Notes under the pieces: generated by a model
What the model was told of the DNA's origin: nothing
Seen by the model: only the letters and a program-made list of their open reading frames with translations
Database searches by the model: none
Assembly (NCBI GenBank): GCA_950295325.1
Contig: OX485803.1
Coordinates: 3,906,001-3,970,000, forward strand
Length of the DNA stretch: 64,000 nt
Direction: 5' to 3'
Origin: Polytrichum commune
Lineage: Eukaryota; Streptophyta; Polytrichopsida; Polytrichales; Polytrichaceae
Position numbers and translations under genes: made by a program
In this document: in pieces, positions 1-64,000 of the stretch
How positions within the stretch are numbered: position 1 is the first letter of the stretch
Layout: each line of letters begins with the position of its first letter

Positions 1-258
1 GTTCAAATTTTGGATGTGGACATTACGGTTTCGAGCATTTGCTCCCACTTTTTAGCATAGTGACAAACCAACACCATCTGAATGTTTGACATGTGGAAGC
101 AAGTGTCACGTCATCTTGCCAAATCAACATACCCAACAACTAATAAAATATTATCTTGTGATACCATATCAAAGCCTCCTCATCTACTTAGGAGTATTTG
201 ATTAAAAGCCCACTTCAAAAGACTAGCATCAAGTGAAGAGCCCAACATTTCTTTGAAC

Positions 259-561
259 ATGGTAGAGGATCAATGCAATAATAATGACCTTGAGAAGAAG
301 TTTGAGAATGCTTTCAATTATCAATATTTTCAATTAGGAGATTTTCTTGAAGAGTCACAAAACCTCCCAAATAATGATGAGATTTTGAGCCAACCATTTG
401 AAGATTTATCCAAAGTCACGGAATATGAATATGCACAACAAAATAATTGTATGGAGAGCACAATAAAAGTTGAAGCCCATAGTGTTATTGACATTAGCAA
501 CAACATATTGGGAAACATGGAGAGTGTTGAAGATTTCCCTAAAACTATGGACTGGGTGTAA
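259..561 (+). CDS. Unrecognised 100-residue open frame, weak
   Basis: An ATG-started frame of 100 codons ends in TAA. The product is acidic and rich in Asn, Gln and Glu, with no membrane segment or motif I recognise. No splice sites, codon bias or neighbouring gene support it. It could be an exon of a gene entering from the left edge or a chance frame in AT-rich DNA. The flanks (1-258 and 562-1326) show nothing else I can assign. Confidence 0.15.
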   Translation: MVEDQCNNNDLEKKFENAFNYQYFQLGDFLEESQNLPNNDEILSQPFEDLSKVTEYEYAQQNNCMESTIKVEAHSVIDISNNILGNMESVEDFPKTMDWV

Positions 562-1514
562 CCAAATGATTCTTTGCCAAACATGGAATAATTTCCCAAT
601 CATGATATTATCAAATTCAATAACTATCCATAATCCATTCAATATTCTAGAGTATGGTAAGGATGTATATAATTTTTGGGACACAAGATAGGCTCACAGT
701 GATAGATCTATGGATTTCAATAACTGCCAAAATTTATAAATTGGACAATAATGAAGATATATCAAACATTGTAGACAGCCATAACTAAGAAATGTCACTA
801 AAAATTTATAAGAAAATGAGAATGTACATGACATTGCGTGTATTAACTACACATATTTTTATCATTATACGTTTAAAAAATAATAGCAAGATGACAATCT
901 AATGACATGTCCCCCTTCATGCCTCAATACCTTCAAATTCCGCACATAATCTTCTCATAGTACTACTATTAAATACTTTGTTGTTGTTTGTTATTCTCAC
1001 AATTGTATTGTGTGTTGATGTATGGAGTGTTGTTGATGATAGTTGCTAAACTTCTTTTTTTCATGAACGGTTTCAAGATTGAAAAAGATAGATGGTTACA
1101 TAATTACATTGTAATGCAAGATTACTTCAACATTTTTAATGTAGGTTCTTAATTGATTTCAATCAATTTTGAAACTATATATGTATATATATACCCAAAG
1201 AAAAATCTTTAATTTCAACCATGCATGTTCACATTTGTTTTTGGGTGAAGTGAATGGCCACTTGGTCAAGGAGGCAAAAAAACCAAAATAGTAGTTGTCA
1301 TATGTTTGTAGCCTAGACAATACAATTATCATGTAGAATCGCCCCCTCCCTTTTTAAGAGCAAGAGTGTTGGTGTGTAGGAATGAGGATTGGTGATGTCA
1401 ATATGCAAAAATGGGGGTTGTGAGTAAGAGTCTAAGAGCAAGCACACTCACCATGCATATGCATTTGCATTTCTAAATCCGCAATGTAGGAGCATGATAG
1501 ATGAAAGTGCTCTA

Positions 1515-2170
1515 CAATAACCTCCCGCTTAAGTACGCACCCGTTTAAGTATGCATCCCGGTTAAGTACGCATTTTTTGGCAAAAAAATTAGGGTTCAAG
1601 ATTTATTAGTTGAACATGTCGTGAATCGTCATTTGGCGTAAGTTTTGAAGTTTTTTTGCGTTTGGCTTTGAGGCCGACAGCTCGAATCTTGCTCTGAAAT
1701 GATTCAAACGACTTCTTAAGGCCATCAAATGTTTCCTCTGCTTTTGCTTGAGCTTCAAGGCAGAGCAGCTAATCCTTGATGTCAAGAACTTGCTTATGAA
1801 GAGAGTCAAAACCCTAGAATATAACTCCATTTTCTAAACCGACATTGAGTTCATGAGTGTCAACATCGCCTTCACTAACGATGTACTCTCGGGCTAGAGC
1901 CCTTTTACTCGGAGTATTCGTTATGCTAAGCTTCAAGATGATTTCGCAACGTTGATGCTCATTGAGACGCTTTCCGTTTGGTTTCTTCAACATTGTAGCG
2001 AAACACAAGCGATTTGGGAAACCTTAAACCCTAAAGTACGCACCTACCAGCTATAGCGAAACACAAGCGATAGCGATTTGGGAAACCCTAAATCCTAAAG
2101 TACGCACCTACCAGCTAAGTACGCACAAACTGCGCATGTTCAAGTTGCGTACTTAAGCGGGAGGTTACTG
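1515..2170 (-). mobile_element. pogo/Tigger-like DNA transposon with internal deletion
   Basis: The 656-bp element is bounded by terminal inverted repeats. The left end begins CAATAACCTCCCGCTTAAGT; the right end, read inward, begins CAGTAACCTCCCGCTTAAGT. The match continues to ACGCA. A TA dinucleotide flanks each side (1513-1514 and 2171-2172), the target duplication expected of Tc1/mariner-pogo elements. Subterminal short repeats of the GTACGCA motif occur at both ends, and a roughly 60-bp block (1995-2052) is partly duplicated at 2052-2120. The interior keeps only the two ends of a transposase gene, so this copy is nonautonomous. Family assignment rests on the CAGTA-type terminus, the TA target and the N-terminal HTH remnant. 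Confidence 0.7.
1606..2008 (-). pseudogene. Transposase remnant: N-terminal HTH piece joined to C-terminal piece
   Basis: At 1814-2008 the minus strand encodes about 64 residues. They include KRLNEHQRCEII, then KRALAREYIVSEG, which reads like the psq/CENP-B-type helix-turn-helix at the start of pogo/Tigger/Jerky-like transposases (the pattern QR-EII-KL ... S-R-LAREY-VSE). The frame then runs into non-homologous residues and stops. At 1606-1830 another frame ends RQMTIHDMFN, resembling the C-terminal tail of such proteins, preceded by an Arg/Lys/Gln-rich stretch. The central DDE domain is missing, so no active enzyme can be made. Confidence 0.6.
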
Positions 2171-2559
2171 TACTTGAACTCCCTTTTACAAGCATGAGTA
2201 GAGCACTTCCATCTATCATGCCTTTGCATTGCGGATCTAGGCATATGCATGGTGAGTGTGCTTGCTCTTAGACTCTTACTCACAACCCCCATTTTTGCAT
2301 ATTGACATCACCAATCCTCATTCCTACACACCAACTTTCTTGCTCTTAAAAAGGGAGGGGGCGATTCTACATGATAGCAAAAATAGATGAACTATTTTGC
2401 TAGGAGTGGCTCAAAATATAGGCTCAAAATGCAAACTCACATATAACTAATGAGACAACTACCATAATGTGCTAAAGTACAAGTACTTTACTATGATTCA
2501 CCATGATCAACAATTGCACCCTTTCAAGAAGGCGGGTAAATGGTCCGAGATGACCTTAA

Positions 2560-2750
2560 ACTACCGGATGATGGTGGAGAGATACCCAAATCTCAAGGAA
2601 GAGGTTGGCGATTCAAATCCCGACTGTGAAACCTCCTCTCTACTTGACGGAAAAACTTGCTAGGTGGTCAACTGCCTCCTGTGCTTTGGCGTTGGCCTGT
2701 CAGCCTTTTGTCTCAAACCAAAACAAAACAAAAGAAAAGAAAAAAGGCGG
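2560..2750 (+). repeat. Candidate tRNA-derived SINE, copy 1
   Basis: A box B-like GATTCAAATCC lies near 2610, about 38 bases after a poor box A-like TGGTGGAGAG. The following tract (GTGAAACCTCCTCTCTACTT onward) recurs in diverged form at about 42,571-42,630, and both copies end in an A-rich or AAG-rich tail. This fits a retroposed short element, but the 5' end and any target-site duplication are unclear. Confidence 0.4.
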
Positions 2751-4845
2751 GTACTACGAGCCCTTTGTCCCACACATCTCTATCTATACAAATGTGTGGT
2801 TCACCGGTTCCATCGAATACTCTATTAATGTCAAGCAAAAATTATCCACCAGTCAAGAGCAAAGTTTGGACCCAAGTTCACACAAGAGTCAAAGTCCAAA
2901 GTATGAGAAAATGAAGTGGTGTTAATATTGCACCAACTTTCTTGCCAATTCTTGGCAATCTCAACCCAAACAGATACCGTAGCTATCTAGCACCTTGGGC
3001 AAAAAACAGTTAATTTTAAAGGTGCCTAAAATTTTGAGAAATTAGTTTCGTTGATTGTCCAAAAGTATAAAATAATAACATTCAAAGATTGTCTAAAATC
3101 ACAAAATCACCATATATGAAATTGAGAAAACCATTCATGAATTATAGAAATGACTTGGATGAATGTCTAACCTATTTCAAATTACTTTTAATATGTACCC
3201 AATTTAGAATATTATTTTTTAAACTGCCTTACTTACTTTCGCACTTTAATTAATTATTAGGCAGAAAGGTGCCCAAGCTGCTAGAGAGCTATGGTACAGC
3301 ACCCACTTTGAGAGACCGAACTGCAAAGTGTTAAAAGTCCATATGGAGTAGAAGGCCCAACCATATGAAATTTGCCTTGTTGGTCAAACATGCAATTTCA
3401 AAAGTGGTCGTCATCGCACTTGCAAATTTTTGAATATTGCATGAGTGAGACTTTTGAACTATGTATCTTGATATTTTAGAAAAATGACAATAAATCTTCA
3501 AAATACACACAAAAAAATCCAGACAAAATTTGAATAAAGAATATGCTAGAATGGAAACATTTTCTGCAAAATCCGACAATCTCAAGTCAACACCTATTGA
3601 GTGGAAGTCCTTACTAATGGTGATATTGATGATATCTGGATCCAGGCAGCATGAGGTGCTGTTATTGAAACCAACTCTCTTCAACATCTTCTCACAAATG
3701 GAGTACGAAGGCCAGAAAATTCTTCACAATGTCTACCAAGGACCATTTTCTTGTAATTACAGCTTGACATCACATCCTCAAATCACTTAAAAGGACTTGG
3801 AAGACTAGAATTCCATCACAGAAGACAAAGATGGTGTGCAAAATCATTAAACACAAATTGGCTTGTAACCAAGACAAGAGATAACTATTCCTTTAGCACC
3901 AATTAACACAAGCCTGTCTGAAAGAAAGTTTTCGATGACCATGAAACACTTCTGCCATCAAAAGTATCAGCACAAAGTATATGAAAACTCACAAAAACTG
4001 CACCTTATGCTGCCTGGATCCAGATATCATCAATAACACCATTAGTAAGGACTTCCACCCAATAGGTATAGTACATGAGACATTGCAGCTCAAATTCCAA
4101 TTGACCACATACAACACTTGCAATCAATATATAGCACCCGCTTCAAGCACCAAAGTCACAACCAACAAGTGTATCATACCTATGTCCTATATTAGTTTCA
4201 CAGTAATTGTAAGAGATAAAACATCACCCTACTACGAAATTATCCCCTTGGTCCTTATACTCCACTCTCAACATAAGACACTAAACTGCCTCGATATCTA
4301 ATCTGTAACTAACCGTTGACCACTACCTCAGAGATGTAATTTTCAGACCAGGCTAACAAGGAGGCCCAACAATCTTCATAAGTGGGGCACACGCATGAAG
4401 TTCACCCATTCAGGTGTTGATTCAAGTTACTCAACCAGGGAAAATGTTCGTAATGAAGGCATGAGTGAACTAGTACTAAATTGGGCAAAATGGTGTTTCT
4501 TTGTATCTTGGTCTGGCACCACTAGTAGTCTACTTTCCAAATATGTATGAAAAGTGAAAAACGAAACAATCCTACTCCACTTGGAAAACTGTCATCCAAC
4601 AGCTTCCAAAAGTATCTTATGTGAATTACTGTCGGAATAGTTTCCACGTAGAAGCCAGGGCATTGCATATTGTCATTGTCCAGCCATCACTTTTGAAACA
4701 GGAGCAAGGAAGCCTTCTTGAGATACACAAGGGATAAATTATGCAAGACTCTGTTTCTCTGCTTGATGCACCCTGCACCTTTTCTACCAATCTGCAGTGC
4801 TCTCTAACTACAAGGTACAATTTACACTGCAACTTTGTGAAGTAA
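2751..4845. other. Spacer downstream of the syntaxin gene
   Basis: No gene seen. Several short frames on both strands lack any recognisable domain. The only structure is the inverted repeat at 3593-4067, listed separately. The 3' UTR of the minus-strand syntaxin should occupy the right end of this stretch. Confidence 0.5.
3593..4067. repeat. ~70-bp inverted repeat with ~340-bp loop
   Basis: Positions 3593-3661 (through GGAAGTCCTTACTAATGGTG and GATATCTGGATCCAGGCAGC) are repeated in inverted orientation at 3999-4067 with only a few mismatches. The loop of about 340 bp shows no coding potential. A [17 protein letters not shown] it would form a long stem. It may be two inverted copies of a short repeat or a young foldback element. 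Confidence 0.75.
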
Positions 4846-7800
4846 TCAGGAAGAAAACACAAGGAAGGTAAGAATTAGTAACAGTACCACTAGAAACACT
4901 ATCATCATCACTTGCCCTTTCCATCCTGCTTTTTTCATCACTTTGACGACCTTTTTCTGCAGAAAAGTATATATTCAACACAAATGACATTCTATCAGTT
5001 GACGATTGATTAAATTCTGAACATTGAACACAAAATGAAGTCCAGTCATTCATGTCAGCTGCACTTATATATATGGGTGTTTCTATCTCACAGATTATTG
5101 AGACTTTCCACATCACATAGGAAATTTGGGAGTATGGCCATAACTCCCCATTGAATATGCAAGGGCCTCATTGTCCTCAGTCTGGCATTTAAATTCCGTA
5201 CTGATTGTTATGCAAATAACAGTCACAAGCATGACTCAGTGATTTCCTCAATACTTGGGCACAAGTGACTGGTTCATTCCTGTCTCAATATAAGCCCAAT
5301 TACCATAGTAGGGTGCCAATGCTTCATTTGTTGTTGTTGTTATGAGCATTGCTAACAAGGGCACTAACTACCAATAAAACCCTTCTCTTGCAGTAAAAAT
5401 AGATAAGCACAGCAAACATTAATGTACTGTGCTAAGCACGTTAGTTGGGATGCCGTAGTTCTCAATAGCTATGTGAATGCTGTCTCATAGTGGCTCTTCC
5501 TCAGGAAAAATATTTTGCAAAATCTAGAAGTAATCTAAGACAAATTGATCAATCCTCAACATTGGACATTGAGTCTGCAGAGGACACTTAGAAGTATGAA
5601 ATCCTAATAGAGCAAGCAATGTACCTGAACAACATCAAGTCGAGAAGCAGTGCTATCCATGTCATTTCCTAGTTCGTCCATAAGCCCTGCCTGTCAGATC
5701 AAAAAACAGGTGATTCTGATGTAAGTCTCAAATTAAATAAACAATAATATCTACCCTGATTAGCAGCCTTTCATCAAGACTGAAACAGTGCACCCTAGAC
5801 AAGTGTGCAAAACAGATATAGAAGGACAAACCATTACGATGGTGATAAAATCTTCATGCATATGTTCCACATCCCAGACTATGCAGTCATATTCTCCTAA
5901 TTTGAGGGTTACCATGGACTCAAATAAGCCATGTCCAGAAAGGTCACTGAAGATTTCTTGTAATCATCAGCCAATGAAAAGGCAGTTAGAAGAGGGAGCA
6001 CCTGTGATGATAGTTCCCCATGAATGGTGAGGCCAACATCACCCAAGCGTACCACAGTTGCACTTAGATCATCTAGATCCTCATCTTGCTCCCTTGACAA
6101 TGAACAGATAAGGATATACTGTAAGACTGCAAACTTTACAAGGGCTTCAATACATATGCAGAAATCATATTCAAAAGAGGTAAAATTAGAAGCTGTATGT
6201 ACCAAATTCATAGCAAGTTTAAGTATTTCCAAACCCTTTCTTAATCTTCCAGGATTCGGTCCCTAAAAATATTTATACAAAATACACATAGATATCATGC
6301 TCTCACAATGTGAGCAAATGACCTGTTAACTTTCAATAAAGTCCCCACTTCGCAAGAACCTGATTAACCATTCTTCCAATGTGCATTCGTGCAACTTCAG
6401 ATTTTGCGTTACATTAATCTAAAGATGAGGAGATAACTTACTTCATGATTAGAGCTTGTCGATCTGATTCGTCATGGAAAGTGTCGTTCATTGCAGAATT
6501 GACCTTTGGTTCAAATTGGTCTTCCATCCTCATTAGCTCCCGCCGATTGCCTTGGCCAAGTCCTCCTCCAATATTCCTTTCAGCAGCATTTTGCAACTTT
6601 CCTTTAATAAAATGAACCTGAACCAGACATGGCATCAAACAAAGTCACTTCACTTTGTAGAGGTAACCGATATGGAAAAATGCAATGTTCTGAGTTCTGC
6701 ACCTCAAACAAGATGAAATATGTCAATTTGAAATGGGTTTTATTACCTTGTCTGGTCTTCAAAAAAACTACACTTAACAGCACCAAGAACCTCTCAGTTA
6801 ACGTTGTTCCACAAGCCCCAAAAGACCGGAGCACACAACTAGAATTTGATGTGATAAATCAAGGAAGGAAACCTGACTGAGTGTAGAAGCAGTCCACTTT
6901 TTCCGCCGCTCAATCTCAGCAACATCGACACTGAAACGAGCAGGATCTCTCTCTGCAACTCCTGTCGCCCTATCCAACTCATCAACCTGGGCCACCATAA
7001 AGCCCGTCTCTTAGTCTTCAGAGATGCAAGAGGATTATCTCTATTGTACAATATGGAAGGTGTATGTAGGGACCATATCAGCAGGATCTTCATCATATTG
7101 GCATTATTGGAAACAGTGAAGCTACCCATCGAGTTTTTCCATAATATGCCCTTAAACAATCCTTAGGATGATGCCACTATATACATAAACATATTAATTG
7201 CAGAGAAGATCCACATGAATGTGTACAGATACTGATTGATTCATTTCTGAATACAGCACACACTCTCATAACGAGCACCAAAGATGCACACATTTGAAAA
7301 TCCTCAAAATATCTCCAGATCAACCCAAGTTACAGAAAGTAGAAAAGTTTGTAATTGCAGAGACTACCTTCACACAGTACAGATGACTAGACCAAAGTTT
7401 GCATAGTCCAGGTTGGACTCAACAGGGTTTAAGCGTGATCCTAATACTATGACTGTCACTGACAGCAATTGATCACCACCCCCATCATGCATAGCAATGG
7501 CAGGTCGCCACACTTGATAATTCCTCAATAGCACATCCAAATATGCATGCTTATTTCTTTCACTCTTCCGTTGCATGGCCAACTCTAACTAAAGGAAGCT
7601 TCTGTTAATTTCTCAAAAAATTGGTAAAACTTGACCCTAGCTTTGAATAGCCATAAACAAGGATAGCTATCAATCGGATATCGTCCTTGTTCCAAGCAGT
7701 AACCGGAAAAGTCTAAGTAGGGCCACTTTCACCCTGTCTCCTACAATCTACAGGAACAATAGTTGTCAGGCCGCATGCACCCTATGAATAGGCTCTTTCA

Positions 7801-8611
7801 GCTCACACATTCTGCAGAACATTTCGGACATAAAGACTCAATTTCGGTTTCTAAAGAGTTGAACTTGAGCCTGCACAACAGCTTGACCAGAACGGAAGGC
7901 CTGTGACTATCTCAAAATTGTCGAACCAAAAATTTAAATACCTTGGGGAAGGTGGTGATGCAAATTTGCAAAGTTATATTGTAATTTTCAATTTAAGGGA
8001 CATAAATGATAATCCTCTTTAAGAATTTCAGTGCTTCTGCAGTTTTGTTCTCAAAATGCAAGATGCAGACATGACAACATAAGAGAAAGTGATGAAAGGA
8101 CACATTACACATCACATATTGAACATCGACTTTTCATAAAGCGGAGATCATCCGCTCAAATAAATACACAATTGAAGGGAGGACGATACTTACAAATAAG
8201 CATAAGGACGGACTACTGGGAGCATCAAAAAAATACCTGCCATTCAATGCTTTCGCAACCGGCTTGAAGCTCCTTGCTGAGAACAATGCGCTCTGCGGCA
8301 GAATAGGGCAACTTCTCCCATCGTCCTAGTGATGACTGCAACTTATTGACCTACATACATACATGCAAATGGTCCCCCACTCCTTGCTATTAGGTCAAGC
8401 ATTCCAATAATAAGCCCTTCCACATCACTCCCACACATGAGTCCTAAACCTCTCCCGCAAGCAACCACACATCAATCCACATACAGATACATACTCTTGC
8501 TAACCCGCAACCCAAATTCCATCATCATAACTCATCGAGGTTGGTTCGCTAGAAACTTACAGAGTCCTGGACTTCTTCCTTGACGAGGTAGAAAGGATCT
8601 GATGCCGACAT
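4846..8611 (-). CDS. SYP61: SYP61-like Qc-SNARE syntaxin (trans-Golgi network), seven exons
   Basis: Minus-strand coding exons are 8561-8611, 8237-8350, 6873-6986, 6442-6617, 6002-6092, 5625-5690 and 4846-4956. All have GT-AG borders and the phases agree, giving 240 residues (Arabidopsis SYP61 is about 245). The protein opens MSASDPFYLVKEEVQDS, the signature start of the family. The syntaxin-6-type N-terminal helical domain covers residues ~5-95 (motifs CESIEWQVDEL and ERRKKW). The SNARE motif runs from about 152 to 215 (EQDEDLDDL, VGLTIHGEL, NDMDSTASRL), with Q182 the likely zero-layer glutamine. A C-terminal membrane anchor spans ~220-238, followed by only a few residues. Known role in plants: membrane fusion at the trans-Golgi network and early endosome, with links to stress responses. 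I see no lesion; this copy looks functional. Introns 2 (6987-8236) and 6 (4957-5624) are the longest. Confidence 0.93.
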
Positions 8612-8918
8612 GGCTGGTACCGTGGCCGCACCACCGCACCAGTTCCTAAATCTTCCTCTTCTTCACCACGAGGTCTCTTCTTCGTCCCTCGGCGAGAAAG
8701 AACCTACCGACCCTACTTACCTCACCTACCACCGCACTTGCACAGCAAATGCAGATGTGAATTCAACCCCGCTCATCCAGAAAGATGGAATCGAGGCACC
8801 TGCTCCCTCGAGCTCTTCATCCGCTATTTTGCTAAAATCGGTTGGCCATTCGAGCAATGCTTCCCGAGCTTTGGAGCTCCTTCGATCGACGCAACGAACG
8901 CAATGAATGTTGCTCTTG

Positions 8919-9300
8919 CTCTTCCCCTTTCTCTCCCACTTTCCAGGAGACTTGCAGCTCTATTAGAACGATTCTATATACCCTCCAGTTATTCATTGGC
9001 GTGTACCAGGTCCGTATACCCGGCGATGCTCTTCCCTGTCTTCCCCACCTTCTCTAGAGGGGGCTGCAGCTCCATTTCGAAACGATTCTATATACCCACC
9101 CCCCCGGTTAATCATACGAATGTACCAGGTCGATATACCCGGCGCTGTTCTTCCCTATCCCCCCCTCCTTATTGGGAGGGGGGTCCTGGAGCTCCATTTC
9201 GAAACGATTATATATAACCGCCGGTTATCTTGTTAATGTACCAGGTCAACATACCCGGCGTTGTTCTTCCCTCTCTCCCCCTCCATTTCGAAACGCTGTG
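8919..9300. repeat. ~118-bp tandem repeat in the syntaxin promoter
   Basis: Three imperfect copies (about 8919-9027, 9028-9146 and 9147-9262) and a partial fourth (9263-9300) share CTCTTCCC, CGATTCTATATA, GTACCAGGT and ATACCCGGCG. The array starts about 300 bp upstream of the minus-strand syntaxin start. Each copy carries TATATAG on the minus strand, so it multiplies a TATA-like sequence. Plus-strand open frames across it are by-products of the repeat. Confidence 0.8.
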
Positions 9301-10500
9301 TATCTAGACTGTAAAATCGGTCGGTTTGCAACGCTCGCATTTTGCTGTAAAATGTAGGGTTCATGGGCCATGGATTTGTGGCACTCAAGACTTTCCATAA
9401 TACTAGAGCATTCTTCATTCACTTTCATTTCGTCAATGATCATGTCAATTTTGAAACAAGCAGTTTTGGCAACAAGTAATAGTATGGTCTTTTGTATGGT
9501 TGGGGCTTGAGCTCATGCCAATCCGCATGGGCCCCACTCTATTGAGCCATGACCCCATCATATATTTATGAACTTTTGAGGGGAGGGGTGTCTGGGCAAG
9601 GCATGCGATCTGGCAACCTTACCCAAAAAAAAAAAAAAAAAAAAAATTATGATCCCGATCGAAAATTGCGACCCGCCCTACCCAACTTTAAATTTTATTT
9701 TAAAAGAATTAAACACACACGTGCGCGCATACATACACACACATTGCCCTTGCATTTTTTGAAGGCCGCTTGTTCACAAAATCCATATTGAGTGCACTTC
9801 ACCTTCAAGGTCCAAAATCCAATATATATGTTCACTTCTTCCTAGTAAATAGGCAATTGGCTAGGATTTCATTCACGAAGTGAAACCGTCAATAAAGCAT
9901 GTAATTAGCTTGGAAGTCAAAAATATTACAAAACCCTCATAAGCGTTCAGGACCTTCTATTTTATGTGACTTACCATTTGAAAGGGTCTTTGTCATTCTA
10001 CAATGAAACTTAAATTAGTGTGATATTTTAAAGTTTGTTATGATACTAGTTCACCTAATTCCTTCTATTTAGACACGTATTCATAAACGCTCAAACTAAT
10101 TACGCATGTTTAAATACAATTAAATGTATTAAGCCCAATTGAATGTAGATGAAAATTATGACAGAATTGTAGTGATACCAAGATAAAAGATGATCAAGGC
10201 AGTTTTGATGAAGAAAAATTTACCAAAATAAATGAAGCAAGTCAATCTGAAATCAATTCATGAAGTAAATTTTAAGTAAGACGAGAAACAAAGAAGATTT
10301 TAGAGTTGTTCCTAAGAAATTAACAAAGAGCATGCATAAGTACAAAGAATAAAATAACGGAAAAATGAGTCGCATTTTTATCGGAGTTTCTTGATCGAAG
10401 ACTTTATCAATGATATGAGAGACAACCGAAGGCTACTAAAGTATTTCGGGAATGTTTAAATGTAGGGTTGATCATAGAGTTTAGTATAAAAAAAATTTAC
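9301..10500. other. Spacer with a poly(A) tract
   Basis: No gene recognised. A run of about 22 A residues near 9626-9647 follows unmatched sequence and could be the tail of a retroposed insert. A short CA/CG-rich microsatellite-like stretch follows near 9714-9742. The remainder is AT-rich and featureless. Confidence 0.4.
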
Positions 10501-13500
10501 AAGATTTTTATTTGTGAGTTAAGTAAGTGAAACAAATAATCTTAGAGAAGGTGGAAGATTACACTGATAGAATACAATGGTTGTTTGTTCAAATTACTTG
10601 GAGCTTACGGACTCAAGGGCATGGTGCCAAAAATTCAATTTTTGAGGAATTAAGGCATTGGTGGTGAAACATTTCCTGATTGGGATGCTACCCGAGTAAA
10701 TCCAATAAATGAAGTATGAGGGTGTGTATATTTTAGAGGATGTTATCCGCATTCCAGAGAAAAAGAATGCAAGTTTAGAGTCGCCACCGATAATATTATA
10801 GGGAGACACTACGGAAGTTAATGCTACTTCATTGGGAGCTTCATCTTTGACAAGTTTGTTTCAACCGCCTTACACGCCTTCGAGAATGAATGTGGCGATG
10901 AAACAACTCGTGTCACAAATGACGCAACTAAGCATTCATCTTCCTCAACTGTGAGCTTTCAGTAATACAAAATGAGATTCAAACAAGGTACAATGTTATG
11001 ATTGTAAGAAAATGGACCATATTTCAAGGGATTATCTATATCGTGATACAACGGGAGGACCTTTGTTAAGACAAGTTATTTTTACGGAGGATAAAAATAA
11101 GTGTCGTGTGAATGTTGTCGAGATTCAAGATGAGATTCGGGGCAAGACAATTGCAGATTTGGAACAACCTTTGCGCAATGAGGTTGATGTAATGGCGGCA
11201 AAACGAATGCAAGAAAAATCACAACCATGAAGTGTAAAGTAAATGAAGGAGATAGCGAAGGACAATGGATCGAATTTTTTTTGAAGAAGACAACTAGGTT
11301 TTTCATAGTATTTTCATTTTTAATATTCTAGAGGATGTGGGAGTTAAGAAAATAAACACTACAATTGAACAACTCGTAGCAATGGTTTCATCGCTTCGTA
11401 AAGAATTGAAGAATAATTTCTGAATATAAGATCTCTCTCATTTCCAAATCTTTGAATAGAATTGTTGTTTAACAAGATAATAATCCAATCATAAATGTTG
11501 GAAGAAATGGCTCTATGTTGAGAGGAATCCTGATAGATCGCGAAGTGAATGTCAATATGATGATTATCCCGGCAATGAGGTATATAGGCCTTGAATTTGA
11601 AAAAACTTCGTTAATTACCTTGAAATGACCAACAAAAATATTTGCAAACCTGAAGATATGATATCTTATGTGTGTATTAATGTGTTAAGAATTTTCACGG
11701 CCGAAAATTTTTATGTGGTTTTAGAAGAACATAGATCATACGTCGGCCGTAGGTTACAAAAACATACATTCAAAATAATTGGGGCAAAGGGTACATGATA
11801 ATTGAGAATTGAAGGAGCCACATCGGCAACGAATTCGGTTTGTTCCACTAGGAGAAACACTAGCTTTAGATAAATCCGACTCTGATTCACTAGAGGCTGA
11901 CAATTCAGATTGAGAAGAATTTTACACAAACAATTATTCAGATAATGAAGTTGGACTTTATGAAATTGAAACAATTCCAAAGGAAAAAATTTCTCCTCAT
12001 AGAAAAATTCTTGCAAAACGAAAAAATGAGAAATCCGGTTTTGTCAAACAATGAGATAGGATGGAGGTTGAATCAAATTTGGTTGGGACAAAATTAATTT
12101 CTCATGAGTGAGAGTATTTTCGCAAACTCTTGACTAATTTATTCATATTTTTGCCTTCAATTACAAGAATTTGTATGAAGTTACCTTAAAGACGCATAAG
12201 ATTAAGCTTGTGCAAACTGCGAATGTCGTAAAGCAAAAATCTTACCGAACGAATCCCAAGTACGCAGAGGTGATGAAAGTTTTGGAAAAATTGCTAGGAA
12301 TAAAATTCATCCGACTCATAAAAAATTGAATAGCTAACTGCAATTATCATGGCTAAAAAAAATTAAAGATTTGTGTGCATTACAAAATATTCAATGATGT
12401 TACAAAGTAGGATCTATATCCCATTCCATTTTGTGATAAAGTTCTTGAGGAAATTGGAAGATACGACTTGTATTCTTTTATGAATGGGTATACTAAATAT
12501 TATCAAGTAAAGATTTCACATGAAGATCAACTGAAGACCACATTCACTTTATCGTGGGGTACATTTTGTTATGAGATAATGTCATTCGGATTTTGTAATG
12601 CCCCAGCTATTTTTCAAAGACTAATACACAAAATTGTCTAACCATACTTTGGACACTTTATGAGAGTATTTATGAATGGCTTTGAAGTCTACAAGGATTA
12701 AACTTCACAATTGAAGAATTGGAGAGTGTTTTAAAACGCTTAGATGTGTCAAAAATCACACTAAACGTAGAAAAAACAAAAATTAGATTTACATTTGGAA
12801 ATTTCGCCGGTCATATCGTCTCGAAAGAGGAAATCAAAATTGATCCGAAGAAGTTGGAAGCAATTTTAGGAGCATCATTTCCTACTACCAAACGTGAGGT
12901 AAGAATGTTTTTGGAAAATACGGGGTATTATCGCTGATTCATTTAGCGGTACGCTATGATCATTAAAGTCTTAAGTAGGTTTTTCAAAGATGATGTGCAT
13001 CCTCAAGAAGCTACACCGGATGCATTACGGGCTTTTGAAAACTAACGCAAGCGTTATTCTCTACACCAAATTTACGAACTCCGAATTTAGAGAAACTATT
13101 ATTACTGTTTATAAATGCATCAAGAAAAGAAGTAGGTATAACGTTAGTGCAGTTGGATGAAGAAAGATACAACCACCCCATCTATTATGGTAGTAGACAA
13201 CTCACGTTGACAAAGATTAATTACACAATTATGGTGTAAGAAAGGTGGGGAGTTATTTTCGTGTTGAAGATATTTCGACATTACTTATAGGGAACGACAA
13301 CAACGGCGATAATAGACTATAAGACATTGGTTTATTTTCTCAACAAACTAAACGCAACAAGAAGAATCGCGCGATGCATCATTGTGGTTCAAAAGACTTA
13401 CAGATTGTACATCGGGCGGATACAATACATGGAATCGTTGATTTTCTTTCATGAATGGAGAACGAGGTGCAAGTTGTTTCCAAAGATGATAATTTTTCCA

Positions 13501-14837
13501 ACGCAATCTTGATATTGGTTGACATTAATTGATATTGACAATAAACCGGAGAAGTACGAAGATATTATATGATATATTGAAGGTATGAATTTTTCAGATG
13601 GTACAACCAAACAAATGAGAACGAAAAACGCACATAAAAGTTATTTTTACACATTGATAGGTCAAGTGTTTTATTTTTGCAGAAGAGGCGGTATTCTTCA
13701 TCGTACGGTGGGAAATACAGTTGTTCCAAAATTAGTACGTGAGTTTCATGAAGGCTTTTGCGGAGGACATTTTGCGAAACGTGTTATAATGAAAATAAAT
13801 CATTGCGGCACGATATTATTGGCTAACAATATTAAAAGATAATTTTAATTATATACAAATATTGCGTAGTATGTAAAATATTTGCAAATAAATTCATAGT
13901 GAGCGGCAATTTGCACCTTTTTTTTTTGTTAGGGTCATTTGAAAAATGGATTATCGATTTGATAGACCCTTTGTTGGTCACTAAAAATGGACATTATTTT
14001 ATTGTCATTGCTACTGATTATCTCACAATAAACTTTGGTTAAAAAAGAGGTAGCGCGGTTTGTGTATGAACGTGTCGTCATTCGCTTTAGCATTCTTTTG
14101 GAAATAATATCCAATAACGAACCTCAATTCACAAGTGACGTATGAAAGGAGTTAATGGAATAATTAACAATTAAACACAAGTTTATAACTATATACAAAT
14201 CGAATACTAACGAACTAGTAGAACAAACGAACAAGATGTTGTGTTTCATGATTGCAAAAAAACCGGAAATAAGGGCAAATGCTAGTGATTGGGATCTCAA
14301 AATTCATCATGCAATGTGGGTATACAATTCAACTTTTTAAACGGCTATCGGATTCATTTTATTTCGTTTAGTCTATGATATTGAGGCTTTGCTTCCGATA
14401 GATACGAACTCTTGACCCTTTGCATTGCTATGAAAACACGGTTGAATTTGGACGAGTCTCAATAAAACTGGTTAATATTCCTTAACAAATTGGATAAATG
14501 TCAATCAAAGCTATGATAAGCAATTGAAGTTGCTTAAGCAAAAATGAAAAAAAACATGGGTTAGGAAGATAAAGAAGCGGGTGTTTGAAGTTGGAGATTT
14601 GGTGATGATGTATGATTTGAGGCATTTCCGTAGAGGTCACAAAAATCTACTACCCAAGTGGTTTGGACTGTATGAAATCAAAGAAGTTTTTGTGATGAAT
14701 GATATTTATTTTTTATACAACTTCGATGGAACAAATTACCTGGGTCAAATTAATCATGTCAAGTTGAAGAAGATTCATGTAAACTTGTTGAACTAGAGAA
14801 ATTCCGAAGACGGATTTCTCTATAAATATGGGAATAA
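10500..14837 (+). mobile_element. Decayed Ty3/gypsy LTR retrotransposon (gag-pol relic)
   Basis: Polyprotein pieces appear in the standard Ty3/gypsy order, in several frames broken by stops. A zinc knuckle lies near 10,997 (CYDCKKMDHISRDY, with the last Cys replaced by Tyr). A protease-like LRGILIDREVNVN occurs near 11,520. Reverse transcriptase covers ~12,240-12,940 (FCNAPAIFQR, then VFMNGFEVY where the two catalytic Asp are expected). RNase H lies at ~13,090-13,330 and the integrase region, with an H/C zinc-finger remnant, at ~13,700-14,400 (REFHEGFCGGHF; SNNEPQF where Asp is expected). A C-terminal tail GDLVMMYDLRHFRRGH follows at 14,590-14,796. The first base of a 3' LTR may be TGTTATGG at 14,838, after the purine-rich ATATGGGAATAA. 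I found no matching 5' LTR. Several catalytic residues are lost, so the copy is inert. Confidence 0.85.
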
Positions 14838-17800
14838 TGTTATGGTTAAATTTGTGGATTTATTAGCATTATGAAAAATACATAGAGTTAGAAATTATGT
14901 ATGTTGCTAGGAATTGTCGTAAAATCTATAAGATATTGGTCAAGTATTCATTTTATGCAAATGTCCAAGTTGATAAAACGGCGACAAGGTCTATATCTTA
15001 TCAAATTTACATAATAGAAATTTCAATATTAGTTGTATCTATGATATGATAGATTTATATATCAAATCTATGAGTTTGTAGATTTAAGATATTTCTAGTG
15101 AAACTCCCTAATCCGTAGGAGTAAAAGGCTCTCGGCGAAGAGTTCAACACCTTTTTAAAGTGTTTATGAGAGTGATAGTGTAAGGTAGGACAAACTTAAG
15201 TGTTAGAATTAAGAATGACTGATAATGTGATATATGATAGACTTGAGTATAAGAGTTATGACTAGTATTTGTATTAAGGCCTCGGCCTTGAGGGTTTAAC
15301 AAAGGTGAGAGCTACATTTATTACGAAATCTTTAAGTTGTGATTTTCTGTTTCTTTATGCCATTTGCCTCAAAAGGGTCCGACAAATACTCTTTCATTAT
15401 TAGCAAAAGTATTTTTTTCCATACCAAAATTTTCCACTCTTCTATGTAATCCAGAAGTAATAGCATGCCAATATTCAATGTGAAACTTCCCATCTCATCT
15501 TTTATTGATTCAAAGTCATTGACAACGACTATTTCTATCTATATCAAAATACACCTTAACACATTAACACACAGAATCATGTAGTTATGAAAATGATTAT
15601 CTACTATCAATAAAAAAAAAAACCCGAGACCAAAATGATATTTTTGACAATCATGCATCTTGTTCAAAATCTTTGGTATCTTTTGATGTCAAATACATGG
15701 AAACTCAAGACATTACATTAACCATTTAATCCAATTGGCTTTGAATTGGCCAGGTACATGAGTAGTGGCTATTTTTTGAAGCTTCACCAATGTGAGTTCT
15801 GGTATAGAGTTGGATGTTTAATGTTTATTAATTTGTATCAAAAAAATATTCATAAATCCACAAAACAATCAAATGCATTATAATAATTTTAAAATTGTTT
15901 GCATAAGAATAAACCTTCATCATGAAATCATCTTCATTTGAAAAATCCAATACTGCGAACATCTTATTTTAAAAAAATCTAACTGACCTGACAATCATTG
16001 TTGTAGTTTTGGCTATTATCCTTCACTCTTCTTTCGCAGATTGTTTTTTTTATTAGAGTGTTTTCTTTGTACAACCTAGATGCCTCATCAACAGCAACCA
16101 CCGCCTCTCTCTGAAGATAAAAGTAAAACATCAATAACAATTACTTACTAGGATATCTTTGAATCAAACATAAAAATTAACAAAAATTAAAATTTGTACC
16201 TTATAAACCAAGGTTGCAAACACATTGATCGTCAACGTAGTCATTCATTTTTTTTCTTGCAATTTGCATAGTCTTTAAAGGAAATAAAGTCTTTAAATTC
16301 ATCAAGCTTCAAAATCCCTCTATTGCATATGCAACGGATCTTGTGGGATTAATTGGTTTTCACGTGATCTATCTTAATAGATCCGGAATTGCACATAATA
16401 TATAAATTATCAAAAACTAAATGAAACTAAAATATATATATCAAATAAGATTATGAGGTATGATGGTTATTATTAATTGATTGACATCATTCATAACATG
16501 GAGGAGCACCCCGACTAAACCTTTTGGATCCAGAATAATACAATTTGAATAATACCAACGCTCTTCATCAGAGTGATGGCATTTAATGAGGCGTATTCAT
16601 GTTGTCAATTAATACTTACCCTCCTAAACATGAAGCATTTTGTCCTTGTATTTAAGCAATTTTTTTGTCCTTGTTCAATTCTTTCTCAAAACGATGATTT
16701 GGACGTTGCCAATGTTGATTCCAAAAGCTAACAATTTCATCCATAACATTAAAACAAAAACCATCATTTTTGGCAATCGACACATTCAATATATGATCTC
16801 CTTCCCTATAGCCATTGAAAAATTCAATTTTCAATTATTAAATGTCACCCTCGAGGATTGGTCTAACCAGTTCTAACACTACAAAACGACACAATGGAAC
16901 AAAAATTTATTTCACATGTGGGGTCATGCGGGGTTGGTTGATGATAGAATTAAAATATGTTCTTTTCAGCCTATGGGCATAAAAATCCTCGTCTTCCAAA
17001 ACTTGAAAATCAACATCCACATAACAATGAAAATTTATGAAAAACCAATAGAATTAACTTTGTTGAACTCACATACAAAAAAATTAGACAATGTGTTCAA
17101 AATGTGTTGATCATTATGGATTCAACAGTCAACATGATTGAGCGGAGCCTATATAATGAACTAATGAGCGTGAAAATCTTAAATTCAAGAACAACCAAGA
17201 TATGCACATGAATTTTGTACAATATATGGCTACATGGATACGGGCACAATTTGGATCTACAACCTTGGAAAATTGTCCATATTAGGCACGAGCTGGATTT
17301 GCTAGTTCACCTTGGACTAAGTCCCCATACAACTTGCCATGTATGAACTTTAAATGAAGAGAAAGAGGAAGCTCATCATCCCCCTTCCCTTTCCAAACAA
17401 TATTTTTTGGGGGGAATCTTGCAAGTGCATAATTCTATCAGTTGTGCCTTCAGCAACGAAAGTACAATTGACATGATTATGCACTTGCAGGATTACCACC
17501 TAGTTTTTGTTGGTTGAAGGGGGTGATTAGACCTCCCTCTTCATTTAAAGTTCATACATGGCTAATTATGTTCAACCAAATAGATAACTTATTCTTGACA
17601 TTTAGCTCTAGAATAAAACCACGGGGGGTGCACTTCATTGTCAAGTTGAACACCACGTGCGATAAAACAAAATCTACTTTTTACATAAAGCATCACCAAA
17701 ATGGTTCAAAAGTTTATGATTTTTTTTTCATGAGTAGATATACATAGTATCTATTACATAGTAAAAATTGGTAACCAAATTTGATGATTTGTTTTTTTAA

Positions 17801-20379
17801 TAAAACATACCGTTTCTAACTAGAATGACGCAACATTGAACTAAACAAATTACTACAAAAAATGAAGATGACTAAAAATTTCAAAAAAATATACAAAAGA
17901 TATTATCAATGGTTATGTGTATGTAGAAAAAATATCATAATTTTAAAAATTATCTATGGCATGTAATATAGGGTAGCAAACTTTTATCGCACGTGGTTAT
18001 GAAATGTAAGGGGGTGTGACCCCCCCGTGAATAAAACTCATGACAAATTTTGTTGTTTGTAGAAAAATGATAGCCACTATGTCATCTCTTAGCTTTACGA
18101 TTCGTCCTCCATATATAATGAGTGTTGCAAAGGTTATGGAGGCCACTTCAACTTTAGTCCCCTCCTACAATTCTAAATGGCTTAATAGTCACCCATTCGT
18201 CGAAGATCAAACGGGGGAGCACATTGAAGTGGATTGGGAATAAAATACCATGGGAGTAGTTAGGCATGGTTCTACATAGAATACATTAAGTGTGATCTTT
18301 ATTTAGATTTGTATAAAAATGTTTTGATGTTGATTTAAATAATCACAATCATTGGAGATGTAGTTTTGTGTGAACGGTTTTTTTGAACTTCCATCTATGT
18401 TAAGAAGCTTAAGTTTGTTTTTGTGCTTTGTATCCATCATTTCATTATGGTAAGTTACATGTGCTAGCATTCATTCCATTTTTTGAATGTTGAGTCAAAC
18501 TACATTTATTCCAATTCGTGTATAAGATCTTTTTTCAACCTCGCATTTATCAATTGTCAAAGTAAAGTAAAGCATATATGAGGCTAGCCGCTCTTTGTTT
18601 GCATATTATTACGAGAAAAAATAGTATTTCATACTCAAAATTACCACATGTATAGGATATTAATGAGTGTACTTCCATATTCATGTTCATGTTCTTATGC
18701 CATGATAAGGAACATATGTAAGCACCAAGTCAAGGTTTAGACAATCATCTGTCCAAACCTTATCGAGGGCAACATGGCTTGTTATTGCAATACCCTCATG
18801 GGCACTCTAAGTGGTGGATTGTAAAACTTATTATTTTCATTATAAAGTGACCATGCCCAACCATAGTTTAGCTCCTTTGACACTTGTACCTAGAACCCCA
18901 TCTTCTCAGAAGCATGTCCATATTGTTGAACAACAATTGCAGCATTAAAAAACACTATATATCGTCTTGCCATTGAAATGGTAGAAACAACACGAGACAA
19001 TTTGCCACTCTTGGAGCAATTCCTAGATAATTTTAATGTCATAATGACCACATATAGAATATTGATTGCTACTATCAATGTTAATTTGGTTCTCCCATCA
19101 CATGCAAAGCCGGTCTTCAACCATGTGAAGGATGGGGAGCAAGGATAGAATTTGAAATGTCAAAAATACATCTTGTCACATCGAAATTAACGTTGTTCCT
19201 AGAATGGAGGAACATGAGTATAATCCTTGCAAAAAATATATCTATAGAATTTGATATTTTGTTTATATTCATTGACTATGGTTATTTTGTGGCATTTATG
19301 TTGTGTCCCAAATACATCCACTCCAATACTTATGGGAATGGTGGCTCAATTCAAAAGAAGGTCGACCAACATATGACATGGCATTTGCTTTGGAGCAACT
19401 TAAGGTGGGTTACAATCGTTTGCCAATACACATGATGAACGCAAACACCTTCTACCTAAAGAGACTACAACAATGACTTGTATGAAGAAGATTCAATCCC
19501 GGTTGTTGGCCAACTTCCTAGCAGAGTGCAAGACATTGACACACATCCCGACCTTGAGGATTTGGCTCATGTGCTTCTTGAAACTTTGGAGGGGACTAAA
19601 CTAAAGAAGGACTATCTCAATGTTGATATGAATGGTCTCACCGCCCAACTTTTGGATGCACATGAACATATTGACATTTCATTGTCTGTTGAATGAAAAT
19701 CTATACTCTCTTCCTAACCACTTGTTTTATAACCCTACCACCTTTGATGGGGACCCAAAACATGTAATAGTCCCCACCCAAACTCATCTCCCTATCAACA
19801 TTGTTATCCATTATGTGGTACATAGAATGCACATATTAGCTTGTAAGAAGGCACGACCATGCTACTCCAAACTTGCATGCGATATGTATGACCTAAATTT
19901 CATCAATTTAACAATAATATCAGGGCTCCCAAGGATTTTTCAGAGACAAAAGGTGGGCTTTCATTGCTCTCCAGTTGTGACCAACGGTGGCGTGCTCATG
20001 AAAAGTTTATTTTTTCACTTTTTAAATAAGGGGATTTCTTGGACATGACTACACAATAATTACAAGTCTTACTATGGGGGACCCGAAAGAAAAATGAAAA
20101 TGCAACATGGAAAAGAAGAGATCATGGGAAAATATTCACATAGCGGAAATGCAAAAAATAATCCAGTAGGATATCATGAGAGAGGACCAACAACGAGTAT
20201 GAGGTGTACACGGAAGTGCAGAATTAGAGCACCGTAATGCAAATATCCCAACACAACTGATGTGCATTTAAGAGCTATGAGCCAACACAAAATTTGGGAT
20301 GGGAATTGCATATTTCACAGTGTAAACAATGGAATCTAAAGTTGTGTCAATCCTTGACCACTAAATTGTTTCCAGTATT
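14838..20379. other. Long AT-rich stretch: possible LTR start, otherwise unassigned
   Basis: The first few hundred bases may be the 3' LTR of the Ty3/gypsy relic. Beyond that I see only short frames. The longest is 19,632-20,048 on the plus strand (138 codons), preceded by 19,157-19,435 and 19,478-19,696 in other frames. None matches a family I know and no splice sites link them. They could be a decayed transposon too diverged to name. Confidence 0.35.
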
Positions 20380-20880
20380 TAATGTCACGTACGCTATTTG
20401 CGAAGGGCCTAAATTAAATGCCTAGAGGTCTCAAAGTATCATGTCCGCTAATGACAAATATGATTCCATTCGTCAACATAAGTAACTTTTTTAAGTAAAA
20501 AAATATCTACACTATGACATTTAGAATAGCACAATGGGATACGTTAGATGATAGTCTTATGTTTTAGTATTCAAATGGAAGATCTTTTTGAGTGTGCTAA
20601 TAGCAAGTGTCATGTGTTTCATTTTAGTATGCATGAGGAGGATATTCTTGAGCATACTAATGGCAAGTGTCATTTGTGTACACTGCAGTCAACTTGTAGA
20701 CCATTGTGTAACGTAAGCATGCACCTCCTAACATTATTGAACATGCTCATGCCAAGATATTCATAATCGCACTTGAATGCCAAGTGTCATGAGGTGACAA
20801 TTATGGTGAAGTTCTTAATCATCAATGTAACCTAGGATAAGCCGCGAAATAAGGTAAGTGACACTAAATATCATAAATGG
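20380..20880. repeat. Dispersed ~500-bp repeat, copy A
   Basis: This block aligns along its length with 50,630-51,130. Shared words include TTTGCGAAGGGCCTAAA, GAGGTCTCAAAGT, TTGAGCATACTAA, CAACTTGTA and GTAAGTGACACTAA. It is noncoding. It is intact at the site where copy B carries a PIF/Harbinger insertion, so it serves as the empty-site control. Confidence 0.75.
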
Positions 20881-22422
20881 TGTAGTGGAATCCCAAATAT
20901 GTGGATTGTGCGTAACCCAACACAGGGGAATTAGAGCGTCTCCATTAGAAATTTGTGTGGTTGACAACATATGAAGGTTAGCGGAACTTACTGATTGCAA
21001 GCGGCGATTGAATGCACTACTACAAATGTCATGCTCGAAGCAATGTGCTACCTCCAGAAAGCCATCGTGCAAATGATCGTTGGGCCCATCCAAGCAACGA
21101 TCCTCTACATGCATCTCAAAATCGAAAACCCAACGAACTCTTGCACCTTAGCACTCCAAGACACCTTCCCACGCCTCTCTACCTTGAGCAAAATTAACCC
21201 CATTTGAGCCAACCCTTTACACCCTACCTTCATCGACACGACGTCTAGAATAAAGTATATTGATTGCGGGGAGATAATCTCATAATGGGAAGCAAAGGAA
21301 ATCGTCCACATTTATGGGCAAACCATGAATGACCAAGCATATTGCGTCACGTTTCATGATTCATGCCATGATCATGACTCATACATGAGTAGACCATGTG
21401 TCATGAGGTCCATGTCCCTGAGTACCATATGTTCCTGTTGAATCTGTTCCTGCTATTGAAGCTCGTTTAGCATATGAGATGTTCCTATGGAACGCTTATG
21501 TCTCTTGTATGGCGTACCATGTGGGACAGTGGTTTTGGAAAAGGGTTCAACCGGGTCATCTTCCTGGCTGGCGTTGACACAAGTGTTTAGGATCTGTGGT
21601 GTTAGAGGGTGTTGATGGCAATGCTTGAAACTAGGGATGGGCCCGGCCAGAAGTACCAGCTGCCAGTGACTGGTTTATTTGGCTGCATTTACAGACCTTG
21701 GCTCATGTAATGTGAGGACCTCAACAATGAGCCTGATTCCAATTTGATGTGAATGGTCTATTGTTCTTATGTTGAGCAAATCAGGGCTATGTCTGATAGC
21801 ATGATTTTAGAGTAGCTTATTGGGTAGTTTATGTTTGCGGACCTTGGTGGCTGACTATCTTACACTTGGTCTGAGGGTTTGAACATAATCGTGTGATCTA
21901 CTGCATAAATTCAATCCAAGTGGGATCATGCTTGGGTCTCATCCTGGTCTTTCATTCTATTTTGCATAGTCTAGTGATTGCTGCCCGAAGCTCACGATGC
22001 CTAATTTGTTAAGACATCAATGCAGCTAATGCGTAGTAGATGATGGTTGATTTATTGGAACAAGTTCAGGCAGCAGCATGCAGGAGGCTGTATGAATGAA
22101 TCGCAGGTTTGATAGCCCTTTTTCAATGAAACCACTGTACTATTAAGCGATATAAAGAATAAGGATGTGACCTATGAAACCTCGTATACCCCTGCGTAAA
22201 TCTGAAATCGTCATTTCAATACTTTGTTACATTCCAGATTCTATTGGTCTGCATATGCTCCAAACGTCATCCTGGGATCAACAAGGTTGTGCCAACAATT
22301 TCAGTGGATGGGTTTGCCACCAACTTGTGTATTTCCAGGATTTTTTTTTTGTTCTGCTTTGATTACCAATATCATGCTCCTTAAGCTTGCTTCTGTGCAA
22401 TGAATTTAGATTCTTTCATTCA
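20881..22422. other. Spacer; 3' side of the TBL-family gene
   Basis: No coding region recognised; short frames near 20,995-21,311 overlap each other on both strands without a domain. The rightmost few hundred bases should hold the 3' UTR of the minus-strand TBL-family gene. Confidence 0.4.
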
Positions 22423-25400
22423 CTAATTCAAAAACTCAATGGTCAGGTTGGAGGGTTGGGCAAGAAGGGCATGCAGCAATGAAACCCAGTGGTCAGGCAC
22501 ACCTGGTAAGCACCAGCCTGCACAATCACTCACTGGTTTGGTAATCTTTGACCTCGGCTTGCTTTTTCGCCTTTGCCTTGTTCTCCTCAACAACTTTCGT
22601 CTCCCACCGGAGGTGGCTGGTTGAGGCAGGAGACCTGGATGTGCATCCATACGCTCTAAGTTCATTTCAGAGATATCCTGTGTCATATAATGATTTTAGT
22701 GACACCTGCTCAGTCAAATGCATCATGGCACAAGAATACAGACCAGTTGATTCTCAAGACAGTGTTACAACACCTGGTTTGAATTGGTGCTCCAATCGTT
22801 GTTTGAAATGTGGTTTATTTTTTTCAAAAAAAAAGATAAAAGAATCGCATATGTTTAAAAGACTTGTGTTCAAAAGAGATTTGACCACCTTCTCAAAAAA
22901 AAAAAAAAAATCCTAGGTTCGATAAATCAACATAATTGAGGGACCTATGTGATCGTTTAAGAGGAGAGAAATCTAAACTTTGATAATGCATAAGATATTC
23001 AAATGAGCTCCAGAGATTATGATGAAAATGGCTAAAGGCTCAATTTGGATTGGCTAATCATCTCATACTAGTTGCATGCTCAATATCCTAGGAGAAGTGG
23101 GTTAATCAGAAAAAAGTAATCAATCAAGAACCATCTACATTAAGGGTGATGCTCCAGGAGAGTAGGTCAGTAGCATTTACCAATGTCTTCCAACCTGTGA
23201 GAGGGTTGAAAAGCTCATTCTGGATGTCGAGGCATTGTTCGCGAGCAAGGACGACCAGAGCAGTCTGCTCTTCCGGCAGTACATCAGACTCCATTGCACA
23301 TGTCTGGTGCCTGTCATCCTGCAAACCAACGTCCACCCACTGGTGAGCCATGCCTGTAAGATATGTGGGCCTTATGTGGTCACTTGTTATAATTGAACAC
23401 CTATATTTGAGTGGTATATGGCAAGGCTTCTGGTTAAGAACGGAACCAGAAAGACACTTGTTATGAGGAGATTGGATTTTGTGTGCTCAGAATATAGACA
23501 CCATACTAGGTACCATTGTCGGCACAATGGGGAGAACCCTTTGTGAATCACTTAAAGAGAGAATTTTTTCGCTTTGACCTCCTATAACTTTTACGATTCG
23601 GCTCCGATCTTGAACATGAAATAACAATCTTTGTGGTTTATCACAATTGTCAACCGGATGGAACAATTCCCGATCCGACCCACCTGCCAAAATTGCCCGT
23701 GGAATTGGAAGTGCCCATAATAGGGTCAGATACCTTAACCTTTGCAAATCGTAAGGTATGTGCGGTACCTATTCTCACGTACTACAAAGCCAAGCCAGCA
23801 AATTCTATGTGACCTAACTGACTTACCTACATACAGGTATTGACGTTCTACCAACTCACCAGCCAATGCACAGGAGAAATGGTCCTGAAGACTTTGATTC
23901 CTTTGAAAGAGGACCTCTGCAACACAAGCAAATGCCAAATCAGTATGTACTGAGTAATAAGTACCGTTGAAAGCTTTGAATGCAATGCCGTCCTCTTTCG
24001 ATGGATAGAGTTTGCACCAATCTTTCAAGATAACCTACACTTGAAGCCAGCCATTGACAAGGAACAAGAGAGTTCCTTGAGATTGAATGGGAAAGGCATG
24101 GCCAGAGGACATCGAAGTGCAGGCCATTTGTAATCCAACCTCAATGAATGATCTTGCAGTTTCAAGGGAGAAGCGGTGGCCTTGTGACCAATCCAAGTAG
24201 ACCACGTCTCCATTGTTCCGGAAAATTTTGCGAGTCTTGGAGTGCCACATGCTTCCTGAACTGAGTATCAGTATATGCACCGACTCATTCACTGCATCAC
24301 CCCATCGAGAATCTGCATCGGAGTTCCACGAAGTAGTTATGTAGTCATTGCAAGCGGTTACTATGAAAATTTCAAAGGGAACGTCATGTCCATCCTCAAC
24401 ACGAATAGATAAACACAAAACCCTACATATGCTACCGAATCGACCGAGTTTGAATTCCTTATATGATCCGCTTTGATGCCAAGCCGAGCATTCTAACTCC
24501 CTTGTTCTCTTCAATTCTCACAAAGGACACGTGAGAACCGGGCTCATTACGCCAACTCAGTCCCTTCTTACCAACACGATCAAGATTTAGCAACACTCGG
24601 TTGTTTTCAAACACGACGCCAGCCCTGCGGAATGCATCCGGGGAATCGTCCCACGCTACCAGCCAGTCCACTTGGAGCTGCTTCACTGTGATGTTGTACG
24701 ACTTAATGTAGTACATGTGACTGCCCTGCGTCCATCCACCACTTTCTCCGGGTCATTCTTCTCCTTTATTACAACACCTACCAACTTCGCACATTGAAAC
24801 AACTCTAATCAACAATACTGAAGGCCCACAAGGAGAGTGATGCTTACATACTAACCATTCTTCTACAGGTTTTTAGTGTTGGAGTAGTCCTCCAGAAGTA
24901 AGCTTAGCTTAGGGCTTCCTCATACTGAGAGAACAATCTATAGGAATCAAATAGAGATGCCGACCACGCAATCAATCATTTTTGTCAAAGTCAACATGTA
25001 TTGACAACATCATAGGTGCAAGCAACTGTTGATCGATCATGGCTATGGCTGGCTCTCGAACTTCAAGATGAATTCACGTTTCTTAGCGGAGACCACGTGA
25101 GGTATCCATTACTCGACATTCCTCAACAAAACCATTAAACAACATCACCGAAGGCCCGCAATGGGACTGATACCTACATACATCCTGTTCTTCCTCAGGA
25201 GTTTGGAAATGGAGTGGTTCTCCAAAAGTGAGTTCAGGGCTTCCTCTTTCTGAGAGAACAATCCATAGGAGTCAAATAGAGATCCCGACCATGCAATCAA
25301 TCATTGTTGTCAAAGTCATGAGGTATTGACAAATTATTAGGTGCAAGCAACTGTTATCGATCATGGCTATGGCTGGCTTTTGAAATTGAAGATTTCAGGT

Positions 25401-26779
25401 TTCTTACCCGAAAATCATGTGAGGTCTCCATTACTCAACATTCCTCAACAAACCTCTAATCGACATTACTGAAGGCCCGCAATGGGATTGATGCGTACAT
25501 ATTATTCTTCTACAGGAGTTTAGAAATGAAGTGGTCCTCCTAAACTATTGACAACATCATAGGTGCAAGCAACTGTTAATCGATCATGGCTATGGCTGGT
25601 TTTCGAACTTGAAGAAGAATTCACGTTTCTTACCCAAAGACCATGTGAGGTATCCATTACTCATTATCACTCAACATAACCTTCTATCAACCCTACTGAA
25701 GGCCCGCAATGGAAGTGATGCCTAAGTAATATTCTTCTACAGGAGTTTAGAAATGGAGGATTCTCCAGATACAAGTTTTAAGGCTCCCTATTCTGAAGTA
25801 TCAGTCAATAGGAAACAAACAGAGATGCCGACCACGCAATGATTCATTGTGTTCAAAGCCATCATCAAGTATTGACAACAACATCATAGGTGCAAGCAAC
25901 TGTTGATCAATCATGGCTATGGATGGCTTTCGAACTTGAAGATGAATTCAGGTTTCTTACCGGAAGACCATGTGAGGTATCCAAGCGACCATCAACTTCA
26001 GTAAATGTACTCAACCCACAAGCAAGGGCTTCACCAAAGGTTGTGCTCGTAACGTCACCTATAATCAACACAATCTTATTTCGAAGAATTTCCAGCAGCT
26101 TATTTCCCTCCAGTGGCCAGGGTAAGGGACATTCGCTAGGCACCCATTGCCGTCGCAGATACCTAGTGTCCACCTTGTGCTCACATTTCCTTTCCGGAGC
26201 TATAAAGCGACAAGATTGAGCGGTGTAGGCAGGAGGCGTGATGGTATCCCTCCATGAGCCTATGGAAATATCACAATTTTCTAATTCGTCCTCGGAGGAA
26301 TAATTCACGGAAATTTTCATATCCTTCGTATACAGTGTTGCAGGGTTTCTTCCTCCTTCCTGCATATAAGAATCTCTTGGTTGCACTTCTTCTTTTTCCC
26401 TGTGCTCTACTTGAATTTCAATGAACTCTGGATTCTCAATTGCATGCTCACTTGATAAATTCCCTCTAACATTCTGATGAATTGCACCTTGCTGATCCGC
26501 CAACTCTCCGTCATGAGCATTTCCGTGCGTTTCTTCTACTTCTTTATTGGTGCCCAATAACCCACCATAGCCCTGGACTTCCTTATCTACATCAAGCCAG
26601 TCCTTCCCCACCTGCTGTAATTCATCCTGCTCATAACTCTTTGCGCCAGGATCTGAAGAGAGAGCTGAAAATTTCGGCATGTACAAGCTGGAGTTGGAAT
26701 CCATAGCGAAGCCCACTAGTAACAGCACAAGGCCTCCAAGGCATGTGCTCATATGAAACTTCCATCTTCTGATGGCCAT
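22423..26779 (-). CDS. TBL-family (PC-esterase) protein lacking the catalytic Ser and His, six exons
   Basis: Minus-strand exons are 25961-26779, 24572-24725, 24041-24255, 23860-23916, 23181-23318 and 22423-22677, in consistent phase, giving about 545 residues. Residues ~12-25 form a signal anchor (Golgi type II topology), followed by an acidic stem and the TBL domain (NCDISIGSW, SCRFI, LRRQWVPSEC). Later family landmarks are SYNITV, KVFRTISPVHW, TCAMESDVLP, DISEMNLERMDAHPG and WCLPGVPDHW. Known family role: O-acetylation of cell-wall polysaccharides using a GDS serine and a DxxH Asp/His pair. Here GDS reads GDV (residues 241-243) and DxxH reads DCAG (512-515), so both Ser and His are gone while frame and splicing look intact. 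The exon 2 acceptor has a weak pyrimidine tract, the exon 3 donor (GTGTAG) is poor, and a short segment may be missing between exons 4 and 5. It is either a pseudoenzyme or an early pseudogene. Confidence 0.8.
24790..25982. repeat. ~320-bp tandem array in TBL intron 1, copying the exon 1 donor boundary
   Basis: Successive units start near 25,009, 25,331, 25,551 and 25,881, each with GGTGCAAGCAACTGTT, CATGGCTATGG and GAAGGCCCGCAATGG; a partial unit lies at 24,790-25,008. The second unit is shortened to about 220 bp. The unit at the right end is the true 3' end of exon 1. The others duplicate its last ~12 coding bases (minus strand GGATACCTCACATGG) and the donor region. Two of them keep GGGTAAGAAAC, a usable-looking donor; the unit at 25,009 has lost it (GCTAAG). 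The array therefore expanded from the exon-intron junction into the intron. Confidence 0.8.
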
Positions 26780-29700
26780 TCCTAGAGTACAAAGTCCTCT
26801 ACTTTGTTACTTTCTTTCGTCTGAATAGTTCTCCACTAGATTATGAAGAAGATTCTGACCTTATGTCAGATCATTGCAACACTTCACAATGCATATGAGG
26901 ATATGATGTCCACAGGGTGAAATGATTAAGAACAACTGTGACTAGCTATACTCTGCATACATTTGATATTATGTTGTCCTCAAACCTCGAGAGCCTACGA
27001 TAAATCCATTTGAATAGCATGCTTGTCTGATATCTCAAATATATAAAGAACCCTCTGCATAGTGCATCATTCAATGCCAATTATCAAGACCTAGCAACAA
27101 GGGGATCACCGACAGTCAATTATTCACTTATGCCCGTTGTCAAGATGTTGTTCCTGTCCCAAATTTCTCCTCCTTCTAAACACCACTATCTACACAAAAA
27201 TCTGTACAAATCTGGAGCACTGCAAATTTCATTTGAGTTTGTCCTTAAATCGAAGTTCGGCATCAGAGGCAACTGCTAGCCACCATGGTGAAAATTTACA
27301 TGTTCGTGGGTGTCCACTTCATCAAACTCTCTGCATAGCCTTCACAAATTGATCATCCTTCTTCGTTTTGGCAACCAAGTGCATAACAGCCAGACCAACA
27401 ACAATCCTAAGCTTGTATCTTAGTATAAGTTCACCATTCGACCCTTAGTAGTTTCAAAACCCTCAGCATCACCCTTCAGGACTACATACTTACTTGAAAG
27501 ACCAACGTACGCCCATGATCAATCTTGTTCGTGTTGGAAGTTAGGTCAAAATCAACACAACAGATACCTTGGATCCTACCACAAGGCTAGTACCGTAGGT
27601 TCCTCGCCTCTTACCTTCTCTTCTGGATGCAAGGCTACGGTGTAAGAGATACCAGACCTACGAGACAAGGCTGAGGGACACCTCGCTTCAGGCTTTCAGA
27701 CATTCAAACCATTTGTTACTAGGGTTGGTCCAATTTCCCTGTATCATGATTTTGTCAGGTTTTGTCTACACCTACAGTGCAGGCTTGAAAAACTACTCTA
27801 AATTCCTAGTTTTCATGGTCTTCATTTGCACGTGTAATCTATCAACAAAGAGTGTAGGGCTTGCTTAAGTGAGGGACATGTGGCGGCCAACTGAACGACA
27901 CGTGGCAACTTACCAACTGACCAACTAACTCATTCCCCCACCTATCTACCTACTTATATACATGCCCATCTATCTACTTACATACATGCCCACCTGTCTA
28001 CTTACATACATGCCCCGCTATCTACCAAAGTGGCACAAGTCTAGTTGAAAGATTACAATGTATTATACATCTGATTTAGTGTGTTTATTAAATAGATGTG
28101 CCATGTTGGTTTTTCAGTGGTCTCCATGACTTGTTTTGTAGCAACAAGTGTCCCATGCCACCTTGTGTGGTTGCCGCCCAATGATTCCAAGATCATTTAC
28201 TTGGATCATTGATGTACAGCAAATGTGGGCCACACAAAATCAGATGTATCCTGTAGAGTGGAGTATGATACCTAGGCAGCCGTGTACTTACTTATATTAT
28301 CCGGCCTTGTAGTATTGCGGGGATTAGAGGTCAAGTATTATTATACCCCGATTTAAACATCAGAAAACCCCATTTGACTAGAATCCGACTGAGATAAATT
28401 AGCCTAAATTTTGGGGGAGATTTCCTGCAGCATCCAGGTAATCTGGCTAGCATGTGCAATTCAGCATTAGTAGTTTGTACGTTAAGAAACCAACTACTGC
28501 AGTGAACACTGTTGAGAACCTTCAGATGCATGAATATGTACTAATTCATGGTGCTACATACATCAACAAAGGCTATATTCAACTTCTGTTGGCATTGTCC
28601 GTCTAGCAATTATAGACTTGGCAATTTTGGACATACTATCGGTGCACCTTGTTGTCAAAGACAGCATGATAAGATTTATTCTGGAAATTTTCAGCAGAAG
28701 TGGAACAGCAGAAGCAGAACTAGGTAGTAGATTTTAAGATGATTGAGGCGATGTCAGTGTGCACACCAGATTTTATGATCTTGAGAGGGTACTGCAGAAA
28801 TTGATGTAACTTGTCATGAAAGAGAGTACTCATAAATAGCAGTGGAGTGGGTCAGTCAGGAGATCCAAAGAAGAATATCTTTTTCCTTCTTTCCAGGACG
28901 GTTACATTGGTTATGAGAAACAGCCTGCAGTGTTATTCCTATGAAATGTTGGTCTCAATGGGCAGATGCGGAAGTGTCGCGTTGAGGTAATTGTGACCAT
29001 ATCTCCCAGACAGGTGGCGTAAGTCTAACCCTACTGCTAACAAACCTCCACATATGCATTGTGTGGTTAGAGGGCTACATTGTGTACTATACAAAAATGA
29101 ATGGCTTCTTACAGAAAAGAATTGTCTCAATTCCTTACAAAATAATGCAACGGTAACAACTAGCTAAGAGTTTGGGGTCCCAGGTTCTACCTTGTTTGCG
29201 AGCCTGTTTCCAGAGATAAACAAACAAGAGAGAACCAAAGATACTATGTCTGGATAAAAAGTAGATGATCCTTTGAGGGGGAAGCAGAAGCTGCACTGTT
29301 GAAGGATACACTTGCGGATGAGATTTTTGGTAGGGCCTTGGAATGGAGGCAGGATTTGGATTCATGATATTCCGTATGCCGCAAACGCCATCATCTATGG
29401 ACTCTTGTGCTCCTGATCACCAATAGACCAATAGAGAAGCTGTGAGTGGACTGCCCTAACTTCACTAGATAATTTGCTACATTTCCCATAGCAAGAAAAC
29501 TGATCAAAACTCATTATTTTCTTCCATAATTCGTTTCATGAGCCAGATTTCCACTTCAAGAACAGTGACGATAATGGTGACTAGCAGGGGATAAAGCTGC
29601 TAATCCCCAACTACAAGGCCATTAATACAATCATTTGGAAAATGTTGCTGTGTCAAGTCACAGTAGCTGCAAGGACAGGAGTTGTTGCAGAGTCGATCAT

Positions 29701-30592
29701 TATGCAGCCCACCATCCAAGGCAGAATATTTCTTTCCACACTCAGCTCAAGACACAGGATGCCTCAACACTAATCATCGCAAAAACATGCTGAGAGGTAC
29801 CAACTAAAAAAGAGATGTCACTAAATTGTGTATTACAAGAATAGAACATAACGTTTGTCCCATTACACAACCTAAACTACGCAGTGGAAAACAAGGAAAC
29901 ACTACCAACTCTATTCTGCTAAACATATAACCTTCAACCACAAGTGCATAGAAGGTTTGAGGTGATTATTGGAAAACAAACGATAACCAGGCAACTGTGA
30001 ATCTCTCAAGGAACCAAGCACTCAAAACTGCAGCCTGAAGACATAAGCTAGACATACATAATTAATTCCTCGCCAAAAGTTCAAACCCAGAACATGTTAC
30101 ACATTCTCTAATTGGACTACCCAAAAAGGTGCACTCGGCAGGTGTGATAATCTCCAAAATGGTGTAGCCTCCAGCACTTAACAGATACATACTTATAATT
30201 CCTTAACCTGGGTGCTATCAAGATGAGTTTAACTGCTCGCCCTCATCAAACTTAACCTCACAAGATACGCAGGAAGGACAACAACCAGATCTCAGTTTAC
30301 TCGTTAGCTAGTAAGGTTCTCCTGACAAGACGTAAGCTCTCACAGGTGTGTACCACGTTTAACTTCAGAAGAAATATATGTCAGATGCAGAAAAGATCTA
30401 GAGATTGCATGCTCCGTCACACGCACAATCTAGACTGGACCAGGATATCAGCATACAAAAGAGAACCTGTCATAGAACAGAAACAGGCTAAAGATGATGA
30501 CTGTATCTCTCCTTGTCCTATAAGAGGAGGCTTACCAATCAACAATGTAACTTCTAACGTTTCCCACACATGATGGGAAGATTGCATGGAGT
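26780..30592. other. Spacer between the MADS and TBL-family genes
   Basis: Both flanking genes are on the minus strand, so the left part should hold the TBL-family promoter and the right part the 3' UTR of the MADS gene. No coding exon or RNA gene recognised. A 24-bp tandem repeat at 27,945-28,025 is listed separately. Confidence 0.5.
27945..28025. repeat. 24-bp tandem repeat, about 3 copies
   Basis: The unit CTATCTACTTACATACATGC recurs three times with small changes, separated by CCAC or CCCG. It is a simple minisatellite in the TBL-MADS spacer. Confidence 0.7.
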
Positions 30593-33500
30593 CTATGTCT
30601 GACTCTGAAAGGTCCATCTCATAGAAGATTCACCTACACAAGAGACATGTGACCACCTATTAGAAAGAAAGGACATATTAGCAGCATTATGTCTGCTCTC
30701 CACATCCTGCAAACATCATCTGCTGATTACAGACATTGACGAAGCAAATGGCGGGGCGCCCTTCTGCAGCATGTGAGCTACCAAAAGTTCAGCAATCTTC
30801 TCCCACGCACAAAACAATTAGAGATACCCTAATCTTGAAAATGCAAAAACTATTAACGAACTCATCAGAAATAATATGAGCGACTACCTTCTGGCTCAAC
30901 TGGACTTTGCTGCGAAGGCCTTCTGCTAGTACTTGGAGCAAATTGTGGCTCAGGAAACAACCTATTAAACACACAACAAATAAACACAGTGAAGTCAGAA
31001 AGAGTTTAGCCCCATTATTTCAGGCAGGCTCTCAGATCAAACCTAAAACCAACAAGCTTTCTGATGCAAATAAGTCATTCACATGCAAACAGAAAATCCA
31101 AGACGGCCGGAGATTTTTACCCTAAATGTAAAGAGGTATTCTGCGGATCACGAAGATCACGAAGATTCGAAGGAGTCTGCGGATCACGAAGATTCGGATG
31201 AGTGGGGTAGACAGTGGGAGCCTGCTGTGAACTCCCACCGGGCTCTCGTGTAGGCACATTTGAAATCTGCCCAGGACTTCCTGATGGACCTGCACGGGCT
31301 GCAATTCCTGCATCTGCTACCTACACACAAAAAAAGCAAGAGTTGGAAAAGACTGATGGTGATCCCAAAACTTGGCACTCATCTCCAAACAACCATCAAA
31401 CTAACAAGCACCTTCTAGACTGTACAGATCCAACGCGGTATGATCAAACAACTCTTCCGGATTCTAGATGTTGGGATAATTTAGTGCGAGGCAATATTTT
31501 GAATGTATACCTGCTGGCGCAAATCCTCATTTGCAGCCTGAAGCTCGCGCTCCTGAAATAAAGAGTTGTTAGGTTCATTGACTACTAGGTTTACATAGAC
31601 AAACACCAGCGTAGCATTACTTCATAAGAGCAGCAATTCCACATTCCGAACCAACTTGATATCTAGAATGTTGATGAAGAGAAGACGCCATAATTTAGTG
31701 CGAGGCAATATTTTGAATGTATACCTGCTGGCGCAAATCCTCATTTGCAGCCTGCAGCTCGCGCTCCTGAAATAAAGAGTCGTTAGGTTCATTGACTACT
31801 AGGTTTACATAGACAAACACCAGCGTAGCATTACTTCACAAGAGCAGCAATTCCACATTCCGAACCAACTTGATATCTAGGATGTTGATGAAGAGAAGGC
31901 CGCCATACCTTTCTCCGCAATTCTTCAATCTCTTCCAAGAGAAGTTGGTTCTGCAATTTTGAAACCCAACTGTGTAAGTTCCAAGACAAAAACCACAATT
32001 TGGAACATTCAACTCAGGCTCAGCGGTTACAGGGCTCTCCCAAATTTTGAAAGTATGTTGGGGTATTACCAACCATTATTTGAAACCAGTTGTTGAACGG
32101 CCTGCTACTAAACGGTCGAAGCCTCTCTTGCGCTATATCTACTTATGCAGTCAATAGATACACCTTCCTTCGTAGTATGGGTAGAGTCACCGACTGAAGG
32201 ATGACACTCCGTCAAGGCCAGAACAACTCAACTTGTGTAGGCAAGGGTAAGTCTTAAAAATGAAAAAAGGACACCATTCAAGAACAACCTGACACTTGCC
32301 TTCCTTGCTCGTACTTTCGAAGCACCGTCGTCAAGTTGCTTCTCTAGCTGGAGAAGGTCAGAAACCGATAGCGATGAAATATCCTCACCGAGCATGCGCC
32401 TACAGGAGGATAATGAAACCTTATCAGCCTCATTACAACCCGAATAAGTGGAATAAGCTCAACAACACTTCATGATAGTGCCACTAATTTCACTAATTAA
32501 TTGCCGTCATCACAAAAGAACCTGTATGTGTCTGATTAAACTAATGTTCCGCACTTGCGTTTTTTACTCCAGCCATGAGGGTTGAAAGGAAGAATTCAAG
32601 TTCCCGGTTCTCAAGGGCACAATAGGGCACTAATTGACTCTAGCCGTATCAGATAAGCATCATCATTTACTACGTCACAGTGCAGGACCTTTGCTTATCA
32701 TGCGCCCGCTCCAACTGCTGTCGTAATTTCACCACTTCGCGTCCCATGAACTGTCAATGTGCACACAAATCGTCAACTACCTATTTGCAAGTTGAACGAG
32801 ATAACCTTGTGATAGAGCTGCGTAACACGTTTTGAGATAATCAAAATCTACAGAGGTCATTCTAGCTTCTGTAAGTCTGCAAATTGCGGTAGAGAATAGG
32901 GTCCCGCATCGACATACATCGCTATTGTGGCCGGTCTGCACCCCATCTGGACATTTGCTGTATCGCTCAAGGATGTCCCGCATGCTACACAGTACCAGAT
33001 ACACCTTAAGAGTTAGTCCTCGAGCTCCTCTAGTCAGGGCAGAAACTTCAGATCACACTGACACAAAGACCAGACCTTGCAGGATACCCACAACCCATCG
33101 ACAAGAAACGTAGCCAGAATAAGCGACACCAGCTCAATTATGAAGTTCCCACAAAACCCTAAATCCAAAACCCTACATATCTTCTGAAGATTTAAATTCA
33201 TCGGTTCCGCCTGCTTCTCACTCAATTCCTCTGTGAGACACCCTGTCAAGAGAAGCAAATTCCAGCAACTGCGGCAGAAATCTCGGGAGTGAGTCAAACT
33301 CGTCCTCAATAGAGATTCATTCCATTACAGAAAGTCGTCCAATTTCGTTCGAAGAACCAGCATCATCAACGAACCGCTACTACTGATACTTCTGGGGTTC
33401 TCAGATAAAGTCTGGGAAATATTGCATTTGGAACCACGACCATGCAGAGATGACAAATTTAGACAGGCCTCTCGTACAGTCCCCAAAACATGAACGATTC

Positions 33501-34305
33501 CATAATCATTGATGGTCCTGAGATGAGACGAGTCGAGTCGTCCCACAGTCAGCGCTGTAATGCGTACAGTTTACCTGTGGAGCAGCGCAGGGCAGGGAAG
33601 AGCTTACGAACGTGGCTTACGGACTACGATGCCAACCATCAGTGGCGAGGACGAAGGCATAATCTTAGCAACAGGACAACCCAAAACCTGACGAGAAAGT
33701 ATCAATACATACAGCGTAGTACTCCATTGTAGGAACAGCAGCAGCAGCAGCAGCAGAGGTTAGAAGGCGGCCCAGCTTCCCAGGTCGAACAATACCCCGC
33801 ATTAGGACGCGAAATCCTCTCAATCAAGGAGCATATTTACGAATTATTTTTATCACCACCGCCGGGTCCAAAAGCTGCCACCACTTCCACAGGAAAAGAA
33901 AATGTGCTACGAACCCATAGGTGACCTGACAAAATACTTACTTTGAGATTTCTACCGAATTAGAGTGTCCTACTGTCTCTCTTTCTCTATCTCTTCCTCT
34001 TTTCCCCCCACGTTATTGGAGCAACTACAATTCGTGGTGGCTGCTGCAAACGGCTACACTGATCACATTAAGCTCGTTGCAACTTAAGCCTGCGTTGCGG
34101 AGTCAATGTCGTCTGCCTACCTGCCTGAGCTGGCAAATTCGAACAACTTTCCAGTGCTGGAAAATATAATGAGTGCGACTTCGGCATCGCATAAGACGGC
34201 GAGCTCATGTGCCTTCTTGAGGAGCCCCCCCCGCCTCTTGGAGAATGTGACCTGCCTGCTCGTGGGATTCTCAATCTTCTTTATCTCTATTTTCCCGCGA
34301 CCCAT
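30593..34305 (-). CDS. MIKC-type MADS-box transcription factor, nine or ten coding exons
   Basis: Minus-strand exons: 34121-34305 (185 nt, MADS), 32918-32984 (67), 32689-32750 (62), 32300-32399 (100), 31909-31950 (42), 31725-31766 and 31511-31552 (two copies of a 42-nt exon), 31121-31320 (200), 30888-30961 (74). These sizes match the conserved MIKC exon pattern. The protein opens [20 protein letters not shown] and has the full DNA-binding domain (residues 1-60), an I region ([10 protein letters not shown]), a K domain ([44 protein letters not shown]) and a C-terminal LHLGLFPEPQ motif. Known role: nuclear dimeric factor binding CArG boxes in development. The last exon is unsettled: acceptor 30633 with stop at 30593 gives 284 residues with both 42-nt copies (270 with one), but acceptors near 30,768 and read-through of exon 30888-30961 are also possible. 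Exon 32300-32399 ends in a GC donor. Exon 31121-31320 encodes repeats of NLRDPQ. Confidence 0.92.
31476..31903. repeat. 214-bp direct tandem duplication containing a whole MADS exon
   Basis: Bases 31476-31689 and 31690-31903 align without gaps at an offset of 214 and differ at only a handful of positions. Each copy contains the 42-nt K-domain exon ([14 protein letters not shown]) with its own acceptor (TTTCAG) and donor (GTATAC). Within the exons the only difference is a third-position change in a Leu codon (CTT versus CTG). Confidence 0.92.
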
Positions 34306-34912
34306 AACCTCCAGCTCTATAGGTGGATCCACCTTCCGTTCCTGCTGCTCCTCCTCTTGCTGCTGCTGCGGTGGCTGCCACCGCTGCTGCTGCCGACACA
34401 CTTCCTCTGCCCGCCACCCACCACCGTCCAAATCCTCACCACCTCCTTCTTGCGGCCGAATCCGGGACGAGTTCAGCGTCACAGCAAAGCACTGCCAGCT
34501 TCTGCACTGCACTCCAGACGCTGTCATCATCCATAGCCTCCTGGATACTAACAAATACCGTCACCAACAACTACTACCTCCTACTCGTCACCATCCTGCC
34601 CTTCCGGTCAACGGTTTCCCACTCCCCCCGCCATCAGCTAGCTAATGCCCCCCCTCACCCTCACCCTCCCAATCCAAACCCCCGCTGCTCCAGCTACTCC
34701 CCAAACCCACCATACGATTCCCTCCCACCACCACCGCCTCCTCCAGCTCACCTTTCCCTCTCCCCCTGTGCATCATCCTTCTTTCCCTCCCCAATTCCTC
34801 GATCAATCAATCTCGCCCCCCAGGAGCAGAGCACCACCCCGGCCTCCTACCCCAACAATGTCATGGAGCCAATGATGATGATGCCCCGGAGCGCCTCTCC
34901 CCCCTGCTCCTC

Positions 34913-34960
<48 letters not shown>

Positions 34961-35700
34961 TAGCTTACTGTCCCTGGCTGGCGCTCTGCTGGCTCGCCAC
35001 CACACTCTCTACTCAACCTCTGGCTGCACTACTTACACTCCCTCCCTGCTGTCACTATAAGTGTAAGGAGCCTTAAGCTAAGCAAGCTAAGCTGCGTTAG
35101 CTTAGTAGGCTGCTGAGTGGAGTTGGGAGTATGTTGAGAGTGAGAGTGAGAGAGTGTGTGTGTCTTCTGTGTACACTACCAGTACCTCTAGTAAGGTGGT
35201 GGTGGTGGTGGTATGCTGCTGCTTAGTAGAGGCAGAGGGGATGTAAAGCGAAGTGTTTATACGAAGTGGCCGAGGAGGGTGTGCAGTGACTGGAGAGGAC
35301 GAACTGACAGGGGAGGCCGAATTTACGATTTATAGGGGCAAGGGTGGGGCAACGGCGCTCTCTCCCAGGGGCAGGATCCTCTGCTCCCATACTAACACTG
35401 GATATGTGGCAGGCGGATTTGGTGCTGTTCCTGCAAAGCAGGGGAGGCTCGGGGGCGGAACATCAGGCTTGACGCATGCGACGATCGAGCTAACGCTACT
35501 GACCCAACCCTCCCCCCGGCCCTCTGCTGTGCTTGCTGCTGCTCCTGGCCCGGGCCTTGCTGCCGCTGCCGCCGGTGGGCCCGGCCGACGCTGCGGCTGC
35601 AGGGGTACATGAGCTACCGCCGCTTTGCGGCAGCAGGGTAAGTGAGGAGTCCAGCGCCCGGGCCGGGTTTCTTTATATATGTTTGTATAAACAAATAACC
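34306..35700 (-). promoter_or_regulatory. MADS-box 5' leader and probable promoter
   Basis: On the minus strand the reading frame stays open for 83 codons upstream of the MADS start, to an ATG at 34,554, and is rich in Gln and Glu. I read this as leader, because the MADS domain normally begins the protein. A (GA)n tract of about 40 bases lies at 34,918-34,957, as is common in plant leaders. TATA candidates on the minus strand are TATAAAC (about 35,255-35,261), TATAAAT (35,328-35,334) and ATATATAAAG (35,671-35,680). A GC-rich block spans 35,340-35,650. Which TATA is used cannot be told from sequence. Confidence 0.5.
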
Positions 35701-36689
35701 TAAGCACAGTAACAAGTTAGCGAGGAGTCCGCACAGGCTTTCAAGGCGAGCTCTCTCTCTCTCTCTCTCAGACATGGCTGCATCCAAGAGCTGCATTTGA
35801 ACTGCAACTAAACAGCCTAACCCTCAGTGCACAGATGGTCTAAAACCCGGCCGCTCTTAGACCGCAAAAGAAAGCAACTCATGCACAAGGGCGAGGGGCA
35901 ATTGGATTCAGTGCCTGGGAACTTAGTGCCCAACTCTAGAAAAACTGGCGAAAATGGCAAGGAGACATGCAAAAAGCTGCACTTTTTATCTTGCAACGCA
36001 TCAACTTTAGCTCTGCCAAAAGTTTGAAGCCCAATAGTTGTACACAACAGATCGAATGGGTTGACGCAACAGAAGAAGTTCGAGGACCAAAATGCACGCA
36101 TTGCCGATTACGTTAATGTCGTCGCATGTGTGAATATGATCCCTACACCCTCAATGCCGACCAATTCCATCGCTTCGGGCTTCTAATCAGATCAAATCCA
36201 CAGGGACGAAATTGTCGCACTTCTTAAGGGCAAACGATAACTCTACATGCCCACATTGCTCGAAATTGGTCGCTATTTAGAAGTCCCTTCACAGTCCAAT
36301 GACGGAGCTGCTCTTCAATCGGGATGAATTCTTGTTGGAGCTAATTAGTCAACTTAGGGTTCAACTGCGCTGGGCAGGGCCATTCTGCAAGTCGAACTGA
36401 TGAGGAAGATCGACGATACATTAAGCATGTGTGTAGTTTCGACTCTATTTTTTTTTCATTATAGCACTTATCTCTGCATCTGTTGTGATTGAGCTGGCCT
36501 TTCCAATTCGAATTCGATATCGAGTTTCTTAAGCACTTATCATTGCTATGCAGTTCCTCATTTCTGGCTGTAAATCCTTCCTGGCCGCAAAGAGCCGCAA
36601 ACGAGCCGCTCATGTCCCTCCCTCGCGCAGCTCTCCTCCCGGCCCGCTCTCAGCCCAGGCTCCGAGCCCTCCCTAAATTCCCCCTTCCT
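35701..36689. other. Upstream spacer of the MADS gene
   Basis: A second short (CT)n tract sits at 35,748-35,769. Otherwise there is no gene or repeat I can support. Confidence 0.4.
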
Positions 36690-37790
36690 AATCAACTTCC
36701 TAACTTCGGGCTCCCCTGTTTATCCTGGTGATTTACTCACTATACTGATCGGGTAAATATTCTCAGTAAATCCCGCCAGCCTGCCTCCCTACTGTATATT
36801 CCTCCTTCCTAATTGACTTCCTAATTGACTCCCTAATTGACTTCCTAACTTCGCGCTCCCCTGTTTCCTTTGATGGGTTACTCACGTTTAATGCTTCGGT
36901 AAATAACCTCGGTAACTCCTCCCAGCTCCAAGGATTTGAGCGAACAAACCCATACAATCATTCCTTGTTGGATGCTTTAACCCTTGCCTCCAAGGAACCA
37001 GTGTACGGGTTGGTTCGCCCTAGCCAGCTCCAAGCCACCTCTAACTTGAACCCCCTTCCCACTTGACTTCCTAACTTCGCGTTTCCATGTTTCCTTTGAT
37101 GAGTTACTCACTTTTATTGCTTCGGTGAATAACCTCAGTAACTCCTCCCAGCTCCAAGGATTTGGGCGAACCAACCCATACAATCGTTCCTTGTTGGATG
37201 CTTAAACCCTTGCCTCCAAGGAACCAATGTACGGGTTGGTTCGCCCCGGCCAGCTCCAAGCCACCTCTAACTTGAACCCCCTTCCCACTTGACTTCCTAA
37301 CTTCGCGCTTCCATGTTTCCTTTGATGAGTTACTCACTTTTATTGCTTCGGTGAATAACCTCGGTAACTCCTCCCAGCTCCAAGGATTTGGGCGAACCAA
37401 CCCATACAATCGTTCCTTGTTGGATGCTTAAACCTTTGCCTCCAAGGAACCAGTGTACGGGTTGGTTCGCCCCGGCCAGCTCCAAGCCACCTCTAACTTG
37501 AACCCCCTTCCCACTTAACTTCCTAACTTCACGCTCCTCTGTTTCCTTTGATGAGTTACTCACTTTTATTGCTTCGGTGAATAACCTCGGTAACTCCTCC
37601 CAGCTCCAAGGATTTGGGCGAACCAACCCATACAATCATTCCTTGTTGGATGCTTAAACCCTTGCCTCCAAGGAACCAATGTACAGGTTGGTTCACCCCA
37701 ACCAGTTCCAAGCCACCTCTAACTTGAACCCCCTTCCTACTTGACTTCCTAACTGCATGCTCCCCGCATTTAATTGGATGAATGACTCAC
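36690..37790. repeat. 226-bp tandem array, each full unit with an 83-bp hairpin
   Basis: Four full units repeat at exactly 226 bp, as judged by the embedded hairpins at 36938-37020, 37164-37246, 37390-37472 and 37616-37698. A degraded partial unit precedes them (36,690-36,840). Each 83-bp core has inverted ends: GGGCGAACCAACCCATACA on the left and TGTACGGGTTGGTTCGCCC on the right, plus inner arms GTTCCTTG and CAAGGAAC. Minus-strand open frames of about 100 codons across the array reflect the repeat only; 226 is not a multiple of 3. Confidence 0.9.
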
Positions 37791-37859
37791 TTGAATATGC
37801 TATATGTAATTACCGTGTATCTAAGATTTCGCCAACAAATTATATCAAATTGGTTGTTT

Positions 37860-37960
37860 GGACATTATAGATCACTAACAACTTTACTTGGTAAAAAGTT
37901 GCATCAATAACAAATACAAAAGATATAGCATTGTGTAACTTCAAGTAGTAAGTGACACTA
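37860..37960 (-). repeat. Dispersed repeat, inverted relative to 48,725-48,850
   Basis: This stretch matches the reverse complement of 48,725-48,850 over about 100 bp, including CAACTTTACTTGG, ATAGCATTGTGTAA and TAGTAAGTGACACTA. The end motif AAGTGACACTAAATATCATA also occurs near 20,855, with variants near 49,180 and 49,225. It is probably a worn MITE family. Confidence 0.6.
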
Positions 37961-38747
37961 AATATCATAATTTAGTGTATTGTACTCAATCTCCTAACTT
38001 TGGGCTTCTTAATTTACTTTGATGAATTGGATAACATGATTTCCACCGGGAAGAGCTTATATCTTCCACCCACGGTTCCTTAGGGTGAACCACACAGTCA
38101 AAGAGGCCCACCTCACTCAAAAAATGCCACGAGGCCTAGAAAATTTGTTTTGTGGAGTTCTACAATGATAAGTATGATCTATTCCCCATGAAAACTACGT
38201 TAGATAATGGCCACCACGTGGACGTGGTTTGCAACCACGCATCACTCGCCTAGATGACAATTTTCTAATGCTTGTTTTTTGCTTGGCTAAGTTTACTTTT
38301 TGACTACATGGGGGTTTAGGAAAGGGTTGATTTTTGTGGTAGCTACCACAAGGGGGGCGGGGGGTAGATAACGTATATAATCATTGTATAGCCCGAATAT
38401 TTATGTTTTATAGTAAGTTGACCCTAGTTTAGTCTTGTAGGACCCATTTAGAATGATTAACGACAAACTTGGGAGGGATTGATCTCAACCACCACCCCCC
38501 CCCCCAACAGTAGCTATGGTACAACAATTGCCAAGAACCAAAGTCATGAGGGAAACCATCCTTTGTGTGTTGGACTCATCTCCTTCAAAGGAGCATCCAA
38601 CCACTAGAGAACCTCGTCTCGAGCAACATCATTGTTGATAACACGTAGAGGTTAATGAATCCATTCCTTTGCATGGTCACTCTCCTCCATCAAACGCCTA
38701 TAATTGAATACTCTATGGCAAGGTTTGTACTTTAAAACGAAACATTA

Positions 38748-38805
<58 letters not shown>
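38748..38805. repeat. (AT)n-(TG)n microsatellite
   Basis: A short AT run is followed by about 23 uninterrupted TG dinucleotides. Confidence 0.95.
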
Positions 38806-38806
<1 letters not shown>

Positions 38807-41539
38807 ACAATGGATCGAACAATGTGCTTAAGAAGAAAGACATCATTTTTTATTTGAAATAATGAACATTCGAAATTGGGAGGGTCTTTTCATCCGGCAT
38901 CAAATCGTAACAAAGGTTATAAAGGTCTCTCTTATATTGCAATTGCATAGGCTGGGACATTGAACATTTCCATGTGGAAACCATAGCTTGCCGCTCCAAG
39001 TGATGGAACTAAAAAAAGTACAAAGTTGGGTCACTAGCACTAACTTTTTACTTACTAGGGTTCAATCAAAAGGAGAAAATATTGCTTATGTGTCATAAGT
39101 TCATTGGTGAGCATTGAACCATGTCATTCGTCATGTCCACACCCATTAATGTATGAAATCATGACAAAGAGAACATTGAAACATCACTTTCGGTCTTGAA
39201 CGTGAATTTCAACTTGAATCCACACTTAGGAACTTAGAAAGATCAATAAATTATTGAAATAAAACAGTGTACGTTTACATCACTAGAAAATGATGATCAC
39301 CATACCAAAGGACATACTTCAATAACAAAACCGAGCCACAAAACCCATGTCTACTAGTGATTTGACTTCCTCGTCTCCCATTCTATACCTTGGTTGAACT
39401 AGTCGCATAGCTCGTACTATGGTTAAAAACAAAATCCTTTCACTTGTTGTTGATCGGTATACTATCTAAAGAAGTCCTTGGTATTTTATTTTCAATTATG
39501 GAATCTATTGGGATAGCTATAATCAACAAGAGCCACACCAAGAACATGTCGGGTACATGGTATGAATATGTTTCCCCTTGGCCCACACTTCCTAGTCTCC
39601 CATCTCGTGTTTTTGTAACTATTTCAACTCTTGGCTTCCAAGTAGCAACTATTATTCAATCATATTTACCCCATCTCCATTTTCTTTATCTTAAACTTCA
39701 ATCCTTTTCCTAATCCAAACTACCCAACTTACTATGTCATTCTATCTCTCAGCTTAGTACAAAAACTTCAATTTACATATGTTCCTTTATCTCTCACGGA
39801 TATTCTACTTGCACGCCTTTGTCTCTCCACACCACAAGCATATATGTCCCATACGATTAACATGTGTCATTTAAGACTTGTCATGCATACTAGAAGACTG
39901 TTCTTTCACTAGCGTAAGATGGTCGCTTATGATTCATATGTTGGTACTGCCACAACAAATATGGTATTTCGCTTTAGTCACATCACCTCCATGCCCAACT
40001 TCCTTATACAAAACTTGAAGTTTTGTCACGTTTACTTTTACAATCCTAAGTTCGTTACTTACACTAACTATTTAGTTTAGTGTGACCCATTAGTTTTCCT
40101 GCAAATCACTAGGCGACCATTCGAGCGGGCCTTACATTGCACTTGGTGCTACATGGCAAGACATAAAGACCACTATAATAAACATGGCATATTACAAAAT
40201 TATACATTTAGTAATTTGGTGCAGTATAATATAAAGGGGTTCACGACAAGTAAAACATGGTCGGGGGATTAACACTCGTCCCTCCCAATCGATTGAATAT
40301 AATTAATTCTAACTAGGTCTCACTAGACTAAACTGGGGTTTGTTTGGGGATCAAATCTAAATATAACATACTTCCCAGAAAAATACAAGGTGAGTCTTTT
40401 ACTCATCTTGAATGGCAACTATATTTAAGAGATGCATGGTTGGTTGTGGATCTAAGAACACCAAAAAGACATGTATTCAAAAGAGATTGGGCTACATGCT
40501 CAAACTTTATCAATCGCTTTTGAGCTCAATACTCAACAACATTGGAGGAGGAGAGGGGATGAGGGCAAAATGATCATTTAAAAAGAATGAGATTCTCACT
40601 TTAACAATGAATATGACAATCATGTGACACTACAAGCACGTGCATCTTGCATAATTGCCTTACGTCATTGGAAAATTCGCATGTGTGACTATAAATATGT
40701 GATTCTACTATAGCGGTAGGTTTGCACATTTCTTCTAATGACGCAAGTGGATTACCTAAGGCTGATATGTTAATAATGTGAGTTCTCAAAAAACGGGAGA
40801 AATAGCTACAAGATAAATTCAAAGTTTGTTAATCATCTCACACTAATTGAGTGCTTCATATCCTACAAAAAATTGTAGGTGCAGATACAAAAAAAAAGGA
40901 GTGGCTAAAAAACATACCTTACTAATGTTTCTATGCATTACCTTCCCCGTAGCAAATCCTATGACCGAAAACACTACAAACATGTATATCTTGGACAATT
41001 GATGTGCGTCACTAAACACTTGCACTCCTACGTCACTAGAACACGTGCAAATCTATCACAATATTTTATCATTTTTCTTTTTCTCTTTCTCTTTCTTTTT
41101 CACCGACGTAGGAGGGTCGCCGAGGACTCATATGCCAGTCGTGAAATAACATGCGTGATGGGATGGAGTGGAGTGGGGGGTGGGAATAACTTAGAGGGGA
41201 GTACATAAGAATACGGTAGTTGATCATTGGTCAAATCGAGGGGTACTAAGCATACTTCTTACATACTGCCACTGGGCTACAGGCTCCCCTCCCAGGATCC
41301 CTAGTCGCAATCTAATATTCTTGTGAAGTACTCAAATCCATCCCCTCTCTGCACTTGTACAAAGACCATTGCACAGAGGCTATTAATTAATCATCAACCA
41401 CGAGTCCTGCTGAAACTGAAACTGAAGCAAGCCGGTCGATGTGCGAGTTCCTATGCCTATGCTATGCTTTTCACCTCGCCCTTTCGTAAGTGACCATTGC
41501 AGTGTGTGATGGTCTCTCAACATCCTTGCCTTGCTCACT

Positions 41540-42400
41540 TGCTCGCTCACTCGCTCTGGGCGTGATGTTTGTGTTGGGAGATTTCCATCCCCACATGTTC
41601 TCATTACACACGAATTGATACCAGTGACTGCCAATCTCATGGTGAAATTAACCACACACACAGCACACTAAAATAGTCCTGCTATTAGAGTTATCCTTTA
41701 ACTCAACCGGAGTCTTAGTAGGGAGTTGGTTGTTTCGCATGCATAACTTTCCATGTTTGGTAAGTTGTGGGTGCATGCTTGGAGTCAATGTGGAGGTTTG
41801 AACGAAGAACCTTCCATATTAGTTCATTGGGTGCCAAACTCATTTTGGCATGCCAAGAGACGCCAAAATGAGTTTGAACTAATATGGAAGGTTCTTCGTT
41901 CAAACCTCCACATTGACTCCAAGCATGCACCCACAACTTTACCAAACATGGAAAGTTATGCATGCGAAACAACCAACTCCCTACTAAAACTCCGGTTGAG
42001 TTAAAGGATAACTCTATTGTGGCTGAAACATTTGCCGGGAAATCACACGGGTTCGAGGTCCCGGATCTAACACCAAAAGATTTGAATTGCTTTTATTACT
42101 ATCATGGTTTACAAAACAACAGGTTCGTGCTCGGCATCGCGATATCGCAACAACAAGGAAGATGTAAGATCCTACTATATGACGCAAAAGTTGGTCGTAA
42201 GCAACGAATCCTCCCTTTTGTAAGCGACAATTGTGTAATGATGTTTTGGGCCTTGGCATGGGTGTGATGTTTGTATGGAGATCATCTCCACGTGTTCTCA
42301 TCATGGACGCTTGTAGACTAATACCAACAGCCACCAATATAATGGTGAAAACAAATAGCAACAATGTGCTAAATAGTCCTATTAGTGCGGGTGGAAAACT
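41540..42400. repeat. Diverged direct duplication flanking a foldback element
   Basis: The stretch 41,560-41,690 (GTGATGTTTGT, ATGTTCTCAT, CATGGTGAAA, AAATAGTCCT) aligns loosely in direct orientation with about 42,265-42,395. The foldback element 41687-42015 lies between them. The duplication looks older than the foldback, judged by divergence. No gene is recognised in it. Confidence 0.55.
41687..42015. mobile_element. Near-perfect foldback (hairpin) element, 329 bp
   Basis: The left half, from AGAGTTATCCTTTAACTC at 41,687, is repeated inverted in the right half ending at 42,015. Arms are about 150 bp with very few mismatches and a small centre near 41,850. The bases ATT flank both ends, a possible 3-bp target duplication. 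It has no coding capacity. The high arm identity suggests a recent origin or ongoing correction between arms. Confidence 0.85.
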
Positions 42401-42559
42401 TAGCGTGGAAATAATTGGCCTGGGCCACTTTATTGTCTATTCGGGGTGGAAACGACGGGGGGTCCAACATCTTGGGTCTTCTTGTCAATCTTTCTTGAGA
42501 CTTACCATCAACACTTTGAATGAAATAACACACTCGTCTTACATCAAAAGTAGCATAGA

Positions 42560-42690
42560 AGTTTCATCCATGGCCGTGAAATCTTCTCTCTACTTGGCAG
42601 AAAAACCAACCAAGTGGCCATGCACCTCCTATATATGTTCCAACAATAAGAAGAAGAAGAAGAAGAGGAAGAAGAAGAAATGTAGCATCG
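42560..42690 (+). repeat. Candidate SINE, copy 2
   Basis: GTGAAATCTTCTCTCTACTT followed by GGCAGAAAAACC and CAAGTGGCCATGCACCTCC resembles the matching part of 2,620-2,690. An (AAG)n/(GAA)n tail follows at 42,645-42,680. The 5' part is too diverged to show promoter boxes. Confidence 0.4.
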
Positions 42691-43109
42691 AAATAAAATA
42701 TTGACCCACATCAACTTCATAGACAAAGAATTTGTGTAGCTCGTACTAATTTTAAATAAGGATTTGATGTGGGGTGAAAATTAACATGGGCCACATCATT
42801 TTCTCATTATGTAAATTGATGTGGGCTCTACAAGTGTATTGTGACCCAAACTAATATGATTATTTAGTGTAGTTGCCATAACATTATCCAACCAACCCCC
42901 GGAGTTCATGGACTCGTAATTAAGACGACGTTGTTGTGGGCATAGTTCTCATTGGATGCTCCTAGCAACAAGTTTGGGGATTGACTATGAAACTCGCATA
43001 TTGGTTTCAGGGTGGCACATGTCCCCCTAATCACCCTAGGATTGCCAACAAGTTAGGCTACTAGTAGAGCCCATCAACCACATAACCTCCTATCTCAAAC
43101 GACATTGAC

Positions 43110-44560
43110 CATTGCCGGTGAAGGTTACAAAGGCATGGATTCAGTGCATGTTGTCATGTTCCATAGTGGATAACCTCATGTCCACCTTCCAAGAAACTAA
43201 ACCCTTAAAAATATTCCCTAATCACAACCTTGTACATGGAAGGATGCATACCTTCACCAACTACATGCGATGCCATCAACAAAACTACATGCCTACAAGA
43301 AGGAGGTTAATGCTCACCATCCACTGCAAATACCACACCTAATCACACCTAGAACACATCAAATTATCAGCCCAAATCACCCCCCCCCCAACATGCAAAT
43401 TATAATCCTACACGATAAACCCACACCACCCCCTCCTTGTCATACATGCATATATGCCTTCCTACCCCTTATACTTGCCCTTAATTCAAACCTCTACACA
43501 AAACGCCATAAACCAATTCCCAACGTACAATACCATCTTCACCGATAACTTTACAGGGATCTCTCTCTGGAAGGATGACAACCATGCCACCATACCATTC
43601 CCTTTTACCCACTGGCACACAATGGACCCATTTCACAAACCAAATGCAACTCAAATATATCCCCACTGATGCATCCTTCACCCACCAAGGAGGCAATATC
43701 TACAACTCATAGCCTCACATATGATTAAATATCCAAAACCAAAACCCCCAATTATATACTAGCTACACAAATGTCAACCACGCTCATAACTCCGACCACT
43801 GCCCAATACACCTCAACACCCCCATACTATACCCAACCGTATCCATAAAATCCCCTGCCTTGCCACACACATCACCCTACCAATCTCGCCAACCAATATC
43901 TAAAGTTTTAACAATCTTTTCACCATAAACTCGCGCCACAACTATACACAACTCCAAACCGCCCTAGTTGGACACTTACCACAACACTAGTCCTTTATTT
44001 GTGAAACCTTAGAATCCATCAACAAAACAATGGCCCACTGCATCAACCAAATGTGCACATGCCCCTCCCACACCAAATGAAAATATCTCTACAACATGGA
44101 GGATTTCTATCCCACTCCCTCCAAATTTTTTTGACAACAACACCTCAATACATACCACTCCACACAAGAAACTATCTCTCTCTCTCTCTCTCTCTAACCA
44201 CCAACCACCACAAAACTCCATATATTAGCGCTAAGATCTTGTCACGCTCGGCAAAGATGCCTGAAAATAAGCCTTCAAAATCACCAAGAAACAAACACAC
44301 AAATATAACTATAGCCATCAAACACTATCGATACCTCCTCAACATTAAACATGGACTCATATGTATACGCATAATTACAACCACCAAAGTTACCAACCTC
44401 AAAAGCCTCCGATCCACCAATGGTACTCTCCTCACCATCCCTAGGACATAGCCCAAGAACTCTTCAACCAAAGAAACAATCATATCAAAATGCCAAACAC
44501 CACTATGCACATCCCCTATCTCACACCCCTCCATTCACATGCGTTGCTTGCCAATACGCC
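43110..44560 (+). mobile_element. LINE (non-LTR retrotransposon) relic, endonuclease region
   Basis: Plus-strand frames, broken by stops, carry motifs of a LINE apurinic-type endonuclease domain. HAYMPSYP near 43,450 matches the conserved Y-x-P strand. TIFTDNFTGISLW near 43,530 replaces the usual G-D-F-N-R-D-I. FTHQGGNIYNS lies near 43,680, and the closing motif SDHCPI is intact near 43,810. Frames further right would fall at the linker before reverse transcriptase, but I cannot recognise RT motifs. A (CT)n tract lies at about 44,175-44,196. The element is inert. Confidence 0.65.
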
Positions 44561-45183
44561 TAACATGAACTAACATGATTTGCACTCGAAAACATAACCC
44601 CCATCCCCCCCCCCCTTTGGACACCAATATAGAAGACCTCTTCAACATAGAAGTTTGCGATACATGTCTTTGCCAACTTTCGAACAACAAAACCTCATGG
44701 TGGCATCCCTAACGACATTCTCATAAACCTATCCCAAGAATTCCACAAGCTTCTACACCGTGTATTTGAATATTGCTACCACACTTGCCAAATCCCAAAC
44801 CTTGGAAGCACAACATGAGTGGAGGTATTCATCACATTAGTTCGCCTTTAAGAGTCATTCAAGAGCTGAAAAATGGCCTCTCAAGAAGTTTAGGGTTATT
44901 GGTTATCAATGAACAACACACCTAGAATTGCATTCTCAAATGAAGAGACATGCTACATTTTATAAGGTCGGGCCTTACTACCAGTGTATGTTTTAGGGTC
45001 ATCTTCTTTACATTGAATTCAAACATCCACATAAGTTAACAATTAAGGAAGACCTACATCAACAATGTGCAATTGCAACACATGTGATTTAATGAAGGCT
45101 TTAAGTGTGATGATCTTATTTATGGTAGCAGGTGCCCACGTAAATAATGTTTGGCATCTCTTGCATACCAATGACAGCGATTT
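44561..45183. other. Spacer after the LINE relic
   Basis: Possibly further LINE remnant; nothing recognisable. A poly(C) run lies near 44,605. Confidence 0.3.
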
Positions 45184-45266
45184 GGGCGAACCAACCCATA
45201 CACTCGTTCCTTGTTGGATGCCTAAACCCTTGCCTCCAAGGAACCAATGTACAAGTTGGTTCGCCC
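45184..45266. mobile_element. Solitary 83-bp hairpin, same as the array core at 37 kb
   Basis: The element has the same 83-bp length and the same inverted ends (GGGCGAACCAACCCATACA; right end GTTGGTTCGCCC) as the four copies inside the 226-bp array. The surrounding unit sequence is absent. ATGACAGCGA just left and ATGACAACGA just right form an imperfect 10-bp direct repeat, as expected of a target-site duplication. This indicates that the hairpin moves as an independent unit. Confidence 0.7.
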
Positions 45267-48034
45267 CAACCCATGACAACGAACAATCATTCTAATGTGA
45301 GTGGGTCTTAAGTGGGCTTTGCACCCATTCTCTTGTGATATGAAACACACAATTAGTGTGAAATGTTTAACAAATTGAAATCATGCCCGTTAACATATTC
45401 CTTGTACTTTTTGAAACTCGCATGATTAGCTTACACATTTAAATTCCAAACTTTCAAACTTATGTTAATATTATAACTACCAAAAATGGCAGCCATCGTA
45501 CATACACGAATATGATTACTTCCATCCACATCGTGTGAAAACTGTGAGGATTTTCTTTTCTTTTCTATTTTTCCTTTTAATCATACCACTATGGAGACAT
45601 GCACCCTAATCATGGGTTGGGTCAAAGTTATCAAATGAAAATGCATAATGTCGGAGTGCTAGTCTTTATGCGAGAGCTTCTTTAGAGGCAGTATGTGATG
45701 AGAATTGTAAAGCAGTAATGACTTTTTAAATGGTTAAAAAATGAAATAAAAGTTGATTAAACACCAACAACAATTGATTTGTCCATTCACGTTGCGCTAG
45801 TTCGTCCATGTTGGTTGTATTATGGTTTTTTTCTTGTAATTGAATTTTCAATTTGTGTCCAAAGAAAAAACAAAACAATTGATTTGTAAAGGTTGGGTAT
45901 GCAAACTTTTGGGTTTTTCTTGGATCTTAGTTTATGAGAGGAGCAAAGGAGATGGAACTCAAATTACACGAGTCATTAAGGTAGACGGGTTTTATAGGAT
46001 TACTTTTCCCAATCAGCCCACTTCTCCTAGGATAGAAAATACGCAATTTGTATGAAATGGTTAGCTAATCTAATTCAAGGTTGTAGTCACTTTCCTCGTG
46101 ATTTTTGGACCTCCTGTTCATTATTAGATTGAAGATTCTTGTGCTCATTGGATGGTCATATATTTCTCCCCCAATTATGTTGATTGTTGAGTTTAGAATA
46201 GTTATCATATTTTGAGCATGTAGTCCAATCTCTTTTAAACACATGTCTTGTTTGGTATTTGTTTTGGGAGTTGCACCTAGTCACAAACCACTCAAAAACA
46301 GGTGTTTAATTAAGATAAGTAACCAAATTAGGCATACCTACCTTACCTTATGTCAAGAGGTGTGGATAAATGACGCAATTTTTTTGTTTCTTTCACTCGA
46401 CAAGCAACAACAAAATTTGTGTACATTTGTCAAAGATTTAACATGAACTCTTTACACTAGTCTCCCCAAGCCTTTTGGTCTATGTTGCTTCGAATGCAAT
46501 GGACGGATTGGAGTTAGGGATCTTACACTGAAATGCATTTCATAACATTATTAAGCAGTGTGTGTTCCATTTTATGAGCTCTGAGAATATAACTATGGGA
46601 TGCTTGAAGCTCAATCCTAATTTGAGTCTCCTTGCACAAGATTTGAGCATCCTCTATTTATATTCTCAAGGCCCACAAAACGAATGCATATTGCTTAATA
46701 ATGTTATGTTGGATTCAGTCATGTACTAAATATGCATCATTCTCCATGTAATTCACATTGAATTTTCACTCTGTGATTTAAAACACAATTGCAACTACGG
46801 ATTGTTGCTCCCTCTAAAGATTTAAAATTGAATCTAGGCGGCTTGGCATCAAAATAACCTGGCTTTAAAATTTTAGATATAGTTTAGAAATAGAGAATGG
46901 TCATCAACTAGAACAATTTTTGGCAGCTAATGGTTGTTATGTAGGCCCCAAGGACAAATTAAGACATTGGATGTCAATATTCTCACCATCTTAGTTTAGA
47001 TTTGAGTCTCCTTGATTCTTACTTAGAGCATGATCATGTGTTGTACACCAAACGCTAACAAGAAGGGGTGTTAAATTGGGTAACATTGTCTTAGAGGGGA
47101 GTAGTCTCATTACATGTCCCACACATTCACTCTATATATGCTTCATAAATTATGAGTTTCATGATCAAAATCGATATCTTACAATATATATATAAGGCTT
47201 TATATAGAAATAATTGAAGCTAAGATTCTATTTGACCAAAGATTGTGAGGTGTTGATAGTTAATTCTCTTATAGAGGAGTTGAAAGTTGGGTTGCAATAT
47301 CCCCGGGCCTCGTCGTTGGTACAATAGCGGTTAGGCATGGCACATGGGTCTAGCTCGTAGGCTAAACCCAACACTACCCCATTACATGGGCCTGTAATGA
47401 TAAGATGTGGTCATGCTCTTCCTGCTCTAGATAGGGAACAAATATATGCCTTATTGGAGAATGTTGTGACAATGACTTGAGTTGTGTGACTTCTTAGAAT
47501 TCACGATATCCTAATCATTTGGAAACATGGATAGTCTAAATTGAACCTCCATGTCTCCCCATCAAATGCATTAGTGTTGGTGCAATATGCAATTTAACGC
47601 ACCAACTCTGACATATTTCACATGTAAGAACCCTTGAGGCTCTTGCTCCTCAAAGATCAAATACATCTGAAAGGCCAAATGGACCGATGCATTATCCAAC
47701 AATTAGATTTAAACTATGAGTTACATGATTTGCACAAGTCATGCTATGGGATATAAACATGGTGTTTTCATGGAGTGGCGAGTTGTGGTTTGCTATATAC
47801 CATAGCAAGGTGACATGTGTTCGTTATGGACACCGTGAAATTGGTCTAGGGTTTGGTTGGTTAAATGTAGACACTTCCTTACAAGATACAGTTGGTCTAA
47901 CCAATCTCAGGCTGCCATGTAAACAAGATGGCTCCTAACGACAACTATGAATATATTGGCATAGTCGTTGTTTTCAATTGGTCGCATAGGTCCCACTTGT
48001 GCTAATTGTTGAACATATGATGGTGTATGTATTT

Positions 48035-48178
48035 CATAACATCATTCATATCCATAACAATGTTATGTGGGATTGACAATATTCCCAAATATTCTCCACA
48101 TTAAGATTGAATGTGGGGAATACTATGTGGAATATTGTCAATCCACAAAACATTGTTATGGATATGAATAGTGTTATG
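48035..48178. mobile_element. 144-bp palindromic hairpin (MITE-like)
   Basis: CATAACATCATTCATATCCA on the left is matched inverted by TGGATATGAATAGTGTTATG on the right. The pairing continues through GGGATTGACAATATTCC and its complement to an inner CCACATT/AATGTGG pair, so nearly the whole 144 bp folds on itself. No coding content. Confidence 0.8.
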
Positions 48179-48724
48179 CTTGCTTAATCTCATCATAACA
48201 TGTATCTTTTTGATATCTACTCTTAAGTAGAAGCCTTGCCCCTCACCACTCAATTTTGGGTGTCCAATTAAGAGTATTCTCACATATTTTAGTACTATTG
48301 TATTCAAGCTAGAATGACATGGAACTAGATCACCCACATCATTTACAAACTCAAGGGAGGATCATCTTTTTTGTTGACCTTGAAAACCATCCAAAGGCCT
48401 TTCATGGGAAATAGAAATCCCATTTTGCAATTGATGGGCCCTCAAGCTTTGTGTGAATCGAATGTGGACCATGTTGAGGGATGCCACGTAGAGTTGACAT
48501 CCATTCAAATTTCTTTGGTCCTTCAGACCTTCAAGGTCTAATGTGAAGTGAACTTGGATTGTCTTTGGCTTCCCAACCAATCACATGATTTGTATATCAC
48601 AAGTCAAGGGCCCTTGAGCTCTACATTGTTTTGTCTAATTAGTGTGGGTTGCCATTTGGAGTTACACATTGCTATAACACGTTACGAAGAATGTATTTTT
48701 TCACCCAAATGACATAAGTGCACT

Positions 48725-48850
48725 AAATATGATATCTAGTGTCACTTACTATTTGGATTTACACAATGCTATGTCTTTTTACTGTAGTCTTCCACCAAGT
48801 AAAGTTGATGTTGTTTTATGATGTCCAAAATACACTAAATATTCTACTTA
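48725..48850 (+). repeat. Dispersed repeat, partner of 37,860-37,960
   Basis: Inverted match to 37,860-37,960 over about 100 bp (TAGTGTCACTTACTA, ACACAATGCTATG, CCAAGTAAAGTTG). Confidence 0.6.
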
Positions 48851-51169
48851 GTGTCACCAATTCCGATTGACTTGCTCAATACTAATTGCAAACCGCGGTA
48901 TAGTGTCATCAACACTAAATGTTAACCCAACATTATTTGTCATTCCTTGTAAATTTCTTGGGGGATTATAGATTTACAGTGTTGCAATTACTGTCACTTA
49001 GCTAGTGATTTTTTATCCGAATTTCAATCATCCATGGCAATATGTCATCACAAGTTGCTAACAAGAGAAGGTAGGGTTGTGGCCAATGGATGAACTCATC
49101 CATCATCCATGACAGTCTTTGTTCACTCATTCATGAGAAGCATTATCCGAAAAGTTACCATAACGACCTACAATACCATATGACACTAAATATCATAATG
49201 ACTTAAAACACCTAATTCCAGACAGTAAGTGATACTAAATGTCATATTTAGTGTAGTCAGTGTGCACATCGAAGCATATGATATAACTTAGTTGGTAGAA
49301 AACAATAGTTTCGGGGTGAGATGTTGTAGACAAAACAGTGTGTTGTAAAGTAGCCTGCCGGCCTTAGAACACATTTATCATTCAAGGTAGAGAGTCGGGT
49401 GTCTGAAAATTTGACTTGCTCCTTTATTAAGGAGGCTGGCTCGAGTTTAGTAATGACTCGCCTTTCTTGACGAAGGAGCCGGATTCCGGAGGCCGATCGA
49501 GATCCAGTGTATATATACATACATCTCTCCAACCAAGGAAGCACATGCAGCTGACATCCCGAGTTAGTAATCTATAGTTTACTTAAACAGGGGCTCCCAA
49601 TCCATTCATGCACTGCGGCACCAGTGAAGGGAAATAAGAGTATAAAAAGGGTGGGGCGAAGTGAACATGGCCAAGACATGAGCCTGGAAGTAAGGATCTG
49701 GATCGTGGAATATTGGCACTGCACATGTGATTTCAAAGACGCCCGACTGCAGGAGCCGACTCAGTTCGGGCCTCATATGTATTAGCATGTCCGAAATACA
49801 TGCCACAAAGTAAGTCAGTGTGGCAGGCACCAAGGGCTAAGTATTCTCTGCAGTCTGCTCAATCCAGAAGGAGCCAATGCACCCTGCCAAGTAAGTTTAC
49901 CATTTCCAGAGGGGAAGCACACTACAGGGGTCGGCACTCGCCTTACTATTATTGTTTACAAGGGGAGCTTGTCGCCACAGTCTTGGGAACGGCCGCTCCA
50001 CCATCCATGCATGTCAATCGGTACCCAACTGTGCCTCCCGTTTGCTAAATTGGGAATGCTTACACACCACTCTTAGGAGCAGCCAATTCCTCCAAGCAGA
50101 ATTCAACGCTCCCCGCTGCACCGTTCATGGTAATGGGGGCCACTTCACACTCGAGACTGAGAGCCCGTGACTGTTACGCTTCAAGCACTCTCATTGGTGG
50201 AAATGGCGGAGCCGGTCCAAGTTCGCTGCTTCGCACTACGCTCGAGGGACCGACGGAGTATGGTGAATGCAATGTGGATGTAAAGTCTACATGGCTTCCT
50301 ACGTGGCATCGAATGGATCGTGTTTCATGGTCACTTGGACAACCACTTCTTGGAGGTAGGCCTAACACAAAACCACTGGGAGACCATGGTATTCGGAACG
50401 CTCACAACTGTTGGTTTATTCTATTTTATCATGCGTAAGGACCCGCATGAATAGAAAATTCATTAAAATAGCATTTGGTTGAGGGCCCGGTCACGTATGG
50501 CTTCACACTACACTTGAGGTTTGTGACCACACTAGATGATTATGGAGGTGTCTTGGGGTGGCCTTTGGACACTTTCTTTTGGGCTCTCACGGATTCAGGG
50601 TCACGGCTCTTGGTCCGTGTGCGAAGTGGCCCTTAGTGTCATGTACACTTATTTGCGAAGGGCCTAAACTAGATGACGAGAGGTCTCAAAGTGCCATGGC
50701 CGCTAATTGCCAATATGATGCTATTTGTCAACATAACTTAGCTTTTTGAAGTGAAAATATGTTCACGTAACTTGAACATTTAGCATAGCATATTGGAATG
50801 CTTGAGATGATAGTTTTGCATTATAGTATACAAGAGGAGGATATTATTGGATCATGCAGGTAAGTGTTGCACTTACTGATATCTCAACATTTTAGTAGAT
50901 GTTCTTGAGCATACTAAAATCAATTGTCATTTGTGTAAAATTTAGTCAACTTGTACACCGTTGTGTAATATAGGCATACACCTCGTCACACTATTGAGCA
51001 TGCTCATGCTAAGATAACAACAAGTGCACTTGAATGCCTAGTGTCGTGAGCATACAATAATGATGAAGTTGTTGATCATCGATGTAACATAGCAGACGCC
51101 TCAAAACAAGGTTGGTGACAACATTACACATGTGACACTAAGTGGTAAGTGTCATGTGTTTACGTTTTA

Positions 51170-52397
51170 GGGCCGGTTTACACTACAGTGGAGAAGGCCT
51201 CCGGTCGGTCAAGAATGCTTGGCCAAGACATGGTTATATGAGGCAAATGGTGAATGTGCCGGAGAAGAATTAAAGACAATAAAATATTTCTTAAGGAGTC
51301 TTGACCAGTTGAAGTCTAAACACCTAGAGGAGAAGTTTAGCGGAGAAGTCCACCGGAGAAGTCCACTGGTGAAGAGAAGTTCACCTAATGGTGAAGATTT
51401 TTTGTGATAAAAAACCATAATTCTCTACATTCACATTGTATCAAAAGATTTCAACAAGAATTGTGTTCATAAGAATTGTGTAATATAATGTTCAATTTTA
51501 TTCAAAAGATAATGAAAATTGCCAAATTGCCAATTGTCGAGTTTGGCCCATGTAGGAAATAAATGTCTCCTTGGGTGTTTAAGAATGAAGAGGGGAAAAC
51601 CCATACACATTGGACAAAGCACTACTCTTTGGTATTATTTAAGACATGCTCTCCTCTTAATCATCCTCATCAATTTCTCTCTTCTTATCTTTGATCTTCA
51701 ATCATGGATAATCGAAGAAGAGAGATTTTGTGCTCTCTTATGATCTTTATGGGTTTGAAGTATTTTATCGTTTCAACTATGGCCATACAAAAAACCATCA
51801 TGTATCACCATAATGCTTCAATTACGATGATGGTATATTTTTTGTTTGGGAGCAAGGAGAGGGTGGTGTGGAAATTTGACCGGCCAAGTGGATATGTGTC
51901 ACAATTTCTTCTTGGATCATATAATGCAAAAATGTTCAAAGATCGTGTACGGGTGAGTAAGCCTACTTTTTTTTATTTATGTCATTTGCTTGGACCCATG
52001 TTGAGCAAGAAAGATATAAAATTAAGACTTTGTATTCCAATAGAATGTAGAATTTCTTTGACATTGCATCGGTTGGCAACCGGTGATACTTTGCATACAC
52101 TTGCCGATTTGTATGGTATTTCAAAGTCAAGTGCTTTAATTTTTTATTGAGTTGGGCTTCTCCGGCCTCTTGAGGCCGGACAAGAAACTCCTCCTCCGGA
52201 GAAGCCCAACTCCAAAAAGTGCCGCCATGTAGGCGACCATGTCATTTTATCATCCATGAGAAAAGTTCACCACCATTGTTTTCTTCACCTAGTGTAAACA
52301 CCCACCGGTCAAGAGTTGCATTTTCGACCAATCACAATTGAGAAACGCCCTTTTTTTCATGACCGGTGGACTTCTCCACCGTAGTGTAAACCGGCCC
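51170..52397 (+). mobile_element. PIF/Harbinger-like DNA transposon, nonautonomous, 1,228 bp
   Basis: Terminal inverted repeats begin GGGCCGGTTTACACTAC at both ends, with one mismatch in the next stretch (AGTGGAGAAG versus GGTGGAGAAG). TTA flanks both sides (51,167-51,169 and 52,398-52,400), the 3-bp target duplication typical of PIF/Harbinger. The interior holds a truncated transposase frame. Near 52,155-52,205 an internal palindrome is present (GTTGGGCTTCTCCGG and its inverse), a further sign of rearrangement at the deletion. Confidence 0.88.
51704..52150 (+). pseudogene. Truncated PIF/Harbinger transposase (N-terminal part)
   Basis: A 148-codon frame contains FKDRVRVSKPTFFYLCHLLG, KKDIKLRLCIP, LHRLATGDTLHTLADLYGIS, the helical N-terminal region of HARBI1-like nucleases that precedes the DDE domain. 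It stops directly after ISKSSAL. The catalytic acidic residues are absent, so this copy could only be moved in trans. Confidence 0.8.
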
Positions 52398-52640
52398 TTA
52401 GTATGCTTGAGCATACTAAAGTCAATTGTCGTTTGTGTAAACTTTAGTCAACTTGTACATCATTGTGTAATATAGGCATACTCGTGCAAAGATAACAATA
52501 AGTGAACTTGAATGTCCAATGTCGTGAACTGACAATAATGGTGAAGTTGTTGATCATCAATGTAACCTAGCAAACACCTCAAAATAAGGTAGGTGACAAC
52601 ATTACACATGTGACACTAACTACCATAAACAATGTAGTAC

Positions 52641-55600
52641 ATTGGGTATCTTGGAAAAGAAAATAAAAAATTACCATCGGGATGGATCGACATGAATTTA
52701 AGTCCGTCGGGCCTACCTTGTTTGAGAGTCCCCTTAGTACAAGGTACGGCTCCATTAAAATGACAATGTAAGCTCTAAACTAATTAAACTAACCAAAAAG
52801 AAACTTCCGATTAAACTAACCGAAAGAAAGAGTCTATAGTAGTATTGTCAGCCCTAAACCTCCACCCTTAAGCGTCGTAGTCCGGGTGGAAGCCTAAGGT
52901 TCACATGTACTTGATCGACACCACTTAGCCCTTGGGACTTGGCACCCCATGCTCCTGCAACATAAATCTCAACACACAATTTTATTCCAAAAAGGAAACA
53001 AGGCCAAAAGCATTTAGAAATGCTCTCCTCCTCTTGAATATTCCACCCACTTCACTCCTCAAGTCTAACACGCCACTACTTAAGCTTTCACACTTGTCAA
53101 TTTAAGCCTTGGGGGGTTCACTCCCTCTTATATTTTGCATACACGTGCGTTCGGGACCTATTTATTGGGGGGCTATTTACCTTGCAGAAAAGATTATAAG
53201 GTATGGCATTTTTCAAAATAAAGGTGTGATGGTATTTTACATGTAATCCTTTTTCAATATTTAAAAACCCCCTATATTATATGTAAGTTTTTTACAAAAT
53301 TTATGTACAATGAATATATTAGACCCTATTTTTTATCGCACGTTGTTCTACGATTTTTTGCCAGTGAACCCCCCGAGATTTAAACTAACCAAAATAAGGG
53401 TTAAGCTAGCACCGAGTTAAACATTCGGCTTAGCCATCCTCTCCCTACACATTCACTACCCAATTCACACCCAGCTGAGTAAAAACACCTCCTACTAATC
53501 ATCCTCTAAGGGATCCTAGCCTACTGCCCTCCTCCTATACTACCCTTAACCACGGCTTTACCATGTGATCATCTAGCATGTAAGTGCACTTAATAGCTGA
53601 TAATAACTCCTAACACAAAGGTCATTGTTACCTGGCACTAAGCCGTTTTGTTCACCTCTAGCTCAATGAATGTCACCCAATGCCGCACTATGAGCCCGAG
53701 GTTGCTCTGTTTCGGCCAAGTCCAGGAGTGTGTGTATCAACCACTTGAATTCGTCGCCCTCTCCTCCTTACACCGGAATTGAGATTCTATTCGCAGCCTA
53801 CATTGTGGCGGCTAAGAGCCTTGCACCGCTTGAGCATTCACATCCAACACTTACACTAAACCCAAGGTTCCAAACATGCGTTGTCTCCGCCCATGGTAGA
53901 GCAACTGCCTTCGATCGCCTTCCTTTCCTCACCCTGCACTGAAAACCTCTCGGCTTCAAAGATTTCTGCCTCTTGTCACCGCAAATTCAGCTTCCGACCA
54001 TCTCGACACGTCCCTATCATGTGCGGCACCCACTCTTGTACCGTTCCATTCGACCTTGCCGATTGAACTGCAACATCAACTGCCAGCACCTACTCAGACC
54101 CTTTTGCCTCCCAGCCGCGTGCCGAGAAGGCTACTGCCTAACAATGAGACTGCGATACCGAGTTACACATGTGAGAATCACACACCCAAACACTCTATGT
54201 TGCTGAATTCTTCCCCTTCTCATGACCTTCTGAAACAATGCACCAGCTGTGATCCTCACTCGAATGCCTCAGAATCTTTCCGAGATTTCAGAGCGTGCTT
54301 CCGTTCATCACCTTCCCCGATTCATCAGAACCTGAATTCTCCCTGCCAACAACCACTTTGTCACACCAGGCCATTGCCTTATGCTCTTCCCCTTCATTGG
54401 ATGGTGGCATCCTTGATGTTGTCCCTGAATCCAGACCACTTATGCACCCGGCTCTCCTGACTCAAATGCTCATCCGTTTGTGGGCTGTGACCAAACCATT
54501 CGCCTCAGAGAGTCTCCCGACTCCGCATTCAGCCCCTCGAGCGAAGCTCCGATTCCAGCTCATTCCCTTCTGTCTGAGATCCCTGAATGCACACTTGCTA
54601 CATACCCTGGCTACAGATACAAGTTGAGGCTTCAACTTGGCTTCGCATTATCGCTCATCCCGCTCTAGCCACCGAATCTCCGAGCCAACAGGGCTCCGCC
54701 TCCGCCCCGTAGAACTCTCTGTGTGTGTTTTTTTAAAACTGAGAGAGTATGCCTCTCGGCCGAGACCCCCTTCCCTGGATTCGGAAATCCAGCAGTTGCC
54801 TCATCCGAACTTGGGAAGGCCCCCCCTTAAACAAACATTACTCCTACCCTAAACGAACAATTAACATTGGCCTAAGACACTTCAAGCCTAGCATCACTCA
54901 AACTCTAATTAAAACCACTTCACTTTTTTTGGTTTTTCCCTTTTAATTACTATTGATCTCACCACTTTAATTCAACTATAACTAAACTTCTAAGCTTCAA
55001 TCCTATCTAGCTTTTAAACTAACTCAACTAAATGCTAACTTTAATGTTTGAATATGATTTTAAGTTAAGTTTAAATGTGGGCGCATAATTGGGCTCACAA
55101 GTATGATGAGAAGCTTAACACTATATTCGTTAAATTGAGACTTTCTCTAGTCTCAAATTAATATATGGATCAAAGAACTTGAAGAGGCCCGAAACTATAT
55201 TGTCAACAATCTCAATTATATTATATGTTCTAATATCCCAAATCTATGATGTGCGGACATAAGCACATATGGTAGAGCACTCGACACCAACTTCATCAAC
55301 AAAAACACATTGGGTAGAGCACTTCAAACAAGTTTCACCCAAAAATATATATAAAATGATTTCTATTATTAGCATGTTCAATAGAATATAGACATTGCAA
55401 CATACAAAGTGCATGTAATAAATGCATGTTTCTTCATTCGAGAATATAGTCCCAAGCATAATAATAAGATGAACTTCAATTGCAGCTTGAAATATAGTAA
55501 ATGGATATTCATCCAACTCCAAACAATATAGTATTCGTAAGTTCTACCCAAACTCTGCCCCAATTTTGAAGAGCACACATATGTGTAATTTATATTGCTA

Positions 55601-55648
55601 TAATTACGTATTAAACTATAATCATGCTAACACAATCCTACCAACTTC
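52641..55648. other. Unassigned spacer with a C-rich block
   Basis: No domain recognised. The stretch 53,700-54,860 is less AT-rich and pyrimidine-rich on the plus strand, with overlapping open frames up to 134 codons (54,056-54,460) that do not look like protein families I know. It may be an untranslated or LTR-type region. The last few hundred bases are the 3' flank of the minus-strand gene. Confidence 0.35.
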
Positions 55649-58600
55649 TCATTCAACGTGGGTTGCTTCTTCTGCAATCCGAGCAAGGTTGTCTTTTGCA
55701 AAAGTTATGTACTTTTGAGGGATGGACACTGATCCACTATGGTGTTTCCGTGGTTTCCATGCTATGAATATGGAATCTGTATCTACCCAAGATGGACCGT
55801 GCTCAGAATCCACCTTCCACCGAAAGTTAGGGTTTGTATCCCAGCCTGTATAATGCCGAATCACATCTTCATTCCTTGCTGTCGGTCGATAGTACTCCAC
55901 TTGTATTTGTCGAAAATGAGGGCTGGAAGTTACAAAATTGGGATTGGACAAAGCTCTTGCCACCCACACTGGCTTCGCATATGTCTCGTCTCCAGGACGC
56001 AAAATGAGCATATAACCTTCATGACAATCCACTGCAATGCGGAAAGATGGTGGGGGACGACTACTAGCAGGCCCCACGTAATGGTCGTCCACATCAAACT
56101 CCTCTCGAACCTCTCCATTTCCCAAAAGACTAGGCTCTGAAGCTTGTACATCGACTCGTGTTTGTGGCCAAAATCCATGCCTCAAAGTATGAGGGCTATC
56201 TTGGTGGAGGTCTGCCAAGGCGGCACGAACACGTGTCCAATAATGTATCCAACTCCCATAACGATGCCAACATGATCCGCCAACATCCGCTATTTTCAAA
56301 CTCTCCCAATATTGTATGAAGCCTGATATACCTTTCAAAATATCCTCCAAATTCTTCATGGCTATTGGCTTACAAGGCCTAGGCTCCCCATCCGGTAACA
56401 TGGTCTTTCCATCCGCATCCACGCGCCACACAAGAAGACCCTCCGGCGGGCTCCACTCTTGTGACGTGCACAACAACTTGTATTGCATGGCCGGGACACC
56501 ATCGTCACGCATATAGAAGCGGAATTGTTGTGCCTTCGTATGCCCGATCAATCGGTGAGCTCCACTTCGAATATAAGGTTCTATAAATGCCTTGAAGTCT
56601 GGCACCTCCTCAATCATATGGGGGATGACGGGAACGTTCTCCAAATCCATGTACGACTTCATCAATAATGGAATTGTAGGGAAATCCTCCTCCCGCAACT
56701 TCATGCTCCACCGCCCAAAAGATGCATCAATATCATCGTGCGTGTGGCCTACCAATAGGAAGGACACAAAAACCTCCTTGAAAATGCCTTTCGCAACCAA
56801 CAACGACCAATATGCAAATACATATCTGCTTTTATTGTCCTTGGCACAATTGTCCAATTGGACACGCAAAGTTGGAGGCAACTTCTTGGCAATCACGGGT
56901 TCATTGGGTGGCTCGGGCAACGAATGCAAGCATACATCTTTTCCATCCAACACCGCTTCATATAAAGGTGTTGAACCCGTGTTCTCAAATAACAATCCTG
57001 AAGAATAGGCTGGTGGTTTCTCTAAATCACGTAAAAGCCTTGCAAATGATCCTATCGTGTGGTTTGAATCCGCTGGATACAAATCAAGAGCATAATGAGC
57101 AAATTTGACATCACCGTGTCCATGTGCAATCATTCCTGCAATGCCAACCCAACGTGATTAGCATCTATGTATGAATAAACCATTATGAAGGAATCCATGT
57201 TCTCCAGTACATCACGGAATAAAATACAACAACATTTAGGGTATGTCATGACATTGTTTCGAAGTTCACCTGTAACCGATACAGGCAACTTGAAAAACCC
57301 ATCCGTGGCCTTGATTCGATTTGCAAAACATGGGGAGGCTGTTTTGGCATGGTCCATTTTGTCATGGATGACCGTAAGAACCTCCAAGGGCCTGGAGATG
57401 GACAAAGCTCTATTTGTGTAGTAATCATTACGGTGTGCCTCTTGCATGTTTACGTGCTTGAAATAGTTCAATTGATGCGCTGCATATGACTCGGTGCCCA
57501 TCGTGTGTGCATCCCGGAGGCGCTTCAACTTCTCGCAATTAGAGCACCTGGCAAATTTGTCCCCTCGTCTTTTTGTAATGTATTCGCTAAAGTTTTGTTT
57601 CTTGATTGCACTCAATTTTGACAATGAAATTGGCTCCAACCCAATCTTCTCGCCAACTGCATTAACGTCCAACAATATGTCTTTCCATTTTGTGCCTGTG
57701 GGAAGAACTTTCTCCACAACCTTTTCACCGGTTGTGAGTGTGCGTGTTTTGTGCGGCATTGCATCGGCAAGAGGGACAATGATGGTTGCTAGAGTGGCCG
57801 TTGCTTGCCTTGTTGCTTCCCTAGGCTTCTTTAAACCCACGTTACCATGGTGACGGGACCGGCGGCCTTCCTTGGCATAAGCAGCTTGTCTATAAAAGTC
57901 CGATTTCGACACACCGTGAATGGTGTACCATGCCTTACAACACACGTCTATGCTTTCAATGGTGATGACCTTGCGACCCGTCCCATTCACATGTATCGCC
58001 CTATGGACATCAAGTTTTCTTGTGGATCTTAGACGGAAATCTCCAAGCCACATTTCTTCGCGGATGACCTTCAATTTATCCCTTGGAAACAATTGGCAAC
58101 AACGATGCACACAACAATCCTTTGTGGCAACTTCTCTAATGGACTCCTCCCCGAGCAACCTTTGACGTTTACAATCAGTTGCAGACGGAGCAGGACGTGC
58201 CAATGTATCGTACTTTCTTTGACCCTTGCGCGGCCGCATGTTTGATTGCACCTCCTTTTCGATTTGCATGTATCGTTGCTCATGTTCACGCAAGCTAACT
58301 CCATCAATTGTGACATTCCTCAATGGCCACCTGCGGAGGGAGAACCTATGAGTGGGATCCACCTCGGAATGAACGACCGACTCCAATATGACAACCCCAA
58401 CGTCCTCAGTGCCAAGCGGGTTTTCATCAATGCAATCTTGCGGATGGGTGTTACGGCAAATCCCCTCCGCCACAACAACTCCACTATCGTTAAGAAGTAT
58501 CACCTCCAAATTCACCCACGAAGCCCTTGAAAGTCCCGTACATTCAACAATGGGACACTGCGGTACGGAAGACGAAGGTAAATCCAAATGATCTTCATCC

Positions 58601-58713
58601 GCACTGTCAGCCATAGTAGCCTCCCCGACAATGTCTAGGTCATCATCAGATGCAGATGGCCAAGTGGCCATGTCATCAGATGACCAATCCCCTATTTCAC
58701 TAAACCCATCCAT
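55649..58713 (-). CDS. Two-exon gene of the family I recall as DUF7869; transposase-like acidic motifs
   Basis: Exon 1 is 57270-58713 and exon 2 is 55649-57135. The 134-bp intron has a strong donor (ACAG/GTGAAC), acceptor (TTGCAG/GA) and a CTAAT branch site. Joining gives about 976 residues, and the junction reads VSVTG-MIAHGHGD. I start at the ATG opening MDGFSEIGDW; an in-frame ATG 31 codons upstream is possible. The N-terminus is acidic. A Cys-rich patch (CCVHRCC), then VCCKAWYTIHGVS and a CxxC (RCSNCEKL) follow. Three acidic motifs stand out: HDKMDHAKT (D451, D454), VQLDNCAKDNKSRY (D576) and VGHTHDDIDASFG (D615, D616, D618). The spacing resembles an RNase-H-fold nuclease or integrase core, which is my inference. 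Function is not known to me. The frame has no lesion. A minus-strand TATATATG lies about 85 bp upstream (58,793-58,803). I cannot tell a domesticated gene from an active mobile-element gene. Confidence 0.75.
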
Positions 58714-58926
58714 TCTGCCTACACACATGAACATTGAACATTGTCTTAAAATCACAAAAATTGTAGGTTCAAATCGAAGAACAAAAAAACCATCATATAT
58801 AAACAAAATTGCAAATACTCAGTGCTCATACAAGTTCATATGACTGCTATGCCATTGGGCTTGTAAAGGTTTCGGAAGGCCAGTGGCCACACCGGCACCC
58901 AGATCCCAACCACACTTAGAGGCTGG

Positions 58927-59495
58927 GTTTGGGTCGAGCGACCCAAACCTTTTGGGAGGATGGGTTCAGGCTCAATACAGAGAGCACCCACACTTAGGCG
59001 CTGGATTTGGGTCGAGCGACCCAAACCTTCTGGCAGGATGGGTTTAGGCTCACTACAGACAGCATCCACACTTAGGGGCTGGGTTTGGGTCGAGCGACCC
59101 AAACCTTTTGGCAGAATGGGTTTTGGGTCACGACAGGGAGCACCCACACTTAGAGGGCTGGGTTTGGGTCGAGCGACCCAAACCTTTTTGCAGGATGGGT
59201 TCAGGCTCACAACAGTGAGCACCCACAGTGTAGGGCTAGGTTTGGGTCGATCGACCCAAACCATGAGGCAGGATGGGTTCAGGCTCACAACAATGAGCAC
59301 CCACACTGTAGGGCTGGGTTTGGGTCGATCGACCCAAACCATGAGGCAGGATGGGTTCAGGCTCACAACAGTGAGCACCCACACTGTAGGGCTGGGTTTG
59401 GGTCGATCGACCCAAACCTTGAGGCAGGATGGGTTCTGGCTCAATACAGAGAGCACCCACACTGTAAGGCTGGGTTTGGGTCGACCGACCCAAAC
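58927..59495. repeat. Palindrome array A: 78-bp tandem repeat, eight 22-bp palindromes
   Basis: Units start at 58,927, 59,005 and 59,083 and continue at about 78 bp. Each begins with a palindrome of arms GTTTGGGTCG and CGACCCAAAC around two variable bases (AG in four copies, AT in three, AC in the last). The rest of the unit (GGATGGGTTCAGGCTCA, GAGCACCCACACT) varies more than the arms. The array lies 214 bp upstream of the start of the minus-strand two-exon gene. Because 78 is a multiple of 3, both strands stay open through it, but the frames are not genes. Confidence 0.95.
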
Positions 59496-60118
59496 AATTC
59501 CGCAAAATCCACCTATTTATTCGGGTGATGCTCTATTAATCTATTTATAACCTATTTGGGACAACTGAACTCATAGATGCTTGTTGTAATTAGCTGCTCA
59601 TGAATGGAAGCGTATACAAACCGTGTATTACAGCTCCAACTTAGAGAGCTTGCAGCAATCTCAGGATTGGGACATGAAAGAAAGAACCAGCATTTGGGGG
59701 GGGTTGGGCTCTTTATACTACCCGCCTCCGCTTTGGGCATCCTCTTTGGATGCCTTTCCCACCTGGTCTCCTTTGGATGTTAATTCAAACCTTCTGACTC
59801 AATTTCCCGCTTCTTGTCAATAATAGAGAATGTATATTTAGCTTGGCTCTTCGTTGCCCCAACCACCAAATGAATAATTCAACATATATTTAAAGTTGTT
59901 ACCACCCTAACTTGGTCAACACTATTCTTCAACTCTTTCATAATTAGTTTTATACATGAATACACCACCACCTTCCCTATTGCCATCTCCTTTCTCCTTT
60001 TATCATTGTTGTATATTTTTCTCACATCCTTACTAATACTAAATCCCTATATGTAACTTCCATATATCACCATAGTGGATATTTAGTGTTTGAGTTTACA
60101 TTTAATGTTACTTACTCT

Positions 60119-60251
60119 CATAGGGTTAGTAATGGGAAGTGTATGCGTTCGTTTTAAGTGTATCAAACACTAACTATCATATAACTAAAAAGGATATAAA
60201 GGTTTTGATACACTACATATGAACGCATACACTAAATACCAATAACCCTAT
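60119..60251. mobile_element. 133-bp hairpin (MITE-like)
   Basis: CATAGGGTTAGTAATGGGAA and GTGTATGCGTTC on the left pair with the inverted right half ending ACCAATAACCCTATG. Arms are about 50 bp with several mismatches and the loop is short. No coding content. Confidence 0.7.
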
Positions 60252-61066
60252 GACAATATGTAAGATTATATCTATTAAGGGGTTTTACTCTACTTGTAGT
60301 CAAACATTATGGTATATTTCAAACAATATATTGACAAAAGATGTGCATGTATTATAAAACTTCATATACTAAAAGTCACTAAATATAATAGTTAATGCTA
60401 TTATTTAGACTCTCACATGAGGACTTATATTTTGAAAACAAATAATTAATGCCATGACAAACTTGAATAATTTGGCCAACTTTCAATTTCTGCTAATTAA
60501 AAGAACATATGTTGTGTTGTAATGTGTGCACCCAATATTGCTTCATCCTCAAGACTCCAAGTGTGACAATAACCTAGTACCTATGTGGAAGTCATTAATG
60601 GAACCCTAAACCACAAATGACATTTGGCACGTTCAATCTTCCAAGGATGTTTGAACCTATCGTGAAGTCCCTTGAACTCTACCAATGTGTGTGAGCAAAA
60701 CATGCAAAGTTCAAAAGGTATGTCCTCATATCATTCACAACATGAAATCTACTTTAAATTAATATATAATATTTCACTATTCCAAATAACATGTTAACAT
60801 GAACAACATCCTATCCATTATAATCTAGTTCTTATGCTTTTCTTACCAGGTGACAAGGTTATAGGTTAATATTGTATCACCTACTTGTGAGCACAATATC
60901 GTTTATTTCCTTTAGTGCGTTCATTCGTGAAAAACCACACATCCATCTTTCACGTTTGTGAATTAGGATGTTGTGATGACAATATACATTTGTATTGGAA
61001 ACTACAAGCACCAAGGCCCATGTCATTTGACCTATGTGCCATCCAGTTATGGTTTGTGTTGTTTAA

Positions 61067-61098
61067 GGTTTAGGGTTTAGGGTTTAGGGTTTAGGGTT
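61067..61098 (+). repeat. Interstitial plant telomere repeat
   Basis: About 4.5 perfect copies of TTTAGGG stand in otherwise non-telomeric DNA. Such short tracts arise by break repair or act as telo-box promoter elements. It lies about 2.5 kb upstream of the partial gene at the right edge. Confidence 0.95.
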
Positions 61099-61619
61099 CA
61101 GGCATCATCAAACATCAAACTGAATGTTTAAATGACTTCATATGATATGTGAACTCCATGGGGTTGCAGTAGATACATTTGTAATCATTTGTTTCTCCCA
61201 TGTACTTCAAATGTGAACTTCTAAGTACATATATTAATGTTCACTCTAATGCTACTTGTTAGGGTATCCATTAAAGACTAGAGCATTGTCCTCTACCAAC
61301 AACCATCATATAAATTACAATACATAATCCTAAACTGTTAACCATGTGAATGGTTACCATATTTATATTATTGCACCGTGTAATTGCCTTTGTGGATTGC
61401 AATATAATTATGACTTACTCCTCTTAGACTTTGTAACACTCTCATATGATTCCATAAATTACATTATTCATACACCAAAACGATAATGGCTACATTCAAC
61501 GATGTTATCAATTCCAACGGGTGATCATTCAATTGAACACCATTAAAATATGAGTTGGTGATGGTGTTAATTTTGTGGAATACCTTAGTCCACGTAGGTT
61601 TTTGACTGGTATTGAATTG

Positions 61620-62482
61620 CCGCTAATGAATAGCGGGTTAGAAGGCCGGGGCCGGGCGGCCAAGAGAGGCGCCGGCCCTCCTATGTCCCGCACCTAGGGG
61701 CAAGGACAACCAGGAAGGCAATCTCCCTAGGGTGGCAGGTGTCAACACCACAAGCCTCGCGGGCAACCACCTAAACCAAGGAGGTGTCGACACCTGGCAA
61801 GGTGTTGGCCCGCGAGGCTTCTGAGCCGTTGATGGGCCCGGCGCAATCTAATGGCCCGGATTCGAGGGTTTAAGGTGACCCCTTCCGCTCTCTCCTTCTC
61901 TCCCCTCCTCTTTTTTCTTTCTCTCTTTTTCTTCCTCTCTTCCTCCGCGCCAAGCGCCGCTCTTGGAAACGCCGCCGCCGCTTTCCATAGCGCCGCGCCA
62001 AGCGCTTCCTCTCGCACCTTTTGCTTTTGTCTTGGTCGCGCCGCTTCCCTTCATTCTTCTTTCTCCTTCATTCCTCTCCTCCTCTCTGATGCTTCTCCTC
62101 CTCTTCTCTCATTCTATTCCTCGTGTTATTGTCTTCCTCTTCTTATTCTCTCTTCTTGGTCCAGAGTGTTAGCTTTGAGTGAGTTCGGAGCGGTTTATTG
62201 TGTTGAACTCCTTACTTGTTTTGTAAAATTCATGCATGGAGTGATTTTAGGTTGAGTAGAAGTGAGCACGGTCGAGTGTGATAGAAAGGTAGAGGTCTTT
62301 CAAATTAGGCCTGAGTTTGCAAGAATCAGGGGGTTTGTGAGAAAGTTTTAGGGTGCTTGAGAGATTCATTGTGTTTCTGAGATCTTTGTGAGAGTTGTTC
62401 TTTAGTGCCACAACAGAGTTTCTGAGTCTGGTTGTAAGAAGCAGATTGTGAGAGCAGCTTTCAAGAGTTTGAAAGACAAGGT
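61620..62482 (+). promoter_or_regulatory. Probable promoter and untranslated first exon of the right-edge gene
   Basis: A GC-rich block (61,620-61,860) is followed by a pyrimidine-rich leader (61,880-62,160) typical of plant 5' UTRs. At 62,482/62,483 a strong donor reads ACAAG/GTAAGC. The matching acceptor is at 63,600-63,601. I infer a noncoding first exon ending at 62,482 and a 1,119-bp intron. The transcription start is not visible. Confidence 0.5.
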
Positions 62483-62601
62483 AAGCAATTTGCATCAGTG
62501 CACACAATTTGCATCATTCCCTTTAGGTTCCTGTTACATATACAATGCATAAGCATTGTATATGTTGCCCAAGCATTAAACATGCATCTGGAAACACAGT
62601 A

Positions 62602-63573
62602 GTTTGGGGAGACGACCCAAACTCATATTAAAATATAATAAATATTTGAATTGCAGCCTAAAATGAACTAAATGTTTGGATCGTTCGACCCAAACATTGC
62701 AGCCTCTTGTTTGGGTCGAGCGACCCAAACATTGCAGCCTCTTGTTTGGGTCGAGCGACCCAAACATTGGAGCCTCATTATGTTTGGGTCGCTCGACCCA
62801 AACATTACAGGGAGAAGAACTAAACCACATTGTAAAATATAAAAGAACTTTGAAAATTAAGTGAATGTTTGGGTCGTTCGACCCAAACATTGCAGACTGA
62901 AATGACTGGGTTGAGGTACCTAAATTTGCAGCCTAACATGTTTGGGTCGCTCGACCCAAACATTACAGGGAGAAGAACTAAACCACATTGTAAAATATAA
63001 AAGAACTTTGAAAATTAAGTGAATGTTTGGGTCGTTCGACCCAAACATTGCAGTCTGAAATGATTGGGTTGAGCTACCTAAATTTGCAACCTAACATGTT
63101 TCGGTCGGTCGACCCAAACATTACAGGGAGAAGAACTAAAGCACATTGTAAAATAAAAGAGAAATTTGAAAATTAAGTAATTGTTTGGGTCGTTCGACCC
63201 AAACATTGCAGTCTGAAATGAATGGGTTGAGCTACCTAAATTTGCAGCCTAACATATTTGGGTCGCTCGACCCAAACATTACAGGGAGAAGAACTAAACC
63301 ACATTGTAAAATATAAAAGAACTTCCAAAATTAAGTAATTGTTTGGGTCGTTCGACCCAAACATTGCAGTCTGAAATGAATGTGTTGAGATACCTAAATT
63401 TGCAGCCTCATCATGTTTGGGTCGCTCGACCCAAACATTACAGGGTGACCACCTAAACCACACTTTAAAATCTAAAAGATCTTTTAAAACGACTTTGAAA
63501 ATTAAGTAAATGTTTGGGTCAATCCTCCAAATGTTAAATGCACATTGCAATACTTTGGGTCGATCGACCGAAA
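62602..63573. repeat. Palindrome array B inside a probable first intron
   Basis: Twelve perfect or near-perfect copies of the same palindrome as array A (arms GTTTGGGTCG and CGACCCAAAC), plus degraded ones at both ends, span 62,602-63,573. In the regular part a ~158-bp unit carries two palindromes, one with centre CT and one with centre TT, separated by alternating spacers (ATTACAGGGAGAAGAACTAA and ATTGCAGTCTGAAATGA). One copy has centre GT with an arm change. The spacers are unrelated to array A. Confidence 0.93.
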
Positions 63574-63601
63574 CTCACAGTTTCGATTTCTTGGATTGCA
63601 G

Positions 63602-64000
63602 ATGGCCCCTAAAAAGAGACCAGGTGAAAGGTGGTTCATGCTCGCGCCAGACCACCTTTGGCAGGAGTATGAAACTCCACAGGACGATTCTTACGTCCCA
63701 AAAGATGGCGTCGTTTTGGCATGGTCCGTTCAGGTGGTGAAGGCATCCATGTTCAAGCTGCTATTCGTGGTGAAGGTGGGGACCCACGAGCAGCACACCT
63801 GGGCAACGCTGACGGGATGGGAGGTTGCGTCCGTCCAGTCTCTCGGGGACTACGTAGACGTGATACTGGAGAACTCCGCCGTGCAGAACGTCCACATGTT
63901 CATGCACCAGTTCTCCGAGCCCTTCGACCCCCTGTACGCCAAGGAGACTTGCGTCGACCCTGAAACCATAAAACCGGAGGCCATATTCATAGATGGTAGT
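63602..64000 (+). CDS. Unrecognised gene, 5' part only, runs off the window
   Basis: An open frame of 133 codons starts at an ATG directly after a strong acceptor (TTCTTGGATTGCAG) and is still open at the window edge. The protein opens MAPKKRPGERWFMLAPDHL; later it reads THEQHTWATLTGWEV, VHMFMHQFSEPFDPLY and ends AIFIDGS. I do not recognise the family. Third codon positions are strongly G/C from about 63,730 on, unlike the AT-rich surroundings, which supports real coding use and sets it apart from the transposon relics. The frame may also extend upstream through the first exon. Confidence 0.6.
   Translation, partial: MAPKKRPGERWFMLAPDHLWQEYETPQDDSYVPKDGVVLAWSVQVVKASMFKLLFVVKVGTHEQHTWATLTGWEVASVQSLGDYVDVILENSAVQNVHMFMHQFSEPFDPLYAKETCVDPETIKPEAIFIDGS

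Follow-up and report, generated by a model that had tools for sequence, protein, structure and literature searches.

A two-base-centred palindrome as a candidate protein-binding site of large DNA transposons

The palindrome P1, GTTTGGGTCG-NN-CGACCCAAAC, is a candidate binding site, and on balance a probable one, of a dimeric and highly sequence-specific protein that large DNA transposons would encode for a VANC-like control of themselves. P1 is abundant in the genome, its two arms are strictly spaced and constrained, it lies, at the loci sampled, within transposons and mainly outside their exons, and the palindromes differ from one transposon family to another. Coordinates given without a contig name are positions in the window, the whole stretch of 64,000 nucleotides that was analysed, and larger numbers continue the window's numbering past its end.

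Results

The features of the window to which the analysis refers are the following.

55117 to 64000, no strand assigned: left part of a type-1 (putatively Sola-like, with DUF7869) DNA transposon, from alignment to a second copy
55117 to 55144, plus strand: left terminal inverted repeat, equal to the inverse of the second copy's right end over 31 bases including flank
55652 to 58713, minus strand: putative transposase gene with DUF7869, in frames at about 58713-57133 and at 57157-55652
58927 to 59495, no strand assigned: array A, 8 P1 copies in a 78-bp unit, upstream of the transposase ATG
62481 to 63601, plus strand: apparent first intron of the accessory gene, containing array B, with a GTAAGC donor and a TTGCAG acceptor
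62674 to 63574, no strand assigned: array B, 13 P1 copies in a 35-bp unit and then in double units of about 158 bp
63602 to 64000, plus strand: beginning of the accessory (ParB/methyltransferase-like) gene's first coding exon, from its reading frame, continuing past the window

An earlier note on this DNA had described about 20 copies of the palindrome in two arrays, one with a 78-bp unit and the other with a double unit of about 158 bp. Both units are confirmed, and 21 matches to P1 with at most three mismatches are found at 58927-63574, 16 of them with exact arms; 100 dinucleotide shuffles yield no P1 match. The at least five centre values that had been claimed are also present, namely AG, AT, AC, CT and TT between exact arms in arrays A and B, while GT occurs in one array copy that carries a mismatch. 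A search of the whole genome for the arms, which the same note had proposed, returns 9,231 exact-arm copies (reversed-pattern control, 0), so P1 occurs far beyond these two arrays.

The 2-bp spacing of the arms is strict. Exact arms spaced by 0-1 bp occur at 2 genome sites and those spaced by 3-12 bp at 169, which among the matches listed represent one other, 31-bp repeat family. A logo built from 223 sites, each with no more than four mismatches, shows 20 conserved positions, a loose centre and near-random flanks. A wholly free centre is nonetheless ruled out: pyrimidine-purine centres occur at just 38 of the 9,231 exact sites and are always CA/TG. Equal divergence of arms and spacers had been named beforehand as a mark of simple array expansion; instead, the arms are more alike than the spacers in eight of nine array subsets and equally alike in the remaining one, with values of 98.6% for arms versus 81.3% for spacers in array A and 93.3% versus 45.2% at locus L028. 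The strict centre, the logo and the greater likeness of the arms support the palindrome itself as the constrained part, as had been suspected. No paper on the motif was recognizable by title among the matches listed when the arm sequences were used as search text.

The two divergent genes beside which the arrays had been placed are present, as are the arrays, and both genes are parts of one DNA transposon of 18 kb bounded by terminal inverted repeats, a point missed before. This type-1 element spans 55117 to about 72784, past the window end, with its right part inverted, and alignment identifies a second copy at positions 610757-628840 of contig C1 that has the terminal inverted repeat AACACTATATTCGTTAAATTGAGAC in common with it. 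Target duplications of 4 bp were read by eye as GCTT for the window copy and AAGT for the second copy. The frame at 57157-55652 matches DUF7869 (Pfam PF25273, E 1.1e-42), a domain mentioned in none of the papers searched. Sola2 elements have 4-bp target duplications according to the available part of one source (PMC3627910), and the duplication length agrees with the putative Sola-like class of the type-1 element, whose transposase gene matched DUF7869 only.

Array B had been said to fill the first intron of the plus-strand gene. It does lie inside one apparent intron, with a GT donor at 62481, an AG acceptor at 63600-63601 and an ATG at 63602, and the same donor and acceptor signals are present in the second copy; the correction is that the exon 1 preceding this intron is apparently non-coding. 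The whole first accessory coding exon is 99% identical to that of the second copy and 83-85% identical to those of two diverged copies. Further exact P1 sites lie beyond the window at 64936-65071, 66500-66557, 67805-67895 and 72492.

Across three type-1 copies, 95 of 101 P1 sites fall outside open exons, defined as protein-matched exons plus any reading frame that extends them without crossing a splice signal. P1 is present, in all three copies, in every one of the three introns that separate the accessory exons, and in the diverged copies the palindromes occupy the same introns with other spacers. The remaining six sites, a pair per copy with counterparts in the other two copies, fall within a frame that runs on without a stop beyond an exon in every one of the three; these sites are possibly coding, and the binding-site claim does not depend on them. 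In the second copy, the P1 sites nearest to the ends are 3.8 kb and 2.7 kb away from them, leaving out a 1.5-kb insert.

P1 is one of several such palindromes, which the description of a single palindrome in two arrays, correct for the window, had missed. A type-2 transposon carries P1 and a palindrome of its own, P2, so that the two stand together in the same elements, and a type-3 transposon carries P3. Shallow-profile comparisons detect no protein similarity between the transposases and accessory exons of type 2 and those of type 1. There are 1,181 P2 sites in the genome with at most three mismatches (control, 0) and 292 exact P3 sites (control, 0); among the P2 clusters listed on C1, 15 of 16 lie no more than 8 kb from a type-2 methyltransferase exon (random, 0.08). 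A blind search upstream of eight further methyltransferase-like exons found recurrent palindromes with 2-bp centres at six of them, in 2-5 copies each, and no recurrent palindrome of any kind in nine control chunks. None recurred in the search at L029 and L030 (type 2) or at L035 and L036 (type 3), and at L034, L037 and L039 the palindromes recur twice only, with hairpin-like repeats of longer loops also present at L034 and L039. The forms are not one per family: a P3-like form is common to L032, L037 and L038, and another to L033, L034 and L039.

All nine P1 loci sampled from the 9,231 sites are larger transposons of two types, eight by their own sequence and one by neighbouring matches only, and none is a host gene. 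A foldback or MITE unit dispersed by itself is rejected on this sample. The earlier suggestions of a very small foldback element that moves, or of a site of recombination, also find no support, since hairpins would tolerate other centre lengths.

The accessory protein carries a DGxH-type motif that we take to be ParB-like. The ParB-like label of the window's accessory gene presumably holds through this motif, which lies later in the first coding exon, outside the window. In alignment A1, which covers types 2 and 3, DGNHR is invariant in all six rows. Profile searches returned a weak PHROG ParB match (E 0.38) and no Pfam match in any of the six accessory members, the genome's Pfam ParB_N matches being confined to contigs C10, C12 and C23, with none in these elements. 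The type-2 accessory exon matches phage DNA methyltransferases (PHROG 67, E 6.4e-5), with Pfam N6_N4_Mtase below the cut-off at E 0.13. The type-1 accessory protein has no Pfam match and no methyltransferase match in NCBIfam or PHROGs, its methyltransferase assignment being by eye only, and profile searches of the type-3 protein gave no methyltransferase match. Profile searches of the PDB returned nothing useful, and single-sequence structure predictions were of low confidence (mean pLDDT 31.8 for the DUF7869 half and 39.2 for accessory residues 1-133). The accessory proteins of types 1 and 2 are not detectably related, so recognition of P1 in both types by a single protein family is a hypothesis.

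Proposed mechanism and alternatives

A dimeric site with a 2-bp spacer, one of the possibilities raised in the earlier note, is the best reading of the spacing, abundance, logo and arms. The inferred binder would act as a dimer and is most likely the accessory ParB/DNA-methyltransferase-like protein. The P1 sites are gathered in tandem arrays in mainly non-coding, presumably regulatory DNA, both upstream of the transposase gene and within accessory-gene introns, and the accessory protein would bind, and perhaps modify, the arrays of its own family. Binding may then activate the genes of the element or protect them against host silencing, in the manner of VANC in VANDAL elements. Other transposon families of the genome have other palindromes, including P2, P3 and more. 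A wider proposal is put forward more tentatively: giant transposons of at least two superfamilies may possess a self-recognition code in which a ParB/methyltransferase-like protein coevolves with family palindromes in introns and promoter, P1 having become common to two types by site exchange or by exploitation of the other's protein. Such a code would be a palindromic and probably methyltransferase-based counterpart of VANC.

It is unlikely, though more credible than the other alternatives, that P1 is the site of a host transcription or silencing factor, either exploited by several transposon families or directed against them. Its presence in two types without detectable protein similarity, and both in introns and upstream of genes, would agree with a host factor. 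The sites of usual plant transcription factors are, however, far shorter than 20 bp, a length that the near-invariant P1 reaches; P2, P3 and the other palindromes would demand further host factors, and the sampled loci include no host gene. Less probable again is a TNPA-like role in which the palindromes assemble a transposition complex or repress a promoter, with no anti-silencing. In CACTA elements, as described in the available part of PMC2613891, the repeated motifs bound by TNPA vary from element to element and possibly coevolve with it, and array A lies near the transposase gene, but the P1 sites are internal rather than subterminal, given how far the nearest are from either end of the second copy.

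A hairpin in RNA or DNA, serving as a small-RNA source, a splicing signal or a recombination hotspot, is very unlikely. The palindromes are intronic and their arms are able to pair, two nested insertions sit within P1 palindromes of one array, and complementary variation is seen at the pair immediately flanking the P1 arms and in two to three outer P2 pairs. Within the P1 arms, however, one of ten pairs covaries above shuffles and mismatches are mostly uncompensated, and nearly all sites keep the 2-bp centre, whereas hairpins tolerate varied loop lengths. The least likely explanation is array expansion with gene conversion and no function. It accounts for the likeness of copies within an array, as the earlier note had allowed for gene conversion, and is favoured by the change in array A from 8 copies here to 17 (at most two mismatches) in its homologue in the second copy, and by two array subsets with arms and spacers about equally alike. 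It does not account for the recurrence of the same arms amid unrelated spacers, both among diverged copies and in another transposon type with no detectable similarity, and the strict spacing and the largely extra-exonic position of the type-1 sites also speak against it.

Comparison with known systems

In bacterial ParB-parS and in type II modification, the protein recognizes palindromic DNA and acts on its two halves. The accessory genes described here differ from bacterial ParB in having no match to the ParB_N model. As with TNPA of CACTA elements (PMC2613891, available part), a protein that would be encoded by the element is paired with an element-specific repeated motif, but the P1 sites lie in the interior of the element and are palindromes. 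Membership in the CACTA/TNPA group, with its 3-bp duplication and subterminal repeats, is rejected by the 4-bp duplication and by the 2.7 and 3.8 kb that separate the nearest P1 sites from the ends.

The VANC/VANDAL system of Arabidopsis has motif arrays within accessory-gene introns and upstream of the transposase (PMC5735166; PMC10398659; both in the parts available), and the likeness extends to family-specific short motifs in fast-changing tandem repeats at these positions, to different motifs in different families and to a motif common to an unrelated element, AT9TSD1 there and the second P1-bearing type here. The VANC-type trait of family-specific motif arrays in an element's non-coding DNA is found here, the exceptions being the 6 of 101 possibly coding sites and the occurrence of P1 in two types. 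The motifs of VANC are 8-9 bp long and are described as standing in one orientation, whereas those here are palindromes of 18-28 bp, and words beginning with 'palindrom' do not occur in the available main text of either paper. The type-1 element also differs in carrying a DUF7869 gene, and the exons scanned from these elements have no Pfam match to DUF1985, the VANC domain. A further mark of the VANC/VANDAL system is a trans-acting loss of DNA methylation. If the proposal is true, it would add a further kind of sequence-specific self-recognition by transposons beside VANC, and the presence of P1 in both transposon types would illustrate how such codes come to be shared or stolen.

A similar gene arrangement has been published for Sola1-1_Ec32, a giant transposon of Ectocarpus with a ParB and DNA-methyltransferase accessory gene (PMC12477816, available part), which is likewise a giant DNA transposon whose accessory gene and transposase are on opposite strands. 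Binding and modification of the protein's own element are only suggested there and, in the available main text, no target sequence is named and 'palindrom' has 0 occurrences, whereas candidate targets are given here, with weaker domain assignments. ParB-methyltransferase genes in algal giant transposons are thus already published, and candidate palindromic targets are what is added: concrete ones, for several families in one genome, with which the suggestion of self-binding and self-modification becomes directly testable.

P1 in the window and in the assembly

The earlier note described about 20 palindromes in two arrays, and this description is borne out: P1, a 22-bp palindrome of the form GTTTGGGTCG-NN-CGACCCAAAC, has 21 window matches at ≤3 mismatches (none in 100 shuffles), all inside 58927-63574 and 16 with exact arms. 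Tandem Repeats Finder returns array units of 78 bp and 158 bp. The window features are as follows.

16667-16930: degenerate minus-strand relic containing stop codons, 41% identity to the ParB-like exon of type-2 transposons (below)
51695-52147, plus strand: weak, sub-threshold HTH_Tnp_4 match (E 0.02), which may be what is left of a different DNA transposon
55117 to beyond 64000: type-1 transposon, window copy
58927-59495: array A, 8 P1 copies
61061-61102: telomere-type repeat (TTTAGGG-type), six head-to-tail GTTTAGG units between the arrays, within the transposon; repeats of this type, taken with the intron structure, would fit a plant or alga
62674-63574: array B, 13 P1 copies

The proposed genome-wide search for the arms with a 2-bp centre was run on the assembly of 407.8 Mb in 64 contigs and yields 9,231 sites with exact arms and 13,295 at ≤2 mismatches, while a backwards-read control pattern yields 0 in both cases. 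Since exact arms are found only twice with a centre of 0-1 bp and 169 times with one of 3-12 bp, the 2-bp spacing is nearly absolute. Among the 3-12 bp matches listed, all belong to one 31-bp palindromic repeat in which P1 arms enclose 11 bp (GTTTGGGTCGAGCAAAATGCTCGACCCAAAC), present as single copies scattered on contigs C1 and C2. Other centre lengths would be tolerated by a hairpin but not by a dimer whose geometry is fixed.

A logo of 223 sites at ≤4 mismatches has 20 conserved positions and near-random flanks. The folded centres of the 139 exact sites in the logo loci are AC (45), AA (34), AG (31), AT (21), GC (5), GA (2) and CC (1), counts that carry no probability because sites of one array are not independent. 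None of these has a pyrimidine-purine centre step; genome-wide, 38 of the 9,231 exact sites do, all CA/TG. In 131 of the 139, the centre has A first or T second, so that at least one half-site reads GTTTGGGTCGA. The pattern is compatible with an ancestral AT centre under a constraint that is relaxed yet not absent. Of 171 distinct sites, 66% have complementary bases immediately flanking the arms (35% in shuffles), a figure inflated by array descent; within the arms, only one of ten pairs exceeds shuffles.

The type-1 transposon

Both arrays sit in a DNA transposon. The element starting at 55117 aligns with a second copy of 18,084 bp, repeat to repeat, at C1:610757-628840, and both carry the terminal inverted repeat AACACTATATTCGTTAAATTGAGAC. 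Target duplications are 4 bp long (AAGT, GCTT); the right part of the window copy is inverted along with ~1.8 kb of flank, so its duplication shows as the reverse complement. The second copy has an additional ~1.5 kb insert within the transposase gene.

The minus-strand gene encodes DUF7869 (E 1.1e-42). In the accessory gene, on the plus strand, array B occupies an apparent first intron, after which come coding exons. One of these carries a DGQH motif, which we take to be ParB-like, and the next a glycine-rich motif that is methyltransferase-like by eye; profile libraries gave no confirming match for either. A later exon encodes an FCP1/NIF-type phosphatase (Pfam E 2.6e-15). Matches to ParB_N (PF02195) in the assembly occur only on contigs C10, C12 and C23, which are suspected to be bacterial sequence within it.

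At ≤2 mismatches, P1 occurs 40 times in the second copy and 26 and 35 times in two diverged copies (75-90% protein identity to the queries). In the second copy the sites are found upstream of the transposase, within the three introns, bordered by GT and AG, that separate accessory exons, and also farther downstream. The diverged copies retain palindromes in the corresponding introns, with different unit lengths and spacers. None of the 101 sites in the three copies falls inside a protein-matched exon, given exon ends set by hand, a less complete coding part with no transposase exon matched in one diverged copy (c2110), and four second-copy sites scored as intronic although their frames are open beyond the GT donor. 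Apart from these four, six of the 101, two homologous sites per copy, may be coding: in each of the three copies they lie in a frame that remains open past accessory exon four.

The comparison of arm and spacer divergence suggested in the earlier note was made on array subsets picked for regular spacing; arms exceed spacers in identity in eight of nine and equal them in the ninth, with units compared ungapped, so that small length differences depress the spacer figures somewhat.

Arm versus spacer identity in array subsets (ungapped)
Array A: 98.6% versus 81.3%
L027, diverged type-2 locus: 92.9% versus 58.6%
L028, diverged type-2 locus: 93.3% versus 45.2%
One half of array B: only 95.0% versus 93.0%

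Palindromes of other transposon types

Type-2 elements (L021-L024) have a minus-strand transposase that is SWIM-like by eye, with no significant match in Pfam, and a plus-strand gene with DGNHR-motif exons and a putative methyltransferase exon (match to DNA methyltransferase in PHROGs at E 6.4e-5, and to N6_N4_Mtase in Pfam at E 0.13, which misses the cut-off). A comparison of shallow profiles found no similarity between type-1 and type-2 proteins. These elements carry P1 as well, for the most part in 32-bp units; its copies lie in what appears to be intron 1 of the accessory gene and between segments of the transposase. Among the places listed, a sample from the first 4 Mb of C1, nine P1 loci comprise four of type 1 and five of type 2, eight assigned by sequence and one (C1:2154-2160 kb) only by neighbouring P2 and methyltransferase matches.

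P2, AAACCCTGTGCGTTAACGCACAGGGTTT, lies beside P1 in type-2 elements. Its 20-bp core has 100 matches at ≤5 mismatches, spread over six of eight type-2 loci, and three type-1 elements have none; genome-wide there are 1,181 sites at ≤3 mismatches (control 0). Among the 16 P2 clusters listed, all on C1, 15 lie ≤8 kb from a type-2 methyltransferase exon (random-placement mean 0.08), and the sixteenth is in an element that a 12.3-kb insertion has divided. The three pairs outside the P2 core exceed shuffles, to differing degrees. Of six diverged type-2 loci, L025-L028 have recurrent palindromes; none was found in L029 and L030. Around the relic at 16667-16930, no recurrent palindrome was found in window 10-24 kb.

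The 12.3-kb insertion is a third transposon type, with methyltransferase-like exons 29-30% identical to those of type 2. It contains no P1 and no P2; its palindrome P3, GGTGTCTCGG-NN-CCGAGACACC, has 18 copies, including close variants, among those listed in the insertion, and 292 exact sites genome-wide (control 0). This element (C1:462994-475294; L002, L031, L005) is inserted inside a P1 palindrome of a type-2 array; by eye, its target duplication appears to be the 11-bp CCTGGTTTGGG. A TGTGAG...CTCACA element at ~C1:475.4-477.7 kb interrupts a different P1 palindrome of that array.

A blind search, with no motif given, covered 6.3 kb upstream of eight further methyltransferase-like exons, picked for differing identity among 150 places listed. 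Six of the eight contain a recurrent palindrome with a 2-bp centre, with five occurrences each in L032, L033 and L038 and two each in L034, L037 and L039; L035 and L036 have no recurring palindrome. Of nine equally long chunks of window 1-58500, a control from one genome place only, none has one.

Palindromes recovered by the blind search
GTGTCTCGG-NN-CCGAGACAC: L032, L037, L038 (same as P3)
GGTTTCGG-NN-CCGAAACC: L033, L034, L039
TTGAAGCC-NN-GGCTTCAA: L033

L034 (1-1000) and L039 (1506-1845) also hold tandem or repeated hairpin-like palindromes with ATATGACT and CATGACTA arms and loops of 4-6 nt, upstream of type-3 relatives and unlike the 2-bp-centre class.

Interpretation and comparison with known systems

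The families have a common layout, in which large transposons carry, in their introns and promoter region, repeats of a palindrome whose geometry is fixed and whose arms differ by family. These transposons also encode a protein that shows one or more signs of a DNA-modifying domain. The accessory protein may bind the palindromes of its own element as a dimer, and such binding would protect or activate the element. The strongest doubts are that the putative ParB assignment is made at motif level only, that P1 occurs in both types yet their accessory proteins have no detectable kinship, and that four tested loci have no recurrent palindromes.

In its working, the arrangement would resemble that of VANC, the anti-silencing protein of Arabidopsis VANDAL elements. 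VANC motifs lie in accessory-gene introns and upstream of the transposase, are quickly changing tandem repeats that differ by VANDAL family, and in one case are common to an unrelated element (PMC5735166, PMC10398659). Here too the motif lies in introns and the promoter region and differs by family. The resemblance is a likeness rather than a demonstrated membership, because the present motif is palindromic, the tested exons yielded no DUF1985 protein and a DUF7869 gene is found in type 1. The 4-bp target duplication of type 1 fits that given for Sola elements (PMC3627910). Its layout, with accessory gene and transposase on opposite strands, likewise fits Sola1-1_Ec32 of Ectocarpus, for which PMC12477816 describes a ParB and methyltransferase gene opposite in strand to the transposase.
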